DNA of 64,000 bases from an uncultured Tateyamaria sp. (GTDB taxonomy: Bacteria > Pseudomonadota > Alphaproteobacteria > Rhodobacterales > Rhodobacteraceae), in NCBI RefSeq assembly GCF_947487805.1, contig NZ_CANKXW010000005.1:62001-126000 (forward strand), in the 5' to 3' direction. The position numbers and the translations under genes were made by a program. Below, piece by piece: positions 1-64,000 of this stretch. Under the pieces are notes generated by a model that was given only the letters and a program-made list of their open reading frames with translations, made no database searches and had not been told where the DNA came from. How positions within the stretch are numbered: position 1 is the first letter of the stretch; the number at the start of each line of letters is the position of its first letter.

Positions 1-3
1 ATC

Positions 4-729
4 ATGGGATTTCTTCAAAAACACCAGGTTCTGGAACGCAGCCCAACGCTTTTGTTCATCTTTTCGCTGCTGGTGGTGACCATTGGCGGCATCGTGGAGA
101 TCGCGCCGCTGTTTTATCTGGAAAACACCATCGAAGAGGTGGACGGCGTGCGGCCCTATAGTCCGCTGGAGCTGGCCGGGCGCGACATCTACATCCGCGA
201 GGGGTGTTACGTGTGCCACAGCCAGATGATCCGCCCGATGCGGGACGAGGTGGAGCGGTATGGGCATTATTCGCTGGCCGCCGAGTCCAAATACGACCAC
301 CCGTTTCAGTGGGGGTCGAAGCGGACGGGGCCGGACCTGGCCCGTGTGGGCGGGCGGTATTCGGATGCCTGGCATGTGGACCACCTGAACGACCCGCAAT
401 CCGTGGTGCCGGAATCGATCATGCCGAAATACGCCTTTCTGGGCCGGACGGTGATCGAGGGTGACCAGATCGAGGCGCTGCTCAAGACGCACCGCTTTGT
501 GGGCGTGCCCTATACCGACGCGATGATTGACGCGGCAGAGGCCGATTTCCGGGCGCAGGCCGATCCGGATGCCGACTGGGACGGGGTGGTCGAACGCTAT
601 CCCGGTGCGGTGGTCGCGAATTTCGATGGGCAGCCAGAGCTGACCGAGATGGACGCGCTGATTGCGTATTTGCAGATGCTGGGCACGCTGGTCGATTTTT
701 CGACCTTCACCCCCGATGTCAGCCGATAG
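4..729 (+). CDS. ccoO: cbb3-type cytochrome c oxidase subunit II (CcoO)
   Basis: This is the mono-heme c subunit of the cbb3 terminal oxidase. It passes electrons from CcoP towards the catalytic CcoN subunit in the inner membrane, on the periplasmic side. The 241-residue protein has one N-terminal membrane segment (about residues 16-40) and a CYVCH heme c motif at residues 68-72, followed by the SQMIRP stretch typical of CcoO. Length matches the family. The ATG lies at the very start of the window, so ccoN is presumably just upstream and outside it. ccoQ follows after 9 bases. I see no truncation. Confidence 0.97.
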
Positions 730-738
730 GAGGCAAAG

Positions 739-930
739 ATGGAGACCTATACCTTTCTGCGTGAGCTGGCGGACAGCTGGGTGCTGCTGGCCATGGTGAT
801 TTTCTATGTCACCGCTTGCCTATGGGCGTTCCGCCCCGGTGCGCGGCCCGCCAATGAAGAGGCCGCGCGCATCCCCTTTCGACATGACGCTGCGGCTCCG
901 GCCCAGCCCCAGGACCCGGAGGCCAAGTGA
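739..930 (+). CDS. ccoQ: cbb3-type oxidase subunit CcoQ
   Basis: A 63-residue protein with one membrane helix (about residues 13-30) and a short hydrophilic C-terminal tail. This is the usual form of CcoQ/FixQ, a small accessory subunit thought to stabilise the cbb3 complex. An AGGAGG-type ribosome binding site precedes the ATG. Its stop codon overlaps the start of ccoP, so the two are likely translationally coupled. The sequence itself is poorly conserved, so the call rests on size, topology and position between ccoO and ccoP. Confidence 0.92.
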   Translation: METYTFLRELADSWVLLAMVIFYVTACLWAFRPGARPANEEAARIPFRHDAAAPAQPQDPEAK

Positions 931-1793
931 TGGCGGACAAGGATATCGATCAGGTGACCGGCACCGACACCACCGGCCACGAATGGGACGGCATCAAGGA
1001 GCTGAACAACCCCCTGCCGCGCTGGTGGCTGTGGACGTTCTATGGGACGGTCGTGTGGGGTCTGGCCTATACGGTGGCGTTTCCGGCCTGGCCGTTGGTC
1101 AACTCGGCGACGGCGGGCCTCTTGGGCTATTCCACGCGGGCCGAGGTGGCCGAGCAGATTGCCGCGGTGGATGCGCAGAATGCTGAAGTCGCGCAGCGGT
1201 TGGCGACGGCGGATCTGGCGACGCTGGCGCCTGATGATCCGGCGCATCGCTACGGGGTTGCGGGGGGCGCGTCGGTGTTTGCCGCGCATTGTTCGCAGTG
1301 TCACGGATCGGGGGCGGCGGGGGCCAAGGGCTATCCCAACCTGCTGGACGACGATTGGTTGTGGGGCGGCGATCTGGAGGCGATTGCCTACACCGTGCGT
1401 CACGGCATCCGCAACGAGGTGGACCCTGACGCGCGCTGGTCCGAGATGCCGGCCTTTGGCGAGATCCTCGAGGACGGCGAGATCGCGGCCACGGTGGAAT
1501 ATGTGCGGCAACTGTCGGGGCAGGATCATGATGCGGGTCTGGCCGGGCAGGGTGCGGTGCTGTTCGAGGAGCAGTGCAGCGCGTGCCACGGAGAGGCGGG
1601 CGAGGGCATCCGTGATCTGGGTGCGCCACGGCTGAGCGATGCAATCTGGCTTTATGGCGGGGATCGCGAGACGCTGACGCAGACCATCACCTATTCCCGC
1701 TTTGGCGTGATGCCCCCATGGGGTGCGCGTCTGGACGAAGACGAGATCAAGGCGGTGACCTTGTATCTGCACCAGTTGGGCGGCGGCGAATAG
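930..1793 (+). CDS. ccoP: cbb3-type cytochrome c oxidase subunit III (CcoP)
   Basis: Diheme c subunit that accepts electrons from soluble or membrane cytochrome c for the cbb3 oxidase. From the ATG at 930 it has 287 residues. A cytoplasmic N-terminus carries the ELNNPLPRWWLW signature, then come one membrane helix and two periplasmic cytochrome c domains with CSQCH (residues 121-125) and CSACH (residues 216-220). A GTG at 927 is an alternative start. The ATG at 930 overlaps the ccoQ stop, which favours it. It is the last gene of the oxidase structural operon; a strong hairpin follows at 1838-1877. Confidence 0.97.
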   Translation: MADKDIDQVTGTDTTGHEWDGIKELNNPLPRWWLWTFYGTVVWGLAYTVAFPAWPLVNSATAGLLGYSTRAEVAEQIAAVDAQNAEVAQRLATADLATLAPDDPAHRYGVAGGASVFAAHCSQCHGSGAAGAKGYPNLLDDDWLWGGDLEAIAYTVRHGIRNEVDPDARWSEMPAFGEILEDGEIAATVEYVRQLSGQDHDAGLAGQGAVLFEEQCSACHGEAGEGIRDLGAPRLSDAIWLYGGDRETLTQTITYSRFGVMPPWGARLDEDEIKAVTLYLHQLGGGE

Positions 1794-1837
1794 CCCCGCC
1801 CTTGCGTGGCGCGCGTTCGGAGGAGGGCGCGCCCCGG

Positions 1838-1887
1838 TTCCGGCCCCCGTCCTGTTCGTACCTAGCGGGGGCCGGAATTCTTTGATT
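1838..1887 (+). terminator. Intrinsic terminator or attenuator after ccoP
   Basis: A perfect 12-bp inverted repeat (arms 1838-1849 and 1866-1877, 16-base loop) is followed by a T-rich stretch (TTCTTTGATTT). It lies 45 bases after the ccoP stop and just before the FNR box of ccoG. It should end most ccoNOQP transcripts or protect their 3' end. Confidence 0.75.
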
Positions 1888-1899
1888 TGCGCCGTGCCG

Positions 1900-1913
1900 T
1901 TGATCCAGATCAA
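1900..1913 (+). promoter_or_regulatory. Perfect FNR/FnrL box upstream of ccoG
   Basis: The sequence TTGATCCAGATCAA matches the FNR-family consensus TTGAT-N4-ATCAA at all ten defined positions. Its 3' end is 52 bases before the ccoG ATG at 1966, so it could activate a ccoG promoter at the usual distance of about 41.5 bases from the transcription start. Oxygen-limited induction of ccoGHIS by FnrL is known in relatives; here it is inferred from the site. Confidence 0.85.
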
Positions 1914-1965
1914 GGACGCGGGCGGCGTGTCGGCCCATGGTCGGGCCACGAACAGGACAAATGAC

Positions 1966-3396
1966 ATGCCACAAGACGCAGCCCCTCCGCCGCTCTATGC
2001 TCCGCGCGCGCCCATCTTTCCGCGCCGGGTCAAGGGCACATTCCGCACGCTGAAATGGTGGATCATGGGGGTGACCCTCGCGATCTACTACCTGACCCCG
2101 TGGATCCGCTGGGACCGGGGGCCGAACCTGCCGGATCAGGCGGTGCTGATCGATATGGCCGGGCGGCGGTTCTATTTCTTCTGGATCGAGATCTGGCCGC
2201 ATGAGTTCTATTTCGTGGCTGGTCTCTTGATCATGGCGGGGCTGGGCCTGTTCCTGTTCACCTCCGCGCTGGGCCGGGTCTGGTGCGGCTATGCCTGTCC
2301 GCAGACGGTGTGGACCGACCTTTTCATCCTCGTGGAACGCTGGATCGAGGGGGACCGCAACGCGCGGGTGCGGCTGTGGAATGCGGGCTGGTCGGTGCGT
2401 AAGCTGCGCTTGCGGGTGACCAAGTGGGTCGTGTGGTTCGTGATCGCCATGGCCACGGGTGGGGCCTGGGTGTTCTATTTCGCGGATGCGCCGACATTGG
2501 CGCGTGATCTGGTGACGTTTCAAGCGCCGCTGGTGGCCTATTCCACCATCCTCGTGCTGACCGCGACCACGTTTGTGTTTGGCGGGTTCATGCGCGAGCA
2601 GGTCTGCAACTACATGTGCCCGTGGCCGCGCATTCAGGCGGCGATGATGGACGAAAGCACGCTGACCGTCGCCTATCGCCACTGGCGGGGAGAGCCGCGC
2701 GGCAAACACATGAAGGCGGAGGATGCGGACCAGCGCGGCGACTGTATCGACTGCATGGCCTGCGTGAACGTCTGCCCGGCGGGCATCGATATCCGCGACG
2801 GGCAGCAGATGGAGTGTATCACATGCGCGCTGTGCATTGATGCCTGCGACGAGGTGATGGCGCGGATCGGCAAGCCGCGTGGCCTGATCGACTATCTCGC
2901 ACTGTCGGACGAGGCGGCAGAGGCCCAAGGGGTGCAGCCGCGCCCGATCTGGCAGCACGTGCTGCGCCCGCGCACGGTCCTTTATACCGCGATGTGGTCG
3001 CTGATCGGTGTGGCGCTGGTCTATGCGCTGTTCATCCGGTCGGACATCGACATGACGGTGGAGCCGGTGCGCAATCCGCAATTCGTGACCCTGTCGGACG
3101 GGTCGGTGCGCAACACCTACACGCTGCGCATCCGCAACCTGACGGCGGAGGACCGGGAGTTTCGCGTCATGCTGACCTCGGACGAGATCCTGCGCATCGA
3201 TGTGGAGACGGAAGGCCGGGTGCCCAACCATGTGGCCGTGCCCGCCAACGAGACATTGCAGGCGCGTGTCTATGTCATCGCCCGCCCGCAGGATGCCGCC
3301 GCCGCACAGGCCACGACCGACCTGCGCCTGTGGGTCGAGGATGTGGAGACGGACGACCGGGCCGGTGTGGCCACCATTTTCAACGGAAAGGGCTGA
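1966..3396 (+). CDS. ccoG: cbb3 oxidase assembly protein, membrane ferredoxin (CcoG/FixG/RdxA)
   Basis: A polytopic membrane protein needed for cbb3 oxidase maturation, with a proposed role in reducing copper for delivery to the oxidase. The 476-residue protein has membrane segments near residues 25-45, 70-95, 160-180, 195-215 and 340-360. Two Cys-rich sites (CGYACPQ, CNYMCPW) and a double [4Fe-4S] ferredoxin module with cysteines at 260, 263, 266, 270 and 284, 287, 290, 294 are visible. The C-terminus is an Ig-like FixG domain. The ATG at 1966 (MPQDAAPP) is chosen because an upstream in-frame start at 1882 would run translation through the FNR box. ccoH follows 3 bases later. Confidence 0.96.
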   Translation: MPQDAAPPPLYAPRAPIFPRRVKGTFRTLKWWIMGVTLAIYYLTPWIRWDRGPNLPDQAVLIDMAGRRFYFFWIEIWPHEFYFVAGLLIMAGLGLFLFTSALGRVWCGYACPQTVWTDLFILVERWIEGDRNARVRLWNAGWSVRKLRLRVTKWVVWFVIAMATGGAWVFYFADAPTLARDLVTFQAPLVAYSTILVLTATTFVFGGFMREQVCNYMCPWPRIQAAMMDESTLTVAYRHWRGEPRGKHMKAEDADQRGDCIDCMACVNVCPAGIDIRDGQQMECITCALCIDACDEVMARIGKPRGLIDYLALSDEAAEAQGVQPRPIWQHVLRPRTVLYTAMWSLIGVALVYALFIRSDIDMTVEPVRNPQFVTLSDGSVRNTYTLRIRNLTAEDREFRVMLTSDEILRIDVETEGRVPNHVAVPANETLQARVYVIARPQDAAAAQATTDLRLWVEDVETDDRAGVATIFNGKG

Positions 3397-3399
3397 GAG

Positions 3400-3855
3400 A
3401 TGATCCGGGAGCTTAACGGCTGGCATGTGCTGGCGATTTTTGGCAGCGCGTTTGCGGTGATCATCGGGGTCAACCTGACGCTGGCCTTTCAGGCGGTTGC
3501 GACCTTTCCGGGGCTGGAGACGCGCAATTCCTATGTGGTGAGCCAGGCGTTCGAGGCGGATCGCGCCGCACAGGAGGCGCTGGGCTGGGACGTGCGGGCC
3601 GAGGTCGGGGGCGGTCTACTGGCGCTGTATGTGGATGACGCGGTGGGGCCGGTGGTGCCGCATGTGACGGCAGCCACGCTGGGGCGCGCGACCCATGTGG
3701 GGGCGGATATCACGCCGGTCTTCCGCCATGACGGCGCACGGTTCGTGGCGGATATTCCGGCGCTGGCCCCCGGCAACTGGAACCTGCGGCTTGAGGCCGT
3801 GGCGCCGGATGGTACGCGGTTTCGCCAGCGCATCGTGTTGCGGGTGCCGTCATGA
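3400..3855 (+). CDS. ccoH: cbb3 oxidase assembly protein CcoH (FixH)
   Basis: A 151-residue FixH-family protein with one N-terminal membrane anchor (about residues 10-32) and a periplasmic beta-rich domain. It carries the NSYVVSQAFEADRAAQ and LGW stretches typical of the family. CcoH is required for stable assembly of the cbb3 complex and associates with it. It begins 3 bases after ccoG and overlaps ccoI by 4 bases (ATGA), so it sits in the middle of the ccoGHIS operon. Confidence 0.95.
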   Translation: MIRELNGWHVLAIFGSAFAVIIGVNLTLAFQAVATFPGLETRNSYVVSQAFEADRAAQEALGWDVRAEVGGGLLALYVDDAVGPVVPHVTAATLGRATHVGADITPVFRHDGARFVADIPALAPGNWNLRLEAVAPDGTRFRQRIVLRVPS

Positions 3856-5981
3856 CCATGGCCGCCTGTCCGGGCTGCGTTGCGGGCGCGCCGATGGCCG
3901 AGGGGCGCGCGCCTGCGGGCCTGCCCACGCACGAGCTGGTTTTGCCCACGATCCACTGTTCCGCCTGTATCCGCACGGTCGAAGAGGTGCTGGCCGCGCG
4001 CGATGACATCACCGCGGCTCGCGTGAACCTCAGCCGCAAGCGGGTGGCCATCACCGCCACGCCCGGCGCGGACCCGTCGCCGTGGATCGCCGCCCTGGCT
4101 GCCGCCGGGTTCGAGGCGCACGAGGCGCGCCGGACCGGTGCGCCGTCGGCGGATGACGGGCTGATGCTGCGCCTTGGGGTGGCGGGGTTCGCGATGATGA
4201 ACGTGATGCTGTTGTCCGTGGCCGTCTGGTCCGGGGCCAGCGACAGCACGCGGGATTTCATGCACTGGATCGCTGCGACGATTGCGCTGCCCGCCGCTTT
4301 GTACTGTGCCGATCCGTTTTTCCGGTCGGCGTGGCGTGCGGTGCGGGTGGGGCGGTTGAACATGGATGTGCCGATCTCGCTGGCGATTGTGCTGGCCTGC
4401 GGTCTGTCGCTCTATGAGACGATGACGGGCGGGGCGCATGCCTATTTCGATGCGGCACTGTCGCTGACGTTTTTCCTGCTGGGGGGGCGGGTGCTTGAGA
4501 CGCGGATGCGGCGGGCGGCACGGTCGGCGGCGGCGGATCTGGCCGCGCTGGAGCCCAACCGGGTGATGCGCGTTGTGGACGGGGCGCATCAGAGCACACC
4601 GGTCGACGCGGTGCGCGCGGGCGATGTGTTGTGGCTGGCGGCGGGGGGGCGGGTGCCGGTGGACGGCGTGCTTGAGACCGCGCGTGCGCAGCTTGATCGC
4701 AGCGCCCTGACCGGAGAGAGCGACGCGGTGTCGGTAGCGCGCGGTGCGCCGCTGGTGGCGGGGGAGGTGGTGCTGACCGGCCCCGTGACCCTGCGCGCGC
4801 GGGTCGATGCCAAGGGGTCGACCCTGCGCCGTCTGGTGCAGCTGGCCGCCACCGCCGAGGGTGCGCGCAGCCGGTACACCAGCCTCGCCACCCGTGCGGC
4901 GGGGGTCTATGCGCCGCTGGTGCACGGGCTGTCGCTGGCGGCCTTTCTAGGCTGGTGGTGGGGGTCGGGGGATGCGTACCATGCGCTGACCATCGCGATT
5001 GCGACGCTGATCATCACGTGCCCCTGCGCGCTGGGCCTTGCGGTGCCAGCGGTGGCGACAGTGGCCACGGGACGCTTGTTCCGCGCGGGCGTTCTGGTCA
5101 AATCCGAGACCGCGCTGGAGCGGTTGGCAGAGGTGGACACGGTCGTGTTCGACAAGACCGGCACGCTGAGCGACAGCGTTCTGGTGCCGCCTGCGGAACT
5201 GCCCGACGTGGCGCGCGGGGTGCTGAAGGCGCTGGCGCAGGCCTCGCAACACCCTTTGAGCCGCAGCCTGCTGCCCGCGCTGGAGGGGGTCGAGGCGGTG
5301 GATCTGCAAGAGGCGCAAGAGCTGCGCGGGCGCGGGGTGCGCGCGGTCTGGGGCGATGTGTCCGTGGCGCTGGGGGCTGCGGATTGGCTGGGGGCGGGCG
5401 CGGGCACGGTTTTGCGCGTGGGCGCGGAGACCTATCCGCTGGCCCGCGTCGAGCGGCCTGTGGCGGATGCGGCGCAGGCGCTTGAGGCGCTGCGGGCCAT
5501 GGGCCTTGATCTTCACATCCTGACCGGGGACCGTGCCGGCAATGCAGACCGCGTGGGCCGCGCGCTGGGTGTGGGCCAGGTCCATGCGAGTGTCGGACCC
5601 GAGGACAAGCAGGCGCTGATCCGGTCCTTGCAGGCGGGCGGGGCCAAGGTGGTGATGGTGGGCGACGGGCTGAACGACACGCTGGCCCTGACCGAGGCCT
5701 GGGCGTCGATCGCGCCCGGCACCGCGCTGGAGGCGAGCCAGAACGCCGCCGATGTGGTCCTGTTGGGCCAGAAGATGTCGGGCGTGCCGCATGTCGTGGG
5801 CGTCGCGCGCAGTGCCCGCCGCCGCATCCTGGAGAATTTCGCGCTGGCGGCGGCCTATAATGCCGTGGCGATCCCGCTGGCGCTGGCGGGGTTTGCCAGC
5901 CCGTTGATGGCGGCGCTGGCGATGTCGTCCAGTTCGCTGACCGTGACGCTGAACGCTTTGAGAACGAGGGCAAGCCGATGA
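3852..5981 (+). CDS. ccoI: P1B-type copper-transporting ATPase CcoI (FixI)
   Basis: A heavy-metal P-type ATPase that exports copper towards the periplasm for insertion into cbb3 oxidase. The 709-residue protein has an N-terminal CPGC pair (Cys6, Cys9), a heavy-metal-associated domain with HCSAC (Cys36, Cys39), the membrane CPC ion-binding motif near residue 390, the phosphorylation motif DKTGT near residue 434, and the hinge motif GDGLND near residue 604. It overlaps ccoH and ccoS by 4 bases each. Its place in this operon favours the CcoI role over a general CopA copper-detoxification pump. Confidence 0.96.
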   Translation: MTMAACPGCVAGAPMAEGRAPAGLPTHELVLPTIHCSACIRTVEEVLAARDDITAARVNLSRKRVAITATPGADPSPWIAALAAAGFEAHEARRTGAPSADDGLMLRLGVAGFAMMNVMLLSVAVWSGASDSTRDFMHWIAATIALPAALYCADPFFRSAWRAVRVGRLNMDVPISLAIVLACGLSLYETMTGGAHAYFDAALSLTFFLLGGRVLETRMRRAARSAAADLAALEPNRVMRVVDGAHQSTPVDAVRAGDVLWLAAGGRVPVDGVLETARAQLDRSALTGESDAVSVARGAPLVAGEVVLTGPVTLRARVDAKGSTLRRLVQLAATAEGARSRYTSLATRAAGVYAPLVHGLSLAAFLGWWWGSGDAYHALTIAIATLIITCPCALGLAVPAVATVATGRLFRAGVLVKSETALERLAEVDTVVFDKTGTLSDSVLVPPAELPDVARGVLKALAQASQHPLSRSLLPALEGVEAVDLQEAQELRGRGVRAVWGDVSVALGAADWLGAGAGTVLRVGAETYPLARVERPVADAAQALEALRAMGLDLHILTGDRAGNADRVGRALGVGQVHASVGPEDKQALIRSLQAGGAKVVMVGDGLNDTLALTEAWASIAPGTALEASQNAADVVLLGQKMSGVPHVVGVARSARRRILENFALAAAYNAVAIPLALAGFASPLMAALAMSSSSLTVTLNALRTRASR

Positions 5982-6130
5982 ATATCCTTGTGGTGCTGGT
6001 GCCGTGTTCGCTGATCCTGGGGCTGGGGGCGCTGGTGGCCTTTGTCTGGACCCTGCGGCACGACCAATATGATGATCCCGCAGGCGATGCGGCCCGGATC
6101 CTGCTGGAGGACCGCGCGCCCGAGGGCTGA
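5978..6130 (+). CDS. ccoS: cbb3 oxidase assembly protein CcoS
   Basis: A 50-residue single-pass membrane protein. It starts MNILVVLVPCSLILGLGALV and carries the W-x4-HDQYDDPAGDA stretch diagnostic of CcoS, followed by an acidic tail. CcoS is needed for cofactor insertion into the cbb3 catalytic subunit. The ATG overlaps the ccoI stop (ATGA). It closes the ccoGHIS operon. Confidence 0.95.
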   Translation: MNILVVLVPCSLILGLGALVAFVWTLRHDQYDDPAGDAARILLEDRAPEG

Positions 6131-6342
6131 GGCGCAGAAATCGTTTGACCGGCGCGCAAGGTGCGTTCCATGATCGGCGTACAAACAACGCAAGGGCACG
6201 CGCCGATGCTGAGATCCGTCACCAACCCCATGTCACGCCGCGCGACCGGCTGTGATCTGGTGGTGCAGACAGGGGCCTGACCGCCCCCACCTGTTCTGCG
6301 CCCGCCGCCTCGGGCCGCGCCCCTTGCTGATCGATCCCTGCC
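6131..6342. other. Intergenic region between ccoS and the hyuA operon
   Basis: These 212 bases must hold the end of the cco transcript and the promoter of the hyuA-led operon. I see no clear intrinsic terminator. A possible 24-codon open frame (ATG 6206, stop 6278-6280) starting MLRSVTNPMSRRATG could be a leader peptide, but no strong ribosome binding site supports it. Confidence 0.3.
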
Positions 6343-8439
6343 ATGACCCACGCCTTGCGCCTTGCCATCGATATCGGTGGCACGTTTACCGACACTGTTC
6401 TTATGGACGACGCAGGCGCCGTTCTGGCTACGGCCAAGACGCCGACGACCCCGGCCATGCCTGCCGATGGCGCGCTGGACGGGGCGGGCGATGTGCTGGC
6501 GCGTGTCGGGGCAGACTGGTCCGATATCACGGGGTTCATCCACGGCACGACGCTGGCCACCAATGCGCTGATCGAGCGGCGCGGCGCGCGGGTGGCCACG
6601 ATCACCACGGCAGGGTTCCGCGATATCCTCGAGATCGCCTATGAGCGGCGGTACAGCCAATATGCCATCGACATCGAAAAGCCGGATCTGCTGGTGCCGC
6701 GGGCGCGGGCCTTTACCATTGGCGAACGGGTGGACGTGCACGGCGCGGTCCGCGCGCCGCTGGACGAGGAGGCGGTGCCGGCCCTTGCCGCCGCCCTGCG
6801 CGCCGCGAGGGTCGAGGCGGTGGCGATCTGCCTCTTGCACAGCTATGCCAACCCCGCCCACGAGCGCCGCCTTGCCACGCTGCTGCGCGCGCATCTGCCG
6901 GATGTGGCCCTGTCACTGAGCCATGAGGTCAGCCCCGAGGCGCGCGAGTTCGATCGGCTGTGCACGACCATTGCCAACGCGTATATCCAGCCGCTGATGG
7001 CGCAGTACCTCGACGCCTTCCAGCGCCGGTTCGAGGCGGCGGGCCTGCGCTGTCCGATCCTGATGATGACGGCGGGGGGCGGGATGACCACGGTTGCGAC
7101 GGCGGCCCAGCTGCCCATCCGGCTGGTGGAATCGGGCCCGGCGGGGGGTGCCATCCTGGCCGCGCGGCTGGCGCAGCAGGCGGGGGCGGATGAGGTGCTG
7201 TCCTTTGACATGGGGGGGACCACGGCCAAGCTGTGCCTGATCGACGGGTTCCGCCCGCAATCGGCGCGCCGGTTCGAGATTGCCCGCGCGGAAAGGTTCG
7301 TCAAAGGGTCGGGCATGCCGGTGCGCATTCCGGTCATCGAGATGATCGAGATCGGCGCGGGCGGCGGGTCCACTGCGCGGGTGGACCGGATTGGCCGGGT
7401 GCAGGTCGGCCCGCACAGTGCCGGATCCGAGCCGGGGCCTGCCGCCTTTGGGCGTGGGGGCGTGCAGGCGACGGTGACGGATGCGGATGTGGTGCAGGGG
7501 CTGATTGACCCCGCGCGCTTTGCCGAGGGACGCCTGGCCATCGACGAGGATGCGGCACGGGCCGCCGTGGCGCGCGATGTGGCCGCGCCGCTGGGGGTGG
7601 CGGCGGACCGCGCGGCCTTTGGCATCAGCGACATCGTGGACGAGAACATGGCCAGTGCGGGCCGGATGCACGCGGTGGAATCGGGCAAGGATCTGGGCGC
7701 GCGGGTGATGATTGCCTTTGGCGGCAACGGGCCGCTACATGCCACGCGGGTGGCGCGGCGGTCGCAGATCCGGCGCATCCTTATCCCCCGTGATCCGGGT
7801 GTGGGATCCGCCGTCGGGTTCCTTCATGCGCCCGTGTCCTTCGAGATCGTACGGTCGCGGCACAGTCTGCTGGAGGGTTTGGACATCCCCGGTCTGAACG
7901 CGTTTTTCGCCGAGATGCAGGCCGAGGCCGAACGGGTCGTGGATGCGGGCGCGCGCGGATCGGCGCGGCATGTGCGGCGGGTGGCCTTCATGCGCTACCG
8001 GGGGCAGGGCCACGAGATCGAGATCCCGCTGCCCGACAGGCCGCTGGAGCCGGGTGATGTGGAGGTGCTGCGCGCCGGGTTCGAGGCCGAGTACAGCCGC
8101 CAGTTCACCCGCACGGTGCCGGGCATGGTGATCGAGGTGCTGAACTGGGCGATATCCGTGTCGACACCGCCCGGGGATGTCGCCCCGGTGGCGGTGGTTG
8201 CGCCGCGTGCCATTGTTGCGCCTGAACGGACCCGCGAGGTGCTGTGTGATGTGACGGGGGACTGGCGTGCGGCGGGGGTCTTTGACCGCGCGGACCTGCG
8301 GCCCGGCGACCGGGTGGCAGGGCCTGCGCTGATCACCGAGCCGCAGACCACCACATTTGTCAGCGCGGATTTTGCCGCGGAAATGGACGGGGCCGGATGT
8401 CTCTGGCTGACCCGCCTGCCAGAGGAGACTGCGCCATGA
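6343..8439 (+). CDS. Hydantoinase/oxoprolinase family protein, subunit A (HyuA-like)
   Basis: A 698-residue protein of the HyuA/oxoprolinase N-terminal family, which uses ATP to open cyclic amides or carboxylate ketones. The actin-like ATPase signature DIGGTFTD is at residues 10-17. The typical GTTLATNALIERRG and SFDMGGTTAKLCLI blocks follow, as does the GAGGGSTARVD motif. It is the first gene of a six-gene operon and overlaps the B subunit by 4 bases. Family members act on hydantoins, 5-oxoproline, N-methylhydantoin, acetone or acetophenone, so the substrate cannot be read from sequence alone. Confidence 0.9.
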   Translation: MTHALRLAIDIGGTFTDTVLMDDAGAVLATAKTPTTPAMPADGALDGAGDVLARVGADWSDITGFIHGTTLATNALIERRGARVATITTAGFRDILEIAYERRYSQYAIDIEKPDLLVPRARAFTIGERVDVHGAVRAPLDEEAVPALAAALRAARVEAVAICLLHSYANPAHERRLATLLRAHLPDVALSLSHEVSPEAREFDRLCTTIANAYIQPLMAQYLDAFQRRFEAAGLRCPILMMTAGGGMTTVATAAQLPIRLVESGPAGGAILAARLAQQAGADEVLSFDMGGTTAKLCLIDGFRPQSARRFEIARAERFVKGSGMPVRIPVIEMIEIGAGGGSTARVDRIGRVQVGPHSAGSEPGPAAFGRGGVQATVTDADVVQGLIDPARFAEGRLAIDEDAARAAVARDVAAPLGVAADRAAFGISDIVDENMASAGRMHAVESGKDLGARVMIAFGGNGPLHATRVARRSQIRRILIPRDPGVGSAVGFLHAPVSFEIVRSRHSLLEGLDIPGLNAFFAEMQAEAERVVDAGARGSARHVRRVAFMRYRGQGHEIEIPLPDRPLEPGDVEVLRAGFEAEYSRQFTRTVPGMVIEVLNWAISVSTPPGDVAPVAVVAPRAIVAPERTREVLCDVTGDWRAAGVFDRADLRPGDRVAGPALITEPQTTTFVSADFAAEMDGAGCLWLTRLPEETAP

Positions 8440-10085
8440 GCCTGCCCGATACCCGTCTGCAAGTGATGTGGAACCGCCTTCTGGCGGTGGTCGAGGAACA
8501 GGGGCAGGCGCTGATCCGCGCGGCGTTCAGCCCCATCGTGCGCGAGTGCGGTGACATTTCTGCGGGCATCTTTGACGCGCAAGGTCGGATGCTGGCGCAG
8601 GCGGTCACGGGCACGCCGGGGCACATCAACACCATGGCCGAGGCGGTCAAGACCCTGCGCGCCCGCTTTGACGTGGCCGCGATGCAGCCCGGCGACATCT
8701 ACATGACCAATGATCCGTGGATCGCGTCGGGGCATCTGAACGATTTCCTGCTGATGATGCCGGTGTTCCACGGTGGTGCTGTGATCGGCTTCACCGCGTG
8801 TACCTCGCATCTGGTGGATCTCGGCGGGCTGGGCATGGGGCCCGAGGGCGCGGACATCTATGACGAGGGGCTGCTGATCCCGCCCTGTGCGCTGGTGCGT
8901 GCGGGTGTGCTGGACACCCTGCTGATGGAGATCGTGAAGGCCAATTCGCGCGAACCGGTGGCGAATGAGGGCGACATTTATGCGCTGATCGCCTGTTGCG
9001 AGGCGGGGGCCACGCGGTTGGTGCAGATGATGGAGGAGTTCGGCATCGCCGATCTGGAGCGGTTGTCGGCCTATATCATCGACACCTCGCGGCGCGGCAC
9101 GCTGGAGGCCATCGCCGCCCTGCCGCGTGGGGTGTGGTCGAGCGTGCTGCGGGTCGACGGCTATGACGCGCCGATCGATCTGGCCGCGTCGCTGCGCATT
9201 GCCGAGGACCACGTGGCGCTGGATTTTGCGGGCACGGCCCCGTGCGTCGGCAAGGGGATCAACGTGCCGCTGAACTATGCGACCGCCTATTCGGTGTTCG
9301 CGCTGCGCTGCATCATCGGGGCGGACATTCCCAACAATGCGGGATCGCTGGAGCCGTTCCGGGTGACGGCCCCGCCGGGCTGCATCCTCAACGCACAGCG
9401 CCCCGCGCCGGTGGCAATGCGGCACAGCATCGGGCAGATGACGCCGGATCTGGTCTATGGCTGCCTGTCGCAGGCCGTGCCGGACCGGGTCCCGGCCGAG
9501 GGCGCGTCCTGCATGTATGACCTGCCTTTGCGTCACGTGCCCGAGGCGGTGGACCGGGGCGGTGACCTCTTTGCGCTGGAGCTGGTGTTCAATGGCGGCA
9601 CGGGCGCGCGTCCCGCCAGCGACGGGCTGTCGGCCACGGCCTTTCCCAGCGGTGTCTGGGGCAGTCAGGTCGAAACCGCCGAAGCCGCGGCCCCCATCCT
9701 GTTCCACGAACGCGCCCTGCGCTGCGATTCCGGTGGGCCGGGCACCCGGCGGGGCGGGCTGGGTCAGAAGATCGTGCTGCAATCGTCGGATGGGCAGGAC
9801 ATGCTGGTGTTCCTGTCGGTGGAGCGTGTGCAGACCCCCGCCAATGGCCGCCATGGCGGGGGTGCGGGCGCGCCGGGGCGCATTCGCATCGGGGCGGAAG
9901 GCACGCCGCTGCCGGGCAAGGGCACGGTGCGGGTGCCGGGGGGCGACACGCTGGTCTTTGAAACCCCCGGCGGCGGTGGGTTCGGCCCTGCGCAGGCGCG
10001 CGACGCGGCCGCTGTGGCGCGCGACGTGGCCGATGGGCTGGTGAGCGCGGAGGCGGCGAGGACCCTTTATGGAGGCACGCCATGA
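8436..10085 (+). CDS. Hydantoinase B/oxoprolinase family protein, subunit B (HyuB-like)
   Basis: A 549-residue HyuB-family protein, the partner of the preceding A subunit in an ATP-dependent ring-opening or carboxylating enzyme. Typical blocks are RAAFSPIVRECGDISAGIFD, NDPWIASGHLNDF and a glycine-rich C-terminus with FETPGGGGFGP. The ATG at 8436 overlaps the hyuA stop (ATGA). An upstream in-frame start at 8397 lies inside hyuA and is less likely. The aminotransferase gene follows with another ATGA overlap. Confidence 0.9.
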   Translation: MSLPDTRLQVMWNRLLAVVEEQGQALIRAAFSPIVRECGDISAGIFDAQGRMLAQAVTGTPGHINTMAEAVKTLRARFDVAAMQPGDIYMTNDPWIASGHLNDFLLMMPVFHGGAVIGFTACTSHLVDLGGLGMGPEGADIYDEGLLIPPCALVRAGVLDTLLMEIVKANSREPVANEGDIYALIACCEAGATRLVQMMEEFGIADLERLSAYIIDTSRRGTLEAIAALPRGVWSSVLRVDGYDAPIDLAASLRIAEDHVALDFAGTAPCVGKGINVPLNYATAYSVFALRCIIGADIPNNAGSLEPFRVTAPPGCILNAQRPAPVAMRHSIGQMTPDLVYGCLSQAVPDRVPAEGASCMYDLPLRHVPEAVDRGGDLFALELVFNGGTGARPASDGLSATAFPSGVWGSQVETAEAAAPILFHERALRCDSGGPGTRRGGLGQKIVLQSSDGQDMLVFLSVERVQTPANGRHGGGAGAPGRIRIGAEGTPLPGKGTVRVPGGDTLVFETPGGGGFGPAQARDAAAVARDVADGLVSAEAARTLYGGTP

Positions 10086-11170
10086 CCCGCCCGCATCCCC
10101 ACATCGCTGCGATGGCCCCCTATGCGCTGGCCGATCTGGCCGCGCCGCCCGGTGTGCCGCTGCTGTCGCTGTCGCAGAACGAGAGCCTGTGTCCGCCCAG
10201 CCCTGCGGCCGTCGCCGCGGCGGCGGAGACCTTGGGGCAGGGTGCGCTTTATCCCGATCCGGACTGGACCGATCTGCGCCGCGCCATTGCGGCGGTGCAT
10301 GGGATCGATGCGGGCGGCATCCTGTGCGGGGCGGGGTCGCTGGACCTGATCGGGTGCCTGATGCGGGCCTATGCCGGGCCGGGGCGTGCGGTGCTGGCCC
10401 CGGCGCATGCCTATCCGTTCTTTGCCACGGCGGCGGCCATGGCGGGCGCGTGCTGTGACGCCGCGCCCGAGACGGGCGGGGTCGTGCACGTCGCGGCCCT
10501 GCTGGAGGCGCAGCGGGCGGATACGGCAGTTGTCTGCGTGGCCAATCCGGGCAACCCGACGGGCACCCGCATCCCCAATGCGGAGATCCGCGCCTTGCGG
10601 GCCGGGCTGCGCGACGATGTGCTGCTGATCGTCGACGAGGCCTATGGCGAATTTGCCGACCATCTGGAACCGTCCCCTTTCGACATGGTGGAGGCGGGCA
10701 ACACCGTGATGCTGCGCACCCTGTCCAAGGCCTATGGGCTGGCGGGGTTCCGCGTGGGCTGGGGCCTGTTTCCGGCGGCCATCGGCGCAGAGGTGCGCAA
10801 GGTGATGAACCCCAACAACATCGGCGCCGTGGCACAGGCCGCAGCGGCGGCGGCGATGCGCGATCAGGCCTATATGCGCGCCACCTGTGCGCAGACGGCG
10901 CAGGCACGGGAGGCCGCGGTTGCGCGACTGGAGCGGATCGGGCTGGCCTGCCTACCCGGTTTCACCAACTTTGTGTTGATCGACATCGGCACGGCCGCGC
11001 GGGCGGCGCGGGCGGATGCGTATTTGCGGGCGCGCGGCATTTTCCTGCGGGCGCAGGGGGGCGCGGGCCTGCCCCATGCGTTGCGCATGACGCTTGCAGG
11101 TCCGGCGGATTTGGGCCGGGCGCTGGAGGCGCTGGCCGCCTGGCAAGAGGAGGAGGAGGACAGACCATGA
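10082..11170 (+). CDS. Class I/II aminotransferase, HisC-like (PLP-dependent)
   Basis: A 362-residue fold-type I aminotransferase. The PLP-binding lysine is K216 in TLSKAYGLAGFRVGWG; VANPGNPTGT and LLIVDEAYGEF are the other hallmark motifs. It resembles histidinol-phosphate aminotransferases, but the genes around it are catabolic, not histidine biosynthetic. It more probably transaminates an amino acid released by the upstream ring-opening enzyme, or makes a keto acid for the dehydrogenase at the end of the operon. It is coupled by 4-base overlaps on both sides. Confidence 0.85.
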   Translation: MTRPHPHIAAMAPYALADLAAPPGVPLLSLSQNESLCPPSPAAVAAAAETLGQGALYPDPDWTDLRRAIAAVHGIDAGGILCGAGSLDLIGCLMRAYAGPGRAVLAPAHAYPFFATAAAMAGACCDAAPETGGVVHVAALLEAQRADTAVVCVANPGNPTGTRIPNAEIRALRAGLRDDVLLIVDEAYGEFADHLEPSPFDMVEAGNTVMLRTLSKAYGLAGFRVGWGLFPAAIGAEVRKVMNPNNIGAVAQAAAAAAMRDQAYMRATCAQTAQAREAAVARLERIGLACLPGFTNFVLIDIGTAARAARADAYLRARGIFLRAQGGAGLPHALRMTLAGPADLGRALEALAAWQEEEEDRP

Positions 11171-11913
11171 CCCATCCATCGCGCGGACGCGCCCGGTTCG
11201 GGGTGCTGGTGCCCTTTACCAACACGAACCTTGAGCCGGACATGGCGCTGCTGGCCCCGCCGGGCGTGTCGGTGCATATCGCGCGCATGGGCGGCTATGA
11301 CGCGGACGAGATCCCGGACGAAGGGCAGATGCAGGGCCTCGGCGCCGCGGATCTGAGTGGGCCGCTCGATCTGTTGGTGGGGGTGCAGCCGGACGTGGTG
11401 TTCTATGGCTGCACGTCGGCGACGCTGACCCATGGGCCGGCGTTCGACCGCGATCTGGCCGCCCGGATCAAGGCACGCAGCGGCGCGCAGACGGTCACGG
11501 CGGCAGGGGCGCTGGTGGCGGCGCTGGCGCATCTGGGGGCGGGGCGCATCGGCTTTGCATCGCCTTACGTGGCACGGATCAACGACATGGCGCTGGCCTT
11601 TCTGGCGGATCAGGGTGTCGCTTGCGTGCAGCGGGTCGATTTCGACGGGGTGCTGGACAACACCGGGCAGGGTGCGCTGACGCCCGAGGATGTGCTGGCG
11701 CTGGGCCGTCGCGCCGATCACGCGGACGCGGAAGCCATTGTTTTGTCGTGTACGGACATGCGCAGCGTCGAGATTCTGGGCCAGCTTGAGGCAGAGCTGG
11801 GCAAGCCGGTGATCTCGTCCAATCAGGCCATGGTGTTTCAGGCGCTGCAACTGATGGGGTGGAATGCGCCGCTGCGCGGCTATGGCCGGTTGCTGGAGGG
11901 GGACGTGCCATGA
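11167..11913 (+). CDS. Maleate isomerase / Asp-Glu racemase superfamily protein
   Basis: A 248-residue enzyme of the Asp/Glu racemase superfamily, closest by eye to maleate cis-trans isomerases and arylmalonate decarboxylases. The N-terminal block FGVLVPFTNTNLEPDM is typical. Two active-site cysteines are present in YGCTSAT (Cys82) and LSCTDMR (Cys195), the pair used for two-base chemistry in racemases and isomerases. Its place after HyuA, HyuB and an aminotransferase leaves racemisation (as in hydantoin racemases) or cis-trans isomerisation of a dicarboxylate as the main options. It overlaps its neighbours by 4 bases each. Confidence 0.8.
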   Translation: MTHPSRGRARFGVLVPFTNTNLEPDMALLAPPGVSVHIARMGGYDADEIPDEGQMQGLGAADLSGPLDLLVGVQPDVVFYGCTSATLTHGPAFDRDLAARIKARSGAQTVTAAGALVAALAHLGAGRIGFASPYVARINDMALAFLADQGVACVQRVDFDGVLDNTGQGALTPEDVLALGRRADHADAEAIVLSCTDMRSVEILGQLEAELGKPVISSNQAMVFQALQLMGWNAPLRGYGRLLEGDVP

Positions 11914-13259
11914 GGTTTGACCAGATTGCCGAATTTGCCTTGGACGAGCGTGCGGTACCCGAGGCGGCGATCGACATGGGCGCGCTGTTGCTGATCGACA
12001 CGCTGGGTGTGGCCGCGGGGGCCGCGTCGCTGGAGGTGGCGCGGATTGCGCGCGCTCATGCGGTGCGGTTTCACGGTGCGGCGCGCGCCGAGGATGCCGC
12101 GACGCTTCTCTTCGATGGGCGGCGGGCGTCGCTGTCCGGCGCGTGTTTTGCGGCGGCCACGCAGATCGACAATCTGGACGCACATGACGGGTACAACCCC
12201 ACCAAGGGGCATATCGGCTGCGCGGTTGTGCCCGCGCTATGTGCGCTGGCCGAGCATCTGCCGGGCCTGAGCGGGCGGGCAGGCCTTGCCGCACTGGTGA
12301 TGTCCTATGAGCTGTCGGCGCGGGCGGCGATCACGCTGCACAACACGGTCAGCGATTACCACACCTCGGGGGCGTGGAATGCGCTGGGTGTGGCGGCGAT
12401 GGTGGCGCGGTTGCGCGGGCACGACGCCGAGACCCTGCGCCACGCGCTGGGCATTGCCGAATATCATGGCCCCCGCAGCCAGATGATGCGCGAGATTGCC
12501 AATCCGACGATGCTGCATGACGGGTCGGGGATGGGCGCGCTGGTGGGGATGATGGCGGGCCTTCTGGCCGAGGACGGGTTTCAGGGCGCGCCTGCCATAA
12601 CCGTCGACAGCGCAGAGGCCGCCCCGTTCTGGGGCGATCTGGGGGAGACGTGGACGATCACGCAGAATTACATCAAGCCCTATCCGATCTGCCGCTGGGC
12701 CCATGCCGCGATTGACGCGCTGGGCCTGTTGATGCGGGACAATGACCTCAAGGCGGACGATGTGGCGGAGATCGAGGTGCACACCTTTGCCCAGGCCGCG
12801 GCCCTCTTTGCGCAGATGCCCGAGACGACGTCGCAGGCGCAATATTCGCTGCCCTTTGCGCTGGCGGTGCGGCTGGTGCGTGGCTGGATCGGGCCGGAGC
12901 ATATCGCGGGGGCGGGCCTGCGCGACGCTGCCGTGGCCGAGGCGATCGGGCGCATCCGCGTGACCGAAGCGGCGCGCCATTCCGAGCGGTTCCCGCTGGG
13001 GCGGTGGTCGGATGTGACGCTGCACCTGCGCGACGGGCGGGTCCTGTCGTCGGGGGATGTGCATGCGCGCGGTGGCCCCGAGGCGCCGATGCAGCGGTCC
13101 GAGATCGAGGAGAAGTTTCACGCCGTTACCGGCCCGATGGCGCCCGCGCGCAAGGCGGCCCTGTGGCAGATGACCGACCGGTTGCAGGACCCGCAGACGC
13201 GGTTTGCCGATCTGCTGGCGCTGATCCACGCACCATTGGAGGGGGCCGAGCATGGCTGA
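11910..13259 (+). CDS. MmgE/PrpD family protein
   Basis: A 449-residue protein of the MmgE/PrpD family, which includes 2-methylcitrate dehydratase, cis-aconitate decarboxylase and iminodisuccinate epimerase. Seen in the sequence are DTLGVAAG near the N-terminus, LDAHDGYNPTKGHIG, and IKPYPICRWAHAAIDA, which marks the family. The ATG at 11910 overlaps the upstream stop (ATGA). It lacks prpB and prpC neighbours, so a methylcitrate role is unlikely. Dehydration, decarboxylation or epimerisation of a dicarboxylic intermediate fits the context better. Confidence 0.85.
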   Translation: MRFDQIAEFALDERAVPEAAIDMGALLLIDTLGVAAGAASLEVARIARAHAVRFHGAARAEDAATLLFDGRRASLSGACFAAATQIDNLDAHDGYNPTKGHIGCAVVPALCALAEHLPGLSGRAGLAALVMSYELSARAAITLHNTVSDYHTSGAWNALGVAAMVARLRGHDAETLRHALGIAEYHGPRSQMMREIANPTMLHDGSGMGALVGMMAGLLAEDGFQGAPAITVDSAEAAPFWGDLGETWTITQNYIKPYPICRWAHAAIDALGLLMRDNDLKADDVAEIEVHTFAQAAALFAQMPETTSQAQYSLPFALAVRLVRGWIGPEHIAGAGLRDAAVAEAIGRIRVTEAARHSERFPLGRWSDVTLHLRDGRVLSSGDVHARGGPEAPMQRSEIEEKFHAVTGPMAPARKAALWQMTDRLQDPQTRFADLLALIHAPLEGAEHG

Positions 13260-14220
13260 TCGCTTGCGCGTGGTGCTGCACACGGATGCACCGGACGGGT
13301 TAACCGCACGGCTGCATGCCGCGGTGCCGGAGGCGGAGGTTCAGCTCTGTACGACCTATGAGGATTTGCCCGACCTGATCGCGCAGTTTGCCCCGCAGAT
13401 CGTTTATACCGTGCGCTTTGCGGGCACGCCGGGCTATCCGCGTGCGGCGCTCTTCGGGCCGCGCGGGCCTGCGCTGGTGTGCAATGGCGGGGTGGGGACC
13501 GACCATTTCGGTCTGTGGGATCCGGAACGGACCACCGTGACCAACGCGGCCGGTGTCGCGGCGGGGATGATGGCGGAATACGTGCTGGGCGGGTTCCTGC
13601 ATTTTACCCTGGATATTCCGGGGCTGGCCGCAGATCAGGCACAGCGCGTCTGGCGCGCGCGCACGGTGCGGCCTCTGGCCGGTGCGACGCTGCTGATCGT
13701 GGGGTTGGGCCAGACGGGGCAGGCGCTGGCGGCGCGGGCGCGGGCCTTTGGCATGCACGTGATCGGCACGCGGGCGCGGCCCGCAGCGATGGAGAATGTG
13801 GACGAGGTGCACGGGCCGGATCAGCTCGATACGCTGATCCCGCGTGCGGATTTCGTCGCCGTGTGCACCCCGCTGACGGACCGGACACGCGCCATGATCG
13901 GGCCCGCGCAGATCGCGGCACTGCGGCCCCGCGCGGTGCTGGCAGACGTGTCGCGCGGCGGGGTGGTGGATCAGACGGCGCTGGCCCGCGCGCTGGCGGC
14001 CCGTGCGATCGGCGGGGCCGTTCTGGACGTGTTCGAGGTCGAACCCCTGCCGCAGGACAGCCCGTTCTGGGACATGGACAACGTGATCCTGTCGCCGCAT
14101 TGCGCGTCGGTCTATGACGGGTGGGAGACCGCGTCCTTTGACATCTTTGTGGACAATGTCACGCGCTGGCAGGCGGGGGCGGACTTACGCAATGTGGTTG
14201 ATCCGGTGCGGGGCTATTGA
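13252..14220 (+). CDS. D-2-hydroxyacid dehydrogenase (NAD(P)-binding)
   Basis: A 322-residue D-isomer-specific 2-hydroxyacid dehydrogenase. The Rossmann motif is VGLGQTGQALAARA (about residues 147-160). The catalytic Arg is in the VSRGGVVDQ region or just before it, Glu is in FEVEPLP, and His is in SPHCAS near the C-terminus. It overlaps the MmgE/PrpD gene by 8 bases. As the last gene of the operon it probably interconverts a 2-keto acid and a 2-hydroxy acid produced by the upstream enzymes. The substrate is not known. Confidence 0.87.
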   Translation: MADRLRVVLHTDAPDGLTARLHAAVPEAEVQLCTTYEDLPDLIAQFAPQIVYTVRFAGTPGYPRAALFGPRGPALVCNGGVGTDHFGLWDPERTTVTNAAGVAAGMMAEYVLGGFLHFTLDIPGLAADQAQRVWRARTVRPLAGATLLIVGLGQTGQALAARARAFGMHVIGTRARPAAMENVDEVHGPDQLDTLIPRADFVAVCTPLTDRTRAMIGPAQIAALRPRAVLADVSRGGVVDQTALARALAARAIGGAVLDVFEVEPLPQDSPFWDMDNVILSPHCASVYDGWETASFDIFVDNVTRWQAGADLRNVVDPVRGY

Positions 14221-14289
14221 TGGGTGTTTGACCTTGTGCCGCGTGGCTGAGACACTGTGCCGACCGGCGGCAGGATGGGACCCGAGACA

Positions 14290-14670
14290 ATGCAGATCGA
14301 ACGACTGGACCATGTGAACCTGCGCACCGCGCAGCTGGAGACGATGATCGATTGGTACACGCAGATGCTGGGCCTTGAGGTCGGGCCGCGGCCTGATTTC
14401 GGCTTTCCTGGCGCGTGGCTTTGTGCGGGCGACACGGTTGTGGTGCATCTGGTGGGGGTCGAGGGCGATCCGGGCATCGGATCGGAGGCCGCGCTGAAGA
14501 TGGAGCATTTCGCCTTTACCGCCCGCGGTGCACCGGCGTTCGAGGCACGTTTGCTGGATCGTGGTGAACGGTTCCGCAAGTCGGCCATCGCCGATACAGG
14601 CATGGTCGCCTTTAACATCTGGGACCCCGACGGCAACCACATCCACGTGGATTTTCCTGACGCTCACTGA
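14290..14670 (+). CDS. VOC (glyoxalase/bleomycin resistance) family protein
   Basis: A 126-residue single VOC domain with paired beta-alpha-beta modules. Metal-ligand candidates are His8 in LDHVNLR, His55 in VVVHLVG, and the C-terminal NIWDPDGNHIHVDF block typical of lyases and dioxygenases of this fold. The ATG at 14290 (MQIERLDHVN) is preferred over an upstream in-frame start at 14257. It lies 69 bases after the catabolic operon and might be its last member, processing an aldehyde or keto product. No specific reaction can be given. Confidence 0.75.
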   Translation: MQIERLDHVNLRTAQLETMIDWYTQMLGLEVGPRPDFGFPGAWLCAGDTVVVHLVGVEGDPGIGSEAALKMEHFAFTARGAPAFEARLLDRGERFRKSAIADTGMVAFNIWDPDGNHIHVDFPDAH

Positions 14671-14684
14671 CAGCGCCGTGGCGC

Positions 14685-14702
14685 CCGTCACCACGCCGTC
14701 AC
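14685..14702 (+). promoter_or_regulatory. Pho-box-like double repeat upstream of ugpB
   Basis: Two exact 7-base direct repeats CCGTCAC (14685-14691 and 14696-14702) are separated by 4 bases, giving the 11-base period of a PhoB-binding box (consensus CTGTCAY-N4-CTGTCAY). A TGTATT or TATTTT hexamer about 11-13 bases downstream could be the -10 element, the usual geometry for PhoB activation. ugp operons are known Pho regulon members in enterobacteria and rhizobia; regulation here is inferred. Confidence 0.6.
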
Positions 14703-14816
14703 AGGCAAGACCTTGTATTTTCTCGCAATCCGGGTGTAGCGTTATGGAGTTGTCACAAAGCCGTGCGCAAAACGGCATGTGCAATGCGCACCACGTCGGT
14801 GCCTTGGAGGGAAAAT

Positions 14817-16130
14817 ATGAAGAAGACTTTGTTTGGCGTGCTGGCCACGTCCACGGCGTTGCTGTCGCCCTTGGCGGCGGCCGCAGAAACCGAAGTGCAA
14901 TTCTGGCACGCGTTCACGGGACGTCTGGGTGAATTGGTCAAGGCGCAGGTTGAGGAATTCAACGCAAGCCAGGACGCTTATACCGTGGTGGAAAGCCACA
15001 AGGGCAACTATTCCGAGACGCTGAACGCAGGCATTGCCGCGTTTCGCGCCGGTGAACAGCCGCATATCCTGATGGTGTTCGAAGTGGGCACGGCGACGAT
15101 GATGGCCGCCGGTGGCGCGATCAAGCCCGTGCACGAAGTCATGGCGCAAAGCGGGGCCACCTTTGATCCGGACGCCTATATCGGCGCGGTCAAGGGGTAC
15201 TATACCTCGACCGAGGGCGAGATGCTGTCGCTGCCGTTCAACTCGTCCACGCCTGTTCTGTGGGTGAACCGCGACGCCATGTCGGCGGCAGGCGTTGATC
15301 CGGACACAGACCTGTCCACATGGCAGAAAGTCGGCGAGACGCTCGATGCGCTGAAGGCTGGCGGCGAGGAATGCGGCCTGGTCACCGCATGGCAAAGCTG
15401 GATTCACCTCGAGAACTTCTCGGCCTATCACGACGTGCCTTTTGCCAGCAAGGACAACGGCTTTGCCGGGCTCGACACCGAGTTGATGCTGAACGGTCCG
15501 GCGCAAGTGGCGCACCTGACCGCGATGGGCGAATGGGCTGCGGATGGCAAGTTCATCTATACCGGTCGCCGCAATGAGGGTGGTGCCAACTTCCGCGCAG
15601 GCGAATGCGCGCTCTTTACCGAAAGCTCGGCGGGCTATGCGGGCATCAGTTCCGAGGCGGAGTTCGATTTCGATGTGCGCCCGCTGCCTTATTGGGAGGG
15701 TGTCGGCAACGCGCCGCAGAACACCATCATCGGTGGGGCATCGCTGTGGGTCATGGAGGGTCATGAGGACGCAGAGTACAAGGGCGTGGGGGAATTCCTG
15801 AGCTTCTTGTCGACGTCGGACGTGCAGGCGTCGTGGCACCAGAATACCGGTTATCTGCCGATCACCGCAGAGGCAGGCGTGGCGACGCGTGCGGCAGGTT
15901 TCTATGAACAGAACCCCGGCACCGACATCGCGGTCATCCAAATGACGGCCAAGGAACCCACGGCCAATTCCAAGGGCCTGCGCCTGGGATCCTTTGACCA
16001 GATCCGCGGCATCATCGACGAAGAGCTGGAAGCGATCTGGGCCGGTGACAAGTCCGCCCAGGAGGCGATGGACAGCGCCAAGGCGCGCGGTGACGCGCTC
16101 TTGCGTCGGTTCGAGACCGCCAACCGCTAA
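14817..16130 (+). CDS. ugpB: sn-glycerol-3-phosphate ABC transporter, substrate-binding protein UgpB
   Basis: Periplasmic binding protein for glycerol-3-phosphate and its diesters. It has 437 residues, almost the same as E. coli UgpB, with a Sec signal peptide (MKKTLFGVLATSTALLSPLAAAA). Mature residues FWHAFTGRLGELV, AGIAAFRAGEQPHILMVFEVGTATMMAAGGAIKPVHEVM in blocks are characteristic of UgpB. The start at 14817 has a GGAGGG ribosome binding site and directly precedes the signal peptide; earlier in-frame ATGs lack both. It is the first gene of ugpBAEC. Confidence 0.93.
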   Translation: MKKTLFGVLATSTALLSPLAAAAETEVQFWHAFTGRLGELVKAQVEEFNASQDAYTVVESHKGNYSETLNAGIAAFRAGEQPHILMVFEVGTATMMAAGGAIKPVHEVMAQSGATFDPDAYIGAVKGYYTSTEGEMLSLPFNSSTPVLWVNRDAMSAAGVDPDTDLSTWQKVGETLDALKAGGEECGLVTAWQSWIHLENFSAYHDVPFASKDNGFAGLDTELMLNGPAQVAHLTAMGEWAADGKFIYTGRRNEGGANFRAGECALFTESSAGYAGISSEAEFDFDVRPLPYWEGVGNAPQNTIIGGASLWVMEGHEDAEYKGVGEFLSFLSTSDVQASWHQNTGYLPITAEAGVATRAAGFYEQNPGTDIAVIQMTAKEPTANSKGLRLGSFDQIRGIIDEELEAIWAGDKSAQEAMDSAKARGDALLRRFETANR

Positions 16131-16138
16131 CCCAAGGG

Positions 16139-16167
16139 GGGCAGACCGGTGCACGGCCTGCCCTTTT
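16139..16167 (+). terminator. Attenuator-type hairpin between ugpB and ugpA
   Basis: A stem made of GGGCAG (16139-16144) and CTGCCC (16158-16163), with inner CCG/CGG pairing, is followed by TTTT (16164-16167). It begins 8 bases after the ugpB stop. Partial termination or 3'-end protection here would give more binding protein than permease, a common arrangement in ABC importers. Confidence 0.65.
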
Positions 16168-16188
16168 GCATGACAGGGGGGCGGCGGC

Positions 16189-17070
16189 GTGGAAAAACGC
16201 GTGACGTTTCGTGGATGGATGTTGCCGGCGCTGCTGATTGCGCCGCAGGTCATCATATCGGCGGTGTTCTTTTTCTATCCGGCGGGGCAGGCGATCTGGC
16301 AATCGCTGTTCATTCCCGACCCTTTTGGCCTGTCCTCGCAATTCGTGGGACTGGGCAATTTCGAATTCCTTCTGACGGACAGGTTTTACCGCGCGTCGTT
16401 CCTGACGACGGCGGTGTTTTCGATCCTCGTGACCTTGTGCTCGATGATCCCCGCGCTGTTTCTGGCCGTGATCGCGGACCGGCTGATCAAGGGATCGGGC
16501 GTGTACCGGACGCTGCTGATCTGGCCCTATGCGGTGGCACCGGCGGTGGCGGGTGTGCTGTGGCTGTTCATGTTCAACACGCGCGTGGGCGTGGTGTCGT
16601 GGTATCTGGGCAACCTGGGCTATGACTGGAACCACGTTCTGAACGGGGGCGAGGCGATGGGTCTTGTCGTCGTGGCCTCGGCCTGGGGGCGGATCAGCTA
16701 TAACTTCCTGTTCTTCTTTGCCGCACTTCAGGCTGTGCCGCGGTCGGTGATCGAAGCGGCGGCCATCGACGGGGCGCGGTTCTGGACGCGGTTCTGGACC
16801 ATCGTGCTGCCGCTTTTGTCGCCCACGACATTCTTCCTGCTGGTGGTGAATGTGGTCTATTCGTTCTTCGAGACCTTTGGCGTGATCCACACGATCACCG
16901 CGGGCGGGCCGCAGCAATCGACGACCATCCTTGTCTACAAGGTGTTTTCCGACGGGTTTGTGGGGCAGGATCTGGGGTCGTCCTCGGCGCAGTCGGTCAT
17001 ATTGCTGATCGTGGTGGGCCTGCTGACCATCATCCAGTTCAAGTTCATCGAGAAGCGGGTGCACTACTGA
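16189..17070 (+). CDS. ugpA: sn-glycerol-3-phosphate ABC transporter permease UgpA
   Basis: An inner-membrane permease of the MalF/UgpA type with 293 residues and six predicted membrane segments. The ATPase-docking EAA loop is seen as [20 protein letters not shown] near residues 188-207. It starts with GTG at 16189 (MEKRVTFRG). It overlaps ugpE by one base. Together with UgpE it forms the channel for UgpB-delivered glycerol-3-phosphate. Confidence 0.93.
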
Positions 17071-17927
17071 TGGCAAAGGATGTGCATGGCATGGTGGAAA
17101 AGCGTGGTGCGGGGCTGTGGCTGACGCATGTGTTCATGATCCTCGGCGTGCTGGTGATCTTTTTCCCGATCTGGCTGGCCTTTGTCGCGTCGACCGTGAC
17201 CCAGCCCGAGATCGTGCGCCCGCCCATGCCGCTCTGGCCGGGCGACCAGTTCTGGGAGAACTACAGCGCCGCCTTGTTTTCAGGGGTGAACGTGCCGGTG
17301 TCGACGATGCTGATCAACAGCCTCGTGATGGCCATCGGCATCGCGGTGGGCAAGATCGTCATCTCGCTCCTGTCGGCCTTTGCGATTGTCTATTTCCGGT
17401 TTCCGGGGCGCAATATCTTTTTCTGGATGATCTTTCTGACGCTGATGTTGCCGGTCGAGGTGCGGATCGTGCCCACCTATGAGGTGGTCGCGGGGTTCGG
17501 GATGCTGAACAGCTATTCCGGGCTGATCTTTCCGCTGATCGCGTCGGCGACGGCCACGTTCCTGTTTCGCCAGTTCTTCCTTACCATCCCGGATGAGCTG
17601 GCCGAGGCCGCGCGCGTCGACGGGGCGAGCCCGATGCGGTTTTTCTGGGATATCGTGGTGCCGATGAGCCGCACGAATGTCGCGGCGCTGTTCGTGATCC
17701 TGTTTATCTACGGCTGGAACCAGTACCTGTGGCCGCTGCTGATCACGACGGATCCCGAGATGAATACGATTGTGATGGGGATCAAGCAGATGTTCCCGTC
17801 AGGCGATGATGTGGCCGATTGGCCGGTGATCATGGCCACCTCGATCCTGGCGATGATCCCGCCGGTGATCGTGGTGGTGGGGATGCAGCGGCTCTTTATC
17901 CGCGGCCTTGTGGACAGTGAGAAATAG
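17070..17927 (+). CDS. ugpE: sn-glycerol-3-phosphate ABC transporter permease UgpE
   Basis: The second permease, of the MalG/UgpE type, with 285 residues and six membrane segments. The EAA loop appears as [20 protein letters not shown] near residues 175-194. The C-terminal [18 protein letters not shown] block is typical of UgpE. The ATG overlaps the final base of the ugpA stop, so the two permeases are made in equal amounts. ugpC follows 3 bases after its stop. Confidence 0.93.
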
Positions 17928-17930
17928 ACC

Positions 17931-18992
17931 ATGGCGACAGTGACCCTGAACGACGTCAAGAAGAGCTTTGGCCCGACGGACGTGATCCACGGCATCAGCG
18001 CAGAGATTGCGGATGGCGAATTTATCGTGATCGTGGGCCCGTCGGGCTGCGGGAAATCGACGCTGTTGCGGATGGTGGCCGGGTTGGAGACGGTGACGTC
18101 GGGCGATGTGATGATCGGTGGCACCCGCGCCAATGACCGTGAGCCCATGGACCGTGACATCGCGATGGTGTTTCAGAACTATGCGCTGTATCCCCACATG
18201 TCGGTGCGCCAGAACATGGGATACGGGCTGAAGATCGCCAAGATGCCCAAGGAGCAGATCAACGCCAAGGTCGAGGAGGCCGCGCGGCTGTTGCAGCTGG
18301 AGGCGCTCTTGGACCGCAAACCCAAGCAGTTGTCGGGCGGGCAGCGCCAGCGCGTCGCCATGGGCCGTGCCATCGTGCGTGAGCCTGCCGTGTTCCTCTT
18401 TGACGAGCCGTTGTCGAACCTCGACGCAAAGTTGCGGGTGCAGATGCGGCTGGAGATCCGCGATTTGCAGGCCAAGCTGGGGGTGACGTCGCTCTATGTG
18501 ACGCACGATCAGGTGGAGGCGATGACGATGGCGGATCGCATGATCGTGATGAACGGCGGTGTGGCCGAACAGATCGGCACCCCGCTCGAGGTTTACGAAA
18601 CACCGCGCACCCTTTTTGCCGCGCAGTTCATCGGCAGCCCGGCGATGAACATCATGGATGCGGACCTGTCCGGTGGGCAGGTGCGTCTGGGAGAGCTGAC
18701 CGTGGCCACCGGGGTGGGCGCGGACGGGCCGGTCAAGGTCGGCATCCGGCCCGAACACGTGGTGCAGGACGCGGAGGGGCCACTGACCCTGCGGGTGCAG
18801 ATGACCGAGCCCTTGGGCGCAAACACCTTGTTTCATGGCACGTTGAACGGTGCCGCGCAGCCCTTTACCGCCAGTTTGCCCGGCGTTCACGTGGCGCGCG
18901 GCGACGGGCAGGAGATCCGGTTTTCCGTCCAGCCCGGGCAGGCGCATCTGTTTGACGCGCACACCGGATTGCGCCGAAACGGGCCACGCTGA
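17931..18992 (+). CDS. ugpC: sn-glycerol-3-phosphate ABC transporter ATP-binding protein UgpC
   Basis: An ABC ATPase of the MalK/UgpC class with 353 residues. Walker A is GPSGCGKST (about residues 36-44), the signature is LSGGQRQR and Walker B is VFLFDEPLSNLD. The last 110 residues form the OB-fold regulatory domain (GVGADGPVKVGIRPEHV). It powers import by UgpAE. The operon ends here; tRNA-Gly follows 43 bases later. I see no ugpQ phosphodiesterase in the window. Confidence 0.93.
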   Translation: MATVTLNDVKKSFGPTDVIHGISAEIADGEFIVIVGPSGCGKSTLLRMVAGLETVTSGDVMIGGTRANDREPMDRDIAMVFQNYALYPHMSVRQNMGYGLKIAKMPKEQINAKVEEAARLLQLEALLDRKPKQLSGGQRQRVAMGRAIVREPAVFLFDEPLSNLDAKLRVQMRLEIRDLQAKLGVTSLYVTHDQVEAMTMADRMIVMNGGVAEQIGTPLEVYETPRTLFAAQFIGSPAMNIMDADLSGGQVRLGELTVATGVGADGPVKVGIRPEHVVQDAEGPLTLRVQMTEPLGANTLFHGTLNGAAQPFTASLPGVHVARGDGQEIRFSVQPGQAHLFDAHTGLRRNGPR

Positions 18993-19035
18993 CCCTTGAC
19001 CTTGCAGGGCGCATCACTTAATTCCGGCACGCAGA

Positions 19036-19109
19036 GCGGGCGTTGTGTAGTGGTAAGACCTTAGCCTTCCAAGCTAATGACGCGGGTTCGATTCCCGCCG
19101 CCCGCTCCA
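19036..19109 (+). tRNA. tRNA-Gly (anticodon TCC)
   Basis: A 74-base cloverleaf with encoded CCA. The acceptor stem is GCGGGCG (19036-19042) with CGCCCGC (19099-19105). The anticodon stem TTAGC/GCTAA encloses loop CTTCCAA with anticodon TCC. The T-arm is GCGGG-TTCGATT-CCCGC. Discriminator base T and CCA (19107-19109) end the gene. It reads GGA and related glycine codons. No other tRNA was found in the window. Confidence 0.96.
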
Positions 19110-19207
19110 GAAATTTTTCCTTCGATCCGGCCTGCGCCGCCCTGTCCACTTGACCTGACAGCCAGCTTGCGGCCATGTGCAGAGCACGCGCATCGCACGG
19201 AGACCGC

Positions 19208-21019
19208 ATGACTGATCAGACGACCGCACCGACACCCCCGAATGCAGGGGAGCAGGAGCGTGAGAAATCCAAGAAGATCGGGGCCTTGCGCGCGCTGGTG
19301 CCGTTTCTGAAACCCTATTGGAAGCTGATGGCGGCCGCGATTGCGGCGCTGGTTGCGACGGCGATCATCTCGCTGACGCTGCCTCTGGCGGTGCGGCGCG
19401 TGGTGGACAATTTCGACACGGCGGACGCGGCGGTACTGGACCTTTATTTTCTTGCGGCCATCGGCATTGCCGGGCTGCTGGCGATTGGCACGGGCCTGCG
19501 CTATGCGCTGGTCACGCGGCTGGGCGAACGGGTCGTGGCGGACATTCGCAAGGCGGTGTTCGACCGCGTCATCGGCATGTCGCCGAGCTTTTATGAAAAC
19601 ATCATGACCGGCGAGGTGCTGAGCCGGATCACCACCGACACGACCCTGATCCTGAGCGTCGTGGGGTCGTCCATTTCGATCGCGCTGCGCAATGTGCTGA
19701 TCTTTGTGGGCGGGCTGGTGCTGATGCTGCTGACCTCGGCCAAGCTGACGGGGCTTGTGTTGCTGATCGTGCCGGCGGTGGTGGTGCCGATCCTCGTGCT
19801 GGGTCGTCGCCTGCGGGTGCTGAGCCGGGAGAACCAGGACTGGATTGCGGCCTCGTCGGGGCGCGCTTCCGAACAGCTGAGCGCGGTGCAGACGGTGCAG
19901 GCGTTCACCCATGAGGCGGCCAGCCGGGCGATGTTCTCGGATGTGACCGAGGCCAGCTATGGGTCGGCCAAGCGGCGGATCACCACGCGGGCGGCGATGA
20001 CGGTCATCGTCATCTTCCTCGTGTTCGTGGGCATCGTGGGTGTGCTGTGGATCGGGGCCAATGACGTGCGGTCTGACGCCATGACCATGGGCGCGCTGAT
20101 CCAGTTCGTGATTTACGCGGTGATGGTCGCAGGCGCAGTGGCCGCCCTGTCCGAGATCATCGGCGAATTGCAGCGTGCGGCAGGGGCGACGGAACGGTTG
20201 GTCGAGCTGTTGCAGACGCGCGATGCGGTGCGGGATGTGGACGCGCCGCAGGTGCTGGCCGCGCCCGTGCGGGGGCATATCCGGTTCGAGGATGTACGCT
20301 TTGCCTATCCGGCGCGGCCCGCGATCAATGCGCTGGACGGCGTGACGCTGGACATCCAGCCGGGTGAAACCGTGGCCTTTGTCGGGCCGTCGGGCGCGGG
20401 CAAGACGACGATCATCCAGATGCTCTTGCGGTTCTATGACCCGCAGGAGGGGCGGATCTGCCTTGACGGGGTGAACGTGGCGGACATGGCGCGCGAGGCG
20501 TTCCGCGCCCATATCGCGCTGGTGCCGCAGGATCCGATGATCTTTGCCGCCTCGGCGGCGGAGAACATCGCCTTTGGCCGCCCCGGAGCCAGCCAGGCCG
20601 AGATCGAGGCCGCAGCACGGGCCGCTGCGGCGCATGAGTTCATCACCGGTCTGCCAGACGGCTATGACAGCCCTCTGGGCGAGCGCGGCGTGATGCTGTC
20701 GGGTGGGCAAAAGCAGCGCATCGCCATTGCACGCGCCATCCTGCGGGACGCGCCGGTTCTGCTTTTGGACGAGGCGACAAGCGCGCTTGATGCCGAAAGC
20801 GAGCGGGCTGTGCAGGAGGCGGTGGATACCCTCGCCGCCGGACGCACCACCCTGATCGTGGCGCACCGTCTGGCGACGGTGAAAAAGGCCGACCGTATCG
20901 TGGTGCTGGATCAGGGCCGCGTCGTCGCGCAGGGTCCACATGATCAATTGGTAGCCGAAGGCGGGCTTTATGCCCGTTTGGCGCGCTTGCAGTTCACGGA
21001 TGGCATCGCCGCGGAATAA
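19208..21019 (+). CDS. ABC transporter, fused permease and ATPase (MsbA/lipid-exporter type)
   Basis: A 603-residue half-transporter exporter. An N-terminal six-helix membrane domain (about residues 30-320) is followed by an ATPase domain with Walker A GPSGAGKTT near residue 397, the signature LSGGQKQR near residue 500 and Walker B VLLLDEATSALD. The ATG at 19208 (MTDQTTAPTPP) has a GGAGA ribosome binding site; an upstream in-frame start at 19175 is less likely. Homodimers of this type export lipids, peptides or drugs. The substrate cannot be told, and it stands alone between a tRNA and a LysM gene. Confidence 0.88.
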   Translation: MTDQTTAPTPPNAGEQEREKSKKIGALRALVPFLKPYWKLMAAAIAALVATAIISLTLPLAVRRVVDNFDTADAAVLDLYFLAAIGIAGLLAIGTGLRYALVTRLGERVVADIRKAVFDRVIGMSPSFYENIMTGEVLSRITTDTTLILSVVGSSISIALRNVLIFVGGLVLMLLTSAKLTGLVLLIVPAVVVPILVLGRRLRVLSRENQDWIAASSGRASEQLSAVQTVQAFTHEAASRAMFSDVTEASYGSAKRRITTRAAMTVIVIFLVFVGIVGVLWIGANDVRSDAMTMGALIQFVIYAVMVAGAVAALSEIIGELQRAAGATERLVELLQTRDAVRDVDAPQVLAAPVRGHIRFEDVRFAYPARPAINALDGVTLDIQPGETVAFVGPSGAGKTTIIQMLLRFYDPQEGRICLDGVNVADMAREAFRAHIALVPQDPMIFAASAAENIAFGRPGASQAEIEAAARAAAAHEFITGLPDGYDSPLGERGVMLSGGQKQRIAIARAILRDAPVLLLDEATSALDAESERAVQEAVDTLAAGRTTLIVAHRLATVKKADRIVVLDQGRVVAQGPHDQLVAEGGLYARLARLQFTDGIAAE

Positions 21020-21089
21020 TTCCCCTTACCGGTCGCCCCTCTGCCGTGGTCAGACGAAATCATAGCAAATAAAACTGAGAGGGATGGCT

Positions 21090-21518
21090 ATGGGATTGTG
21101 GAGCTTTGTCAAAGGCAAGGGAAAGAAACTGTTCGGCGGCGATGACGCGGCCGAGCTGGATGGCGGCACGCTGAAGGACGAGATCAAGGATCTGGGTCTG
21201 GACGACAGCGGCCTCGACATCACGGTCGAGGGCGACAAGGTCAAGGTGTCTGGTACCGCCGTCAGCCAGGAAATGAAGGAAAAGGTCATTCTGGCCGTCG
21301 GCAATGTCGAAGGTGTGGCGGCCGTCGAGGATGACGTGCCCAGCGACACCGATCCGGTGTTCCACACAGTGGTGCCCGGTGACACGCTGTGGGGCATCTC
21401 GGCCGCGACGCTCGGCAACGGCGCGCATTACGAAAAGATCTTTGAGGCGAACAAGCCGATGCTGACGCATCCGGACAAGATCTATCCCGGTCAGGTGCTG
21501 CGGATTCCGCAGGACTGA
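21090..21518 (+). CDS. BON and LysM domain protein (peptidoglycan-binding, LysM/YgaU-like)
   Basis: A 142-residue protein with an N-terminal MGLWSFVKGKGKKLFGG segment, a BON domain (about residues 28-85) and a C-terminal LysM domain (about residues 92-140) with HTVVPGDTLWGIS and YPGQVLRIPQ. The same architecture as E. coli LysM/YgaU, a potassium-binding stress protein. GAGAGGG at 21077-21083 is 6 bases from the ATG at 21090 and only touches the ATG at 21084, so the later start is chosen. No signal peptide is seen. A terminator follows. Confidence 0.88.
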   Translation: MGLWSFVKGKGKKLFGGDDAAELDGGTLKDEIKDLGLDDSGLDITVEGDKVKVSGTAVSQEMKEKVILAVGNVEGVAAVEDDVPSDTDPVFHTVVPGDTLWGISAATLGNGAHYEKIFEANKPMLTHPDKIYPGQVLRIPQD

Positions 21519-21545
21519 CCCAATACGCCAAAAATGGCGGTGTAG

Positions 21546-21577
21546 GGCGGTAGGTCTTTTGGGCCTGCCGCCTTTTT
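21546..21577 (+). terminator. Intrinsic terminator after the LysM gene
   Basis: GGCGGTAGG (21546-21554) pairs with CCTGCCGCC (21564-21572) with one T-G wobble, followed by TTTTT (21573-21577). It lies 27 bases after the LysM gene stop. Confidence 0.85.
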
Positions 21578-21724
21578 CGTGACCCAAGGTCATATGGTTT
21601 GACGCGGCGTCCCTACGGTTGCGGCACGGACCGCAATCCTTGCACATTACTGCAATCCGCCGCATTTTGAATTCAAGGGAAGAGACACGATGCCGCACAT
21701 AGACGGCGCACAGGGAGGATAACT

Positions 21725-23623
21725 ATGCCATTTGCAGGGATCGCGGATCGCGACGCCATTCAAAACGAGATGCCGTGGGAAGACCGCAACGTTGCCAAGA
21801 CGGTCTTTGGCATGCTCAGCGACACCGCGACGCGGTTTCCGACGCATAACGCGGTCAGCTACCAGATCTTCTCGGATCCGAAGTCCAAGGCGGAGACGCT
21901 CAACTGGACACAGCTGCGCGACCGCACGGCCCAGACCGCGAACCTGTTCCGCAGCATGGGCATTGGACCCACGGATGTGGTGGCCTTTGTTCTGCCCAAT
22001 GCGACCGAAACGGTGCTGACCCTGCTGGGCGGGGCCACGGCGGGGATCGTGAACCCGATCAACCCGCTCTTGGATGCCGAACAGATCGGTGCGATCCTGC
22101 GCGAGACCGGTGCCAAGGTCGTCGTGACCCTGCGCGCCTTCCCCAAGACGGATGTGGCCGAAAAGACCGCCAAGGCGGTGAGCCTTGCGCCCAACGTCAA
22201 ATCGGTGCTCGAGGTGGATCTGCTGACCCATGTGTCGGGCATCAAATCCCTGATCATCCCGCTGATCCGCCCCAAGATGCAGAAGGCACCGGGCGTCGAT
22301 TACCACGATTTCAACTCCGAAGTGGCCAAGCAGCCCAAGACGCTTCAGTTCGAGGATGTGCAGGAAGACCGCGTGGCGGCCTATTTCCACACCGGCGGCA
22401 CCACGGGTATGCCCAAGGTGGCGCAGCACAAGTATTCGGGCATGGTCTATAACGGATGGATCGGTGCCACGGTTCTGTTGAATGAGAATGACAATATCCT
22501 CGCGCCCTTGCCGCTGTTCCACGTGATGGCCGCGCAGGTGATGATGATGGGCGCGCTGGCCTCCGGCGCGCATTGCATTTTCCCGACGCCGCAGGGCTAT
22601 CGGGGTGAGGGTGTGTTCGACAACATCTGGAAGCTGACCGAGCGTTGGAAGGTGACGTTCATCGCCTCCGTGCCTACCGCGATTGCCGCGATGATGCAGC
22701 GCCCGATCGATGCGGATATCGGTACGGTGAAATCCACCTTCTCCGGGTCGGCGCCACTGCCGCAGGAGCTGTTCAAGCGCTATGAGACGGCAGCGGGGGT
22801 CGAGATCGTGGAAGGGTATGGCATGACCGAGGCGACCTGCCTTGTGTCGGGCAACCCTATCGACGGTGAAAAGAAGATCGGGTCCGTGGGCATTCCGTTC
22901 CCCTATACGGACGTCAAGATCTACAAGGGCACGCCCGATGGTCCGGTCGAGGTGGCCGTGGACGAGATCGGCGAGATCTGCGTGAGCAATCCGGGCGTGT
23001 GGCCGGGCAACACCTATACCGAGGCCGAAAAGAACAACGATCTCTACTACAACGAAAAATACCTGCGCACGGGCGATCTGGGTCGGTTTGACAGCGATGG
23101 GTATCTTTGGATCACGGGCCGCGCCAAGGATCTGATCATCCGTGGTGGGCACAACATCGACCCCGCCGAGATCGAAGAGGCGCTGCTGGGCCACGAGGCC
23201 GTGGCCTTTGCCGGGGCGATTGGTCAGCCGGACAAACATTCGGGCGAAGTGCCTTGTGCCTATGTGGAACTGGTCGATGGGGCCAGCACCACCCCGGATG
23301 AGCTTATGGCGTTCTGCAAGGAACATGTGCTGGAGCGCGCAGCGCAGCCCAAGCATATGACGATCCTCGACGAGCTGCCCAAGACTGCCGTGGGCAAGGT
23401 GTTCAAGCCCGATCTGCGCAAGGATGCGATCACCCGCATCTACAATGCCGCCCTGTCAGAGGCCGGGCTGGACGCGCGGGTCGTGTCGGTGATCGACGAC
23501 AAGAAACGCGGGCTTGTGGCGCAGATCGCCGCCGGCGGGTCGAGCGAGAACGCGATCCAGACCGTTCTGGGCGATTTCATCCGCCCATGGGAGCTGGACA
23601 GCGCGGCAATGGCGGCGGAGTAA
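21725..23623 (+). CDS. Acyl-CoA synthetase (AMP-forming)
   Basis: A 632-residue adenylate-forming enzyme that activates a carboxylic acid to its CoA thioester with ATP. The P-loop is TGGTTGMPK, the adenine-binding block is VEGYGMTEATC, the hinge is YLRTGDLGRFDSDGYLWITGRAKDLIIRGG, and the C-terminal catalytic lysine region is ELPKTAVGKVFK. AGGGAGGA precedes the ATG. It is monocistronic between two terminators. Chain length and specificity cannot be read from sequence; medium or long fatty or aromatic acids are possible. Confidence 0.9.
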   Translation: MPFAGIADRDAIQNEMPWEDRNVAKTVFGMLSDTATRFPTHNAVSYQIFSDPKSKAETLNWTQLRDRTAQTANLFRSMGIGPTDVVAFVLPNATETVLTLLGGATAGIVNPINPLLDAEQIGAILRETGAKVVVTLRAFPKTDVAEKTAKAVSLAPNVKSVLEVDLLTHVSGIKSLIIPLIRPKMQKAPGVDYHDFNSEVAKQPKTLQFEDVQEDRVAAYFHTGGTTGMPKVAQHKYSGMVYNGWIGATVLLNENDNILAPLPLFHVMAAQVMMMGALASGAHCIFPTPQGYRGEGVFDNIWKLTERWKVTFIASVPTAIAAMMQRPIDADIGTVKSTFSGSAPLPQELFKRYETAAGVEIVEGYGMTEATCLVSGNPIDGEKKIGSVGIPFPYTDVKIYKGTPDGPVEVAVDEIGEICVSNPGVWPGNTYTEAEKNNDLYYNEKYLRTGDLGRFDSDGYLWITGRAKDLIIRGGHNIDPAEIEEALLGHEAVAFAGAIGQPDKHSGEVPCAYVELVDGASTTPDELMAFCKEHVLERAAQPKHMTILDELPKTAVGKVFKPDLRKDAITRIYNAALSEAGLDARVVSVIDDKKRGLVAQIAAGGSSENAIQTVLGDFIRPWELDSAAMAAE

Positions 23624-23653
23624 GACTGCCCGGACCGGATTTAGGGGGGGGGG

Positions 23654-23684
23654 CGCGCACGTGGGACCATGTGCGCGTTCTTTT
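23654..23684 (+). terminator. Intrinsic terminator after the acyl-CoA synthetase gene
   Basis: CGCGCAC (23654-23660) pairs with GTGCGCG (23671-23677) around a 10-base loop, followed by TTCTTTT. It is directly preceded by a run of ten G (23644-23653). Confidence 0.75.
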
Positions 23685-23769
23685 CCTGTCTGATGACATA
23701 GACGTGACCGGAGCGGGCCGCGGCCTTGGGGTAGGGTGCGGGCAATGTCAGATCAGCCCGGAGGCTCCG

Positions 23770-24237
23770 ATGCCCAAATCCCGCAAACGCACCAAGGCAG
23801 CACCGGCGCCGAAAGCCGCAACCCTGTCGCGCCGCTCGGTCCTGTCCGGCGGGGCCGTGGCCTCGGCCGTGGTGGTGGGCAGCGGGATCTGGGGCGCCAA
23901 TTCGTTCCGCACCTATGCCGCCGAACATGATCTGGCCCGCGTGGGGCAGGGCAGCCCGGCCATCGTGCAGATCCACGACCCGCAATGCCCGACCTGCACC
24001 GCCTTGCAGAAACAGACCCGCGCGGCGCTGCGGGATTTCGACGATTGCGGCATGACCTATCTGGTGGCGGATATCACCACGCCTTCGGGCGCGGCCTTTG
24101 CCCGACGGTACAACGTGCCACATGTGACGCTGCTGCTGTTTGACGGGGCGGGCAATCTGCACCGGCAGGTGCAGGGCTTGCAGCAGGCTGCGCGGCTGGC
24201 GCAGGTCTTTGCCGCGCACAAGGCCGCCGTCACCTGA
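23770..24237 (+). CDS. Tat-exported thioredoxin-fold protein with CPTC motif
   Basis: A 155-residue protein with a basic N-terminus and a twin-arginine signal (SRRSVLSGG, then a hydrophobic stretch to about residue 45). The mature part has a thioredoxin-like fold with a redox motif CPTC at residues 73-76 (HDPQCPTCTALQ) and a cis-Pro-like NVPHVTLLLFD. It is probably a periplasmic or membrane-anchored disulfide reductase or metal-handling protein. The ATG at 23770 is preceded by CGGAGGCTCC. It is not in an obvious operon; the next gene converges on it. Confidence 0.75.
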   Translation: MPKSRKRTKAAPAPKAATLSRRSVLSGGAVASAVVVGSGIWGANSFRTYAAEHDLARVGQGSPAIVQIHDPQCPTCTALQKQTRAALRDFDDCGMTYLVADITTPSGAAFARRYNVPHVTLLLFDGAGNLHRQVQGLQQAARLAQVFAAHKAAVT

Positions 24238-24243
24238 GAGACG

Positions 24244-25080
24244 TCATGTCAGGAAGGGTTTGGCACGCATGGTATCAGCCACCGGCGCGCCGAGCCGGTG
24301 CAGGATCGTCGGCGCAAGTTGGAGCTGGTCTATGACCGTGTCGGGCTCCGGCCCCTTGGCCGCGCCGAAATAGTAGAGCGCGGTTTCCTGTTGCAAGGCA
24401 CCCCGCCCGCCGTGATGGCCGCGGTCGTCCTGTCCGTGGTCGGCGGTCACGATCACCTCGTAGCCCATGCCGCGCCAACGCGGGATGAAGGGGGCCAGCA
24501 TTTCGTCCATGACGAAACAGGCGTGGTCCATTTCCTGACAGTCGTGGAAAAAGCGGTGGCCCATGCTGTCGAGGGTGCAGGTGTGCAGCATCGCATAGTC
24601 GAGATCGAAGCGCGCGCAGAGGTTGGTGAGGGTACCGAAGAGGTCGACATCCGACGGTGTCATCTGGTTGGTGTGGTCATAGCCCGTCATGGTGTGAAAG
24701 CGCCCGTGGTTGATCGAGGCGCTGTCCGGTTCGTCATATTCGATGTCGCGGACCACGTCGAAGGGCGCGCGGTTGAAGAATTCCGACCAGAAGGAATGCG
24801 CGACCGCGCCCGTGGTGCCGCCGCCCTTGCGGACCTGGGCAAAGACGTCCGGGTGCGAGAGGCGGAAAACGTTGCCATTGCCGGTGCAACCATGGTCTGC
24901 GGGTGCGACGCCAGTGTGGATGGAGGCGTAGCAGGAGGCCGAGATCGAGGGGAGCACGCTGCGGTGGGTCCAGGTCTGGGCGTCGCCGCTGTCGACCCAG
25001 CCTTCGAGATTGCCGAAGAGGCGGCGGAAATTGCGCAGGGGCACGCCGTCGAGGATGATCAGAAGGAGTTTAGTGGTCAT
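24244..25080 (-). CDS. Alkaline phosphatase superfamily protein (nucleotide pyrophosphatase/phosphodiesterase-like)
   Basis: A 278-residue protein of the alkaline phosphatase fold. Metal-binding hallmarks are LLIILDGVP at the N-terminus (first Asp), a likely nucleophile Ser/Thr in LPSISASCYASIHTG, HTCTLDSMGHRFFHD, and VTADHGQDDRGHHGG near the C-terminus. There is no signal peptide, so it should be cytoplasmic. It lies 146 bases downstream of a dipeptide-type ABC importer on the same strand. This suggests it may cleave a phosphate or phosphonate ester group from the imported compound, but this is inference. Confidence 0.8.
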   Translation of the reverse strand: MTTKLLLIILDGVPLRNFRRLFGNLEGWVDSGDAQTWTHRSVLPSISASCYASIHTGVAPADHGCTGNGNVFRLSHPDVFAQVRKGGGTTGAVAHSFWSEFFNRAPFDVVRDIEYDEPDSASINHGRFHTMTGYDHTNQMTPSDVDLFGTLTNLCARFDLDYAMLHTCTLDSMGHRFFHDCQEMDHACFVMDEMLAPFIPRWRGMGYEVIVTADHGQDDRGHHGGRGALQQETALYYFGAAKGPEPDTVIDQLQLAPTILHRLGAPVADTMRAKPFLT

Positions 25081-25226
25081 GGCAATCGGGTCCCGGTTTC
25101 TGGCCCTAGCCTAGCGGTGTCGGGGGGCGGGGTCATCTGTGCAGAAGTGCAAAGGGGGGTGCGGGGACGGCGGGGTGACGCTCTTTGGCTTTGCCAAATT
25201 CGCCCCACCCGCCGTCCCGCAGGCGC

Positions 25227-26861
25227 TTAGTTGCCGGCACTTTCCATCTTGCGGTTGGCGATCACGTCCTCGAGCCAGCCGAGTTTCATTTCCGGCACCG
25301 AGCTGAGCAGCAGGTCGGTATAGTCGTCGAACGGCGGGGTAAGCACTTCGGACTTGGTGCCGTAGCGTTGCACGCGGCCCTGATACATCACGGCGATGCT
25401 GTCGGCGATGGCCCGCACCGTGGCGAGGTCATGGGTGATGAAGAGATAGGCCACGTCCTCGATCTTTTGCAGGTTGAGGAGCAGCTTGAGGATACCGTCG
25501 GCCACCAGCGGGTCGAGGGCCGAGGTGACCTCGTCGCAGATGATCAGCTTGGGCTTGGCCGCCAGCGCGCGGGCGATGCAGACGCGCTGTTTCTGGCCGC
25601 CGGAGAGCTCGGCGGGATAGCGATCCTGAAAGCCGCTGCCCAGTTCGATCTCGTCCAGCAATTCCTGGATGCGGTTCTGTTTTTCCGCGCCCTTGAGGCC
25701 GAAGTAGAATTCGAGCGGTCGGCCGATGATCGTGCCCACGGTCTGACGCGGGTTCATGGCGGTGTCGGCCATCTGGTAGATCATCTGGAGTTCGCGCAGG
25801 TCTTCGAGGCTGCGGGAGGGTTGATCCGGCGTCAGCGTGCGGCCCGCAAAGGTGATGGTGCCGTCGCGGGGGGGCAGGAGGCCGGTGATCACGCGGGCGA
25901 GGGTGGATTTGCCCGAGCCGCTTTCGCCCACCACGGCGAGGGTTTGGCCGGGGCTGAGATCGACGTTCACGTTGTGCAGGACGTCGAAATTGGTGCCCTT
26001 GTAGCGGGCGGTGATGTTTTCGACGCGCAGCACCGGTTCGGTCGGTTGCTTTTCCTCGTGGGTGATCGAGCGGACCGAGACGAGGGCTTGGGTGTATTCT
26101 TCCTTGGGCGCGTTGATGATCTGGTCGGTGGTGCCATATTCGACCATTTCGCCCATGCGCAGGACCATGATGTGATCGCTGACTTGCGCCACGACGGCGA
26201 GGTCGTGGGTGATGTAGAGCGCGGCCACGCCGGTGTCGCGGATGGCGTCCTTGATCGCCTTCAGGACGTCGATCTGGGTGGTCACATCCAGCGCGGTGGT
26301 CGGTTCGTCAAAGACCACGAGGTCGGGTTCGGGGCAGAGCGCCAGCGCCGTCATGCAGCGTTGCAGTTGGCCGCCCGAGACCTGGTGGGGGTAGCGGTTG
26401 CCGATATTGTTCGGGTCGGGCAGGCCCAGCTTGGCAAAGAGGTCCCGCGCGCGCTGTTCGGCGTCTGATTTGGAGAACTTGCCCTGGAATACCGCGGCTT
26501 CGATCACCTGTTCCATGATGCGCTTGGCCGGGTTGAAAGAGGCGGCTGCGGATTGGGAGACGTAGGTGACCTCGGCCCCGCGCAGCCTGCGGATGTCGCG
26601 GGCGCTGGCGGAGATCACGTCGCGGCCATTGACCTTGACCGTGCCGCCGGTGAGTTCCACGCCGCCGCGTCCGTAGGACATGGTGGCCAGGCCAATGGTG
26701 GACTTGCCGGCACCGGATTCGCCGATCAGGCCAAGGACCTTGCCTGCCTCGAGGTCGAAATCGACGCCGTGCACAATTTCGATGTCATGGGGTTTTTCGC
26801 CGGGCGGATAGACTGTTGCGCCGATTTTCAGGCCGCGGACTTGGAGAAGTGGTGTCGTCAT
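25227..26861 (-). CDS. Dipeptide/oligopeptide-type ABC transporter, fused double ATPase (DppD-DppF type)
   Basis: A 544-residue protein with two complete ABC ATPase domains. The first has GESGAGKST near residue 49 and VSGGQLQR. The second has GESGSGKST near residue 318, LSGGQKQR, and the C-terminal oligopeptide-transporter extension (VQRYGTKSEVLTPPFDDYT). It does the work of separate DppD and DppF subunits. GGAGCC precedes the ATG. It is the last transporter gene of the operon that starts with the binding protein at 30539. Confidence 0.9.
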   Translation of the reverse strand: MTTPLLQVRGLKIGATVYPPGEKPHDIEIVHGVDFDLEAGKVLGLIGESGAGKSTIGLATMSYGRGGVELTGGTVKVNGRDVISASARDIRRLRGAEVTYVSQSAAASFNPAKRIMEQVIEAAVFQGKFSKSDAEQRARDLFAKLGLPDPNNIGNRYPHQVSGGQLQRCMTALALCPEPDLVVFDEPTTALDVTTQIDVLKAIKDAIRDTGVAALYITHDLAVVAQVSDHIMVLRMGEMVEYGTTDQIINAPKEEYTQALVSVRSITHEEKQPTEPVLRVENITARYKGTNFDVLHNVNVDLSPGQTLAVVGESGSGKSTLARVITGLLPPRDGTITFAGRTLTPDQPSRSLEDLRELQMIYQMADTAMNPRQTVGTIIGRPLEFYFGLKGAEKQNRIQELLDEIELGSGFQDRYPAELSGGQKQRVCIARALAAKPKLIICDEVTSALDPLVADGILKLLLNLQKIEDVAYLFITHDLATVRAIADSIAVMYQGRVQRYGTKSEVLTPPFDDYTDLLLSSVPEMKLGWLEDVIANRKMESAGN

Positions 26862-26877
26862 GATTTCGGCTCCGGGC

Positions 26878-26935
26878 TGGTGGGCAGATTGCCCACCCTA
26901 CGGGTCTGTATGTAGGGTGGGCAATCTGCCCACCA
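26878..26935. repeat. 23-bp perfect inverted repeat in the transporter operon
   Basis: Arms 26878-26900 and 26913-26935 are exact reverse complements over 23 bases, separated by a 12-base loop. The core TAGGGTGGGC...GCCCACC resembles a repetitive intergenic palindrome I recall from many proteobacterial genomes. It sits between the dppC-like stop and the double-ATPase start. It could fold into a very stable mRNA hairpin within the operon transcript. Confidence 0.85.
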
Positions 26936-26946
26936 TCCTGCATGGA

Positions 26947-27765
26947 TCATCCGCGGCCCCCTTTCAGCGATGTGGTGCGGTTCAGGATCCAGTCGGCGAT
27001 CAGGTTCACGCTGATGGCCAGCGTGGCGATGGCGACGGCCGGGTAGAGAGCCGCGCCAATGCCGAAATTGATGCCTTCCTTGTTCTCTTTCACGATGCCG
27101 CCCCAGTCGGCCAGCGGTGGTTGGACACCGATGCCGAGGAAGGACAGGGTCGAGATGAAGAGCACCATGAAGATGAAGCGCAGGCCCATTTCGGCGACCA
27201 GAGGCGACAGCGCATTGGGCAGGATCTCGCGGAAGATGATCCAGGCGAGCTTTTCGCCGCGCAGCCGGGCCGCTTCGACATAGTCCATGACGGAGATGTC
27301 GACGGCCACGGCGCGGGCGAGGCGGTAGACGCGTGTGCTGTCCAGTAGGCCCATGATGACGATGAGGGTCAGTACGGTGGCCTCGATCGAGCTGAGGATC
27401 ACAAGGGCAAGGATCAGCGAGGGGATCGACATGAAGAGGTCGACGAGGCGGCTCATCAACTGGTCGATCCAGCCCCCCGACACGGCGGCGATGAAGCCCA
27501 GAACCGCGCCTGTGGTGAAGCTGAGGATGGTGGCGGCTGTGGCGATGAAGATCGTGGTCTGCCCGCCGTAGATCATGCGGGTCAGCAGGTCGCGCCCGAT
27601 CTGGTCGGTGCCGAGCCAGTGTTCGGCGGAGGAGGGCTCCCAGACGTCACCCACGGCTTCGGCCATGCCATAGGGGGCGATGACGCCTGCGAAGATGGCG
27701 GCGAGGAAATAGGTGCCGGTGATGATCAGGCCAATGGCGGCGGAGAGGGGAATGTTTTTCAGCAT
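26947..27765 (-). CDS. Dipeptide/oligopeptide-type ABC transporter permease (DppC-like)
   Basis: A 272-residue inner-membrane permease with a cytoplasmic N-terminus and about six membrane helices. DQIGRDLLTRMIYGGQTT is the DppC/OppC hallmark, and EAARLRGEKLAWIIFREILPN is the ATPase-docking loop. The start at 27765 (MLKNIPLSAA) is chosen because a longer in-frame version would run through an intergenic hairpin and has a non-typical N-terminus. It pairs with the DppB-like permease upstream. Confidence 0.9.
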   Translation of the reverse strand: MLKNIPLSAAIGLIITGTYFLAAIFAGVIAPYGMAEAVGDVWEPSSAEHWLGTDQIGRDLLTRMIYGGQTTIFIATAATILSFTTGAVLGFIAAVSGGWIDQLMSRLVDLFMSIPSLILALVILSSIEATVLTLIVIMGLLDSTRVYRLARAVAVDISVMDYVEAARLRGEKLAWIIFREILPNALSPLVAEMGLRFIFMVLFISTLSFLGIGVQPPLADWGGIVKENKEGINFGIGAALYPAVAIATLAISVNLIADWILNRTTSLKGGRG

Positions 27766-27806
27766 GGGGTTAGGCCCATCTTTTTTGGTGGTGTGAGGCT
27801 TTGTTT

Positions 27807-27832
27807 GGCACCCAGATTGGCAAATGGGTGCC
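27807..27832. repeat. 8-bp stem hairpin between permease genes
   Basis: GGCACCCA (27807-27814) and TGGGTGCC (27825-27832) form an inverted repeat with a 10-base loop. It lies in the 127-base gap between the dppB-like stop and the dppC-like start, next to the larger hairpin at 27869-27898. Confidence 0.6.
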
Positions 27833-27868
27833 TCCCCGCGCATGCGTGCGCATACGCTTGGTCGCACG

Positions 27869-27898
27869 AAATGAGTTTTTTCGGTGAAAAACTCATTT
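27869..27898. repeat. 12-bp stem hairpin overlapping the dppB-like stop codon
   Basis: Arms 27869-27880 and 27887-27898 are perfect reverse complements with a 6-base loop. The stop codon of the DppB-like gene (27893-27895 on the minus strand) lies inside the stem, and each arm has a five-base A or T run. It may stabilise or process the operon mRNA, or act as a weak terminator in either direction. Confidence 0.7.
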
Positions 27899-28849
27899 GG
27901 GGTGCCTCAGTCTTGGGTTGGCCAGGATGGACACCACGTCAGCGACAATATTGAGAATGATATAGACGGCGGCAAAGATGACGCCGCAGGCCAGCACCAC
28001 GGGCACGTCGCGTTTGACCACTGCGTCCACGAGGTACTGGCCCATGCCGGGATAGGCGAACACAACCTCGACCACCACGACACCCACCACGAGGTAGGCG
28101 AGGTTGATCATCACCACGTTGACGATGGGGGCGATTGCGTTGGGAAAGGCGTGTTTGCGGATCACGGTAAAGGTCGTGAGGCCTTTGAGTTCGGCGGTTT
28201 CGATATAGGCCGATTGCATCACGTTGAGGATGGCGGCACGCGTCATGCGCATCATGTGCGCCAGCACCACCAGCGTCAGAACGGCCACGGGCAGCGAGAT
28301 GGCGTGGAGCTGGTCCAGCAGCGGCATGCCCGGTGAGACGGAGGCAAAGGACGGCGCCCAGAACAGTTTCACCGCGAAGAAGAACACCAGGATATAGGCG
28401 ATCATGAATTCGGGCAGCGAGATCGAGGCCAGCGTGATGCCGGAGATCAGCTTGTCCGGCCAGCGGTTCTGGTAGCGCACCGCGATCAGGCCCAGCAGGA
28501 TGGCCAGCGGGACCGAGATGATCGCAGCCCAGAAGGCAAGGAACAGGGTCGAGGACATGCGCCGGGCGACCTGTTCACCGATGGGCAGCTTGTTGGTCAG
28601 GGCGGTGCCCATGTCGCCGGTCACGATCCCGCCCAGCCATTCGACATAGCGGGTGAACGCGGGACGGTTCAGGCCCATTTCCTCGCGCAGGTTGGCGAGG
28701 CTTTCGGGGGTGGCGGATTGGCCCAGGATGGCCTGGGCGGCGTCGCCGGGCAAAATTTCGGTCAGTCCGAAAATCAGCGCGGAGGCGGCCAGCAACAACA
28801 ACAGGCCGAGGCCCAGGCGTTGCAAGACAAGTCGGAGGATGGGGTGCAT
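27893..28849 (-). CDS. Dipeptide/oligopeptide-type ABC transporter permease (DppB-like)
   Basis: A 318-residue permease with about six membrane helices. The N-terminal helix is LVLQRLGLGLLLLLAASALIFGLTEILPGDAA in overlapping blocks, which is typical of DppB/OppB. MRMTRAAILNVMQSAYIETAELKGL is the docking loop region, and VEVVFAYPGMGQYLVDAV near the C-terminus is a family hallmark. It follows the binding-protein gene after a terminator-like hairpin. Confidence 0.9.
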   Translation of the reverse strand: MHPILRLVLQRLGLGLLLLLAASALIFGLTEILPGDAAQAILGQSATPESLANLREEMGLNRPAFTRYVEWLGGIVTGDMGTALTNKLPIGEQVARRMSSTLFLAFWAAIISVPLAILLGLIAVRYQNRWPDKLISGITLASISLPEFMIAYILVFFFAVKLFWAPSFASVSPGMPLLDQLHAISLPVAVLTLVVLAHMMRMTRAAILNVMQSAYIETAELKGLTTFTVIRKHAFPNAIAPIVNVVMINLAYLVVGVVVVEVVFAYPGMGQYLVDAVVKRDVPVVLACGVIFAAVYIILNIVADVVSILANPRLRHPK

Positions 28850-28902
28850 GACTGCGGGATCCTGATGGGGTGGAGGTCAGCGGCGTGCCCCGCGGGGCAA
28901 CG

Positions 28903-28935
28903 AAAAACCGCGCCCGGATCGGTCCGGGCGCGGTT
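28903..28935 (-). terminator. Attenuator-type terminator between binding protein and permease genes
   Basis: On the minus strand a 13-bp stem (28906-28918 with 28923-28935, 4-base loop) is followed by a T-run (28903-28907 plus stem bases). It lies 9 bases after the binding-protein stop at 28944. It should release most transcripts after the binding-protein gene and let a fraction read into the permeases. Confidence 0.8.
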
Positions 28936-28943
28936 GTGTGGAT

Positions 28944-30539
28944 TTACGCTTTCCAGGTCTTCTTGAAGGCGTACCAGTTCATCTGGGGACCGTTCGGGTC
29001 GCTCTCCCAACCTTGCACCTTGGTCGAGACCGCGTCGACGAAGTCGTTGAACATAGGCACCATCAGGCCGCCCTCTTCGTTCAGCATGCGACCCATGTTG
29101 GAGTAGATCTCCTTGCGCTTGGCTTCGTCCAGTTCGGCGCGGGCTGCGAGCAGCATCTCGTCGAACTCAGGGCGCTTCCAGCGCGTGTCGTTCCAGTCGG
29201 CGGAGGACAGGTAGGCGGTGGTGTACATCTGGTCCTGCACCGGGCGGCCACCCCAGTAAGAGCAGCAGAAGGGCTGCACGTTCCACACTTCGGACCAGTA
29301 GCCGTCATTGGGCTCACGCTTGATTTCCAGCGGGATACCGGCGGCCTGGGCCGACTGCTGGAAAAGGGCTGCGGCATCGACCGCGCCGGGGAAGGCGCCA
29401 TCGGCGGTGCGCAGGATGATGGGCGAGCCATCGTGACCGGACTTCTTGTAGTGCTCGGCCGCTTTTTCCAGATCAAAGGTCCGCTGCGGGATCGTGTCGT
29501 CAAACAGCGGGTAGGCTGCGTTGATCGGCATGTCGTTCCCGATGGAGCCGTAGCCTTGAAGGATCTTTTCGACCATTTCCTCGCGGTTGAGCGCGTGTTT
29601 CAGCGCCAGACGCAGCTCGTTTTCGTCGAACGGAGCGGTGTCGATGTGCATGATGAACACGTAATGGCCGCGCCCTGCGGTGGACAGCACGTCGACGGTG
29701 GGAGCGCGGTCCAGCAGTTTGGCGATCTTGGGCTCGACCCGGTTGATCGTGTCGACCTGACCCGATTGCAGCGCCGCGGTGCGGGCGGTGGCGTCGTTCA
29801 GAACGATGACCTCGACCGTGTCATAGTGCGCCGTGACCGTCTGGTCGCCGCCCCAGTAATCGTCGCGGCGCTTGGCCACCATGCGTACGCCGGGCTCATC
29901 GCTTTCCAACACATATGCGCCGGTGCCGATGGCAGCCGTTGGGTCGTCAAAACCGCCGCCGGGCTGGATCATCAGGTGATAGTCGGCCATCAGGTAGGGC
30001 AGGTCGGCATTGCCGACACCCAGTGTGACCTCGAACACGTCACCGTCGGTGCGCATGCTTTCGATGCCCTGCACGATGCCGAGGGCACCGGACTTGGAAT
30101 CCTCGTTGGAGTGACGCTCCATGGTCTTCATCACGTCTTCGGAGGTGACGGCCTGACCGTTGGAGAAAGTGATGCCCTGACGGATCTTGAAGCGCCATGT
30201 CTTGGCGTCGGCGGAGCCTTCCCAGCTTTCCGCGACCAGACCGGTCAGCGAGCCATCGGCTTCGACCTCGACAAGACCTTCGCCCCAGAGCTGACCGCCG
30301 GCGATCGGCACATCGGAGGCCCATGTGGCAGGGTCCTGGCTGTTGGTGGATTCGCCCCCTTGAACACCCATCTTGAAGGTGCCGCCCGCGACGGGTGTCG
30401 CGGCTTGGGCAGATTGGGCAAGCATCGTGGATGCAACGGCGGCCGTGACCCCGAGGGCGGCGGCTTTGGACATGAATTCACGACGTGTCATCGTGCCAGC
30501 CGCAACGCGTGCGGACAGTGTTTCGAGTTCTTTGGACAT
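28944..30539 (-). CDS. Extracellular solute-binding protein, family 5 (dipeptide/oligopeptide type), Tat-exported
   Basis: A 531-residue periplasmic binding protein. The N-terminus has a twin-arginine signal TRREFMSKAAALG followed by a hydrophobic stretch ending at AQSAQAA. The mature protein shows LWGEGLVEVEADGSLTGLVAESWE and WRFKIRQGITFSNGQAVTSEDV in blocks, the hallmark of family 5 binding proteins. GGGAGA precedes the ATG. It leads the importer operon. Family members bind peptides, nickel, opines or glycosides; the linked phosphatase-fold enzyme might hint at a phosphorylated ligand. Confidence 0.9.
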   Translation of the reverse strand: MSKELETLSARVAAGTMTRREFMSKAAALGVTAAVASTMLAQSAQAATPVAGGTFKMGVQGGESTNSQDPATWASDVPIAGGQLWGEGLVEVEADGSLTGLVAESWEGSADAKTWRFKIRQGITFSNGQAVTSEDVMKTMERHSNEDSKSGALGIVQGIESMRTDGDVFEVTLGVGNADLPYLMADYHLMIQPGGGFDDPTAAIGTGAYVLESDEPGVRMVAKRRDDYWGGDQTVTAHYDTVEVIVLNDATARTAALQSGQVDTINRVEPKIAKLLDRAPTVDVLSTAGRGHYVFIMHIDTAPFDENELRLALKHALNREEMVEKILQGYGSIGNDMPINAAYPLFDDTIPQRTFDLEKAAEHYKKSGHDGSPIILRTADGAFPGAVDAAALFQQSAQAAGIPLEIKREPNDGYWSEVWNVQPFCCSYWGGRPVQDQMYTTAYLSSADWNDTRWKRPEFDEMLLAARAELDEAKRKEIYSNMGRMLNEEGGLMVPMFNDFVDAVSTKVQGWESDPNGPQMNWYAFKKTWKA

Positions 30540-30666
30540 ATACGTCTCCCGGTTGGCGTCCCGCGTCTTTGCGCGGATTTTGAGTGGTTATGCCTTGACG
30601 TTAAGCATTTGAGGCTAGGTCGCAAGGGTTAAAACCGGCCCTTTGCGCCCACGGCCCGACCATCAC

Positions 30667-32655
30667 CTAGATTTCATTTCTTGGAATGCTGTCTGTGACA
30701 TCGCGTGTGTAAATCAGCGTGTCGTTTTCGTAGGCGTCCAGTTTCGCGCTCAGGTGGAAATTTGCGGCGTCCGACCACATCTCGCATCGGGTTTCGGTGC
30801 GCAGGCGGATGCCGTCGCGCTCAAGCTCGTCCGTCCAGTGGCAGAGGCCGCGCGCGGATAGCGGGTCATCGGGGTGGATGTCCCAGCGCTCGCGCGCCAC
30901 CGATCCGTTGATCAACCCGTGATCCAGATCGCGCAGCTTGCCAAAGTCATCCTCGATCACCAGCGACACAACGCCGGTGGTCATGTCCGTTTCGCGGCGG
31001 CGGGTGTGCGCCTCGGGCCGCAGGGTTTCGGTTTGCCACGGGTCCGCGGCCTCGGGCGGGGCAAAGGGGGGACAATCCGTCGGTCCGGTGGTCTGTGGTA
31101 CGCGGACGGTGCCGCCCCGGATGGTCAGTGTTGCTGCACCCGGTGCGGGCCAGATCAGCGGCCAATAGGCGGTGCTGATCGCGATGCGGATGCGGTGCCC
31201 GGCGGGCACGGTATATCCGATGTGATCCAGCGCAACCGTAATCTCGGTGTCCTCGCCTACGGGCATCGGTTCGGGCGCTGCGGCGCTGTGGCGGTGGCTG
31301 AGGTTGCGGACCCCGTAAGTGATGCGCGTGCTGGCCCCGTCGGGGTGGATGTGGTTGAGGCGGATCGCGATCTGCCCCTGTGGCTGGTCGCTGGCAAGGG
31401 TCAGGTGGACGTTTGGTGCACCGAGGATCGTCATGTCCTGTTCCAACGGTGCGCTGGTCCAGCAGGCCGATTGCGCATCGTCGCCGCGCTGATCACCGGG
31501 CAATTCCGGGCCCAGCCAGATGGCGCAGTATTCGCCCGCTTCGGCCCCGGTGTCGGAAGGCGACGCCACGACCGCATCCAGAACCGCCGGGGTCCTGCCC
31601 AGTATCTCGGACGCGCCCAGGTTTAGGTCGATGTGATCCGCGCCGTCATGCAGCGCACCGGCGGGCTGTCCGACCCAGTGGCCCGCCCGTTCGGTATACC
31701 AGCGCGCAGGCCGCACCCCGTCCATGATATAGGCGCGCAGGTCCGGGTCGTCCTCGACCCCGGTTTCGACCCCTTTGAGCCACCGATCCCACCAGCGCAG
31801 CGCCTCTTGCAGAAAGCCGATGCGCGGCTCGGGCACGGCGAAATGCGGGTATTTGTGCACCCAGGGTCCGATGATCCCCTTGGCCCCCGGCAGGGCATCG
31901 ACGATCTGCGGCACCGCGTTCTTGTAGGCGTCGCCCCAACCGCCTACCGCCAGCACCTTGGCCTTGATGGTGCCATAGCTGTCGATCACCGATCCGTGCC
32001 GCCAATAGGCGTCGCGCGTCTGGTGGCGCAGCCACGTGCTGGGCAGGAAGGGTTCGTTCTCCAGCCGGTCCAGCCACATCTCGCGCCAGTCGGGGCGCAG
32101 GGCGGGGTCGGGCGCGCGGGACGAATAGCTCCACATCGTGGCGCCCCAGCCCAAGTTTTCGTTCAGCAGGCAGCCGCCCTTGTAGTGGATGTCATCGGCA
32201 AAGCGGTCCACGGTCGAACACAGCGTGATGATCGCCTTGAGTGCCTCGGGCGCCATGGCCGCGACCTGCAGGCTGTTGAACCCGCCCCAGCTGATCCCCA
32301 TCATGCCCACATGGCCGTTGCACCACGGCTGGGCTGCGGCCCATTCGATCACGGATACGGCGTCGTCCAGTTCGGTCTGGGTATATTCGTCCGCCATAAG
32401 TCCGTGGCTGTCGCCGTTGCCGCGCATGTCCACGCGCAGGCACGCATAGCCGCGCGCGGCGAAATACGGATGGGTCAGCGCATCGCGCGCGCAGGTGCCG
32501 TCGCGCTTGCGATAGGGCAGGTGTTCGAGGATCAGCGGCACGGGATCGTCCGCCGCATCGACGGGCCGCCACAACCGGGCGGACAGGCGGGTGCCATCGG
32601 GCATGGTGATGCCGATGTCGGGATGTTCTTCGATGGGGCGCAGGCTGTTTTTCAT
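30667..32655 (-). CDS. CocE/NonD family hydrolase (X-Pro dipeptidyl-peptidase-like)
   Basis: A 662-residue alpha/beta hydrolase of the CocE/NonD family. The nucleophile is Ser122 in MGISWGG; RVDMRGNGDSHG precedes it. Acid and histidine residues should follow in the IIGPWVHKYPHF region. The C-terminal jelly-roll domain (from about residue 330) carries IDLNLGASE and RIAISTAYWPLIWP. Members hydrolyse cocaine, glutaryl-7-ACA, or Xaa-Pro peptides. It shares direction with the glycerate kinase gene, 49 bases upstream of it. Confidence 0.87.
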   Translation of the reverse strand: MKNSLRPIEEHPDIGITMPDGTRLSARLWRPVDAADDPVPLILEHLPYRKRDGTCARDALTHPYFAARGYACLRVDMRGNGDSHGLMADEYTQTELDDAVSVIEWAAAQPWCNGHVGMMGISWGGFNSLQVAAMAPEALKAIITLCSTVDRFADDIHYKGGCLLNENLGWGATMWSYSSRAPDPALRPDWREMWLDRLENEPFLPSTWLRHQTRDAYWRHGSVIDSYGTIKAKVLAVGGWGDAYKNAVPQIVDALPGAKGIIGPWVHKYPHFAVPEPRIGFLQEALRWWDRWLKGVETGVEDDPDLRAYIMDGVRPARWYTERAGHWVGQPAGALHDGADHIDLNLGASEILGRTPAVLDAVVASPSDTGAEAGEYCAIWLGPELPGDQRGDDAQSACWTSAPLEQDMTILGAPNVHLTLASDQPQGQIAIRLNHIHPDGASTRITYGVRNLSHRHSAAAPEPMPVGEDTEITVALDHIGYTVPAGHRIRIAISTAYWPLIWPAPGAATLTIRGGTVRVPQTTGPTDCPPFAPPEAADPWQTETLRPEAHTRRRETDMTTGVVSLVIEDDFGKLRDLDHGLINGSVARERWDIHPDDPLSARGLCHWTDELERDGIRLRTETRCEMWSDAANFHLSAKLDAYENDTLIYTRDVTDSIPRNEI

Positions 32656-32704
32656 GTCCGCACCGTTGAGCGGCTTGGCAAGCCTGTCAAGCGCGGCTGC
32701 GGCG

Positions 32705-33826
32705 TCACCCCTCGATATGCGCGATCGCGAGATCCATCACATTGGTGCCCGTGGGCCCGGTCTTGACCAGAACGCCGCGCGCCGCGAGCCACGGATAGGC
32801 ATCTGCCGCTGCCAGGGCCGCATGGCCGCTGTCGTCCCATGTGTCGCCATCGATCAGCGCACCCGCGGCATCCGTGGGGCCGTCCGTGCCATCGGTTCCG
32901 GCGACAAGAATGCGCAGGCCCTCGGTGCCCGCAATCTCGCGCGCAAGCCCCAGTGCCAGCGCCATGTTGCGCCCACCCATGCCGGGCGCGTCGGGCAGGT
33001 GAACCACCGGCTCTCCGCCCATGATATGCAGGCCTGGCCGGGCGGTCTTGAGCGCGGCCGCGATGCGCGGGGCCAGCACGGCCACGTCGTCATAGAGCGT
33101 TTCTTCATTGCCTTGGACCGGGACCGGGCTGGCCGCGGCAACGGCGGCGCGGGCGATGGCGTTGCTGGCCACGATCCGGGGGTGAAAGTCGAACGGGGCC
33201 TGCGCAGGCGCGTCACCGATGCCCGACCCGATGGTGGCCAGCGCGTCGCCTTCCACATCCGACAGGGCCAGCGTCGTCACGCGCGCACCAGCAAACCCGG
33301 TGAGGAGCTTGCCGCCCTTGACCTGCGAGCGCGCCGTGCGGTGGGCGTTCATCTCGCCAATGGGCGCGCCAGACGCGAGCAGGCCATCGGTCTCGGCGCG
33401 CAGGTCGTCCAGCGACAGTCCGTCCACCGGCACCTCGACCAGCGCCGAGGCGCCGCCAGACACCAGCATCAACAGATGCGATCCGGCCCCGCAGGCCGCC
33501 ACCGCCTCCTGCACCGCTCGGCCCGCATCCAGCGACGCGGCATCGGGGACCGGGTGGGCGGCTTCCATCACCGTGGCGTGGGCGGGCGCATCGGCCCCGT
33601 GGTGGTATTTGGTGACCACAAGGCACGGCACGTCCGGCCACCGCGCGGCGGCCGGTTTGGCCATGGCTGCGGCGGCCTTGCCCACGGCGATGATCCGGTC
33701 GGGGCGGGGGCAGGGCGCGTCGGTCAAGCTGCGGTCAACGGCCTTGTCTCCGCGAACAGCCTCCACGCCCGCCCACCAAAGTGACACCACATCTACCGCC
33801 TTCGACATCGCCAATTCCTTTTGCAT
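32705..33826 (-). CDS. Glycerate 2-kinase (MOFRL family)
   Basis: A kinase of the GckA/TtuD type that phosphorylates D-glycerate. The 373-residue product shows ALGKAAAAM-like IAVGKAAAAMAKPAA near residue 48, LMLVSGGASALVEVPVDG, SPTG-like ASGAPIGEMNAHR, and a C-terminal MOFRL domain with LVAGTDGTDGPTDAAGALID. A second ATG at 33808 (MSKAVD) is an alternative start. It probably feeds glycerate from photorespiratory, tartrate or serine-cycle-like metabolism into glycolysis. It is divergent from the adhesin gene. Confidence 0.9.
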   Translation of the reverse strand: MQKELAMSKAVDVVSLWWAGVEAVRGDKAVDRSLTDAPCPRPDRIIAVGKAAAAMAKPAAARWPDVPCLVVTKYHHGADAPAHATVMEAAHPVPDAASLDAGRAVQEAVAACGAGSHLLMLVSGGASALVEVPVDGLSLDDLRAETDGLLASGAPIGEMNAHRTARSQVKGGKLLTGFAGARVTTLALSDVEGDALATIGSGIGDAPAQAPFDFHPRIVASNAIARAAVAAASPVPVQGNEETLYDDVAVLAPRIAAALKTARPGLHIMGGEPVVHLPDAPGMGGRNMALALGLAREIAGTEGLRILVAGTDGTDGPTDAAGALIDGDTWDDSGHAALAAADAYPWLAARGVLVKTGPTGTNVMDLAIAHIEG

Positions 33827-34031
33827 CGCCCCTCGGACTGAGTCCGATTCGCCACAACATGTACCCGTAATTGCAGGAAATTGTGATGCCTTGGCAAAAA
33901 GACTCTAGCTCTTGATTCGCTCTTCGCGTATCACTGCGGGCACAAAGAGTGGTCAGCACGGCGAATAATGTCGGCGACAGCGTAATCAAAGGGACCGCGA
34001 AAACGCGGCCTGAGGCGAGAGTGGTGGTGTT

Positions 34032-37000
34032 ATGAAGGCGATTGATTTCGTCGTCCGCGATGGTGCGGGCGCATTACAGCGTGGAGTCGTGCCAGAGGAT
34101 GGAAACACCTCCATCGGGCTGACCAGCGGACAAGAAATTTCCCTGAATTTGCGTCAGATCGATCTGGCGGGACAACAGCGCAGCGGCGATGACCTGATCA
34201 TCACGCTGGTGGATGGGCGTACAATCACGCTCGAGAATTACTTCAACGACTTCGGTGAGACGAACCGGCTGTTTATTTCGGCAGACGGTTACCTGAACGA
34301 AGTCGCTTTTGTCGAAACATCCGATGGCGCGCTTTACGCGCAATACGGACCGACCGAGCAGTGGGGCAAGTGGAGCCCGTCGGATGATCTGATCTATCTG
34401 GGTCGGACCGAGGTTGCGCAGGTCGGCGTGCCGGTTGGCGGCGACGAAGAAGTGTCGATGCTTGGTGCGGCGCTGCTGGGGCTTGGCGGCGGCGGTCTGG
34501 GTGCCGGTGCTGCGGCTCTGGGTGGTGCGGCCCTGCTTGCTGGCGGCGGCGGCGGTGGTGGCGGAGGCGGCGGTCAGCCGCCCGCTGACCCGACCATCAA
34601 CGGTATCGGGACAACGACGAATGTCGGTGGCGACGATCCGTCGACGCATGTCATCACGGTCACCGGCACAGGCCAGCCGGGCGACGATGTGTCCGTTGAT
34701 GTGGGCGGCGTGGTCATCACGACTGTTATTGCCGACGATGGCACGTGGTCCGTGACCTATGACGACGATGAATTCCCCGCCGATGGCACGGTGCAGCCCG
34801 TGGCGACCTTTACCCATTCAGGCGGCGGCACCAGCACGCTGACCGGCGGCACGATCGTCATCGACACAACCCCGCCCGAGGTTTCGATCTCCACAGGGGT
34901 GGACAGCGTCGGCCACGTCGTGAATGGCGACGAATTGTCCAGCGGTGTGACCCTGACAGGCACGGGCGAGCCCGGTGCCACGCTTGATATCACCATCGCG
35001 GGCGTTGTCCGCTCCACCACGGTGGACGCAGATGGCAACTGGTCTGCGACATGGCAGGCGGGCACCCTGACGGATGGCGAATACGACACCGGCGTGACCG
35101 TTGTGGCGCGCGATGCCTTTGGCAACTCGACCACCATCACCGATGTGCTTGTGGTTGACACGGTTGCAGAGCTGACCATCAACGACAGCACCGTCGAAGG
35201 CGACGGCACCGTCAACGCGCTCGAGGCATCCGACGGCATCACGCTGACCGGCACGGCGCAGGCAGGTTCCACCGTTCAGGTCACCTTCAACGGCATCACC
35301 CGCGCCGCCACTGTTGCAGCCGACGGCACGTGGAGCGTGGATTATTCCGCAAACGAAGTGCCCACAGGCGAGACACAGGCCACGATCACGGCCGTGGCAA
35401 CGGACGCGAACGGCAACTCGACGACGGCGACCGGATCGATCAATATCGACACGATCACCGATGTCAGCATCAATACCAGCACGGTCGAAGGCGACGGCGT
35501 GGTCAACGCGCTCGAGGCCAGCGACGGCATCACGCTGACGGGCACCGCACAGGCGGGCGCCAGCGTCGACGTGACCTTCAACGGGTTCACGCGAACCGTC
35601 ACAGCCGCCGCCGATGGCACATGGAGCGCGGATTTCACTGTCGCCGAACTGCCCACTGGCGAAACCGATGTCACCGTCACCGCCGTGGCCACCGATGCCG
35701 CGGGCAACACGGCCACATCGACCGGCACCGTTGCCGTGGACACAATCACAAATGTCACCGTCGCCACCGCAGGTGTCGAGGGTGACGGCGTGATCAACGC
35801 CGCCGAGGCCGCCGATGGCGTCACGCTGACCGGCACTGCACAACCGGGCGCGACCGTGGATGTGACCTTCAACGGGGTCACCCGTGCCGCGACCGTCGAT
35901 GCCAACGGAAACTGGACGGCGAACTTCCTCGCCTCCGACATCCCCACCGGCGAAACGCAGGCCACTGTTACCGCCGTTGCCACGGACGCCAACGGCAACA
36001 GGGCCACTGCCACGGGTACCGTGGACGTGGACACACTGGTCAACCAGTTGAACTTTACCTCGACCGCAGGCGGCAGCGACGCCACCATCAATGCGACCGA
36101 GGCGGGCGCAGGTCTGGTTGTCACAGGCGTGACCGAACCGGGCTCCACCCTCGTGGTTCAGCTGGGCAACGCGACGACAACTGCAACCGTGGCCGCCGAT
36201 GGGTCGTGGACCGCGTCCTTCCCAAGCAGCGCGATCCCGCAAGGCACCTATTCCACCTCGCTGGTCGCGACCGCGACGGATGCCGCAGGCAACACCCGCG
36301 ACGTCACCCAGGCGGTCAACGTCGACACCGAGGCCAACAGCCTGACACTGGACGGCCCCGTCGAGGGCGACGACGTCATCAACGAGGTCGAGGCCAGTGA
36401 CGGCGTCATCCTGTCCGGCACCTCCGATCCCGGCGCACTGGTCAGCGTGACACTGCACGGCGTGACGCATCAGGTCGTGGCCAATGGCAACGGCGTCTGG
36501 CAGGCGTTCTATACCGCGGGTCAGATCACCCCGGGCACCTATGACGCGCAAATCACCGCGACCACCACAGACGCCGCAGGCAACGTGGCCACCGTCACCG
36601 ACACCGTCCACGTCGATACACGGGTGGACAACCTGTCGGTCGCGGCAGACGTCATCGAAGGTGACAACATCATCTCCGCCGCCGAACGCGCCGACGGCGT
36701 GGTCCTGACCGGCACTACCGAGCCGGGCTCTACCGTGTCCGTGACCATGGGTCTGCACACGGTGCAGGCCATCGTGGACGCCAATGGCAACTGGCAGGCG
36801 CCGTTCTCGGCCAGCCAGGTGCCCGAAGGCGAATATGTCATGGATGTCTCTGTCACCGCGACGGATATCGCGGGCAACGTGGCCACCGTGACCGACACCG
36901 TGCGTGTCGACACGCTGGTCAACACGCTCGACATCCAGGACACCGTGACCGCCGACGACGTGATCAGCGGCGACGAGGCCCGCGACGGCATTGCGCTGGG

Positions 37001-37784
37001 CGGTCAGGTCGAACCGGGCTCCACCGTCATGGTCGACTTCCACGGCACGGTCCTGGCCGCGGTCGTGGACGTCAATGGCAACTGGTCGCTCGACATTCCG
37101 GCCTCTGCCATCCCGGCGGGTGAATACGACGCCGCCATCACCGTCATGGCGACGGATGCGGTCGGCAACACCGACACCATCAGCGACACGCTGCGCATCG
37201 ACACCGAAGCCCCCGAAGGCCCGGTCATCGCCAGCTACACCCGCGATGGCGACGGCATCCGTGGCATCTCGACCGAGCAGAGCGATGGCGATCTGAGCGT
37301 GGCACAGGTGAACGGCGATGGTTCGGTGACAGACGTGGTCGCAACGCAGGTCGATATCGATCCGCTGGGCGAGACGAACTTCCAGTTCCAGACCAACGTG
37401 CCGGACGGCTCGCATCTGGTTGTCACCTCCGAGGACGCCGCAGGCAACACGCGCGGCACCTACGTGGTGCTCGACGACGAAAGCGCCAATTCCAGCGTGG
37501 ACCTGTCGAACCCGGCCCTTGGCAACTACCAGATCGAGGCGGTCGAACTGCAATTCGCAGAAGAGGCCAACCTGACCATCACCGAGGCGCAGCTCTTGGA
37601 CCTGTCCGACAGCACCAACACGCTGACCATCCACGGCGGGTCCGACGATACGGTCACCATCGCGGGGGCCACGCGCACCGGCTCGACGACAGTCGAAGGT
37701 CAGACCTACGACGTCTACAGCCTGGGCACCGAAGGCACGGTGATCCTCGACGACGACATCACGGTCAACACGGCCATCGGCTGA
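34032..37784 (+). CDS. Large Ig-repeat surface protein with BapA-like prefix, type I secreted
   Basis: A 1250-residue predicted adhesin. Residues 1-130 match the BapA/Bap prefix-like domain (MKAIDFVVRDGAGAL, DGRTITLENYFND). A Gly/Ala-rich linker with an 11-Gly run follows (about residues 150-185). Residues 190-1065 hold tandem bacterial Ig-like domains with the signature TGTAQAGATVDVTFNG and DGTWSADF, with an exact 97-codon period in part. The C-terminal 130 residues (EEANLTITEAQLLDLSDSTNTL to VILDDDITVNTAIG) look like the non-cleaved type I secretion signal. There are no GGxGxD RTX repeats. Three secretion genes follow directly. Confidence 0.87.
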   Translation: MKAIDFVVRDGAGALQRGVVPEDGNTSIGLTSGQEISLNLRQIDLAGQQRSGDDLIITLVDGRTITLENYFNDFGETNRLFISADGYLNEVAFVETSDGALYAQYGPTEQWGKWSPSDDLIYLGRTEVAQVGVPVGGDEEVSMLGAALLGLGGGGLGAGAAALGGAALLAGGGGGGGGGGGQPPADPTINGIGTTTNVGGDDPSTHVITVTGTGQPGDDVSVDVGGVVITTVIADDGTWSVTYDDDEFPADGTVQPVATFTHSGGGTSTLTGGTIVIDTTPPEVSISTGVDSVGHVVNGDELSSGVTLTGTGEPGATLDITIAGVVRSTTVDADGNWSATWQAGTLTDGEYDTGVTVVARDAFGNSTTITDVLVVDTVAELTINDSTVEGDGTVNALEASDGITLTGTAQAGSTVQVTFNGITRAATVAADGTWSVDYSANEVPTGETQATITAVATDANGNSTTATGSINIDTITDVSINTSTVEGDGVVNALEASDGITLTGTAQAGASVDVTFNGFTRTVTAAADGTWSADFTVAELPTGETDVTVTAVATDAAGNTATSTGTVAVDTITNVTVATAGVEGDGVINAAEAADGVTLTGTAQPGATVDVTFNGVTRAATVDANGNWTANFLASDIPTGETQATVTAVATDANGNRATATGTVDVDTLVNQLNFTSTAGGSDATINATEAGAGLVVTGVTEPGSTLVVQLGNATTTATVAADGSWTASFPSSAIPQGTYSTSLVATATDAAGNTRDVTQAVNVDTEANSLTLDGPVEGDDVINEVEASDGVILSGTSDPGALVSVTLHGVTHQVVANGNGVWQAFYTAGQITPGTYDAQITATTTDAAGNVATVTDTVHVDTRVDNLSVAADVIEGDNIISAAERADGVVLTGTTEPGSTVSVTMGLHTVQAIVDANGNWQAPFSASQVPEGEYVMDVSVTATDIAGNVATVTDTVRVDTLVNTLDIQDTVTADDVISGDEARDGIALGGQVEPGSTVMVDFHGTVLAAVVDVNGNWSLDIPASAIPAGEYDAAITVMATDAVGNTDTISDTLRIDTEAPEGPVIASYTRDGDGIRGISTEQSDGDLSVAQVNGDGSVTDVVATQVDIDPLGETNFQFQTNVPDGSHLVVTSEDAAGNTRGTYVVLDDESANSSVDLSNPALGNYQIEAVELQFAEEANLTITEAQLLDLSDSTNTLTIHGGSDDTVTIAGATRTGSTTVEGQTYDVYSLGTEGTVILDDDITVNTAIG
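35193..36070 (+). repeat. Tandem 291-bp coding repeats in the adhesin gene
   Basis: The block beginning GTCGAAGGCGACGGC recurs at 35193, 35484 and 35775 (as GTCGAGGGTGACGGC), exactly 291 bases (97 codons) apart, with long near-identical stretches. More diverged copies continue to about 37200. The nucleotide similarity suggests recent duplication or gene conversion among Ig domains. Confidence 0.85.
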
Positions 37785-37848
37785 TAACGAAACTTTCACT
37801 GGGCAAGCAACAACAAGAACAAATCGAGCATTTTCCAGCAAGACAAGA

Positions 37849-37876
37849 GGCGCGGACCGGGGTCCGTAACCGCGCC
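37849..37876 (+). promoter_or_regulatory. Hairpin between the adhesin and secretion genes
   Basis: GGCGCGG (37849-37855) pairs with CCGCGCC (37870-37876); an alternative inner stem is GGACC/GGTCC. No T-run follows, so it is more likely an mRNA-stabilising or processing element than a full terminator. It separates the highly repetitive structural gene from the secretion apparatus genes. Confidence 0.5.
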
Positions 37877-37914
37877 CACCTCCAAAAACGATAAACCCGA
37901 AACGGGACAGGACT

Positions 37915-39267
37915 ATGGGGCAAGGTGGTATCAAGGTTGCGGCGATGTTTGCCGCTGTCTCGCTCACGGCGGGATGTTTGGGGGAAACCGGCGGTGTGCC
38001 GTTTGTGTCCAAACTGAGCGGTGGGGCGGACGCGCAGGTGCAGGCGTCAAGCGCGGGTGGCACCAAGGTGGCCGCGCTGGCGCAGACGCCCACAGCTAAT
38101 GACGAAACCCTCAATGCAGAAAGCGTTGTGATCGCGGGCCTTCTGGCGCGCCGGTCCGTGCTGCCGGAAGGCAGCGCCTATGACCGCGTCTCCGGCGCGG
38201 TGCTGGCGGCAAATGCGCGTGCTGCGGAAACGGAATTGCGCGCCGCCCGGCTGCGGGCAGAGGCCGCCTCCAAGAACTGGCTGCCCACCATCGGGCCGCG
38301 TATCTCTTTGAATTCACTGGGGGATATCATCACCCAGATCGTCGTGGATCAGGTGATTTTCGACAACGGCCGCAAGAAAGGCGAACGCGCCTTTGCCAAG
38401 GCCGATGTCGAGGTGGCCGCCGTGGCGCTGGCCGAAGACACCAATGACCGGGTGGCGACGGGGCTCGAGCTGTACCTGACCGCCGCCGAAGGTCGAGAGG
38501 CCGCCGCCCTGCACCGCGCGACCCTGCGCGAGATGGAGCATTTCGAATACATCATGTCCGAGCGGGTGCGCGGTGGCGTGTCCGACATGTCCGACCTGCA
38601 CGTGATCCGACAGAAACTGTCCGAGATCCGTGCCGACATCGCCGCCAGCGAGGAAGCGTCGCACACCGCCATTGCCGAACTGAACGCCATGGCGATCCAG
38701 CCGCTGGACGACGTGCGCGGGCTGGAGACGCTGGCAATCAGCGCGCAGGCGGCCCAGCCGCTGGCCGTGACCCGCGCCGAGGCCGAGAAGGAACGCAGCA
38801 TCGCTCAGGCCCAGATCGACCGCGCCAGCCAGCTGCCCGGCATCAACGCACAGGCAACCGTGGGCGAAAACAGCGGCGCGGGCATCACCGTGGGCGGCGC
38901 GAATTTCGGGCTGGGCACATCCGCGCGGCTCAAATCCATCGAAGCGGCCAAAGAGGCGGCAGGCCGTCAGGTGGCCCAGGCCAACGAGGACGCCAACCGC
39001 AGCCTGCGCAAGCTTGAAGGGCAGGTCGCGGCCAAAGGTCGTCAGGCCGGTGAGGCGCGCGGGCTGACCGGGCAGGCCAAGGCCAATCTGGATCTATTTC
39101 AGGAACAATACGAGGCGGGGCGCCGTCAGGTCATGGATGTTGTCGGCGTCTATGAAACCTTTGCGCGCCGCCAGGCGTCCGAAGTGACGTTGAAATACGA
39201 GGCCCTGCGGTTGCAGGTCGAACTGGCCCGCGTACAGGGCGTTCTGGCGGATGGAGATCAGATTTGA
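37915..39267 (+). CDS. TolC-like outer membrane lipoprotein of a type I secretion system
   Basis: A 450-residue outer membrane efflux protein. The signal peptide ends in a lipobox LTAGC with Cys21 as the lipidation site. Long amphipathic helices rich in Ala/Glu/Arg (for example ARAAETELRAARLRAEAASK) and two internal repeats match TolC channels. It starts after a GGGACAGGA ribosome binding site and overlaps the ABC transporter gene by 4 bases. It should form the outer-membrane channel for the Ig-repeat protein. Confidence 0.87.
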   Translation: MGQGGIKVAAMFAAVSLTAGCLGETGGVPFVSKLSGGADAQVQASSAGGTKVAALAQTPTANDETLNAESVVIAGLLARRSVLPEGSAYDRVSGAVLAANARAAETELRAARLRAEAASKNWLPTIGPRISLNSLGDIITQIVVDQVIFDNGRKKGERAFAKADVEVAAVALAEDTNDRVATGLELYLTAAEGREAAALHRATLREMEHFEYIMSERVRGGVSDMSDLHVIRQKLSEIRADIAASEEASHTAIAELNAMAIQPLDDVRGLETLAISAQAAQPLAVTRAEAEKERSIAQAQIDRASQLPGINAQATVGENSGAGITVGGANFGLGTSARLKSIEAAKEAAGRQVAQANEDANRSLRKLEGQVAAKGRQAGEARGLTGQAKANLDLFQEQYEAGRRQVMDVVGVYETFARRQASEVTLKYEALRLQVELARVQGVLADGDQI

Positions 39268-41498
39268 CCGAGCGGCGGCCCTTTACCCTGACCATCACCA
39301 ACGGCAACCGCGCCAGCATCAAGGCCGCGCCAACCAAGGAAACACCGAAAGCCGACAATGCCAACCGGTTCGAGGACCGCTTGCGCACCCGCGCGGATCT
39401 ATCGGTGGCGCTGGCGGGCATTCTGGGCGTGAACACCGCGCGTTCCGACATCTACGAGGCGCTGCGCACGGCGACGTCGCAGGGGGCCAGTGACGCGGTC
39501 GAGGCGGACGCCATCGCTGACGGGCTCAAGGCCGCAGGGCTGATCGCGCAGGTGCGCACCATCGAAGCGCTGACCGCCGATCAGTGGCCCGCGCTGGCCT
39601 ATATGACCAGCGGGCAGGTCGTGCTGGTGCTGGGACAGACGCGCGGCGATCTGATCATCTATGACAAGACCTGCACCGACAACCGCGCGCAGGTCGCCAT
39701 GACGGAATTCGCGCCGTTCTTTGCCGGGCTCGTCGTCCGCGCCGAGGCACCATTGGCGCGCGTGGCCGAAACCCACAAGACCGAAGCCAAGCCCGCCCAT
39801 TGGTTCTGGGGGCAGTTCTACAATTTCCGCAAGGCACTGGCCGAGATCGCGCTGGGGTCCTTCGTGGCCAACTTGCTGGCCGTGGCGGTCGCGCTGTTCT
39901 CGCTCCAGGTCTATGACCGGGTGATCCCGCATCAGTCCGAGGCGACGCTGTGGGTTCTGGCGGCGGGGGCCTGTCTGGCCCTGCTGCTCGAGGCGTTTAT
40001 CAAGATCGCGCGCGCCCGCCTGATGGACGGAGCCGGGCGGCAGATCGAGCTGTCGGTGCTGCGCCTGTTGATGGGACGGGTGATGGGCATGCGCTCCGAC
40101 CTGCGCGGGCAATCGCCGTCGATGACATTCAGCGCGATGCGCGAGTTCGGGTCTGTACGCGAGTTCTTTACCGCCTCGACCATCGGCACCATCGCCGACA
40201 TCCCGTTCATCTTTGTCTTTCTCCTGCTGGTGGCGTCCATCGCCGGGCCGGTGGTCTGGGTGCTGATCCTGGGCGGCGTGCTGATGGTGGTGCCGGGGTT
40301 CTTCATGCAGAAACGGATGCTGCGCCTGACGCAGGAAACCCAAGGGGCCTCTGCAAAATCCTCGCGCCTGCTGCACGAGGCGATATTCGAGCGCGACACG
40401 GTGAAAACCCAGCGCGCCGAGGACCGCGTGATGCGCATCTGGCAGGAGTTGACCACGCTAAGTGCGATGAAATCCTCCGAACAACGCAGGCTCGCCTCCG
40501 CGCTCACGTTCTGGAGCCAAGGCATGCAGCAAATGACCTATGTGGCGGCGGTGATCGCGGGCACGTACCTGGTCTTTGCCGGACAGTTCACCGTGGGCTC
40601 GATCATCGCCGTGGGCATCCTGACCAGCCGCACGCTGGCGCCGCTGACGCAACTGGCGGGAACCATGGCGCGCTGGGGCAACGTCAAGGCCGCGCTTGAC
40701 GGGCTCGACGCCATTGCCGACGCACCGCAGGACACGGATGAAAGCCGCACCTACCTGCGCCGCGAGGCGCTCAAGGGGCATTTCGAGCTGCGCGAGGTCC
40801 AGTTCCAATACGAGGACGATGGCGCGCCGACGCTGGACATTCCGGGTGTGCAGATCATGCCGGGCCAGCGCGTGGCCGTTCTGGGATCGAACGGGGCGGG
40901 CAAGTCGTCGCTGCTGAAAATCCTGTCGGGCGTCTATGCGCCCACCAAGGGCCGCGTGCTGATCGACGGCACGGATATGAGCCAGATCGAACCCCGCGAC
41001 CTGCGCCGGTTGATCGGCTATCTGGGGCAGGACGTGCGGCTGTTTTCTGGCACGCTGCGCGACAACCTGAACCTGACCATGCTGGAGCGCGACGATGATC
41101 GCCTCTATGCCGCGTTGGATTTCGCGGGCCTCGGTCCCTTTGTCAAAGGGCACCACAAGGGGCTGGATCTGGACATTCTGGATGGCGGTCAGGGCTTGAG
41201 CATCGGGCAGCGGCAGTCGATCGGCTGGGCGCGGCTGTGGTTGCAGGATCCGCAGGTGTGCCTGCTGGATGAACCGACCGCGGCGCTGGACCAGACGCTC
41301 GAGACGACGCTGGTCAGCCGGTTGGAGACGTGGATGGAGGACCGCACGGCCATCATCGCCACGCACCGCGTGCCGATCCTGTCGCTGACCAACCGCACCC
41401 TGATCCTGCAAAACGGACGGATGACGATTGACGGGCCGCGCGATGAGGTGCTGGCCCATATCGGCAAGGCTGTGCCGTTGAAAGGAAAGATCGCATGA
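39264..41498 (+). CDS. Type I secretion ABC transporter with degenerate C39-like domain (LapB-like)
   Basis: A 744-residue exporter. Residues 30-165 form a C39-peptidase-like domain without the catalytic cysteine pattern, as in LapB/HlyB-type transporters that bind but do not cleave substrate. Residues 185-460 are the membrane domain. The ATPase domain has Walker A GSNGAGKSS near residue 541 and the signature LSIGQRQS, a slight departure from LSGGQ. It is coupled by 4-base overlaps to both neighbours. It should export the upstream adhesin. Confidence 0.88.
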   Translation: MTERRPFTLTITNGNRASIKAAPTKETPKADNANRFEDRLRTRADLSVALAGILGVNTARSDIYEALRTATSQGASDAVEADAIADGLKAAGLIAQVRTIEALTADQWPALAYMTSGQVVLVLGQTRGDLIIYDKTCTDNRAQVAMTEFAPFFAGLVVRAEAPLARVAETHKTEAKPAHWFWGQFYNFRKALAEIALGSFVANLLAVAVALFSLQVYDRVIPHQSEATLWVLAAGACLALLLEAFIKIARARLMDGAGRQIELSVLRLLMGRVMGMRSDLRGQSPSMTFSAMREFGSVREFFTASTIGTIADIPFIFVFLLLVASIAGPVVWVLILGGVLMVVPGFFMQKRMLRLTQETQGASAKSSRLLHEAIFERDTVKTQRAEDRVMRIWQELTTLSAMKSSEQRRLASALTFWSQGMQQMTYVAAVIAGTYLVFAGQFTVGSIIAVGILTSRTLAPLTQLAGTMARWGNVKAALDGLDAIADAPQDTDESRTYLRREALKGHFELREVQFQYEDDGAPTLDIPGVQIMPGQRVAVLGSNGAGKSSLLKILSGVYAPTKGRVLIDGTDMSQIEPRDLRRLIGYLGQDVRLFSGTLRDNLNLTMLERDDDRLYAALDFAGLGPFVKGHHKGLDLDILDGGQGLSIGQRQSIGWARLWLQDPQVCLLDEPTAALDQTLETTLVSRLETWMEDRTAIIATHRVPILSLTNRTLILQNGRMTIDGPRDEVLAHIGKAVPLKGKIA

Positions 41499-42688
41499 GT
41501 GCCGCACCCACCAATGTGCCGACGCATCTGAGCGACCAACTGGGCACCGAGATGCGGGGGCCGTCGCTGGTCATTTGGCTGAGCGGTGCGGCGGTGCTGG
41601 TGTTCATCCTGTGGGCGGCCTTCGCCTGGGTGGACGAGATTGTGCGCGGGTCGGGCGAGATGATCTCATCCTCGCGCCCGCAGATCATCCAGAACCTAGA
41701 AGGTGGCATTCTGGCCGAACTGGCCGTGGCCGAGGGTGACGTTGTGGAAACGGGCGACGTGCTGGCCCGGCTGCAAGGCACCCAGTTCCAGAGCCAGGCG
41801 GACGACCTTCAGGACCAGATCACCGCGCTGGCAGTGCGCCAGTTGCGGCTGGAGGCAGAACTGGCGGGGCAGTTCGATTTCGTGGTGCCGGGCGCGCTCG
41901 AGGCGCGGATGCCGGGCCTAGTGGCCAGTGAACGCGCGCTGTTGCAGGCCCGTCAGACCGATTTCCTGAGCCGCCGCGAAGGTGCGCAGCGGGTGCTGGA
42001 TCAGGCGGAAAAGGAAAAGGCGCTGCTCGAGGATCTGCTCGATCGCAAGATCGTGGCGCTGATCGAGGTGACGCGGGCGCGCAAGGCCCATGCGGATGCG
42101 CGCATCAAGCTGGACGAGATCATGACCCAGACCGAGCTGGAGCGGGCGCAGACCTATTCCGACACGCTCAAGGAGTTGGGAACGCTGCGCCAGACCTATA
42201 AGTCCGCGCAGGACCAGTTGAACCGGACCGTGCTGGTCAGCCCGATGCGCGGGATCGTGAACAATCTGAGCGTGACGACCATCGGTGGCGTGGTGCGGCC
42301 CGGTGAAGAGATCCTGCAGATCATTCCGCTGGACGAAGAACTGTTTGTCGAGGCGCGGGTGGCGCCCAAGGACATCGCCGGTGTGCGGCCGGGGCAGGAG
42401 GCGACAATCAAGCTGAATGCCTATGATTACACAATCTATGGGGCGCTGAAGGGTGAGGTAAAGCTGATCTCGGCCGATACGTTCAAGGATGAGCGCAAGC
42501 CCGACGGTGATGCGCATTACAAGGTGACCGTGCGGGTTGATGTGGATGCGCTGACCGACCGGCAACGGGGGATTTCCATGCGCCCCGGCATGCAGGCCGA
42601 GGTCGAGTTGCACACCGGTGCCAAGACGGTTTTGCAGTACCTGATGAAGCCGCTTTACAAGTCGCGCGAAGCGTTCCGCGAACCCTGA
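41495..42688 (+). CDS. HlyD-family periplasmic adaptor of the type I secretion system
   Basis: A 397-residue membrane fusion protein with one N-terminal membrane anchor (about residues 28-48). A biotinyl-lipoyl half-domain (IIQNLEGGILAELAVAEGDVVETGDVLARL region), long coiled coils (residues 95-235) and the C-terminal VSPMRGIVNNLSVTTIGGVVRPGEEILQIIP region are typical of HlyD/LapC adaptors. It links the ABC transporter to the TolC-like channel and ends the operon. A strong terminator follows. Confidence 0.9.
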   Translation: MSAAPTNVPTHLSDQLGTEMRGPSLVIWLSGAAVLVFILWAAFAWVDEIVRGSGEMISSSRPQIIQNLEGGILAELAVAEGDVVETGDVLARLQGTQFQSQADDLQDQITALAVRQLRLEAELAGQFDFVVPGALEARMPGLVASERALLQARQTDFLSRREGAQRVLDQAEKEKALLEDLLDRKIVALIEVTRARKAHADARIKLDEIMTQTELERAQTYSDTLKELGTLRQTYKSAQDQLNRTVLVSPMRGIVNNLSVTTIGGVVRPGEEILQIIPLDEELFVEARVAPKDIAGVRPGQEATIKLNAYDYTIYGALKGEVKLISADTFKDERKPDGDAHYKVTVRVDVDALTDRQRGISMRPGMQAEVELHTGAKTVLQYLMKPLYKSREAFREP

Positions 42689-42750
42689 GGTCGGGGGCTG
42701 GTCTGTTTTGCCCCTGCGGGGCAAAAGGCGCCCACCCGCCGACCCTTTTT
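42689..42750. terminator. Nested terminator after the secretion operon
   Basis: An outer stem GGTCGG (42689-42694) with CCGACC (42739-42744) is followed by TTTTT. An inner perfect stem TTTTGCCCC (42706-42714) with GGGGCAAAA (42718-42726) has a 3-base loop. The A and T tracts make the inner hairpin usable from both strands, fitting the convergent nitroreductase gene. Confidence 0.8.
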
Positions 42751-42755
42751 CCTGA

Positions 42756-43430
42756 TCACTCTGTGCGCCAGTCGATGATTGCGTCCGTGGTGGCGCGGTC
42801 GGTGCGGAAGCCGTTGACCGGGTGATCCGGGTCTGCGTGGCCGAAGGAGATGGCGCAGAGGATCAGTTGGTCCTTCGCCACGTCGAAGTGATCGCGTACG
42901 AAAGGCGCCTGGGCCGCGACGGCGGCCTGCGGGATTGTCGCCACATCCAGTGCCTGCGCGGCCAGGCAAAAGGCTGTGACAAAGCCGCCGGTGTCCAGGG
43001 CGCCATAGGGGCCCAGCACGCGCGGTGCGGTGACGATGGCCACGTGCGGCGCGCCAAAGAGGCGGAAGTTTTCCATCATCTGTTGGGCGGAGGCGGCGCG
43101 ATCCCCTTTCTCGATCCCCACCGCGTCGTAAAGCTGGAACCCGCAGGCGCGGCGGCGGTCGCCGTAAATGTCGGGATAGCCCTCGGGCCAGGGCATGTCG
43201 GGCGCAGGCGCGGTGGTTTCAGCGGTGGCATAGAGCGCGTCGCGAAAACGGTCCGTTGCTGCACCTTTGGTGATGATAAGCTGCCAGGGCTGCGCATTGC
43301 ACCAGCTGGGCACATGGCGGGCGGCATCGACGATTTGGGTGATGACGTCATCGGCCACGGGATCGGGACGAAAGGCGCGGCAGGAAAAGCGGGCGCGCAG
43401 GGTCGCCAGGAGGCTGTCATAATCGGTCAT
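42756..43430 (-). CDS. Nitroreductase family protein
   Basis: A 224-residue FMN-dependent nitroreductase. FSCRAFRPDPVADDVITQIVDAARHVPSWCNAQPWQLII in blocks is the N-terminal FMN-binding hallmark; FLAAQALDVATIP-like and FGHADPDHPVNGFRTDR C-terminal blocks are present. It reduces quinones, nitro compounds or related substrates with NAD(P)H. The ATG at 43430 overlaps the stop of the zinc-ribbon gene by 4 bases, so it is the last gene of that minus-strand operon. Confidence 0.87.
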   Translation of the reverse strand: MTDYDSLLATLRARFSCRAFRPDPVADDVITQIVDAARHVPSWCNAQPWQLIITKGAATDRFRDALYATAETTAPAPDMPWPEGYPDIYGDRRRACGFQLYDAVGIEKGDRAASAQQMMENFRLFGAPHVAIVTAPRVLGPYGALDTGGFVTAFCLAAQALDVATIPQAAVAAQAPFVRDHFDVAKDQLILCAISFGHADPDHPVNGFRTDRATTDAIIDWRTE

Positions 43431-44545
43431 TGCTGCGCCAGGATGAACCCGACGGCACCGGCCACGATCAGGCCCGCGACAACGGCGATGGCGATCTTGA
43501 TCGCTGACCAGGGGCGTTCGCCCTGCACCCGTCCGGTACGGCCGTTCACCACGAAGCGGTAGGTTTCGCCCCGGTATTTGTAGGCTGCGAGCCACACGGG
43601 CAGCAGCACGTGTTTGAAGGTGATCGCGCCGATTTTCGTGTCAACCGAATGAATGCGCTGGCGGTCGCCGCCGATGTCGAACTTGATATCGCGGGCGATC
43701 ACCTGGTCCATGTGCGCGCGGGCCTCCTCGAAACCCTCCTCGAGGGACACTGCGTAACCTTCGGCGCGGAACCCTGCGAGGAACTCCGGGGCATAGGGCT
43801 CCATCGCGCTCAGATCCCAAGGCTCCAGCCCGGTGGTGAACCGTTTGGGCAGGGATTTGGAGGCCAGCACCAGCACATCGTCGAAGAACCGCGCGACCTT
43901 GCCGCGAGTGGCGCGCCAGCGCACCTTGGGCACTTGCACCTGCGTGCGTTTGCCGTCGCGCATCACGGTGCGTGTCTCGTAATAGACGGTGCCGCGTTCG
44001 CCGGTATAGGCGCTGCGCGTGTCGGCGTCGAAGGTCCAGTAGGGCACGTATATTCCCTGCATCGCGCGGCCCTTGCGGGCATAGTCCTGCAAGCCCGACG
44101 GCGCGAACCACAGGCTGCCCAGCCATTCGGTCATGGCGGCGCGCGCCTGCGGCTCTGCCAGTGCAAAGGGCAACACGCCGCGCGGTTTGATGTGCCGGTG
44201 CGCGCCGGTGTCCGTGACCACGGGCGTGGCGCAAAACGGGCATTCGGTGGCGTGGATGTCGGCGTCGAATTCCACCTGTGCCGCGCAATTGGGGCAGGTG
44301 GAGACGCGGGTTTCCTCGATCTCGGCGGCGGGCAGATCGGCGTTCAGCGCGGCGCGGTAATCCAGTTCGGCAATGGGAGTCAGGGCCGGGCCGCCCGTGC
44401 CTTCGATCGGATGCGTGTTGCCGCAGTGATCGCAGATCAGCGTGCCGGCCGCCGGGTCAAACCGGAAATCCGCGCCGCAATTGTCGCAGGGAAAGCGGTG
44501 GTCGGCCTGATCGCGCGGGCCGTTGAGGTCGGGCAGGTCGGTCAT
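43427..44545 (-). CDS. Double zinc-ribbon, C-terminal membrane-anchored protein of unknown function
   Basis: A 372-residue protein. Two zinc ribbons are visible at the N-terminus: CDNC...CDHC (about residues 20-41) and CPNC...CPFC (about residues 78-100). A conserved central domain carries FAPSGLQDYARKGRAMQGIYVPYWTFDADTRS in blocks. The C-terminus has one membrane segment (last 25 residues). Such proteins are often mislabelled as primosomal protein N'. It overlaps its neighbours by 4 bases on both sides and lies in the SPFH/TelA/XpaC region, suggesting a role in membrane-associated stress handling. Confidence 0.8.
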   Translation of the reverse strand: MTDLPDLNGPRDQADHRFPCDNCGADFRFDPAAGTLICDHCGNTHPIEGTGGPALTPIAELDYRAALNADLPAAEIEETRVSTCPNCAAQVEFDADIHATECPFCATPVVTDTGAHRHIKPRGVLPFALAEPQARAAMTEWLGSLWFAPSGLQDYARKGRAMQGIYVPYWTFDADTRSAYTGERGTVYYETRTVMRDGKRTQVQVPKVRWRATRGKVARFFDDVLVLASKSLPKRFTTGLEPWDLSAMEPYAPEFLAGFRAEGYAVSLEEGFEEARAHMDQVIARDIKFDIGGDRQRIHSVDTKIGAITFKHVLLPVWLAAYKYRGETYRFVVNGRTGRVQGERPWSAIKIAIAVVAGLIVAGAVGFILAQQ

Positions 44546-44955
44546 AGGACACCGTGGATGGCTGTGGGCGTGATGCGCCGCAGGGCGCCGTCGCCCAGTG
44601 CGGTGTGCCGCCACAGGTGGAAAATCGCATGAAGGGCCGAGGCGGACATCAGGTAGAAATAGATCGGTGCCAGTGCGATGTCGCCGCCGCGCAGCTGCAC
44701 CCAAAGGCCCAGACCGGCGACCCCGCCCAGCCCGACATACATGGCCCAACTGAGCCATGGATGCGCGCGGCGCAGCCCCCCTTCCAGCTTTGGACCCGGC
44801 CCGTTCAAAAGCCCGGCAAGGACCGCGCATACGCACATCGCCAGCCCACTGATGCCAAACGCCCAGACCAACCCCGGCAGTGGCCCGGCGGCCACCAGCA
44901 GGATAAGCAGCACAAAGCTGGTCCAGTGCAGCGTGATCGTGGCCGTGCGGCGCAT
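44542..44955 (-). CDS. Cytochrome b561-like membrane protein (short)
   Basis: A 137-residue protein with four predicted membrane helices. LHWTSFVLLILLVAAGP resembles helix 1 of bacterial cytochrome b561 with His10 as a heme-ligand candidate; AHPWLSWAMYVGLGG gives a second His; HAIFHLWRHTALGDGALRRITP matches the C-terminal H-x-DG-x-L-RRM-P signature. It is shorter than the usual 170-180 residues, so heme binding is not certain. It overlaps the zinc-ribbon gene by 4 bases. Confidence 0.65.
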   Translation of the reverse strand: MRRTATITLHWTSFVLLILLVAAGPLPGLVWAFGISGLAMCVCAVLAGLLNGPGPKLEGGLRRAHPWLSWAMYVGLGGVAGLGLWVQLRGGDIALAPIYFYLMSASALHAIFHLWRHTALGDGALRRITPTAIHGVL

Positions 44956-45017
44956 CTGTGCGGCTCCTTTCCGTGGCAGTCAGGGGATACTTAGGACGGG
45001 CAGGCCGCCCGGACCAG

Positions 45018-46127
45018 TCAGATCCCCGGCGGCGGGGGGGGCGGCATGATGGTGAAAAGCTGCGCCAGTTCGGTCACGTCCTCGGCCTTCATCCAGCCAT
45101 CCTGGCCGGCGGTCCAGACATAGGTGTCGCGGCTCAACTCACCTGCGCCAGCCATGCGGCCCAGTTGCGCCTTGGAAAACGGGCCCTTGGTCTCGCCGTT
45201 TTCGGCCAAGTGCCAGACATGTTCGACGGGCGGCGGTGGCGGGGCTGCGGCGGCGCTGCGCGCGGGTGCCGCCCCCCAGGGACCCGATGCAGCCTGCTGG
45301 CCCAGTTGCAGGCCCATCGCCGCACCAAGACCCGCCTGCATCGCGTCACCTGCACCTCCGCCTTCGCGGCCCAGGGCCTCGGCGGCCTGAAATTGCATGT
45401 ATTCGTTGAGGTTTCCGATCACGCCCATGGACGACCGTTTGTCCATCACCTCCTCAACCGCGGCGGGCAGCGAGATGTTTTCGATGTAAAGCTCGGGCAG
45501 GGTCAGTCCGTATTCGGCGATCTGTGCGCTGATTTCCTTGGCGACCAGTTGGCCCAGCTCGCGGGTGTTTGCGGCCATGTCCAGCACGGGAATGCCCGAT
45601 TTTGCGAGGCTGCGCGACATTTCCTGCACGATGATGTTGCGGATCTGATAGCTGATCTCGTCCATGGTGAATTCACCATCGGTGCCGACGATCTCCACGA
45701 GGAACTTCGCCGGATCCGCGACCTTGACGGAATAGGTGCCAAAGGCGCGCAGACGCACGGGGCCAAATTCGGGGTCGCGGCAGATGATCGGGTTCTTGGT
45801 GCCCCATTTCAGGTCGTTGAACCGCGTGGTGTTGACGAAATAGATCTCGGATTTGAACGGGCTTTTGAACCCGTGATCCCAGTGCTGCAACGTCGTCATG
45901 ATCGGCATGTTGTTGGTCTCGAGCATGTAGAGACCCGGCGTGAAAACATCCGCCAACTGGCCTTCGTGCACGAAGACGGCGGCCTGCCCCTCGCGCACGG
46001 TCAGCTTGGCCCCGTACTTGATCGCATGGCCCTCGCGCTCAAAGCGCCAGACCATTGTGTCGCGGCTGTCGTCGACCCAGTGGATGACGTCGATGAATTC
46101 ACCGGAGAGAAAGTCGAAAATGCCCAT
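45018..46127 (-). CDS. SPFH (band 7) protein with C-terminal GYF_2 domain (YdjI-like)
   Basis: A 369-residue protein of the family often called virion core protein or YdjI. Residues 20-240 form an SPFH domain (INNIIVQEMSRSLAKSGIPVLDMAANTRELG-like block). A Gly/Ala/Pro linker (about residues 245-300) precedes a GYF_2 domain (WHLAENGETKGPFSKAQLGRM, then VWTAGQDGWMKAEDV). AAAGGAGA lies before the ATG. It has no N-terminal membrane helix, so it probably binds membranes peripherally. It sits between a b561-like gene and the DUF2927-TelA-XpaC block. Confidence 0.83.
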   Translation of the reverse strand: MGIFDFLSGEFIDVIHWVDDSRDTMVWRFEREGHAIKYGAKLTVREGQAAVFVHEGQLADVFTPGLYMLETNNMPIMTTLQHWDHGFKSPFKSEIYFVNTTRFNDLKWGTKNPIICRDPEFGPVRLRAFGTYSVKVADPAKFLVEIVGTDGEFTMDEISYQIRNIIVQEMSRSLAKSGIPVLDMAANTRELGQLVAKEISAQIAEYGLTLPELYIENISLPAAVEEVMDKRSSMGVIGNLNEYMQFQAAEALGREGGGAGDAMQAGLGAAMGLQLGQQAASGPWGAAPARSAAAAPPPPPVEHVWHLAENGETKGPFSKAQLGRMAGAGELSRDTYVWTAGQDGWMKAEDVTELAQLFTIMPPPPPPGI

Positions 46128-46151
46128 ATGCGGGTCTCCTTTGGTCTGAGG

Positions 46152-47114
46152 TCAGAGCGGGCCTTGGGTGGCCTCGCGTGCGAGGATGCGAACAACCGGG
46201 CGGGCCTCGGCCAGGCTGACGCCCGTGGCCAGGCGGTCATCGTAAAGCATGGCAAGCAGGTGTTCGTCGTGATCGGTCAGCAGTGCGAATTCGTCATCAT
46301 CGTTAAAGATCGAGGGGCGCGCGCCGGGGCTGTCATTGGCAAGGCCAAGGCCTTGGGCCAGCTCTTCGTGAATGCAGGACAGGCGCAGCAGATCGGGGTT
46401 TTCGGAACGGATCACGGCCACGGCGGCGGTATAGGCCGCCTGATCGGCCCCGGCGGCATAGGCCGCGACGGCACAATAGGCGTCATCGGGCAGGTTGCGC
46501 ACCGCTGCGAGATTGGTGCGGGTGACGCCGGGCAGGTCGGTGGCCGTCCGGTTCAGGGTATCGACGCGGTCATCCTCGCTGACAAAGTAGACAAGGAAAT
46601 TAGGGTCAGGTGCCACCGAAACCGGGTGCCCCGTCGCGCGCGCCAGCCGCTGGGCGTAGGCGGCGACATCGGCGGTGTCGCGGCTGCGCTGGCTGGGCGG
46701 AACGGACGCGCCGAACACGATGCCCATGCGCACCGGCCCGGACCAACGGCGCAGGACGCTGGGCGCACCGGCGCGCTGGCCGCTGCTGGTGTATTCGCTA
46801 AAAAACACGATCTGTTCGAAATTCCGCGCCAGCATGTCGGCGGTAAAGGGCGTGTCGGGCCCGCCCCCGTCCTGACGCAGCAGACCGGCGGTCAGCTGGC
46901 TGCGCTGCACCTGCGCCAGAAAACTGCGCAGGGCCGCACTTTGTTCAGAGGTCGCCTGCACCGGCGGGGCAGGCGGCGGGGCCAGTCCGGCAGGGCGCAC
47001 GCGCGGGGTCAGCACCGGCTCGACCGGCGTAAACAGATCGCATGCCGCAAGGCTCAGCAGGGCGGCCAGACCGCCCCACAGGGTCACCTTGCGTTTGGCA
47101 TACGTCCCCAGCAC
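46152..47114 (-). CDS. DUF2927-type lipoprotein
   Basis: A 320-residue protein with a signal peptide and lipobox LSLAAC (Cys25), so a periplasmic or outer-membrane lipoprotein is predicted. The main domain (residues 70-310) carries VRMGIVFGASVP, CIHEELAQGLGLANDSP and SIFNDDDEFALLTDHDEHLL, as in DUF2927 proteins. The HEELAQ stretch looks like a zinc-peptidase helix. It begins with GTG 9 bases after the telA stop, so it is cotranscribed with telA. The enzymatic role is unknown. Confidence 0.8.
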   Translation of the reverse strand: MLGTYAKRKVTLWGGLAALLSLAACDLFTPVEPVLTPRVRPAGLAPPPAPPVQATSEQSAALRSFLAQVQRSQLTAGLLRQDGGGPDTPFTADMLARNFEQIVFFSEYTSSGQRAGAPSVLRRWSGPVRMGIVFGASVPPSQRSRDTADVAAYAQRLARATGHPVSVAPDPNFLVYFVSEDDRVDTLNRTATDLPGVTRTNLAAVRNLPDDAYCAVAAYAAGADQAAYTAAVAVIRSENPDLLRLSCIHEELAQGLGLANDSPGARPSIFNDDDEFALLTDHDEHLLAMLYDDRLATGVSLAEARPVVRILAREATQGPL

Positions 47115-47123
47115 GTGCCCGGA

Positions 47124-48320
47124 TCAGCCCGGAACCGCGGTGCCGGCGGTGTCGCCGACACCGTCCTTGCGCGCCTTGGCGGAGGCCAGCGTGTCGCGCA
47201 GATCGGCTTCCATCTTCTTGAGGTCCTCTTCGGCGGCGGCCCGCTTGGCCTTGCCCTCGTCGGCGATGCGCAGGCTGTCCTCGATGGTGCCGATCAGGTC
47301 GGCATTGGCCTTCTTGACCGCTTCGATGTCAAAGACACCGCGCTCCATCTCCTGACGGATGGCGGCGTTGCTCGTCCGCAGGTTCGCCGCGTTCGAGGTC
47401 AACAGCTCATTCGTCAGATCATTGGCGTCCCGCACGGCGGCGGCGGCCTCGGCGCTGCGCTGGATGGTGACGGCCTGCGCCAGTTGGGTTTCCCACAGCG
47501 GAACGGTGTTCACGAGGGTCGAGTTGATCTTGGTCACGAGACTCTTGTCGTTCTCCTGCACCAGGCGGATCGAGGGCAGCGACTGCATCGTCACCTGCCG
47601 CGTCAGTTTCAGGTCGTGCACCCGACGCTCCAGATCGTCGCGCGCAGCCCGCAGATCGCGCAGCTCTTGCGCCACCATGACCTTGTCATCCTCGGCCGCG
47701 GCCTCGACATCAGCCTCCTTGGCAGGGATTACCGTCGTATCCAACTCGGAAATCTTCTCTTCGCCCGCAGCGATGTAGAGGGCGAGTTCATCGTAGAATT
47801 GCAGGGTCTTTTCATAGAGCAGATCGAGCGACTTGATGTCCTTGAGCAGCGTATGCTCATGCGCCAGCAGGTTGTCGGTGATCTTGTCGATCTGCCCCTG
47901 CACCGTCTCGAAACGCGCGGTGAACTTGGCAAAGGGCGCGGCCCGGCCGAGCAGTTTTTCCCACCACGACCTGTCGCGCCGCACATCGAGTTCCGAGATG
48001 GAAAAGCCGCGGATCGTGGTCACGATGTTGCGCAGGCTGTCGCCCGCAGGGCCCACATCCTTGTTGCGCACATCCGTCAGCATGGCCTGCGAAATCGTCT
48101 GCAACTCGGCCTGCGCGGCGGAGCCAAAGGCCACGATGGACTGCGTGTCGCCCATGTCGATCTCGTCCATGCGGGCGCGGATCTCGGCACCCAGCGGCGC
48201 GTCGGCCTGCTCCAGCGGCACGATTGCGTTCGCGTCCTTGGGTTCAGGCAGGACCACGGCGGTCACTTCCTCGACTTGCGCCAGCGCGCTTTCAGCCTTT
48301 TGACGGATGGTATCAGACAT
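47124..48320 (-). CDS. telA: Toxic anion resistance protein TelA
   Basis: A 398-residue TelA-family protein (KlaA/TelA), predicted to be largely helical and cytoplasmic. Hallmarks are RGFSISELDVRRDRSWWEKLLGRAAPF and a central coiled coil (about residues 140-330) with VIPAKEADVEAAAEDD and WETQLAQAVTIQRSAEAA. TelA is linked to tellurite and other toxic anion resistance, but its chemistry is unknown. xpaC lies 18 bases upstream on the same strand, the usual XpaC-TelA pair. Confidence 0.92.
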   Translation of the reverse strand: MSDTIRQKAESALAQVEEVTAVVLPEPKDANAIVPLEQADAPLGAEIRARMDEIDMGDTQSIVAFGSAAQAELQTISQAMLTDVRNKDVGPAGDSLRNIVTTIRGFSISELDVRRDRSWWEKLLGRAAPFAKFTARFETVQGQIDKITDNLLAHEHTLLKDIKSLDLLYEKTLQFYDELALYIAAGEEKISELDTTVIPAKEADVEAAAEDDKVMVAQELRDLRAARDDLERRVHDLKLTRQVTMQSLPSIRLVQENDKSLVTKINSTLVNTVPLWETQLAQAVTIQRSAEAAAAVRDANDLTNELLTSNAANLRTSNAAIRQEMERGVFDIEAVKKANADLIGTIEDSLRIADEGKAKRAAAEEDLKKMEADLRDTLASAKARKDGVGDTAGTAVPG

Positions 48321-48338
48321 GATGGGTCACCTTACTGT

Positions 48339-49235
48339 TCAAGAGTTGTCGTCAGGGGCAATGCGCACCCCTTCGCGTTGCAGCCGGTCGCGCAACACGT
48401 CGATTTCGATATTCAGATCGCTGCGGTCCTCGACCAACAGCTTGCGCGTGCGCGCGGCGAAATTGTCGCTCAGATCATCCAGCAGCGTGGCATAATCGGT
48501 GCGGGCCTGCGCATCACGGGTGCGCGCGTAGATGTCGGCGAACTTGACCGTCGCATCACGCGCACCCATCAGGTACACGCCCAGATACTTGCGCGCCGCC
48601 GTCAGGTCGCGCGGGTCTTCCTCGACCGTGCGAATGAGGTCGCGGGCCACGGTCTGGAACTGCTCCAGCTTGCGCTCCATCTGGCGATCCTCGGCGCGTT
48701 TCATCGCATCCGTCATGGCGCGCAGATGCGCTTCTGCCTCGTCGACGACGCGGGCCACGCGGTCCTGCTGGAACGTATCGACCCCTTCCATGCCCTTGTC
48801 GCGCATCGGGTCCAGACCAAAGGCCGCGATGTGCAGACCCAGACTTGCCGCGCCAAAGAGGATCGGCGCCACCAACCCCGGCTCGGACCTGTAGGCGGCG
48901 ATGGCGATGCCCACACCGGTCAGCACGGCGGAAAAGAGCTTGCGCGGGATCGCAGGCCGCCGCGCCACCTTGCGCTCGTGATAGGCGGCCTCGGCCACCA
49001 ACCCGCCGCGCAGCAGCCACGCGCCCAGCGTCAGGATGCCCGCCGCGACCAGCCCCAGCATCAGACCAATGGCCCCGTCATTCAGCGACAGGAACACCAT
49101 CGGCACCGCAGGCAGAAACATCAGGTTTGCACGCGCGCCCACCGGGTCGACCCGCGCCCGGTCATAGGCCGCGCGTTCGGTGGCCTCGGGTGCCGCCCCG
49201 TCGGGGCTGTATTTGCCGCCAAAACGTTTGGCCAT
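48339..49235 (-). CDS. xpaC: XpaC-family protein (5-bromo-4-chloroindolyl phosphate hydrolysis protein)
   Basis: A 298-residue membrane protein of the XpaC family. Two to four membrane helices lie in residues 35-130 (FLPAVPMVFLSLNDGAIGLMLGLVAAGILTLGA in blocks), followed by a helical cytoplasmic domain with REDQ-like EAHLRAMTDAMKRAEDRQMERKLEQF. It is the usual partner of TelA. The name comes from a phenotype in Bacillus; it is probably not a hydrolase itself. A 29-residue open frame begins just upstream. Confidence 0.85.
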   Translation of the reverse strand: MAKRFGGKYSPDGAAPEATERAAYDRARVDPVGARANLMFLPAVPMVFLSLNDGAIGLMLGLVAAGILTLGAWLLRGGLVAEAAYHERKVARRPAIPRKLFSAVLTGVGIAIAAYRSEPGLVAPILFGAASLGLHIAAFGLDPMRDKGMEGVDTFQQDRVARVVDEAEAHLRAMTDAMKRAEDRQMERKLEQFQTVARDLIRTVEEDPRDLTAARKYLGVYLMGARDATVKFADIYARTRDAQARTDYATLLDDLSDNFAARTRKLLVEDRSDLNIEIDVLRDRLQREGVRIAPDDNS

Positions 49236-49239
49236 CGCC

Positions 49240-49329
49240 TCAAAGCCCCCCGAGCGCGCCGGTGGTCACACCGAACATCAGCGCCAGCAGCACGACAAAG
49301 GCAATCTTCTGAAAGGCCGTAGTTTCCAT
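49240..49329 (-). CDS. Small single-helix membrane peptide (29 residues)
   Basis: A 29-codon open frame starting METTAFQKIAFVVLLALMFG and ending in TGALGGL. It would be one hydrophobic helix with a short polar N-terminus. GGGGGA lies 4 bases before the ATG, and a second ATG at 49332 is in frame. It ends 4 bases before the xpaC start, consistent with cotranscription. No known family is recognised; the case rests on ribosome binding site, composition and spacing. Confidence 0.5.
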   Translation of the reverse strand: METTAFQKIAFVVLLALMFGVTTGALGGL

Positions 49330-49379
49330 CATGTCCCCCGAACAGATCACATAAGTATAGGTGCTTTGACGGTGCTGCA

Positions 49380-50198
49380 CTAGTGGCGCGCGCCGGTGCG
49401 GCGTTCAGCGTTCAACTTGCGGGTATAGCCCGATTGGATCACCTCGACCGCGACCAACACCAGAACCGAGAAATAGAAGGTCGTTTTGGACATCGGAATG
49501 ACTTCGTAGCCAAAGACGCGCAGCGCAAGTGTGTCGTCATGCATCGCATGGGCCGCGGCCTGTCCGGCCTCGCCCAAAAGGACGACGCCGACAATCAGCA
49601 GGATGAACAGGCCAAGCACCTCGTACATCCGGTTCTTCTCAAGAAACCGCGTCACCCCGTCGGCAAGCAGCAGCATCGCCAGCCCCGACAGCAGGATCGC
49701 GGTGGCGAGGATGATGAAGACATCGGTGATCGCCAGCGCCGACAACACGGAATCAAACGAGAAAATCAGGTTCATCAACACGATCAGCATCACCACCTGG
49801 GCTGCGGACTTGCCTGATTTGGCCTCCACATCCGTGTCCAGATGTTCGATGGTCAGCATGTGGCCGATCTCCTTGACGGCCGTGTACATGATGAAAATAC
49901 CGCCAAAGATGAACACGCAGGTGGCAAAGTTCACACCGCCTGTGATCACACCCTCCCAATCCAGCACCACAAAGGGTTCGGCCATCGCGTCAATCAGCTG
50001 GATCATCGTGAACAGCAGCACAACCCGCAGCACAACGGCCAGAATGATGCCCCAGCGCCGCACGGCGGCCTGTTGCGCAACCGGCGCGCGCTGGCTCTCG
50101 ATCGAGATATACAACAGGTTGTCGAACCCCAGCACCGCCTGCAAGAAACAGAGCATCAGCAGGTTGCCAAGGTTTTCAATTGTCAAAAGGTCGGCCAT
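49380..50198 (-). CDS. TerC family integral membrane protein
   Basis: A 272-residue protein with about seven membrane helices. The family signatures FLQAVLGFDNLLYISIESQ near residue 18 and NLIFSFDSVLSALAITD near residue 140 carry the paired acidic residues in FDN and FDS that are thought to bind a metal ion. TerC proteins act in tellurite resistance or manganese export. It lies just upstream of the XpaC-TelA block on the same strand, which supports a shared stress role. Confidence 0.9.
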   Translation of the reverse strand: MADLLTIENLGNLLMLCFLQAVLGFDNLLYISIESQRAPVAQQAAVRRWGIILAVVLRVVLLFTMIQLIDAMAEPFVVLDWEGVITGGVNFATCVFIFGGIFIMYTAVKEIGHMLTIEHLDTDVEAKSGKSAAQVVMLIVLMNLIFSFDSVLSALAITDVFIILATAILLSGLAMLLLADGVTRFLEKNRMYEVLGLFILLIVGVVLLGEAGQAAAHAMHDDTLALRVFGYEVIPMSKTTFYFSVLVLVAVEVIQSGYTRKLNAERRTGARH

Positions 50199-50312
50199 GG
50201 ATCGTTCCCCAGTTCCATACGCACGCAGCGTGTCAGTTCCCCGGTACAGGAATGTGACAGTGCGTCCGCGCGGGCAAGGGGGAATTCTGCGCCAAAGGGC
50301 GCAAATCTGGGC

Positions 50313-51110
50313 CTAGCGGCGCGGGCGGCGGCGCTGCGGGCGGGCCTTGGTGGCGGTGCCTGTGGGCTTGACTTCGGGTTCCAGACCCAGCTGATCGCGG
50401 ACAATGCGGCGGCGCACTTCTTCGACCGCGCCGGGTTTCAGATCGCCCAGCTGGAACGGGCCATAGCTCACCCGGATCAGCCGGTTCACCACCAGCCCGA
50501 CGCTTTCCATCGCGCGGCGGATCTCGCGGTTCTTGCCCTCGCGCAGGCCCACGGTCAGCCATGCGTTGGCGCCTTGCTGGCGGTCCAGCGTGATCTGCAT
50601 CGGCTGGAACCGCTCACCGTCCTCCAGCGTGACACCCCGGCGCAACGGCTCCAGCGTGGCATCGGTGGGTCGCCCGTTGATCCGCACGCGGTAGCGCCGC
50701 ATCCACCCGGTCGAGGGCAGCTCCAGCTTGCGTTTGACGCCGCCGTCATTGGTCAGCAGCAACAACCCCTCGGAGTTGATGTCGAGCCGCCCGACCGACA
50801 TCACCCGCGGCAAGTCCTCGGGCAGGGCGTCATAGATCGTCTTGCGGTCTTTCTCGTCCCGGTCGGTCGTGACCAGCCCGATGGGCTTGTGATAGAGCCA
50901 CAGCCGCTCCGGCTCCGGTGCGGCCAGCGGCTTGCCGTCCACGGTGATCCGGTCGGCCTCCGTCACGTTCAGCGCGGGGCTGTCGATGACCTTGCCGTTC
51001 ACGGCAACGCGGCCTGCGGTGATGATCTCTTCGGCACCGCGACGGCTGGCGATACCGGCACGGGCCAGCACCTTGGCGATGCGCGCGCCGGGTTTTGTGT
51101 CATTGCTCAT
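50313..51110 (-). CDS. 23S rRNA pseudouridine synthase, RsuA/RluB family
   Basis: A 265-residue enzyme that makes pseudouridine in rRNA. An N-terminal S4 RNA-binding domain (RIAKVLARAGIASRRGAEEII) is followed by the catalytic block GRLDINSEGLLLLTNDG with the active Asp, then RREGKNREIRRAMES-like LREGKNREIRR and a basic C-terminus rich in Arg/Pro/Lys. It most resembles RluB (23S U2605). The start at 51110 (MSNDTKPGARIAKVLA) fits the S4 domain; a longer in-frame version would overlap the opposite-strand tadA gene. Confidence 0.9.
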   Translation of the reverse strand: MSNDTKPGARIAKVLARAGIASRRGAEEIITAGRVAVNGKVIDSPALNVTEADRITVDGKPLAAPEPERLWLYHKPIGLVTTDRDEKDRKTIYDALPEDLPRVMSVGRLDINSEGLLLLTNDGGVKRKLELPSTGWMRRYRVRINGRPTDATLEPLRRGVTLEDGERFQPMQITLDRQQGANAWLTVGLREGKNREIRRAMESVGLVVNRLIRVSYGPFQLGDLKPGAVEEVRRRIVRDQLGLEPEVKPTGTATKARPQRRRPRR

Positions 51111-51167
51111 GGGATGGGCAATAGCCGTGGCTTGCGTCCGGGGCAAGCGGTGTGGCAGGGACGGGGG

Positions 51168-51617
51168 ATGGAGTTTCGGTCTTTCATGCAAGAAGCGCTG
51201 GCGGAGGCGCGCGCCGCCGCCGCGCGGGGCGAGGTGCCGGTGGGCGCTGTGGTGGTGTCCCCGCGGGGACAGATCGTGGCGCAGGCTGGCAACCGCACCC
51301 GTGAACTGTCCGACCCGTCCGCCCACGCAGAGCTGCTGGCCATCCGCGCCGCCTGTGCCGCCGCCGGGTCCGAGCGGCTGATAGGGCACGACCTCTATGT
51401 CACGCTGGAACCCTGCGCGATGTGCGCCGGTGCCATCGCCGCGGCCCGCATCGCGCGGCTGTATTACGGCGCGTCGGATCCGAAATCGGGCGGCGTCGCG
51501 CACGGCGCGCGGGTTTTTTCCCACCCCCAGGCCCATCACGCGCCCGAGGTCTACGACGGCCTGGCCGCCGCCGAGGCCGAGACCCTGTTGCAGGATTTCT
51601 TTGCCGCACGGCGCTAG
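51168..51617 (+). CDS. tadA: tRNA adenosine(34) deaminase TadA
   Basis: A 149-residue zinc deaminase that turns A34 of tRNA-Arg into inosine. The catalytic HAE is in PSAHAELLAIR and the zinc-binding PCAMC is in LEPCAMCAGAIAAARI; the tail FFAARR is typical. ACGGGGG precedes the ATG at 51168. It is divergent from the pseudouridine synthase gene, with 57 bases between, which must hold both promoters. A guanine or cytidine deaminase is less likely given the LYYGASDPKSGGV block. Confidence 0.9.
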   Translation: MEFRSFMQEALAEARAAAARGEVPVGAVVVSPRGQIVAQAGNRTRELSDPSAHAELLAIRAACAAAGSERLIGHDLYVTLEPCAMCAGAIAAARIARLYYGASDPKSGGVAHGARVFSHPQAHHAPEVYDGLAAAEAETLLQDFFAARR

Positions 51618-51658
51618 GGAGCCGGGGTGGTCAACGCCCGACGTATGGCTCAAAAAGG

Positions 51659-52351
51659 CTAGAGGGTGATCGGCTGCATCGGCTCAGGGGTGATCACTGT
51701 CACGCCCGGCAAGCCATCGCGCAGCACCGCGTCCGACTGCTCCAGCAGGGGGAACGTCCGGTAATGGCACGGAATGACGGTGTCAAAGTGGAAGTAGCGC
51801 CGCGCCGCATAGGCCGCCCCCGCCATGTCCATCGTGAAATACCCGCCCGCCGACAGAATGCCGATATCCGGTTTGTGAAAATCCCCGATCCAGTCCATGT
51901 CGGCCATGATGTCGGTGTCGCCGGACAGGTAGATGCACTTGTCCTCGCCGCGGATGATCAGCCCGCATTCCTGCCCCATATAGACGGCGCGCCCGTCCAC
52001 CACGATGGACGAGCTGTGCGAGGCAGGCACCAGCGTCACGGTTACGTCGCCCAGGGCGATGGTGCCGCCCTTGTTGAACGCGTGCCCCTCGACCGCGCCC
52101 TGACCAAAGAGAAACTGCGCCAGCTCGTACATCCCTGATACCGGCACGCCGGTGTCCTTGCTGAGGGCCGCAACATCCTGCGTGTGGTCGAAATGCCCAT
52201 GGGTGACGAGGATATGCGTGGCCCCCACGGTGGCGGCCGGTACCTGATACTCGGGCAGCATCGGGTTGCCGTTTATCCATGGATCGATCAGCAGAACCTG
52301 ATCCCCGATCTCGATGCGGAAACTGCCGTGACCCAGCCAGATAATGTTCAT
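51659..52351 (-). CDS. Metal-dependent hydrolase, UPF0173 (metallo-beta-lactamase fold)
   Basis: A 230-residue protein starting with MNIIWLGHGSFRIEIGDQVL. The metal site HGHFDH follows in ILVTHGHFDHTQD. The C-terminal block DTVIPCHYRTFPLLEQ gives another His. This is the UPF0173 layout (UlaG-like). The reaction is not known for this branch. It is convergent with tadA and divergent from the ceramidase-like gene. Confidence 0.88.
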   Translation of the reverse strand: MNIIWLGHGSFRIEIGDQVLLIDPWINGNPMLPEYQVPAATVGATHILVTHGHFDHTQDVAALSKDTGVPVSGMYELAQFLFGQGAVEGHAFNKGGTIALGDVTVTLVPASHSSSIVVDGRAVYMGQECGLIIRGEDKCIYLSGDTDIMADMDWIGDFHKPDIGILSAGGYFTMDMAGAAYAARRYFHFDTVIPCHYRTFPLLEQSDAVLRDGLPGVTVITPEPMQPITL

Positions 52352-52461
52352 GTCATGCGCCTTTCGTTTTGCATGACCTTACCGCCTCTGGACGGCCTTG
52401 GAAGGCTTGGGCCCAAAATTTTTCACCTGTGCTGCGGCGCGTATCTTGACCACCCGGTGCT

Positions 52462-53121
52462 ATGGCGTACCTGAACGCCATGGAACTCTTGCGTCAGATC
52501 GACGGCTATTGCGAACGGGTCGGGCCGGATTACTGGGCCGAGCCGGTGAACGCCGTGACCAATGCGGCGTTTGTCCTTGTCGCACTCTGGATGTGGCGGC
52601 GCAGCGCGGGCGTGCCCATGGCGCGGGTGCTGAGCGTCGTGCTGGGCCTGATCGGGATCGGCAGTTACCTGTTTCACACCCATGCGCAGGTCTGGTCGGC
52701 CATCGCCGATGTCGCACCCATCGGGGCGTTCATCCTGTTCTATATCTTTGCCGTCAACCGCGACGTCTGGGGGATGCGGACGGTATGGGCGGTGGGGGCC
52801 ACGGCGCTCTTCGTGCCCTATGCCGCTTTGACGATACCGCTGTTTCAATACCTGCCGGTGCTGGGCGTGTCGGCGGGCTATGTGCCGGTGCCGGTCCTGA
52901 TCCTGATCTATGCGGCCCTGCTCTGGTGGCGCGCGCCACGGCTCGCGCGTGGCTTTGTCCTCGGGGCCGTTATCCTACTGGTGTCGCTGACCGCGCGATC
53001 GGTGGATGAGGCGCTGTGCACACAGCTGCCGCTGGGCACGCATTTCCTGTGGCACATCCTGAACGCGGTCATGCTCGGCTGGATGATCGAGGTCTATCGC
53101 CGCTACGTCTCTGACACCTGA
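52462..53121 (+). CDS. Ceramidase-like membrane protein (alkaline ceramidase/CREST fold)
   Basis: A 219-residue protein with about seven membrane helices. The N-terminal block DGYCERVGPDYWAEPVNAVTNAAF matches the alkaline ceramidase signature (acidic residue, E-P-N). GSYLFHTHAQVWSAIAD and GTHFLWHILNAVM supply the three-His zinc site expected in this family. It may cleave ceramide or an ornithine- or glycine-type amide lipid. An ATG at 52480 (MELLRQ) is an alternative start. Its 3' end overlaps the convergent VOC gene by 19 bases. Confidence 0.82.
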   Translation: MAYLNAMELLRQIDGYCERVGPDYWAEPVNAVTNAAFVLVALWMWRRSAGVPMARVLSVVLGLIGIGSYLFHTHAQVWSAIADVAPIGAFILFYIFAVNRDVWGMRTVWAVGATALFVPYAALTIPLFQYLPVLGVSAGYVPVPVLILIYAALLWWRAPRLARGFVLGAVILLVSLTARSVDEALCTQLPLGTHFLWHILNAVMLGWMIEVYRRYVSDT

Positions 53122-53513
53122 TGCACCTCGATCACATTGCCGTCCGGGTCGTAGAAAAAGATCTGGTCCCACCCCGCCACGGCCCGGTTGCCCCAATCGG
53201 CATAGGGCACGCCCTGTTCCTCAAGATGTGCGCGAAACGCGGCCAGATCGTCCGTCCGGTAGGCGATGTGCCCATGGCTGACCGGGTTCACCATCTGGCC
53301 CGCGTTGAACCCGGCCAGCGGATCCTTCTGCGCCAGATGCGTCTGCACTGCGCCATCGGTGACAAAGGCCACGTGGCCCGCGTACCCCTTGCGCTTTTCC
53401 AGCGTCGGCAGGCCGTCCGTTTCCGTGGCCAGCCCCAGCACGTCGCGATAGAATGCGTCCATGCGCGCCACATCATCGGTGACCAGGTTGACGTGATGCA
53501 GTTTCAGCTTCAT
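53103..53513 (-). CDS. VOC family protein
   Basis: A 136-residue VOC domain protein. LHHVNLVTDDVARMDAFYRDVLGL is the N-terminal half with His6 or His7 as a metal ligand candidate; VSHGHIAYRTDDLAAFR holds a second; IFFYDPDGNVIEVHQ holds the C-terminal Glu. It could be a glyoxalase, dioxygenase or resistance protein. It is divergent from gatC, with 115 bases between, and its last 19 bases overlap the ceramidase-like gene. Confidence 0.8.
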   Translation of the reverse strand: MKLKLHHVNLVTDDVARMDAFYRDVLGLATETDGLPTLEKRKGYAGHVAFVTDGAVQTHLAQKDPLAGFNAGQMVNPVSHGHIAYRTDDLAAFRAHLEEQGVPYADWGNRAVAGWDQIFFYDPDGNVIEVHQVSET

Positions 53514-53628
53514 TTGCGCGCTCCTCCGGTCAAATCTGGGCCAAAGCGGGACGCACGGCAAGGCCGGAGGCTTGAAGGCGTCCGACGCCCGCGCTAAAGC
53601 CCGTTGGAAACAGACGCAGAGGGTTTTG

Positions 53629-53916
53629 ATGTCCATCGACGAAAACACCGCCGCCCGCGTGGCGAAACTGGCCCGGATCAAGGTCGAGGCCGATCGCCTG
53701 CCTGCGCTGGCGGCCGAGTTCAACACCATCCTCGGCTTTATCGAACAGCTGGGCGAAGTGGACGTGGACGGCGTGGAGCCGATGACCTCTGTCACGCCCC
53801 AGCGTCTGAAACGCCGCGTGGACGAGGTGACCGATGGCAGCCAGCAGGACCGCGTTCTGGCCAATGCGCCCGACGCGCGCGAGGGATTTTTTGCCGTGCC
53901 GAAGGTGGTGGAATAA
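53629..53916 (+). CDS. gatC: Asp-tRNA(Asn)/Glu-tRNA(Gln) amidotransferase subunit C
   Basis: A 95-residue GatC, the stabilising subunit of the GatCAB amidotransferase that makes Gln-tRNA(Gln) and Asn-tRNA(Asn). [34 protein letters not shown] and [18 protein letters not shown] are family hallmarks. The start at 53629 (MSIDENTA) is preferred over an upstream in-frame start at 53572. It overlaps gatA by one base (TAATG). gatB is not in the window. Confidence 0.94.
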
Positions 53917-55400
53917 TGGGTGAGCTGAACAAACTGGGCCTCGCGGAGGCGCGCGATGCGCTGCGTGCGGGCGATGTCACTTCCGTCGAGCTGACCGAGG
54001 CCTGCCTGACCGAGATCGAGGGCGCGGACGCGCTCAACGCCTTTGTCCACAACACGCCCGAGATTGCGCGCGCCCAAGCCAAATCGGCTGACGAGCGGAT
54101 CAAGGCCGGTGACGCGCCCGCGATGTGCGGCCTGCCCATCGGGATCAAGGATCTGTTCTGCACCAAGGGTGTGCCAAGCCAGGCCGGATCACGTATCCTC
54201 GAAGGGTTCCTGCCCGAATACGAAAGCACGGTCAGCCAGAACCTGTTTGATGCAGGTGCGGTGATGCTGGGCAAGCTGAACATGGACGAATTCGCCATGG
54301 GCAGCAGCAACGAGACCTCTGTTTACGGTAATGCGATCAACCCATGGCGGCGCGGCAATGATGATGCGGCACTGACGCCCGGCGGCTCGTCCGGTGGGTC
54401 GGCCTCGGCTGTGGCGGCTGATCTGTGCCTTGCCGCGACCGGCACCGATACGGGCGGGTCCATCCGCCAGCCTGCGGCCTTTACAGGCATCACAGGGATC
54501 AAGCCAACCTATGGCCGCTGTTCGCGCTGGGGCGTTGTGGCTTTTGCCTCAAGCCTCGATCAGGCCGGACCGATGACCAAATCGGTGCGCGATGCCGCCA
54601 TCATGCTCGAGGCGATGTGCAGCCACGACCCCAAGGATTCCACATCCGCCGATCTGCCCGTGCCGAATTTCGAGGCGATGCTGACCGGCGATATCAAAGG
54701 CAAGAAGATCGGCATTCCCAAGGAATACCGCATGGACGGCATGCCGGAAGAGATCGAAACGCTCTGGGCCTCCGGCACCGAGATGCTGCGCGATGCGGGG
54801 GCCGAGATTGTCGACATCTCCCTGCCGCACACAAAATACGCGCTGCCGGCCTATTACGTGATTGCCCCTGCCGAGGCGTCCTCGAACCTCGCGCGCTATG
54901 ACGGGGTCCGCTATGGCCACCGCGCCACGCTGGATCAGGGCGACGGCATCACCGAGATGTATGAAAAGACCCGCGCCGAAGGGTTCGGCGCCGAGGTGCA
55001 GCGCCGGGTGATGATCGGGACGTATGTTCTGTCGGCGGGGTTCTACGACGCCTATTACAACCGCGCACGCAAAGTGCGGACGCTGATCAAAAAGGACTTT
55101 GAGGACGTGTTTGCCCAAGGGATCGATGCGATCCTGACGCCTGCCACGCCGTCGGCGGCCTTTGGTCTGGGCGAGGCGTCGGACGATCCGGTGCAGATGT
55201 ATTTGAACGATGTGTTCACCGTAACGGTTAACATGGCGGGCCTGCCGGGCATCGCTGTCCCCGCGGGGACAGATAACAACGGGCTGCCACTGGGGCTGCA
55301 ACTGATCGGGCGTCCGTGGGAAGAGGGCGATTTGCTGAACACCGCCTATGCGCTTGAGGCACGCGCCGGGTTTGTGGCCAAGCCGCAGAAATGGTGGTAA
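53916..55400 (+). CDS. gatA: Asp-tRNA(Asn)/Glu-tRNA(Gln) amidotransferase subunit A
   Basis: A 494-residue amidase-signature enzyme, the glutaminase subunit of GatCAB. The catalytic Lys is in [13 protein letters not shown] (about residue 77), the cis-Ser and nucleophile Ser are in [17 protein letters not shown] and [12 protein letters not shown]. Length and the C-terminal [15 protein letters not shown] block fit GatA. It starts at the final base of the gatC stop, so it is coupled. Confidence 0.95.
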
Positions 55401-55437
55401 ACCCGCGCAAATAGCACCCAAAAAGGGCAGAGCAGAG

Positions 55438-56232
55438 ATGAGTATCCGCAGTTTCGTGTTTATGGGCGCAATTGCCGGTTTGGCCGCATGCCAGCCCGCT
55501 ATCCCCGACAGTGGGGCAGGCGTTGTCGACCCCGGACGGGGGGTCGGTTTCGACAACCCCAACACGCTGACCCAGCGAGAGGCCCGCGCGGCTGAACTGG
55601 CCACCTCGACCGTGCCTGCCGCCGCGCCCGTTGGCACGCAGGCCCTGCCGCCTGCGGCCACCGTCACGACGCCCACCACGACGCCCGCAACCGCCCGCGC
55701 CGTCACCGACCCGCAGGGCCTTGATGCGGAACTGGCGCAGGTTGCGGCCCAGAGCGACGCCACCGCCGCGCAGTCCAATTCCGGCCAGGCCGTGCTGAAC
55801 GCCAGCCCGTCAAACGCGGCCCCGGTGATCCTGAACAATCCCGGCATTTCCGATGAAAACGACTTTGGCGCGGTGTCGTCCCGCCAGTCGATCGAAAGCG
55901 ATGCCGCGCGGATCCAGTCGAACCGCCAGCAATACCAGGTTGTGCAACCCACCGCGCTGCCATCCCGCAACGGCAGCGCGCAGCCCAATGTCGTGCAATA
56001 CGCGTTGCAGACCAACCACCCGCGCGGCACGCAGGTGCACCGGCGGTTCAGCGTGAATGCCTCCGCCAAGTTCCAGCGCAACTGCGCCGAATACAATTCC
56101 GCCGACGAGGCACAGATCGATTTCCTCGCGCGCGGCGGGCCGGAGCGTGACCGCCGTGGCCTCGACCCGGATGGCGATGGCTATGCCTGCGGCTGGGACC
56201 CGGCACCGTTCCGCCGGGCGGCTGGCGACTGA
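55438..56232 (+). CDS. Lipoprotein with C-terminal excalibur-like motif
   Basis: A 264-residue protein with a signal peptide and lipobox GLAAC (Cys18). A long low-complexity Ala/Thr/Pro/Gln region (residues 20-195) precedes a C-terminal domain with NCAEYNSADEAQIDFL and GLDPDGDGYACGWDP. The DPDGDGYAC stretch looks like the Ca-binding excalibur motif. It is probably a cell-envelope lipoprotein. Its stop overlaps a CTG that may start the amidase gene (CTGA), linking it to peptidoglycan turnover. The precise role is unknown. Confidence 0.75.
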   Translation: MSIRSFVFMGAIAGLAACQPAIPDSGAGVVDPGRGVGFDNPNTLTQREARAAELATSTVPAAAPVGTQALPPAATVTTPTTTPATARAVTDPQGLDAELAQVAAQSDATAAQSNSGQAVLNASPSNAAPVILNNPGISDENDFGAVSSRQSIESDAARIQSNRQQYQVVQPTALPSRNGSAQPNVVQYALQTNHPRGTQVHRRFSVNASAKFQRNCAEYNSADEAQIDFLARGGPERDRRGLDPDGDGYACGWDPAPFRRAAGD

Positions 56233-56894
56233 TCCTGCACCAACACCCGTCCCCCAATTGCGGCCCCCGCCGGGACGGGTTGGTGCCGGGTTATGTGGTA
56301 CTGCACTATACCGCGATGGGGTCCGCGGCGGCGGCCATAGACCGGCTCTGTGACCCGGAGGCCGAGGTGTCGGCCCATTACGTCATCTGCAAATCGGGTG
56401 CCGTCACCCAGCTGGTGCCCGAAGGGTTGCGCGCATGGCATGCGGGGATTGGCACATGGCAGGGTCTGGATGATCTCAACTCGCGGTCCATCGGGATCGA
56501 GCTGGACAATAACGGGCGGGGGCCGTTTACCGCGCCGCTGATGCACAGCCTTGAGGCCCTGCTGCGCGGCATCCTGACCGCGTGGGACATCCCGCCGCGC
56601 AATGTGATCGGCCATTCCGACATGGCACCGGGCCGCAAGACCGATCCCGGCCCGTGGTTCGACTGGGCGCGGCTGGAACGGCTGGGCCTTGCAGGCCAGC
56701 GCGGCACAGCACCCGGCCCATCAGATACCGACCCCGTCCTGTTTACGGAGGCGGCCCGCCGCGCGGGCTACACCGCTGATGTCGACACTGACACCCTGCT
56801 CGCGGCCGTGCGCCTGCGCTACCGCCCCTTTGCCACCGGCCCTCTGGAGGCTGCGGACTTCACCCCGCTGGGCCAGCCCGACGCAGGTGCGTAA
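56229..56894 (+). CDS. N-acetylmuramoyl-L-alanine amidase (amidase_2/AmiD-like)
   Basis: A zinc amidase that cleaves the bond between MurNAc and the stem peptide. VLHYTAM holds the first zinc His, EVSAHYVI and the HAGIGTW block mark the active site, and VIGHSDMAPGRKTDPGPWFDW holds the second His and catalytic residues. In-frame codons before the GTG at 56280 encode the conserved leader HPSPNCGPRRDG, so translation probably begins earlier. The CTG at 56229, overlapping the lipoprotein stop as CTGA, is proposed; no ATG, GTG or TTG fits. No signal peptide is seen. Confidence 0.8.
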   Translation: MILHQHPSPNCGPRRDGLVPGYVVLHYTAMGSAAAAIDRLCDPEAEVSAHYVICKSGAVTQLVPEGLRAWHAGIGTWQGLDDLNSRSIGIELDNNGRGPFTAPLMHSLEALLRGILTAWDIPPRNVIGHSDMAPGRKTDPGPWFDWARLERLGLAGQRGTAPGPSDTDPVLFTEAARRAGYTADVDTDTLLAAVRLRYRPFATGPLEAADFTPLGQPDAGA

Positions 56895-56953
56895 GCGCCG
56901 CCCACGCGCGCGCGGCCATTGACGCGGCCCGCACCCGCACGTAAGGCCAAGGC

Positions 56954-57364
56954 GCGCGGAGGGGCGGATGGCCGCTTACGGGCATTGGCTGACGCCAATA
57001 CCCTGAGAGGAAAGTCCGGACTCCCAAAAGCAACGGTGCCGGGTAACACCCGGGCGGGGCAACCCGACGGACAGCGCCACAGAAAACAAACCACCCCGTG
57101 CTCCGCACGGGGCCAGGGTGAAACGGTGGGGTAAGAGCCCACCGCCGGGCTGGCAACAGACCGGGCATGGCAAGCCCCACCGGGAGCAATGCCAAATAGG
57201 GACCGCGTGCCGCCCTGCCTTCGGGCAGGCGGCGGGGCTGCTTTTGCCCCAGCAGGTCCGGGTTGGCAGCTAGAGGGGTGTTGGCAACAGCATCCCGAGA
57301 CGAATGGTCATCTCGGGCGGGGCAACCTGCCTATGACAGAATCCGGCTTACAGCCCCTCCGCGC
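56954..57364 (+). ncRNA. rnpB: RNase P RNA (class A)
   Basis: The RNA subunit of RNase P, which matures tRNA 5' ends. The terminal helix P1 pairs GCGCGGAGGGGC (56954-56965) with GCCCCTCCGCGC (57353-57364). The conserved core GAGGAAAGTCCGGACTC begins at 57006; ACAGAA and GGTGAAACGG follow, and the 3' half ends with AGAATCCGGCTTACAG-like sequence. The roughly 411-base size fits alphaproteobacterial RNase P RNA. The ends are set by the P1 pairing and may differ by a few bases. Confidence 0.95.
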
Positions 57365-57365
57365 A

Positions 57366-57719
57366 TCACTGGGTATATTCAAAGCTCTGGCCGGTGCCCT
57401 TGCTCCGGGTCACGCGGAATGTGGCGCCGTCGGTTTCCCACAGCTGGCAGTCGGTGTTCTTGGAGTGCGTGGTCAGCGTGCGGCACCAGTACCCGTCGCG
57501 CCAGGCCCAGTTGCCCTTGAGCGCCTTGCCGCCAAAATTGCCCGAAAGCTTGCCGTTGCGGCGGATGACAAAGTGATCCTTGTTGAACTTCAATTTCTTG
57601 CCCACGACGAGGGTGCGAAAATCCGCCTCTGTGGTGATGGCCTTGAAGTCGGCAGCGGCAAAACCGGGGGCACAGAGCAGCCCGGCAACCAGGGCAAGAG
57701 AGGAAAAGAGACGTGTCAT
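57366..57719 (-). CDS. Small exported protein of unknown function
   Basis: A 117-residue protein with a Sec signal peptide (MTRLFSSLALVAGLLCAPGFAAA). The mature domain is beta-rich with KGNWAWRDGYWCRTL and NTDCQLWET, giving two conserved-looking cysteines that may form a disulfide. It is probably periplasmic. It converges on rnpB, ending one base after the P1 helix. I do not recognise the family. Confidence 0.75.
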   Translation of the reverse strand: MTRLFSSLALVAGLLCAPGFAAADFKAITTEADFRTLVVGKKLKFNKDHFVIRRNGKLSGNFGGKALKGNWAWRDGYWCRTLTTHSKNTDCQLWETDGATFRVTRSKGTGQSFEYTQ

Positions 57720-57891
57720 ATTCAGGGTTTCCTTGATCTGGATGGCGCATGAATTTCGCCGGCACCGAGGCTAGGCGGCGGGATGCGTCCTGTCCAGAAC
57801 GATTGCGGTTGACAGTGTGCGTGCAATCCGTACAACGCGGGGCTAATCGATTTGACCGCGCGGTCCGCCCGCGCGACGCAGGAGACACCAG

Positions 57892-58059
57892 ATGGCCAAG
57901 CCAACCACGATCAAGATCCGCCTGAACTCGACCGCAGGCACAGGCCACTTCTATGTGACCAAGAAAAACGCACGCACCATGACCGAGAAGATGACGGTCC
58001 GGAAGTACGACCCCGTTGCGCGCAAGCACGTGGAATACAAAGAAGGCAAGATCAAGTAA
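57892..58059 (+). CDS. rpmG: 50S ribosomal protein L33
   Basis: A 55-residue protein starting [20 protein letters not shown] and containing [14 protein letters not shown] and [19 protein letters not shown] in blocks. This is L33 of the large ribosomal subunit. It has no cysteines, so it is the zinc-independent (C-minus) form. GGAGAC precedes the ATG. It is too short for many gene finders with a 60-residue cutoff. A strong terminator follows 30 bases later. Confidence 0.97.
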
Positions 58060-58089
58060 GATCGCTGAAACCTTTTTTGACGTTTCAAG

Positions 58090-58117
58090 GGCCGCGCCGC
58101 AAGGACGCGGCCTTTTT
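58090..58117 (+). terminator. Intrinsic terminator after rpmG
   Basis: GGCCGCG (58090-58096) pairs with CGCGGCC (58106-58112) around a 9-base loop, followed by TTTTT (58113-58117). Confidence 0.88.
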
Positions 58118-58128
58118 GCTTTGTGGGG

Positions 58129-58653
58129 ATGGCCATGCAACGTGTGATGATTGTCGGTGGCCCGGGATCGGGCAAGAGCACGCTGGCGCGGATCGTGGGC
58201 GCACGCACGGGCCTGCCGGTGCACCACATGGACCACATCCATTGGCTGCCCGGCTGGGAGCAACGCCCGCGCCCCTTGCGCCGCGAGATGGCGCTTGAGA
58301 TCGAGCGGGGCGACGCCTGGGTGTTCGAGGGCGGGTTTTCGACGACCTATGCCCACCGGGTCGGGCGCGCCGATACGCTGGTCTGGCTGGACCTGCCGGT
58401 GGGGTTGCGGATGTGGCGGGTGACGCGGCGGTTGTTTCAATTTTGGGGCCAGCGCCGTCCAGACATGGCGCCGGGCTGTGCCGAGGGTTTCCACAGCGAA
58501 ACGCTTGCCTTTTACGCGTGGATCTGGCGCACGCGGCAAACGGCGCGGCAGCGATTGCTGACGCTGATTGCGGACGCACCCGAGGGGCTGGCGGTGCATC
58601 ATCTGACCTCGCGCGGCGCGGTGCGTCGATTTGAGGAAGAGGTTTTGCCATGA
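58129..58653 (+). CDS. P-loop kinase-like protein (FlaR/adenylate-kinase-related)
   Basis: A protein of 174 residues from the ATG at 58129 (MAMQRVMIVGGPGSGKST). The P-loop GGPGSGKS is at the N-terminus, followed by HMDHIHWLPGWEQRP, WVFEGGFSTTYAHR and DTLVWLDLPVGLRMWRV, the layout of proteins labelled topology modulation protein FlaR. The phosphate acceptor is unknown. GTG at 58123 and ATG at 58135 are alternative starts. It overlaps the acetyltransferase gene by 4 bases. Confidence 0.8.
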   Translation: MAMQRVMIVGGPGSGKSTLARIVGARTGLPVHHMDHIHWLPGWEQRPRPLRREMALEIERGDAWVFEGGFSTTYAHRVGRADTLVWLDLPVGLRMWRVTRRLFQFWGQRRPDMAPGCAEGFHSETLAFYAWIWRTRQTARQRLLTLIADAPEGLAVHHLTSRGAVRRFEEEVLP

Positions 58654-59138
58654 TCATTCGACCGACGACAGCCGCCGATCTGGCGGCGGTGGATGCGCTT
58701 TTGGCGCGCAGCTATCCCAAGTTGCTCAAGGCCGATTATCCGCCTTCGGTGCTGGTGACGGCCCTGCCGGTCATCGCGCGGGCGCAGCCCAAGTTGATCA
58801 CGTGCGGGACCTATTACGTGGTGGAAGAGGACGGGCAGATTCTGGGCGCGGGGGGCTGGACGCCGGACAAGGAAATGGCGGATCTGGGCCATATCCGCCA
58901 CGTGGTGACGGATGACCGGGCGCTGCGGCGCGGGGTGGGGCGGCGGTTGATGGCCTGGTGTTTCGACCGGGCCCATGCGGCGGGCAAGCGGCGCATGGAG
59001 TGCTGGGCCACGCGCACGGCGGTGCCGTTCTATGAGGCGGTCGGGTTCGAGGTACTGGGGCCGATCGATGTGCCGATGCAGGGCGGCATCGTGTTCCCGT
59101 CCGTGCGGATGATGCGGGATCTGACCGGCGGGGCGTGA
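58650..59138 (+). CDS. GNAT family N-acetyltransferase
   Basis: A 162-residue GCN5-related acetyltransferase. IIRPTTAADLAAVDALLARSYPKLL is the typical start, and the acetyl-CoA-binding region is HIRHVVTDDRALRRGVGRRLMAWCF (R-x2-G-x-G/A variant RGVGRRL). The tail AVPFYEAVGFEVLG is the classic GNAT beta-7 block. It is coupled to the kinase-like gene by ATGA. The acceptor is unknown. Confidence 0.85.
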   Translation: MIIRPTTAADLAAVDALLARSYPKLLKADYPPSVLVTALPVIARAQPKLITCGTYYVVEEDGQILGAGGWTPDKEMADLGHIRHVVTDDRALRRGVGRRLMAWCFDRAHAAGKRRMECWATRTAVPFYEAVGFEVLGPIDVPMQGGIVFPSVRMMRDLTGGA

Positions 59139-59201
59139 TCCAAAGGAGCGCGCTGGCGCGCGCACGCCATTCTGATTGGGCGCGCGGCAACCGTGGTGCG
59201 G

Positions 59202-59663
59202 TCAGGTCGGTTTGGTCGCGGGTTTGCCGTCTAGTGTTTCATAGCTGCGCGTGCCGCTGGCGCGGTCAAAGATCAGGACGCGGTCGTGATCCGGATAGGT
59301 GACGCGGTCGGCGGGTGCGCGGGTGCCGATCACCATGTAGCGCACGGGCGCGCCCGAGCGGTTGTGCATGCTGTGACCCACCGCATCGCCGGCTTTCCAG
59401 CAGGCGGCATCGCCGGGGTGCAGTTCGGTCTCTGTCCCGCCCTCGATCAGGGTGATGCTGCCCGTCAGGATCAGCACCATTTCATCCTCTTCCATGTGCC
59501 AGTGGGTATGGGAGCTGCGCGAACCTGGGGGCAGTTCCTCGATGAAGGCGCCGAATTGGGTGAGGCCCGCGCTGTCGCTGATCAGCTCGGCCCGGTAGGG
59601 TCCAAGGGGCGTGTCCGCGCCAGCGGCGTCAATGCGTGCGTTGCCGGATCTGATGACGGTCAT
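59202..59663 (-). CDS. Cupin domain protein
   Basis: A 153-residue single-cupin protein. Metal-ligand residues are seen in SSHTHWHMEEDEMVLILTGSITLIEG (motif 1) and PGDAACWKAGDAVGHSMHN (motif 2). It may be a small oxygenase, isomerase or sugar-binding protein. It is convergent with the acetyltransferase gene and lies downstream of the Bax inhibitor gene on the same strand, separated by a terminator. Confidence 0.8.
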   Translation of the reverse strand: MTVIRSGNARIDAAGADTPLGPYRAELISDSAGLTQFGAFIEELPPGSRSSHTHWHMEEDEMVLILTGSITLIEGGTETELHPGDAACWKAGDAVGHSMHNRSGAPVRYMVIGTRAPADRVTYPDHDRVLIFDRASGTRSYETLDGKPATKPT

Positions 59664-59687
59664 GGAGCTGCCTTTCTGTCATGAAGA

Positions 59688-59714
59688 AAGGGCCGGTCGC
59701 GGTGACCGGCCCTT
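59688..59714. terminator. Terminator between the Bax inhibitor and cupin genes
   Basis: A perfect 11-bp stem AAGGGCCGGTC (59688-59698) with GACCGGCCCTT (59704-59714) and a 5-base loop. On the minus strand TTTCTT follows. It ends the Bax inhibitor-1 transcript, whose stop is at 59742. Confidence 0.85.
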
Positions 59715-59741
59715 GTTCGTTTCGGCGCATCAAGTGATGCG

Positions 59742-60521
59742 TTATTCTTGCTGTCCCATGAACATCAGCAGGAACTGGAACATGTTCAGGAAGGAGATGT
59801 AGAGGCTCAGCGCGCCGTCATAGGCGGCCTTGTCCAGCCATTCCTGATCGCCATGGGCGGCATGCGCCACATAGGTGTTCTTGATGTCCTGTGTGTAGAA
59901 CGCGGTCAGACCGGCAAAGATCAGAACGCCAATCGCGGAGATCGCGAACATCATCGCGGGCGATTGTAGGAAGATGTTGATAACCATCGCAACCAGCAGG
60001 CCGATCACACCCATCATCAGGAAGGTGCCCATGCCGCTCAGGTCCTTCTTGGTGGTGTAGCCATAGAGGCTGAGACCGGCGAAGGCGATGGCGGTGACCA
60101 GGAAGGTCTGGGTGATGGAGTAGGGGGTGAAGACCAGGAAGATCGAGCTCATCGACACGCCCATGACGGCGGCGAAGATGAAGAAACCCAGTTGCACGGC
60201 CGCGGCAGAACCACGGCGCATCAGCGCGCCCCAGCCAAAGAGCAGGAAGGCGAGCGGTGCAAACATCACAACCCAGCGCAGCGGTGTCGTGTAGAGCGCG
60301 ACACCCAGACCCGTCAGGTACTGGCCTTCGCGCAGGGCGACGGTGGCACCGGTCGGATCGGACGTCACGGCAAGGCCAGCAATGGCCCAGGCCGCAAGCG
60401 CGGTGATCAGCATGCCCACGGACATCGTGCCGTAGACCTTGTTCATATGGGCACGAAGCCCGGCGTCGATCTGGGCGGCGCGTGTACCGGCCGCGGACCG
60501 GATCGTATTCAACTCAGCCAT
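59742..60521 (-). CDS. Bax inhibitor-1/YccA family protein
   Basis: A 259-residue protein with seven predicted membrane helices. AELNTIRSAAGTRAAQIDAGLRAHMNKVYGTMSVGM in blocks, and the C-terminal FAGLTAFYTQDIKNTYV and SLYISFLNMFQFLLMFMG are family hallmarks. Bacterial members interact with FtsH (YccA) or conduct calcium (YetJ). AGGTCACTTACATGG surrounds the ATG at 60521; a start 15 bases earlier is possible. It is monocistronic. Confidence 0.9.
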   Translation of the reverse strand: MAELNTIRSAAGTRAAQIDAGLRAHMNKVYGTMSVGMLITALAAWAIAGLAVTSDPTGATVALREGQYLTGLGVALYTTPLRWVVMFAPLAFLLFGWGALMRRGSAAAVQLGFFIFAAVMGVSMSSIFLVFTPYSITQTFLVTAIAFAGLSLYGYTTKKDLSGMGTFLMMGVIGLLVAMVINIFLQSPAMMFAISAIGVLIFAGLTAFYTQDIKNTYVAHAAHGDQEWLDKAAYDGALSLYISFLNMFQFLLMFMGQQE

Positions 60522-60729
60522 GTAAGTGACCTCCAAATTGATACAGATTTCCGACGGGGGATCCGCCGGTCGCGGATTTACGCCCGCATTGCGTCAAATA
60601 TCGGGTCCTGCGGCCTCTGTTTCAAGGGTTTTTCGGGGGCGCGGCGCGGTCTGGCTGCGACATTCCGACCATTTTTGTCATAAATGCCCGGATATCGCGG
60701 AAATCAGGCTCGCGCCGTGCCCTGTGTGA

Positions 60730-60945
60730 TCAGTCGCGCCATGTTGCGGGCACGTCCCAGATCGGTTTGGCGGCCTCTTTCATGGCGGCGCGTTCGCTCA
60801 GCCCGATGTCGTCCAGGGCGCGGGCGTCCAGACGGGACAGGGCGCGGCGCGAGCGCCAGACGTTGAACAGGGTGGCCAGCGAGAACGGAGCCCGTGCGGG
60901 GGCCGCGACGCGGGTGTGGCGGGCGGTTGTGTCGATCAGTGCCAT
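60730..60945 (-). CDS. DUF1127 (YjiS-like) small protein
   Basis: A 71-residue protein with a C-terminal DUF1127 domain, seen as WRSRRALSRLDARALDDIGLSERAAMKEAAKPIWD in blocks. Members are small arginine-rich proteins linked to RNA turnover and phosphate or stress adaptation in alphaproteobacteria. AAGGAGA precedes the ATG at 60945. It is divergent from the LysR gene with 124 bases between, which is the classical arrangement of a LysR regulator and its target. Confidence 0.9.
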   Translation of the reverse strand: MALIDTTARHTRVAAPARAPFSLATLFNVWRSRRALSRLDARALDDIGLSERAAMKEAAKPIWDVPATWRD

Positions 60946-60986
60946 GATGAGGTCTCCTTGGGTTAAGTGATGAATTTCTGGCGTTG

Positions 60987-61003
60987 CATCAAATCTCTTG
61001 ATG
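60987..61003. promoter_or_regulatory. Candidate LysR operator in the divergent promoter region
   Basis: CATCAA (60987-60992) and TTGATG (60998-61003) form a perfect inverted repeat with a 5-base spacer, fitting a LysR-type palindrome. A partly similar ATCA-N7-TGAT sequence lies near 61048-61064, close to the LysR start. Both are within the 124 bases between the DUF1127 and LysR genes. Confidence 0.5.
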
Positions 61004-61069
61004 TATATGGCGGAGCATGGCACATTTTAAAAACGAATGTTTGTGAGCCATTGCATCAGGATCGGTGAT

Positions 61070-61954
61070 ATGAGGAATTTGGACATAACCACGCTGCGGT
61101 CGTTTGTGGCAGTGGCGGAAAGCGGCGGGGTGACGCGGGCGGCGGGGTTCCTGCATTTGACCCAGTCGGCGGTGTCGATGCAGCTCAAGCGGCTGGAGGA
61201 GCTGTTGGGGCTGGACCTGTTTGACCGGTCGGGCCGGACCATCGCGTTGACGGCCTCTGGTGAGCAGTTGCTCGTTTATGCGCGCCGCATGGTGGCGTTG
61301 AATGACGAGGTCATTACGCGTCTGACCGATCAGGCCTATGAGGGGGAGGTCACGCTGGGCGTACCGCATGACATTGTCTATCCGGCCATCCCCCGTGTTC
61401 TGAAGCAGTTCCACGCGGCCTTTCCGCGGGTCAAGGTACAGCTCGACAGCTCTTATACACGCCGTTTGAAATCGGAATTTGCCAAGGGCGCCTGTGACAT
61501 CATCCTGACCACGGAGACCGGGTTGGACGCAGGCGGGGAAGAGCTGTGCGTGAAGCCCCTGTGCTGGGTGGGCGCGCCGGGCGGGTCGGCGTGGCGGCAG
61601 CGGCCGCTCAAGCTGGCCTTTGGGCGGCAGTGCACGTTCCGCCCGCGTGTGGTCGAACAACTGGACAGCGCGGGCATCCCCTGGGACGTGGTGGTCGAGA
61701 CCGAGAGCGACCGCACCATCGAAGCCACAGTCAGCGCCGATCTGGCAGTTCACACGATGATCGAAGGGACCGAGCCGCCGCATCTGGACCGCATTGATCA
61801 TGGCGGCGCGCTGCCGGATCTGCCGGCGCATCGGATCAACCTCTATGGCGCGACGGGGGGTACAAACGAGGTGCAGGAGGCACTGGTCGCCATGCTGCGC
61901 CGCGCCTTTACCGTGCCCGAGCCGGTGCAACTGCGGGCGGTGTCGAAAGTGTGA
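61070..61954 (+). CDS. LysR family transcriptional regulator (LrhA-like)
   Basis: A 294-residue LysR regulator. The N-terminal helix-turn-helix (residues 5-62) reads TLRSFVAVAESGGVTRAAGFLHLTQSAVSMQLKRLEELLG in blocks. The effector domain (residues 90-290) carries VTLGVPHDIVYPAIPRVLKQF. DNA-binding and GRTIALTASGEQLLVYARRM regions resemble LrhA/HexA. The ATG at 61070 (MRNLDITTL) is chosen over an upstream start at 61037 because it matches the usual N-terminus. The effector is unknown. Confidence 0.9.
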   Translation: MRNLDITTLRSFVAVAESGGVTRAAGFLHLTQSAVSMQLKRLEELLGLDLFDRSGRTIALTASGEQLLVYARRMVALNDEVITRLTDQAYEGEVTLGVPHDIVYPAIPRVLKQFHAAFPRVKVQLDSSYTRRLKSEFAKGACDIILTTETGLDAGGEELCVKPLCWVGAPGGSAWRQRPLKLAFGRQCTFRPRVVEQLDSAGIPWDVVVETESDRTIEATVSADLAVHTMIEGTEPPHLDRIDHGGALPDLPAHRINLYGATGGTNEVQEALVAMLRRAFTVPEPVQLRAVSKV

Positions 61955-62074
61955 AACTGGAACGATTCGCATCGATTCTTTCGAATTCAGCCTCTGGATG
62001 GGCAAAAAAATGCTCAGATATACTATAGATTTCGTAGGATTGACGCCGTGGTGGATTTCGAAATCGTTAATGAA

Positions 62075-62105
62075 TGCATTCACCCCTCGGTTGTGGGTGA
62101 ATGCA
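62075..62105. repeat. 11-bp perfect inverted repeat
   Basis: TGCATTCACCC (62075-62085) and GGGTGAATGCA (62095-62105) pair perfectly around a 9-base loop. The left arm also overlaps a smaller palindrome, TGAATGCATTCA (62071-62082). It could be an operator or the hairpin of an RNA. No T-run follows. Confidence 0.65.
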
Positions 62106-62182
62106 ATTGGCTAAGGTGTTGATTGCAGGTCAACAAACTGATCATGTCTGACGCGGAGCGGCGAGGGGCTAGCGGCAACTGG

Positions 62183-62196
62183 TTGAAAAATATCAA
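62183..62196 (+). promoter_or_regulatory. FNR/FixK-like box upstream of the XRE regulator gene
   Basis: TTGAAAAATATCAA matches TTGAT-N4-ATCAA at nine of ten positions. It lies 195 bases before the XRE gene ATG at 62392. The distance is long for direct activation unless the transcript has a long leader. Confidence 0.4.
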
Positions 62197-62391
62197 GAAC
62201 TGTGGATGCCCTTAACGTAACCCATGGCACGGAATGAAAGCGCTGGCACGCACGCCATGCGGGTGGTTTCCGTTGAAATGAAACCCGCCAGCGCGTAGTG
62301 TCCCGGAACAGTGTTTTAGCCAAGACATAGCGCGCTCAGGTCGTTTGCGTTGCGTGGTCCCAAGCGGCACTGCACAGAGTTGGGAGTTACC

Positions 62392-62766
62392 ATGGCACAT
62401 ATGGTTGATGTTCACGTTGGCAAGCGGATCAGGCAACGGCGTTGGCTGATCGGGATGACCCAGCAAAAGCTGGCAGACCTCGTGGGAATCAAGTTCCAGC
62501 AAATCCAGAAATACGAGACCGGCGCGAACCGGGTCAGTGCGTCCCGGCTCTGGGACATTGGCGACGCGATGGGTGTGCCAGTGGCCTTTTTCTTTGAGGG
62601 GGTGCGCGATCCCTCGCACGAGGCCGATCAGGGCCGTAGCGACGTGCCGCCCGATCTGCTGAGCGACAAGGAAGCGATGGAGCTGGTGCGGACCTATTAT
62701 GCGATCCCCGAGAACCAGCGCCGCCGTCTGTTCGAATTGGCACGGGTGCTGAGCGACGTCGCCTGA
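62392..62766 (+). CDS. XRE family transcriptional regulator
   Basis: A 124-residue helix-turn-helix protein. The XRE domain (residues 8-65) reads VGKRIRQRRWLIGMTQQKLADLVGIKFQQIQKYETGANRVSASRLWDI in blocks. The C-terminal part (LLSDKEAMELVRTYYAIPENQRRRLFELARVLSD) is a short helical tail seen in many alphaproteobacterial members. TGGGAG precedes the ATG at 62392. An upstream in-frame start at 62350 is less likely. Target genes are not known. Confidence 0.9.
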   Translation: MAHMVDVHVGKRIRQRRWLIGMTQQKLADLVGIKFQQIQKYETGANRVSASRLWDIGDAMGVPVAFFFEGVRDPSHEADQGRSDVPPDLLSDKEAMELVRTYYAIPENQRRRLFELARVLSDVA

Positions 62767-62823
62767 CCCGCGCGCTTCGCGCAGGGACTTGATTTGGATG
62801 GCGCGGTCTGGCACGCGCTGGAC

Positions 62824-63618
62824 ATGGATGATCTTCTTGATGAACTGACGGATGTGGCCGGGGCGATGGCAGACGCCGCCCGAGCGGCCATCCTGCCGCA
62901 TTTTCGCGCGCCCGATTTGCAGGCTGACAACAAGCTTGAAGGCGGGTTCGACCCCGTGACAATCGCCGACCGTGCCGCCGAAGAGGCGATGCGCGCGGTG
63001 TTGCAGGAGCGGCGTCCACAGGATGCGATCCTCGGCGAGGAGTTCGGCAACACCGAAGGGACGTCGGGCATGACCTGGGTTCTGGATCCGATTGATGGCA
63101 CGCGCGGCTTCGTGGCGGGCACCCCCACCTGGGGTGTGCTGATCGCCGTGGGGCCGGACAGCGGCCCGATCCTCGGCGTGATCGATCAGCCCTATATCGG
63201 CGAGCGTTTTGTGGGCGCGGGTGATCGGGCGTGGCTGGACGGGCCGCAGGGGCAACGAGACATACGAACACGTATGGCGCGTCCTTTGTCAGAGGCGGTG
63301 CTGTTCACCACTTTTCCCGAGGTTGGCACGGATGAGGACCGGGCAGGATTTGAGGCGGTGGCGCGCCATGTGCGGTTGGTCCGCTATGGCATGGATTGTT
63401 ACGCCTATGCGCTGGTCGCGGCCGGTCAGGTCGATCTGGTGATCGAGGCGGGGCTCAACAGCTATGACATTCAGGCCCCCATTGCCCTGATCGAGGCGGC
63501 GGGCGGCATCGTGACCGATTGGTCCGGAGGACCGGTGCACGCGGGCGGACGGGTCATCGCGGCCGCAAACGCGGACATCCATGCCCAAGCCATGCGCCAC
63601 GTGCAGAGCGTGCTGTGA
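62824..63618 (+). CDS. Inositol monophosphatase family protein, HisN-like (histidinol-phosphatase)
   Basis: A 264-residue Mg-dependent phosphatase. Metal site 1 is LGEEFGN (Glu), metal site 2 is WVLDPIDGTRGFVAGTPTWG, and the C-terminal metal Asp is in LNSYDIQAPIALIEAAGGIVTDWSG. The TRGFVAG variant is typical of HisN-type histidinol-phosphate phosphatases. ATG 62824 (MDDLLDELT) is chosen; an upstream in-frame start at 62794 also exists. It overlaps the amidohydrolase start by 4 bases (GTGA). Confidence 0.85.
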   Translation: MDDLLDELTDVAGAMADAARAAILPHFRAPDLQADNKLEGGFDPVTIADRAAEEAMRAVLQERRPQDAILGEEFGNTEGTSGMTWVLDPIDGTRGFVAGTPTWGVLIAVGPDSGPILGVIDQPYIGERFVGAGDRAWLDGPQGQRDIRTRMARPLSEAVLFTTFPEVGTDEDRAGFEAVARHVRLVRYGMDCYAYALVAAGQVDLVIEAGLNSYDIQAPIALIEAAGGIVTDWSGGPVHAGGRVIAAANADIHAQAMRHVQSVL

Positions 63619-64000
63619 CCGAGGTTCTGATCCGCAACGCGCGCCATGTCGTCACGATGGACGACACGCGCCGGGTGCTGGACGGGCAGGACATCCTGCT
63701 GCGCGACGGGGTGGTCGCGGCGATTGGCGGCGGCCTCACCACAACCGGCGAGACGGTGGATGCCAGTGCCTGCGTCGTAACGCCGGGGCTGGTGAACACG
63801 CATCACCATCTTTACCAAACGCTGACACGTGCTGTGCCCGCAGCGCAGAACGCGTTGCTTTTTGGCTGGTTGCAGACGCTGTACCCGATCTGGGCGCGGT
63901 TCACGCCCGAGCATATGTTCGTCTCGGCGCAGGTGGGGCTGGCGGAACTGGCGCTGTCGGGATGCACGCTGACCTCGGACCATCTGTACCTCTACCCCAA
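63615..64000 (+). CDS. Amidohydrolase, 8-oxoguanine deaminase/atrazine chlorohydrolase-like (5' part)
   Basis: The first 128 codons of a metal-dependent amidohydrolase, cut by the window end. LIRNARHVVTMDDTRRVLDGQDILLRDG is the beta-sandwich start, VTPGLVNTHHHLYQTLTRAVPAAQNALLFGWLQTLYPIWAR in blocks holds the metal-binding HxH and matches 8-oxoguanine deaminase and TrzN/AtzB-like enzymes. It starts with GTG overlapping the phosphatase stop, so the two are coupled. It acts on purine or triazine-like rings, by inference. Confidence 0.87.
   Translation, partial: MTEVLIRNARHVVTMDDTRRVLDGQDILLRDGVVAAIGGGLTTTGETVDASACVVTPGLVNTHHHLYQTLTRAVPAAQNALLFGWLQTLYPIWARFTPEHMFVSAQVGLAELALSGCTLTSDHLYLYP

Follow-up and report, generated by a model that had tools for sequence, protein, structure and literature searches.

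A conserved hyuA-hyuB-aminotransferase-racemase gene set in Tateyamaria and other roseobacter-type bacteria, with a possible role in cyclic amide catabolism

Four genes, encoding a HyuA-like ATP-binding subunit (A), a HyuB-like metal subunit (B), a HisC-like aminotransferase (T) and a racemase-superfamily enzyme (R), are supported as a conserved, linked catabolic-type operon in relatives of the window (the whole 64,000-nucleotide stretch of uncultured Tateyamaria sp. DNA analysed here). In the window they are followed by two accessory genes, for an MmgE/PrpD-family enzyme (M) and a D-2-hydroxyacid dehydrogenase (D). The gene set, its linkage, overlaps, catalytic residues, neighbourhoods and co-occurrence were observed directly; from these we infer the reactions, their order and a link to N-methyl groups. 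Our best explanation, held tentatively, is that the operon may serve the breakdown of a chiral cyclic amide (a lactam, hydantoin or similar compound), often perhaps N-methylated. No described pathway with this gene set was found in the openly licensed literature, in agreement with the preliminary description, which knew of none with the exact set.

An ORF check of the window placed six forward-strand ORFs across positions 6343-14220, the span given previously. These are A (698 aa, 6343-8439; assigned from profile matches and motifs), B (549 aa, 8436-10085; profile matches, solved relatives and conserved residues), T, a fold-type I PLP aminotransferase (362 aa, 10082-11170; profile matches and conserved residues), R, of the Asp/Glu racemase-maleate isomerase-AMDase superfamily (248 aa, 11167-11913; profiles and two invariant cysteines), M (449 aa, 11910-13259; profiles and alignments) and D (322 aa, 13252-14220; profiles and conserved residues). 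Pfam-type domain matches agree with the families assigned earlier to all six genes, the Asp_Glu_race match of R falling just under its cut-off. Consecutive genes overlap by 4, 4, 4, 4 and 8 bases, with ATGA as the overlap sequence at four junctions and ATGGCTGA at one, given inferred starts of B at 8436 and M at 11910 (the longest ORFs start at 8397 and 11859). Among 80 named relatives, an in-frame ATG or GTG lies no more than 12 nt from the end of the preceding stop at 69 of 71 A/B, 67 of 68 B/T, 71 of 74 T/R, 26 of 28 R/M and 21 of 25 M/D junctions. Judged from these raw start-position counts, the gene overlaps are not chance, and the earlier account of six genes overlapping by 4-8 bases stands.

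A-B-T-R is contiguous in 63 of the 70 named loci that have enough upstream sequence; T is absent from 4 of the 70 and A-B from 2. M and/or D are present in 45 of 72 loci, M being absent in 36 and D in 32, and in several loci of one branch M/D lie on the opposite strand, together with genes for an MttB-type methyltransferase and sarcosine-oxidase-like proteins. The conserved unit is the four genes A-B-T-R, and M and D are accessories. The single six-gene unit proposed earlier therefore exists in the window's genome and some relatives, but it is not what is conserved, M and D often being missing or moved; linkage in relatives, as found by the neighbourhood search, holds for the four-gene core. 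The VOC gene and ugp importer that follow the operon had been thought possibly unrelated; both do look unrelated and were rejected as pathway members, as no match to V (VOC), UgpB, UgpA or UgpE was found in the 92 loci searched. Moreover, in two Tateyamaria genomes with the same chromosomal site an ABC gene comes after D, and in the window that gene sits beyond ugp.

DNA alignment of the 212-base stretch (6131-6342, no strand assigned) between a 50-aa ORF (5978-6130) and A showed that it is partly alignable with a Tateyamaria site without A-B, where the leader and start context before T are similar to those of the window. A tblastn search of that site for A-B relics gave no convincing match. 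This comparison suggests, but does not prove, that A-B was lost from the site. A fused HyuAB with 59-60% identity to B occurs elsewhere in the Tateyamaria genomes that lack A-B at the site.

Besides their domains (Hydant_A_N, Hydantoinase_A and Hydant_A_C in A, Hydantoinase_B in B), the two proteins share ATP and metal motifs with the superfamily of ATP-dependent cyclic-amide hydrolases and carboxylases, where both had been placed. A carries DIGGTFTD (residue 10), DMGGT (289) and GSEPGP (361), matching DxGGTxTD, DxGGT and GxxPGP, and B has the Asp-His-Asp-His metal tetrad (D40, H100, D103 and H125, each at least 97% conserved in 80 homologues) at nearly the spacing of CapB, to which it was matched by spacing and not by direct alignment. 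The motifs used for A and B were taken from the available part of PMC8453981. Neither protein reaches the NCBIfam equivalog cut-off of 1000 for caprolactamase CapAB (A 455.8 for the alpha subunit, B 179.2). Instead of a hydrolase, A-B could be a carboxylase that uses ATP and acts on a ketone or oxo acid; in favour of this are the superfamily that it shares with acetone and acetophenone carboxylases and Lys296 of A, which (counted from the motif) stands at the place of Asp302 of CapA and corresponds to Lys281 of the acetophenone carboxylase alpha' subunit, as numbered in the part of the source text available. However, the architecture is that of a two-subunit HyuA/HyuB, caprolactamase alpha is the best NCBIfam score of A and well above that of acetophenone carboxylase (241.6), and among solved structures B scores best against 7hk5, labelled 'N-methylhydantoinase' (201.3 bits), and 6yra, labelled 'Hydantoinase' and presumably CapB (152.2 bits), with carboxylases at 68.9 bits or less; we regard carboxylation as improbable. 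No carbamoylase was recognised among the annotated neighbour representatives, so that a lactam fits better than a hydantoin, which proves neither.

R matches the Amdase profile, scores 29.3 against a cut-off of 31 for Asp_Glu_race, and belongs to the maleate isomerase/AMDase/EutA branch. Its two-cysteine character, noted previously, is borne out by Cys82 and Cys195, which are kept in 83 of 83 aligned orthologues and are each matched by a cysteine when R is aligned with 2xec, a solved maleate isomerase; wild-type AMDase, by contrast, is taken here to have one cysteine. T has an Aminotran_1_2 domain with conserved D185, Y188, K216, R224 and R335, and scores 230.7 against the hisC equivalog (NCBIfam cut-off 276.55). 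D has a 2-Hacid_dh_C domain in which R235, E264 and H283, at least 97% conserved in 45 orthologues, presumably correspond to the Arg-Glu-His catalytic triad of D-2-hydroxyacid dehydrogenases. M consists of MmgE_PrpD_N and C domains, and its solved relatives are cis-aconitate decarboxylase/IRG1 and iminodisuccinate (IDS) epimerase.

These five enzyme types can be arranged in one chain. A-B would yield an amino dicarboxylate from a cyclic amide, T would convert this to the oxo acid, and D would lead on to the hydroxy acid; dehydration by M would then give an unsaturated diacid, which R, as a maleate-type isomerase, would take from cis to trans. The solved relatives of M are in keeping with such a chain, as are those of R, the best of which are labelled maleate isomerases (78.8 bits), and individual plasmid records show TRAP-type importers close to the cluster. 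However, R is retained where M and D are absent, and arrangements without T exist as A-B-R or A-B-R-D (L048, L085, L097 and also L034), which argues that R acts independently of M. Linked transporters were also checked in relatives: no dicarboxylate importer was seen among the annotated recurrent neighbour clusters, in which the recurrent importer is peptide-type. Nothing was found that points to an amino dicarboxylate, the substrate class suggested by the preliminary description, and we consider this chain unlikely.

A recurrent N-demethylation neighbourhood, absent from the preliminary description, was seen around the operon. Immediate neighbours of the same-strand core encode MttB, DMGDH-like protein or SoxB in 6 of 94 flanks in branch 1 and 12 of 59 in branch 2, against about 0.5 and 0.3, respectively, expected from genome densities. 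The six branch 1 cases represent three lineages (L034, four Silicimonas/Boseongicola loci and L085), and within 10 kb on either side branch 1 is not clearly above the yield of about 5 such genes per Mb. Demethylation-type genes lie within the available flanks in only 22 of 80 named loci, of which L070 is doubtful and L104 carries a fragment. In L034, the closest relative of the window by HyuB (79%), A-B-R-D-DMGDH-MttB-TetR form one run, and the window's genome has orthologues of this DMGDH-MttB-TetR set on another contig (84%, 65% and 51%); there and in G149, G150, G151 and G153, no linkage was seen between R and the DMGDH-MttB pair. Ruegeria sp. SCSIO 43209 has all parts and a peptide-type ABC importer within about 25 kb. 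Moreover, DMGDH of the L034 type (at least 62% identity, the next class reaching at most 50%) was present in 11 of the 13 family genomes that have R and in 35 of the 136 that do not (p 4e-5 by Fisher's test, ignoring relatedness), or 9 of 11 versus 35 of 136 when the two genomes that prompted the test are left out (p 3e-4, again ignoring relatedness). For more distant DMGDH paralogues the counts are 11 of 13 and 82 of 136 (p 0.07). Given the adjoining N-demethylation genes in several lineages and the co-occurrence of DMGDH with R, an N-methylated substrate is plausible.

Two further candidate connections were followed. Flavin monooxygenases beside the DMGDH-MttB-TetR unit of the window's genome (L204) and after A-B-R-D in L048 were rejected as a second link, being non-orthologous (26%). 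The importer after R in L104 has 54-59% identity to the one after the DMGDH-MttB-TetR unit of the window's genome; as this is an SBP_bac_1 importer of the sugar type that follows a LacI-type regulator, the match carries little weight.

The same neighbours allow the pathway proper to be stepwise demethylation of an amino-acid betaine, with A-B-T-R acting only on a downstream product; M would then, as iminodisuccinate epimerase does, epimerise N-substituted amino acids. Relatives of M in Paracoccus and Ancylobacter (~46%) adjoin annotated glycine-betaine ABC importers, ring-hydroxylating dioxygenases and FAD oxidoreductases, the solved relatives of MttB include a glycine betaine methyltransferase, and the Sox-like neighbours in branch 2 fall below the NCBIfam SoxA/SoxB cut-offs (L095 alpha 783 versus 1164; L107 beta 461.7 versus 529.45), as ordinary sarcosine oxidases may also do. 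However, such genes are lacking near the majority of A-B-T-R loci, and a Mesorhizobium relative of M (45%) has no annotated betaine importer in its vicinity. Of the bases proposed for IDS epimerase in the available part of PMC7347537, His99 aligns with His101 of M and the second, Tyr145, with Thr146, leaving M without the pair. We hold this account to be rather unlikely. A part in tyrosine/arylpyruvate catabolism is far less probable: L043, L108, L097 and L071 have 4-hydroxyphenylpyruvate dioxygenase no more than 10 kb from R, but in a wider set of 42 genomes with an R orthologue the dioxygenase exceeds its cut-off in 30 and shares a contig with R at a distance of up to 20 kb in 0 of the 42, on which ground the link was rejected.

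If the operon serves a chiral cyclic amide, A would activate the ring amide at its ATP site and B would hydrolyse it at its metal site. R would interconvert enantiomers, either of the intact ring or of the amino acid released by its opening, and so make both usable, T would transaminate the amino acid to a 2-oxo acid, and D would interconvert 2-oxo and 2-hydroxy acids. Where present, M may add a second epimerisation, a dehydration or a decarboxylation. In several relatives, the MttB-type methyltransferase, DMGDH-like protein and sarcosine-oxidase-like complex might remove N-methyl groups, either ahead of ring opening or once it has taken place.

The racemase gene of Pseudomonas sp. NS671 is hyuE, and R is likewise a racemase-superfamily partner of HyuA and HyuB. 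In that strain hyuA-hyuB-hyuC convert 5-substituted hydantoins to amino acids (PMC8453981, available part), whereas here no carbamoylase is seen among annotated neighbours, T, M and D occur instead, and R is of the maleate isomerase/AMDase/EutA branch. R shares its superfamily with EutA of ectoine utilisation, arylmalonate decarboxylase and maleate isomerase; however, it is below the NCBIfam cut-offs of the first two (107.4 versus 318 for EutA, 82.8 versus 225 for arylmalonate decarboxylase), and no eut partners were found among annotated neighbours. Caprolactam catabolism in Pseudomonas jessenii, as described in the accessible part of PMC6061476, combines CapAB with an omega-aminotransferase and an oxo-acid dehydrogenase, and the same text offers precedents for a lactamase followed by an aminotransferase and for a racemase with an amino-acid lactam hydrolase. 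By analogy, the proposed pathway resembles caprolactam degradation plus a racemase, with a two-subunit ATP-dependent HyuA/HyuB-family lactamase, then a PLP aminotransferase and an oxidoreductase. Unlike in that route, A and B are far below the CapA/CapB cut-offs, T is HisC-like and not a class III omega-aminotransferase, and the two-cysteine racemase, M and D are extra. The succinamopine Ti plasmid pTiEU6 is similar by description, with hydantoinase A/B proposed to open opine lactams and mmgE at the end of the region (PMC6733357, available part), but these are plant-tumour opine genes, and the main text of that paper has no aminotransferase or racemase. For homarine, cyclodipeptide hydrolase and opine catabolism, the openly licensed literature yielded no matching gene set, and we treat these as leads only.

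The co-occurrence of DMGDH with R also made slightly more probable a broader reading, which is still less probable than not by a wide measure. In it, A-B-T-R(-M-D) would form the centre of a marine route, as yet undescribed, that degrades a chiral betaine of an amino acid or a cyclic amide bearing N-methyl groups. Removal of the N-methyl groups would fall to MttB-, DMGDH- and Sox-like enzymes whose specificity is not for glycine betaine, M and R would invert stereocentres, A-B would open the ring, and T and D would feed the carbon skeleton into central metabolism. HyuA/HyuB genes, common as they are, mostly have no substrate in their annotation. Here they belong to a compact, conserved four-gene cassette of roseobacter-type bacteria that includes its own racemase and repeatedly occurs in an N-methyl context, and this cassette could lead to a nitrogen compound for whose degradation no genes are known.

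Six plus-strand genes, each overlapping the next, were seen at 6343-14220 of the window, as the preliminary description had proposed: a HyuA-like gene (A), a HyuB-like gene (B, overlapping A at 8436), a HisC-like aminotransferase (T, overlap with B at 10082), a member of the Asp/Glu racemase-maleate isomerase-AMDase superfamily (R, overlap with T at 11167), an MmgE/PrpD gene (M, overlap with R at 11910) and a D-2-hydroxyacid dehydrogenase (D, overlap with M at 13252). The first four overlaps are ATGA and the last is ATGGCTGA. Upstream of A lie FixH and copper-type P-ATPase genes and a 50-aa open reading frame (5978-6130), which we take to be ccoS, 212 bases from A; a VOC gene (V) and a UgpB-type importer lie downstream of D.

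Matches to R of at least 54% identity occurred in 13 of 149 genomes drawn across the family, the window's own genome counted, and the remaining matches listed reached at most 37%. A search of named genomes gave 80 loci (the best 80 of 110, mostly Rhodobacterales as judged by record title). Seventy of these extend 5 kb or more upstream of R; in this group, A and B were each present in 68 and T in 66 (absent from L048, L085, L097 and L124; A-B absent from L046 and L050), and A-B-T-R was contiguous in 63. In the 72 loci with a downstream stretch of 5 kb or more, M lay downstream on the same strand in 24 (L046 included), was found on the other strand in 12 and was absent from 36, while the corresponding counts for D were 32, 8 and 32; M and/or D were present in 45 loci and both in 31. 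Because M and D are often missing or moved while A-B-T-R is mostly contiguous, the conserved unit is A-B-T-R, with M and D as accessories; the linkage first suggested for all six genes thus holds in relatives for these four, and for the full set only in part of the relatives.

The Tateyamaria loci L046 (8250-8960) and L050 carry T-R-M-D without A-B at the same chromosomal site as the window, and both genomes also have, at another location, a fused HyuAB protein that is 59-60% identical to the window's HyuB. Leisingera sp. ANG-Vp has two A-B-T-R loci on separate contigs (L100, L106), only one of which has an MttB-type methyltransferase adjoining R within the stretch examined. The HyuB of L076, from a MAG labelled Deltaproteobacteria, is nearly identical in the HyuB tree to that of Rhodobacteraceae bacterium SB2, and this MAG is perhaps mislabelled or a mixed bin.

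The VOC gene and ugp importer had been described as possibly unrelated to the operon, and the comparison agrees. V, UgpB, UgpA and UgpE had no match in 92 loci of relatives, where UgpC matches were scattered (26-51% identity). L046 and L050 share the window's chromosomal position beyond the P-ATPase gene, and there D is followed by the ABC gene found beyond ugp in the window; the VOC-ugp block is therefore specific to the window's lineage.

Flanking genes were clustered, and Pfam and NCBIfam were run on cluster representatives. At least one demethylation gene of any type lay near 22 of the 80 named loci: MttB near 14, dimethylglycine-dehydrogenase-like genes (DMGDH, DAO-GcvT) near 12 and SoxA-like genes near seven (doubtful L070 counted). 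Other recurrent neighbors were DHDPS-like (9/80), peptide-type SBP (8/80), MlrC (5/80) and class V aminotransferase (5/80) genes. A tree of 81 HyuB proteins, built by a quick method and with 78 inner branches (17 starred and 29 open), had two main branches and required 11 changes of the demethylation label. Branch 2 loci often have MttB facing R in convergent orientation, several of them with M, D and Sox-like genes on MttB's strand, and Ruegeria sp. SCSIO 43209 has the fullest gene set. Within branch 1, demethylation genes accompany the operon at L034, L082, L085 and a Silicimonas/Boseongicola group. A demethylation gene was the immediate neighbor of the same-strand core in 12 of 59 branch 2 flanks (~0.3 expected) and in 6 of 94 branch 1 flanks, from three lineages (~0.5 expected). 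These expectations assume one gene per kb and leave SoxB out of the density; they err on the safe side, since the densities come from genomes partly picked for carrying demethylation genes. A branch 1 excess counted over ±10 kb would be unconvincing.

Silicimonas/Boseongicola MAGs (L061, L072, L073, L074, L088) have an M81/MlrC-type protein and a peptide-type ABC importer after D. On the Ruegeria sp. B32 plasmid (L126, 15845-18076), an Os1348-family NHLP peptide gene and a RiPP radical SAM C-methyltransferase lie ~3 kb past R, with a cyclase-domain gene between.

The window's HyuB was closest to that of L034 (79%), whose genes run A-B-R-D-DMGDH-MttB-TetR. Orthologues of the L034 DMGDH (84%), MttB (65%) and TetR (51%) form a unit on another contig of the window's genome (C1:54.3-58.8 kb), and a DMGDH-MttB pair likewise lies away from R in four genomes with R (G149, G150, G151, G153). 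L034-type DMGDH (at least 62% identity; next class at most 50%) was found in 46 of 149 family genomes: 11 of 13 with R (all but G109 and G116) versus 35 of 136 without (one-sided Fisher p 4e-5, kinship ignored). Leaving out L034's and the window's genomes, it was found in 9 of 11 R genomes (p 3e-4, kinship ignored); more distant DMGDH paralogues occurred in 11 of 13 versus 82 of 136 (p 0.07). Since the test ignores genome kinship, this co-occurrence speaks for a shared role of R and L034-type DMGDH without proving it. In L104 (5061-10513), a LacI-type regulator and a sugar-type importer follow R; three of the importer proteins are 54-59% identical to those of an importer that the window's genome carries after its DMGDH-MttB-TetR unit (L204, 16190-19424).

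M relatives of ~46% identity in Paracoccus and Ancylobacter lie beside annotated glycine-betaine ABC importers, ring-hydroxylating dioxygenases and FAD oxidoreductases; the annotated stretch around a Mesorhizobium relative (45%) lacks this setting, and A-B-T-R is absent from the annotation of all four stretches from these genera. A Leisingera aquaemixtae plasmid (L128, 2445-15341) groups M with a LysR regulator, FAD oxidoreductases, a class V aminotransferase, a second Asp/Glu racemase and a TAXI-type TRAP transporter, without A-B-T-R or MttB.

All three ATP motifs of the ATP-dependent cyclic-amide hydrolase/carboxylase superfamily occur in A, and its D-H-D-H metal tetrad occurs in B (motifs as given in an excerpt of PMC8453981); neither protein reached an NCBIfam equivalog cut-off. 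The two cysteines first noted in R (Cys82, Cys195) proved invariant in 83/83 orthologues. Conserved residues included D185, Y188, K216, R224 and R335 in T (77 orthologues) and R235, E264 and H283 in D (45 orthologues). M keeps His101, the histidine of IDS-epimerase/IRG1, but Thr146 takes the place of the other base proposed for IDS epimerase (PMC7347537, excerpt).

When checked in 42 genomes, a link between the operon and tyrosine breakdown did not hold up. As in the preliminary description, which knew of none, no described pathway with this gene set was found in the open-licence PMC papers covered, which is weak evidence of absence. By analogy with caprolactam degradation (PMC6061476, excerpt), in which hydrolysis is likewise followed by transamination, and with hydantoin operons, the operon is best read as encoding a putative racemase-assisted, ATP-dependent hydrolase that would open a cyclic amide, the product of which would then be transaminated.
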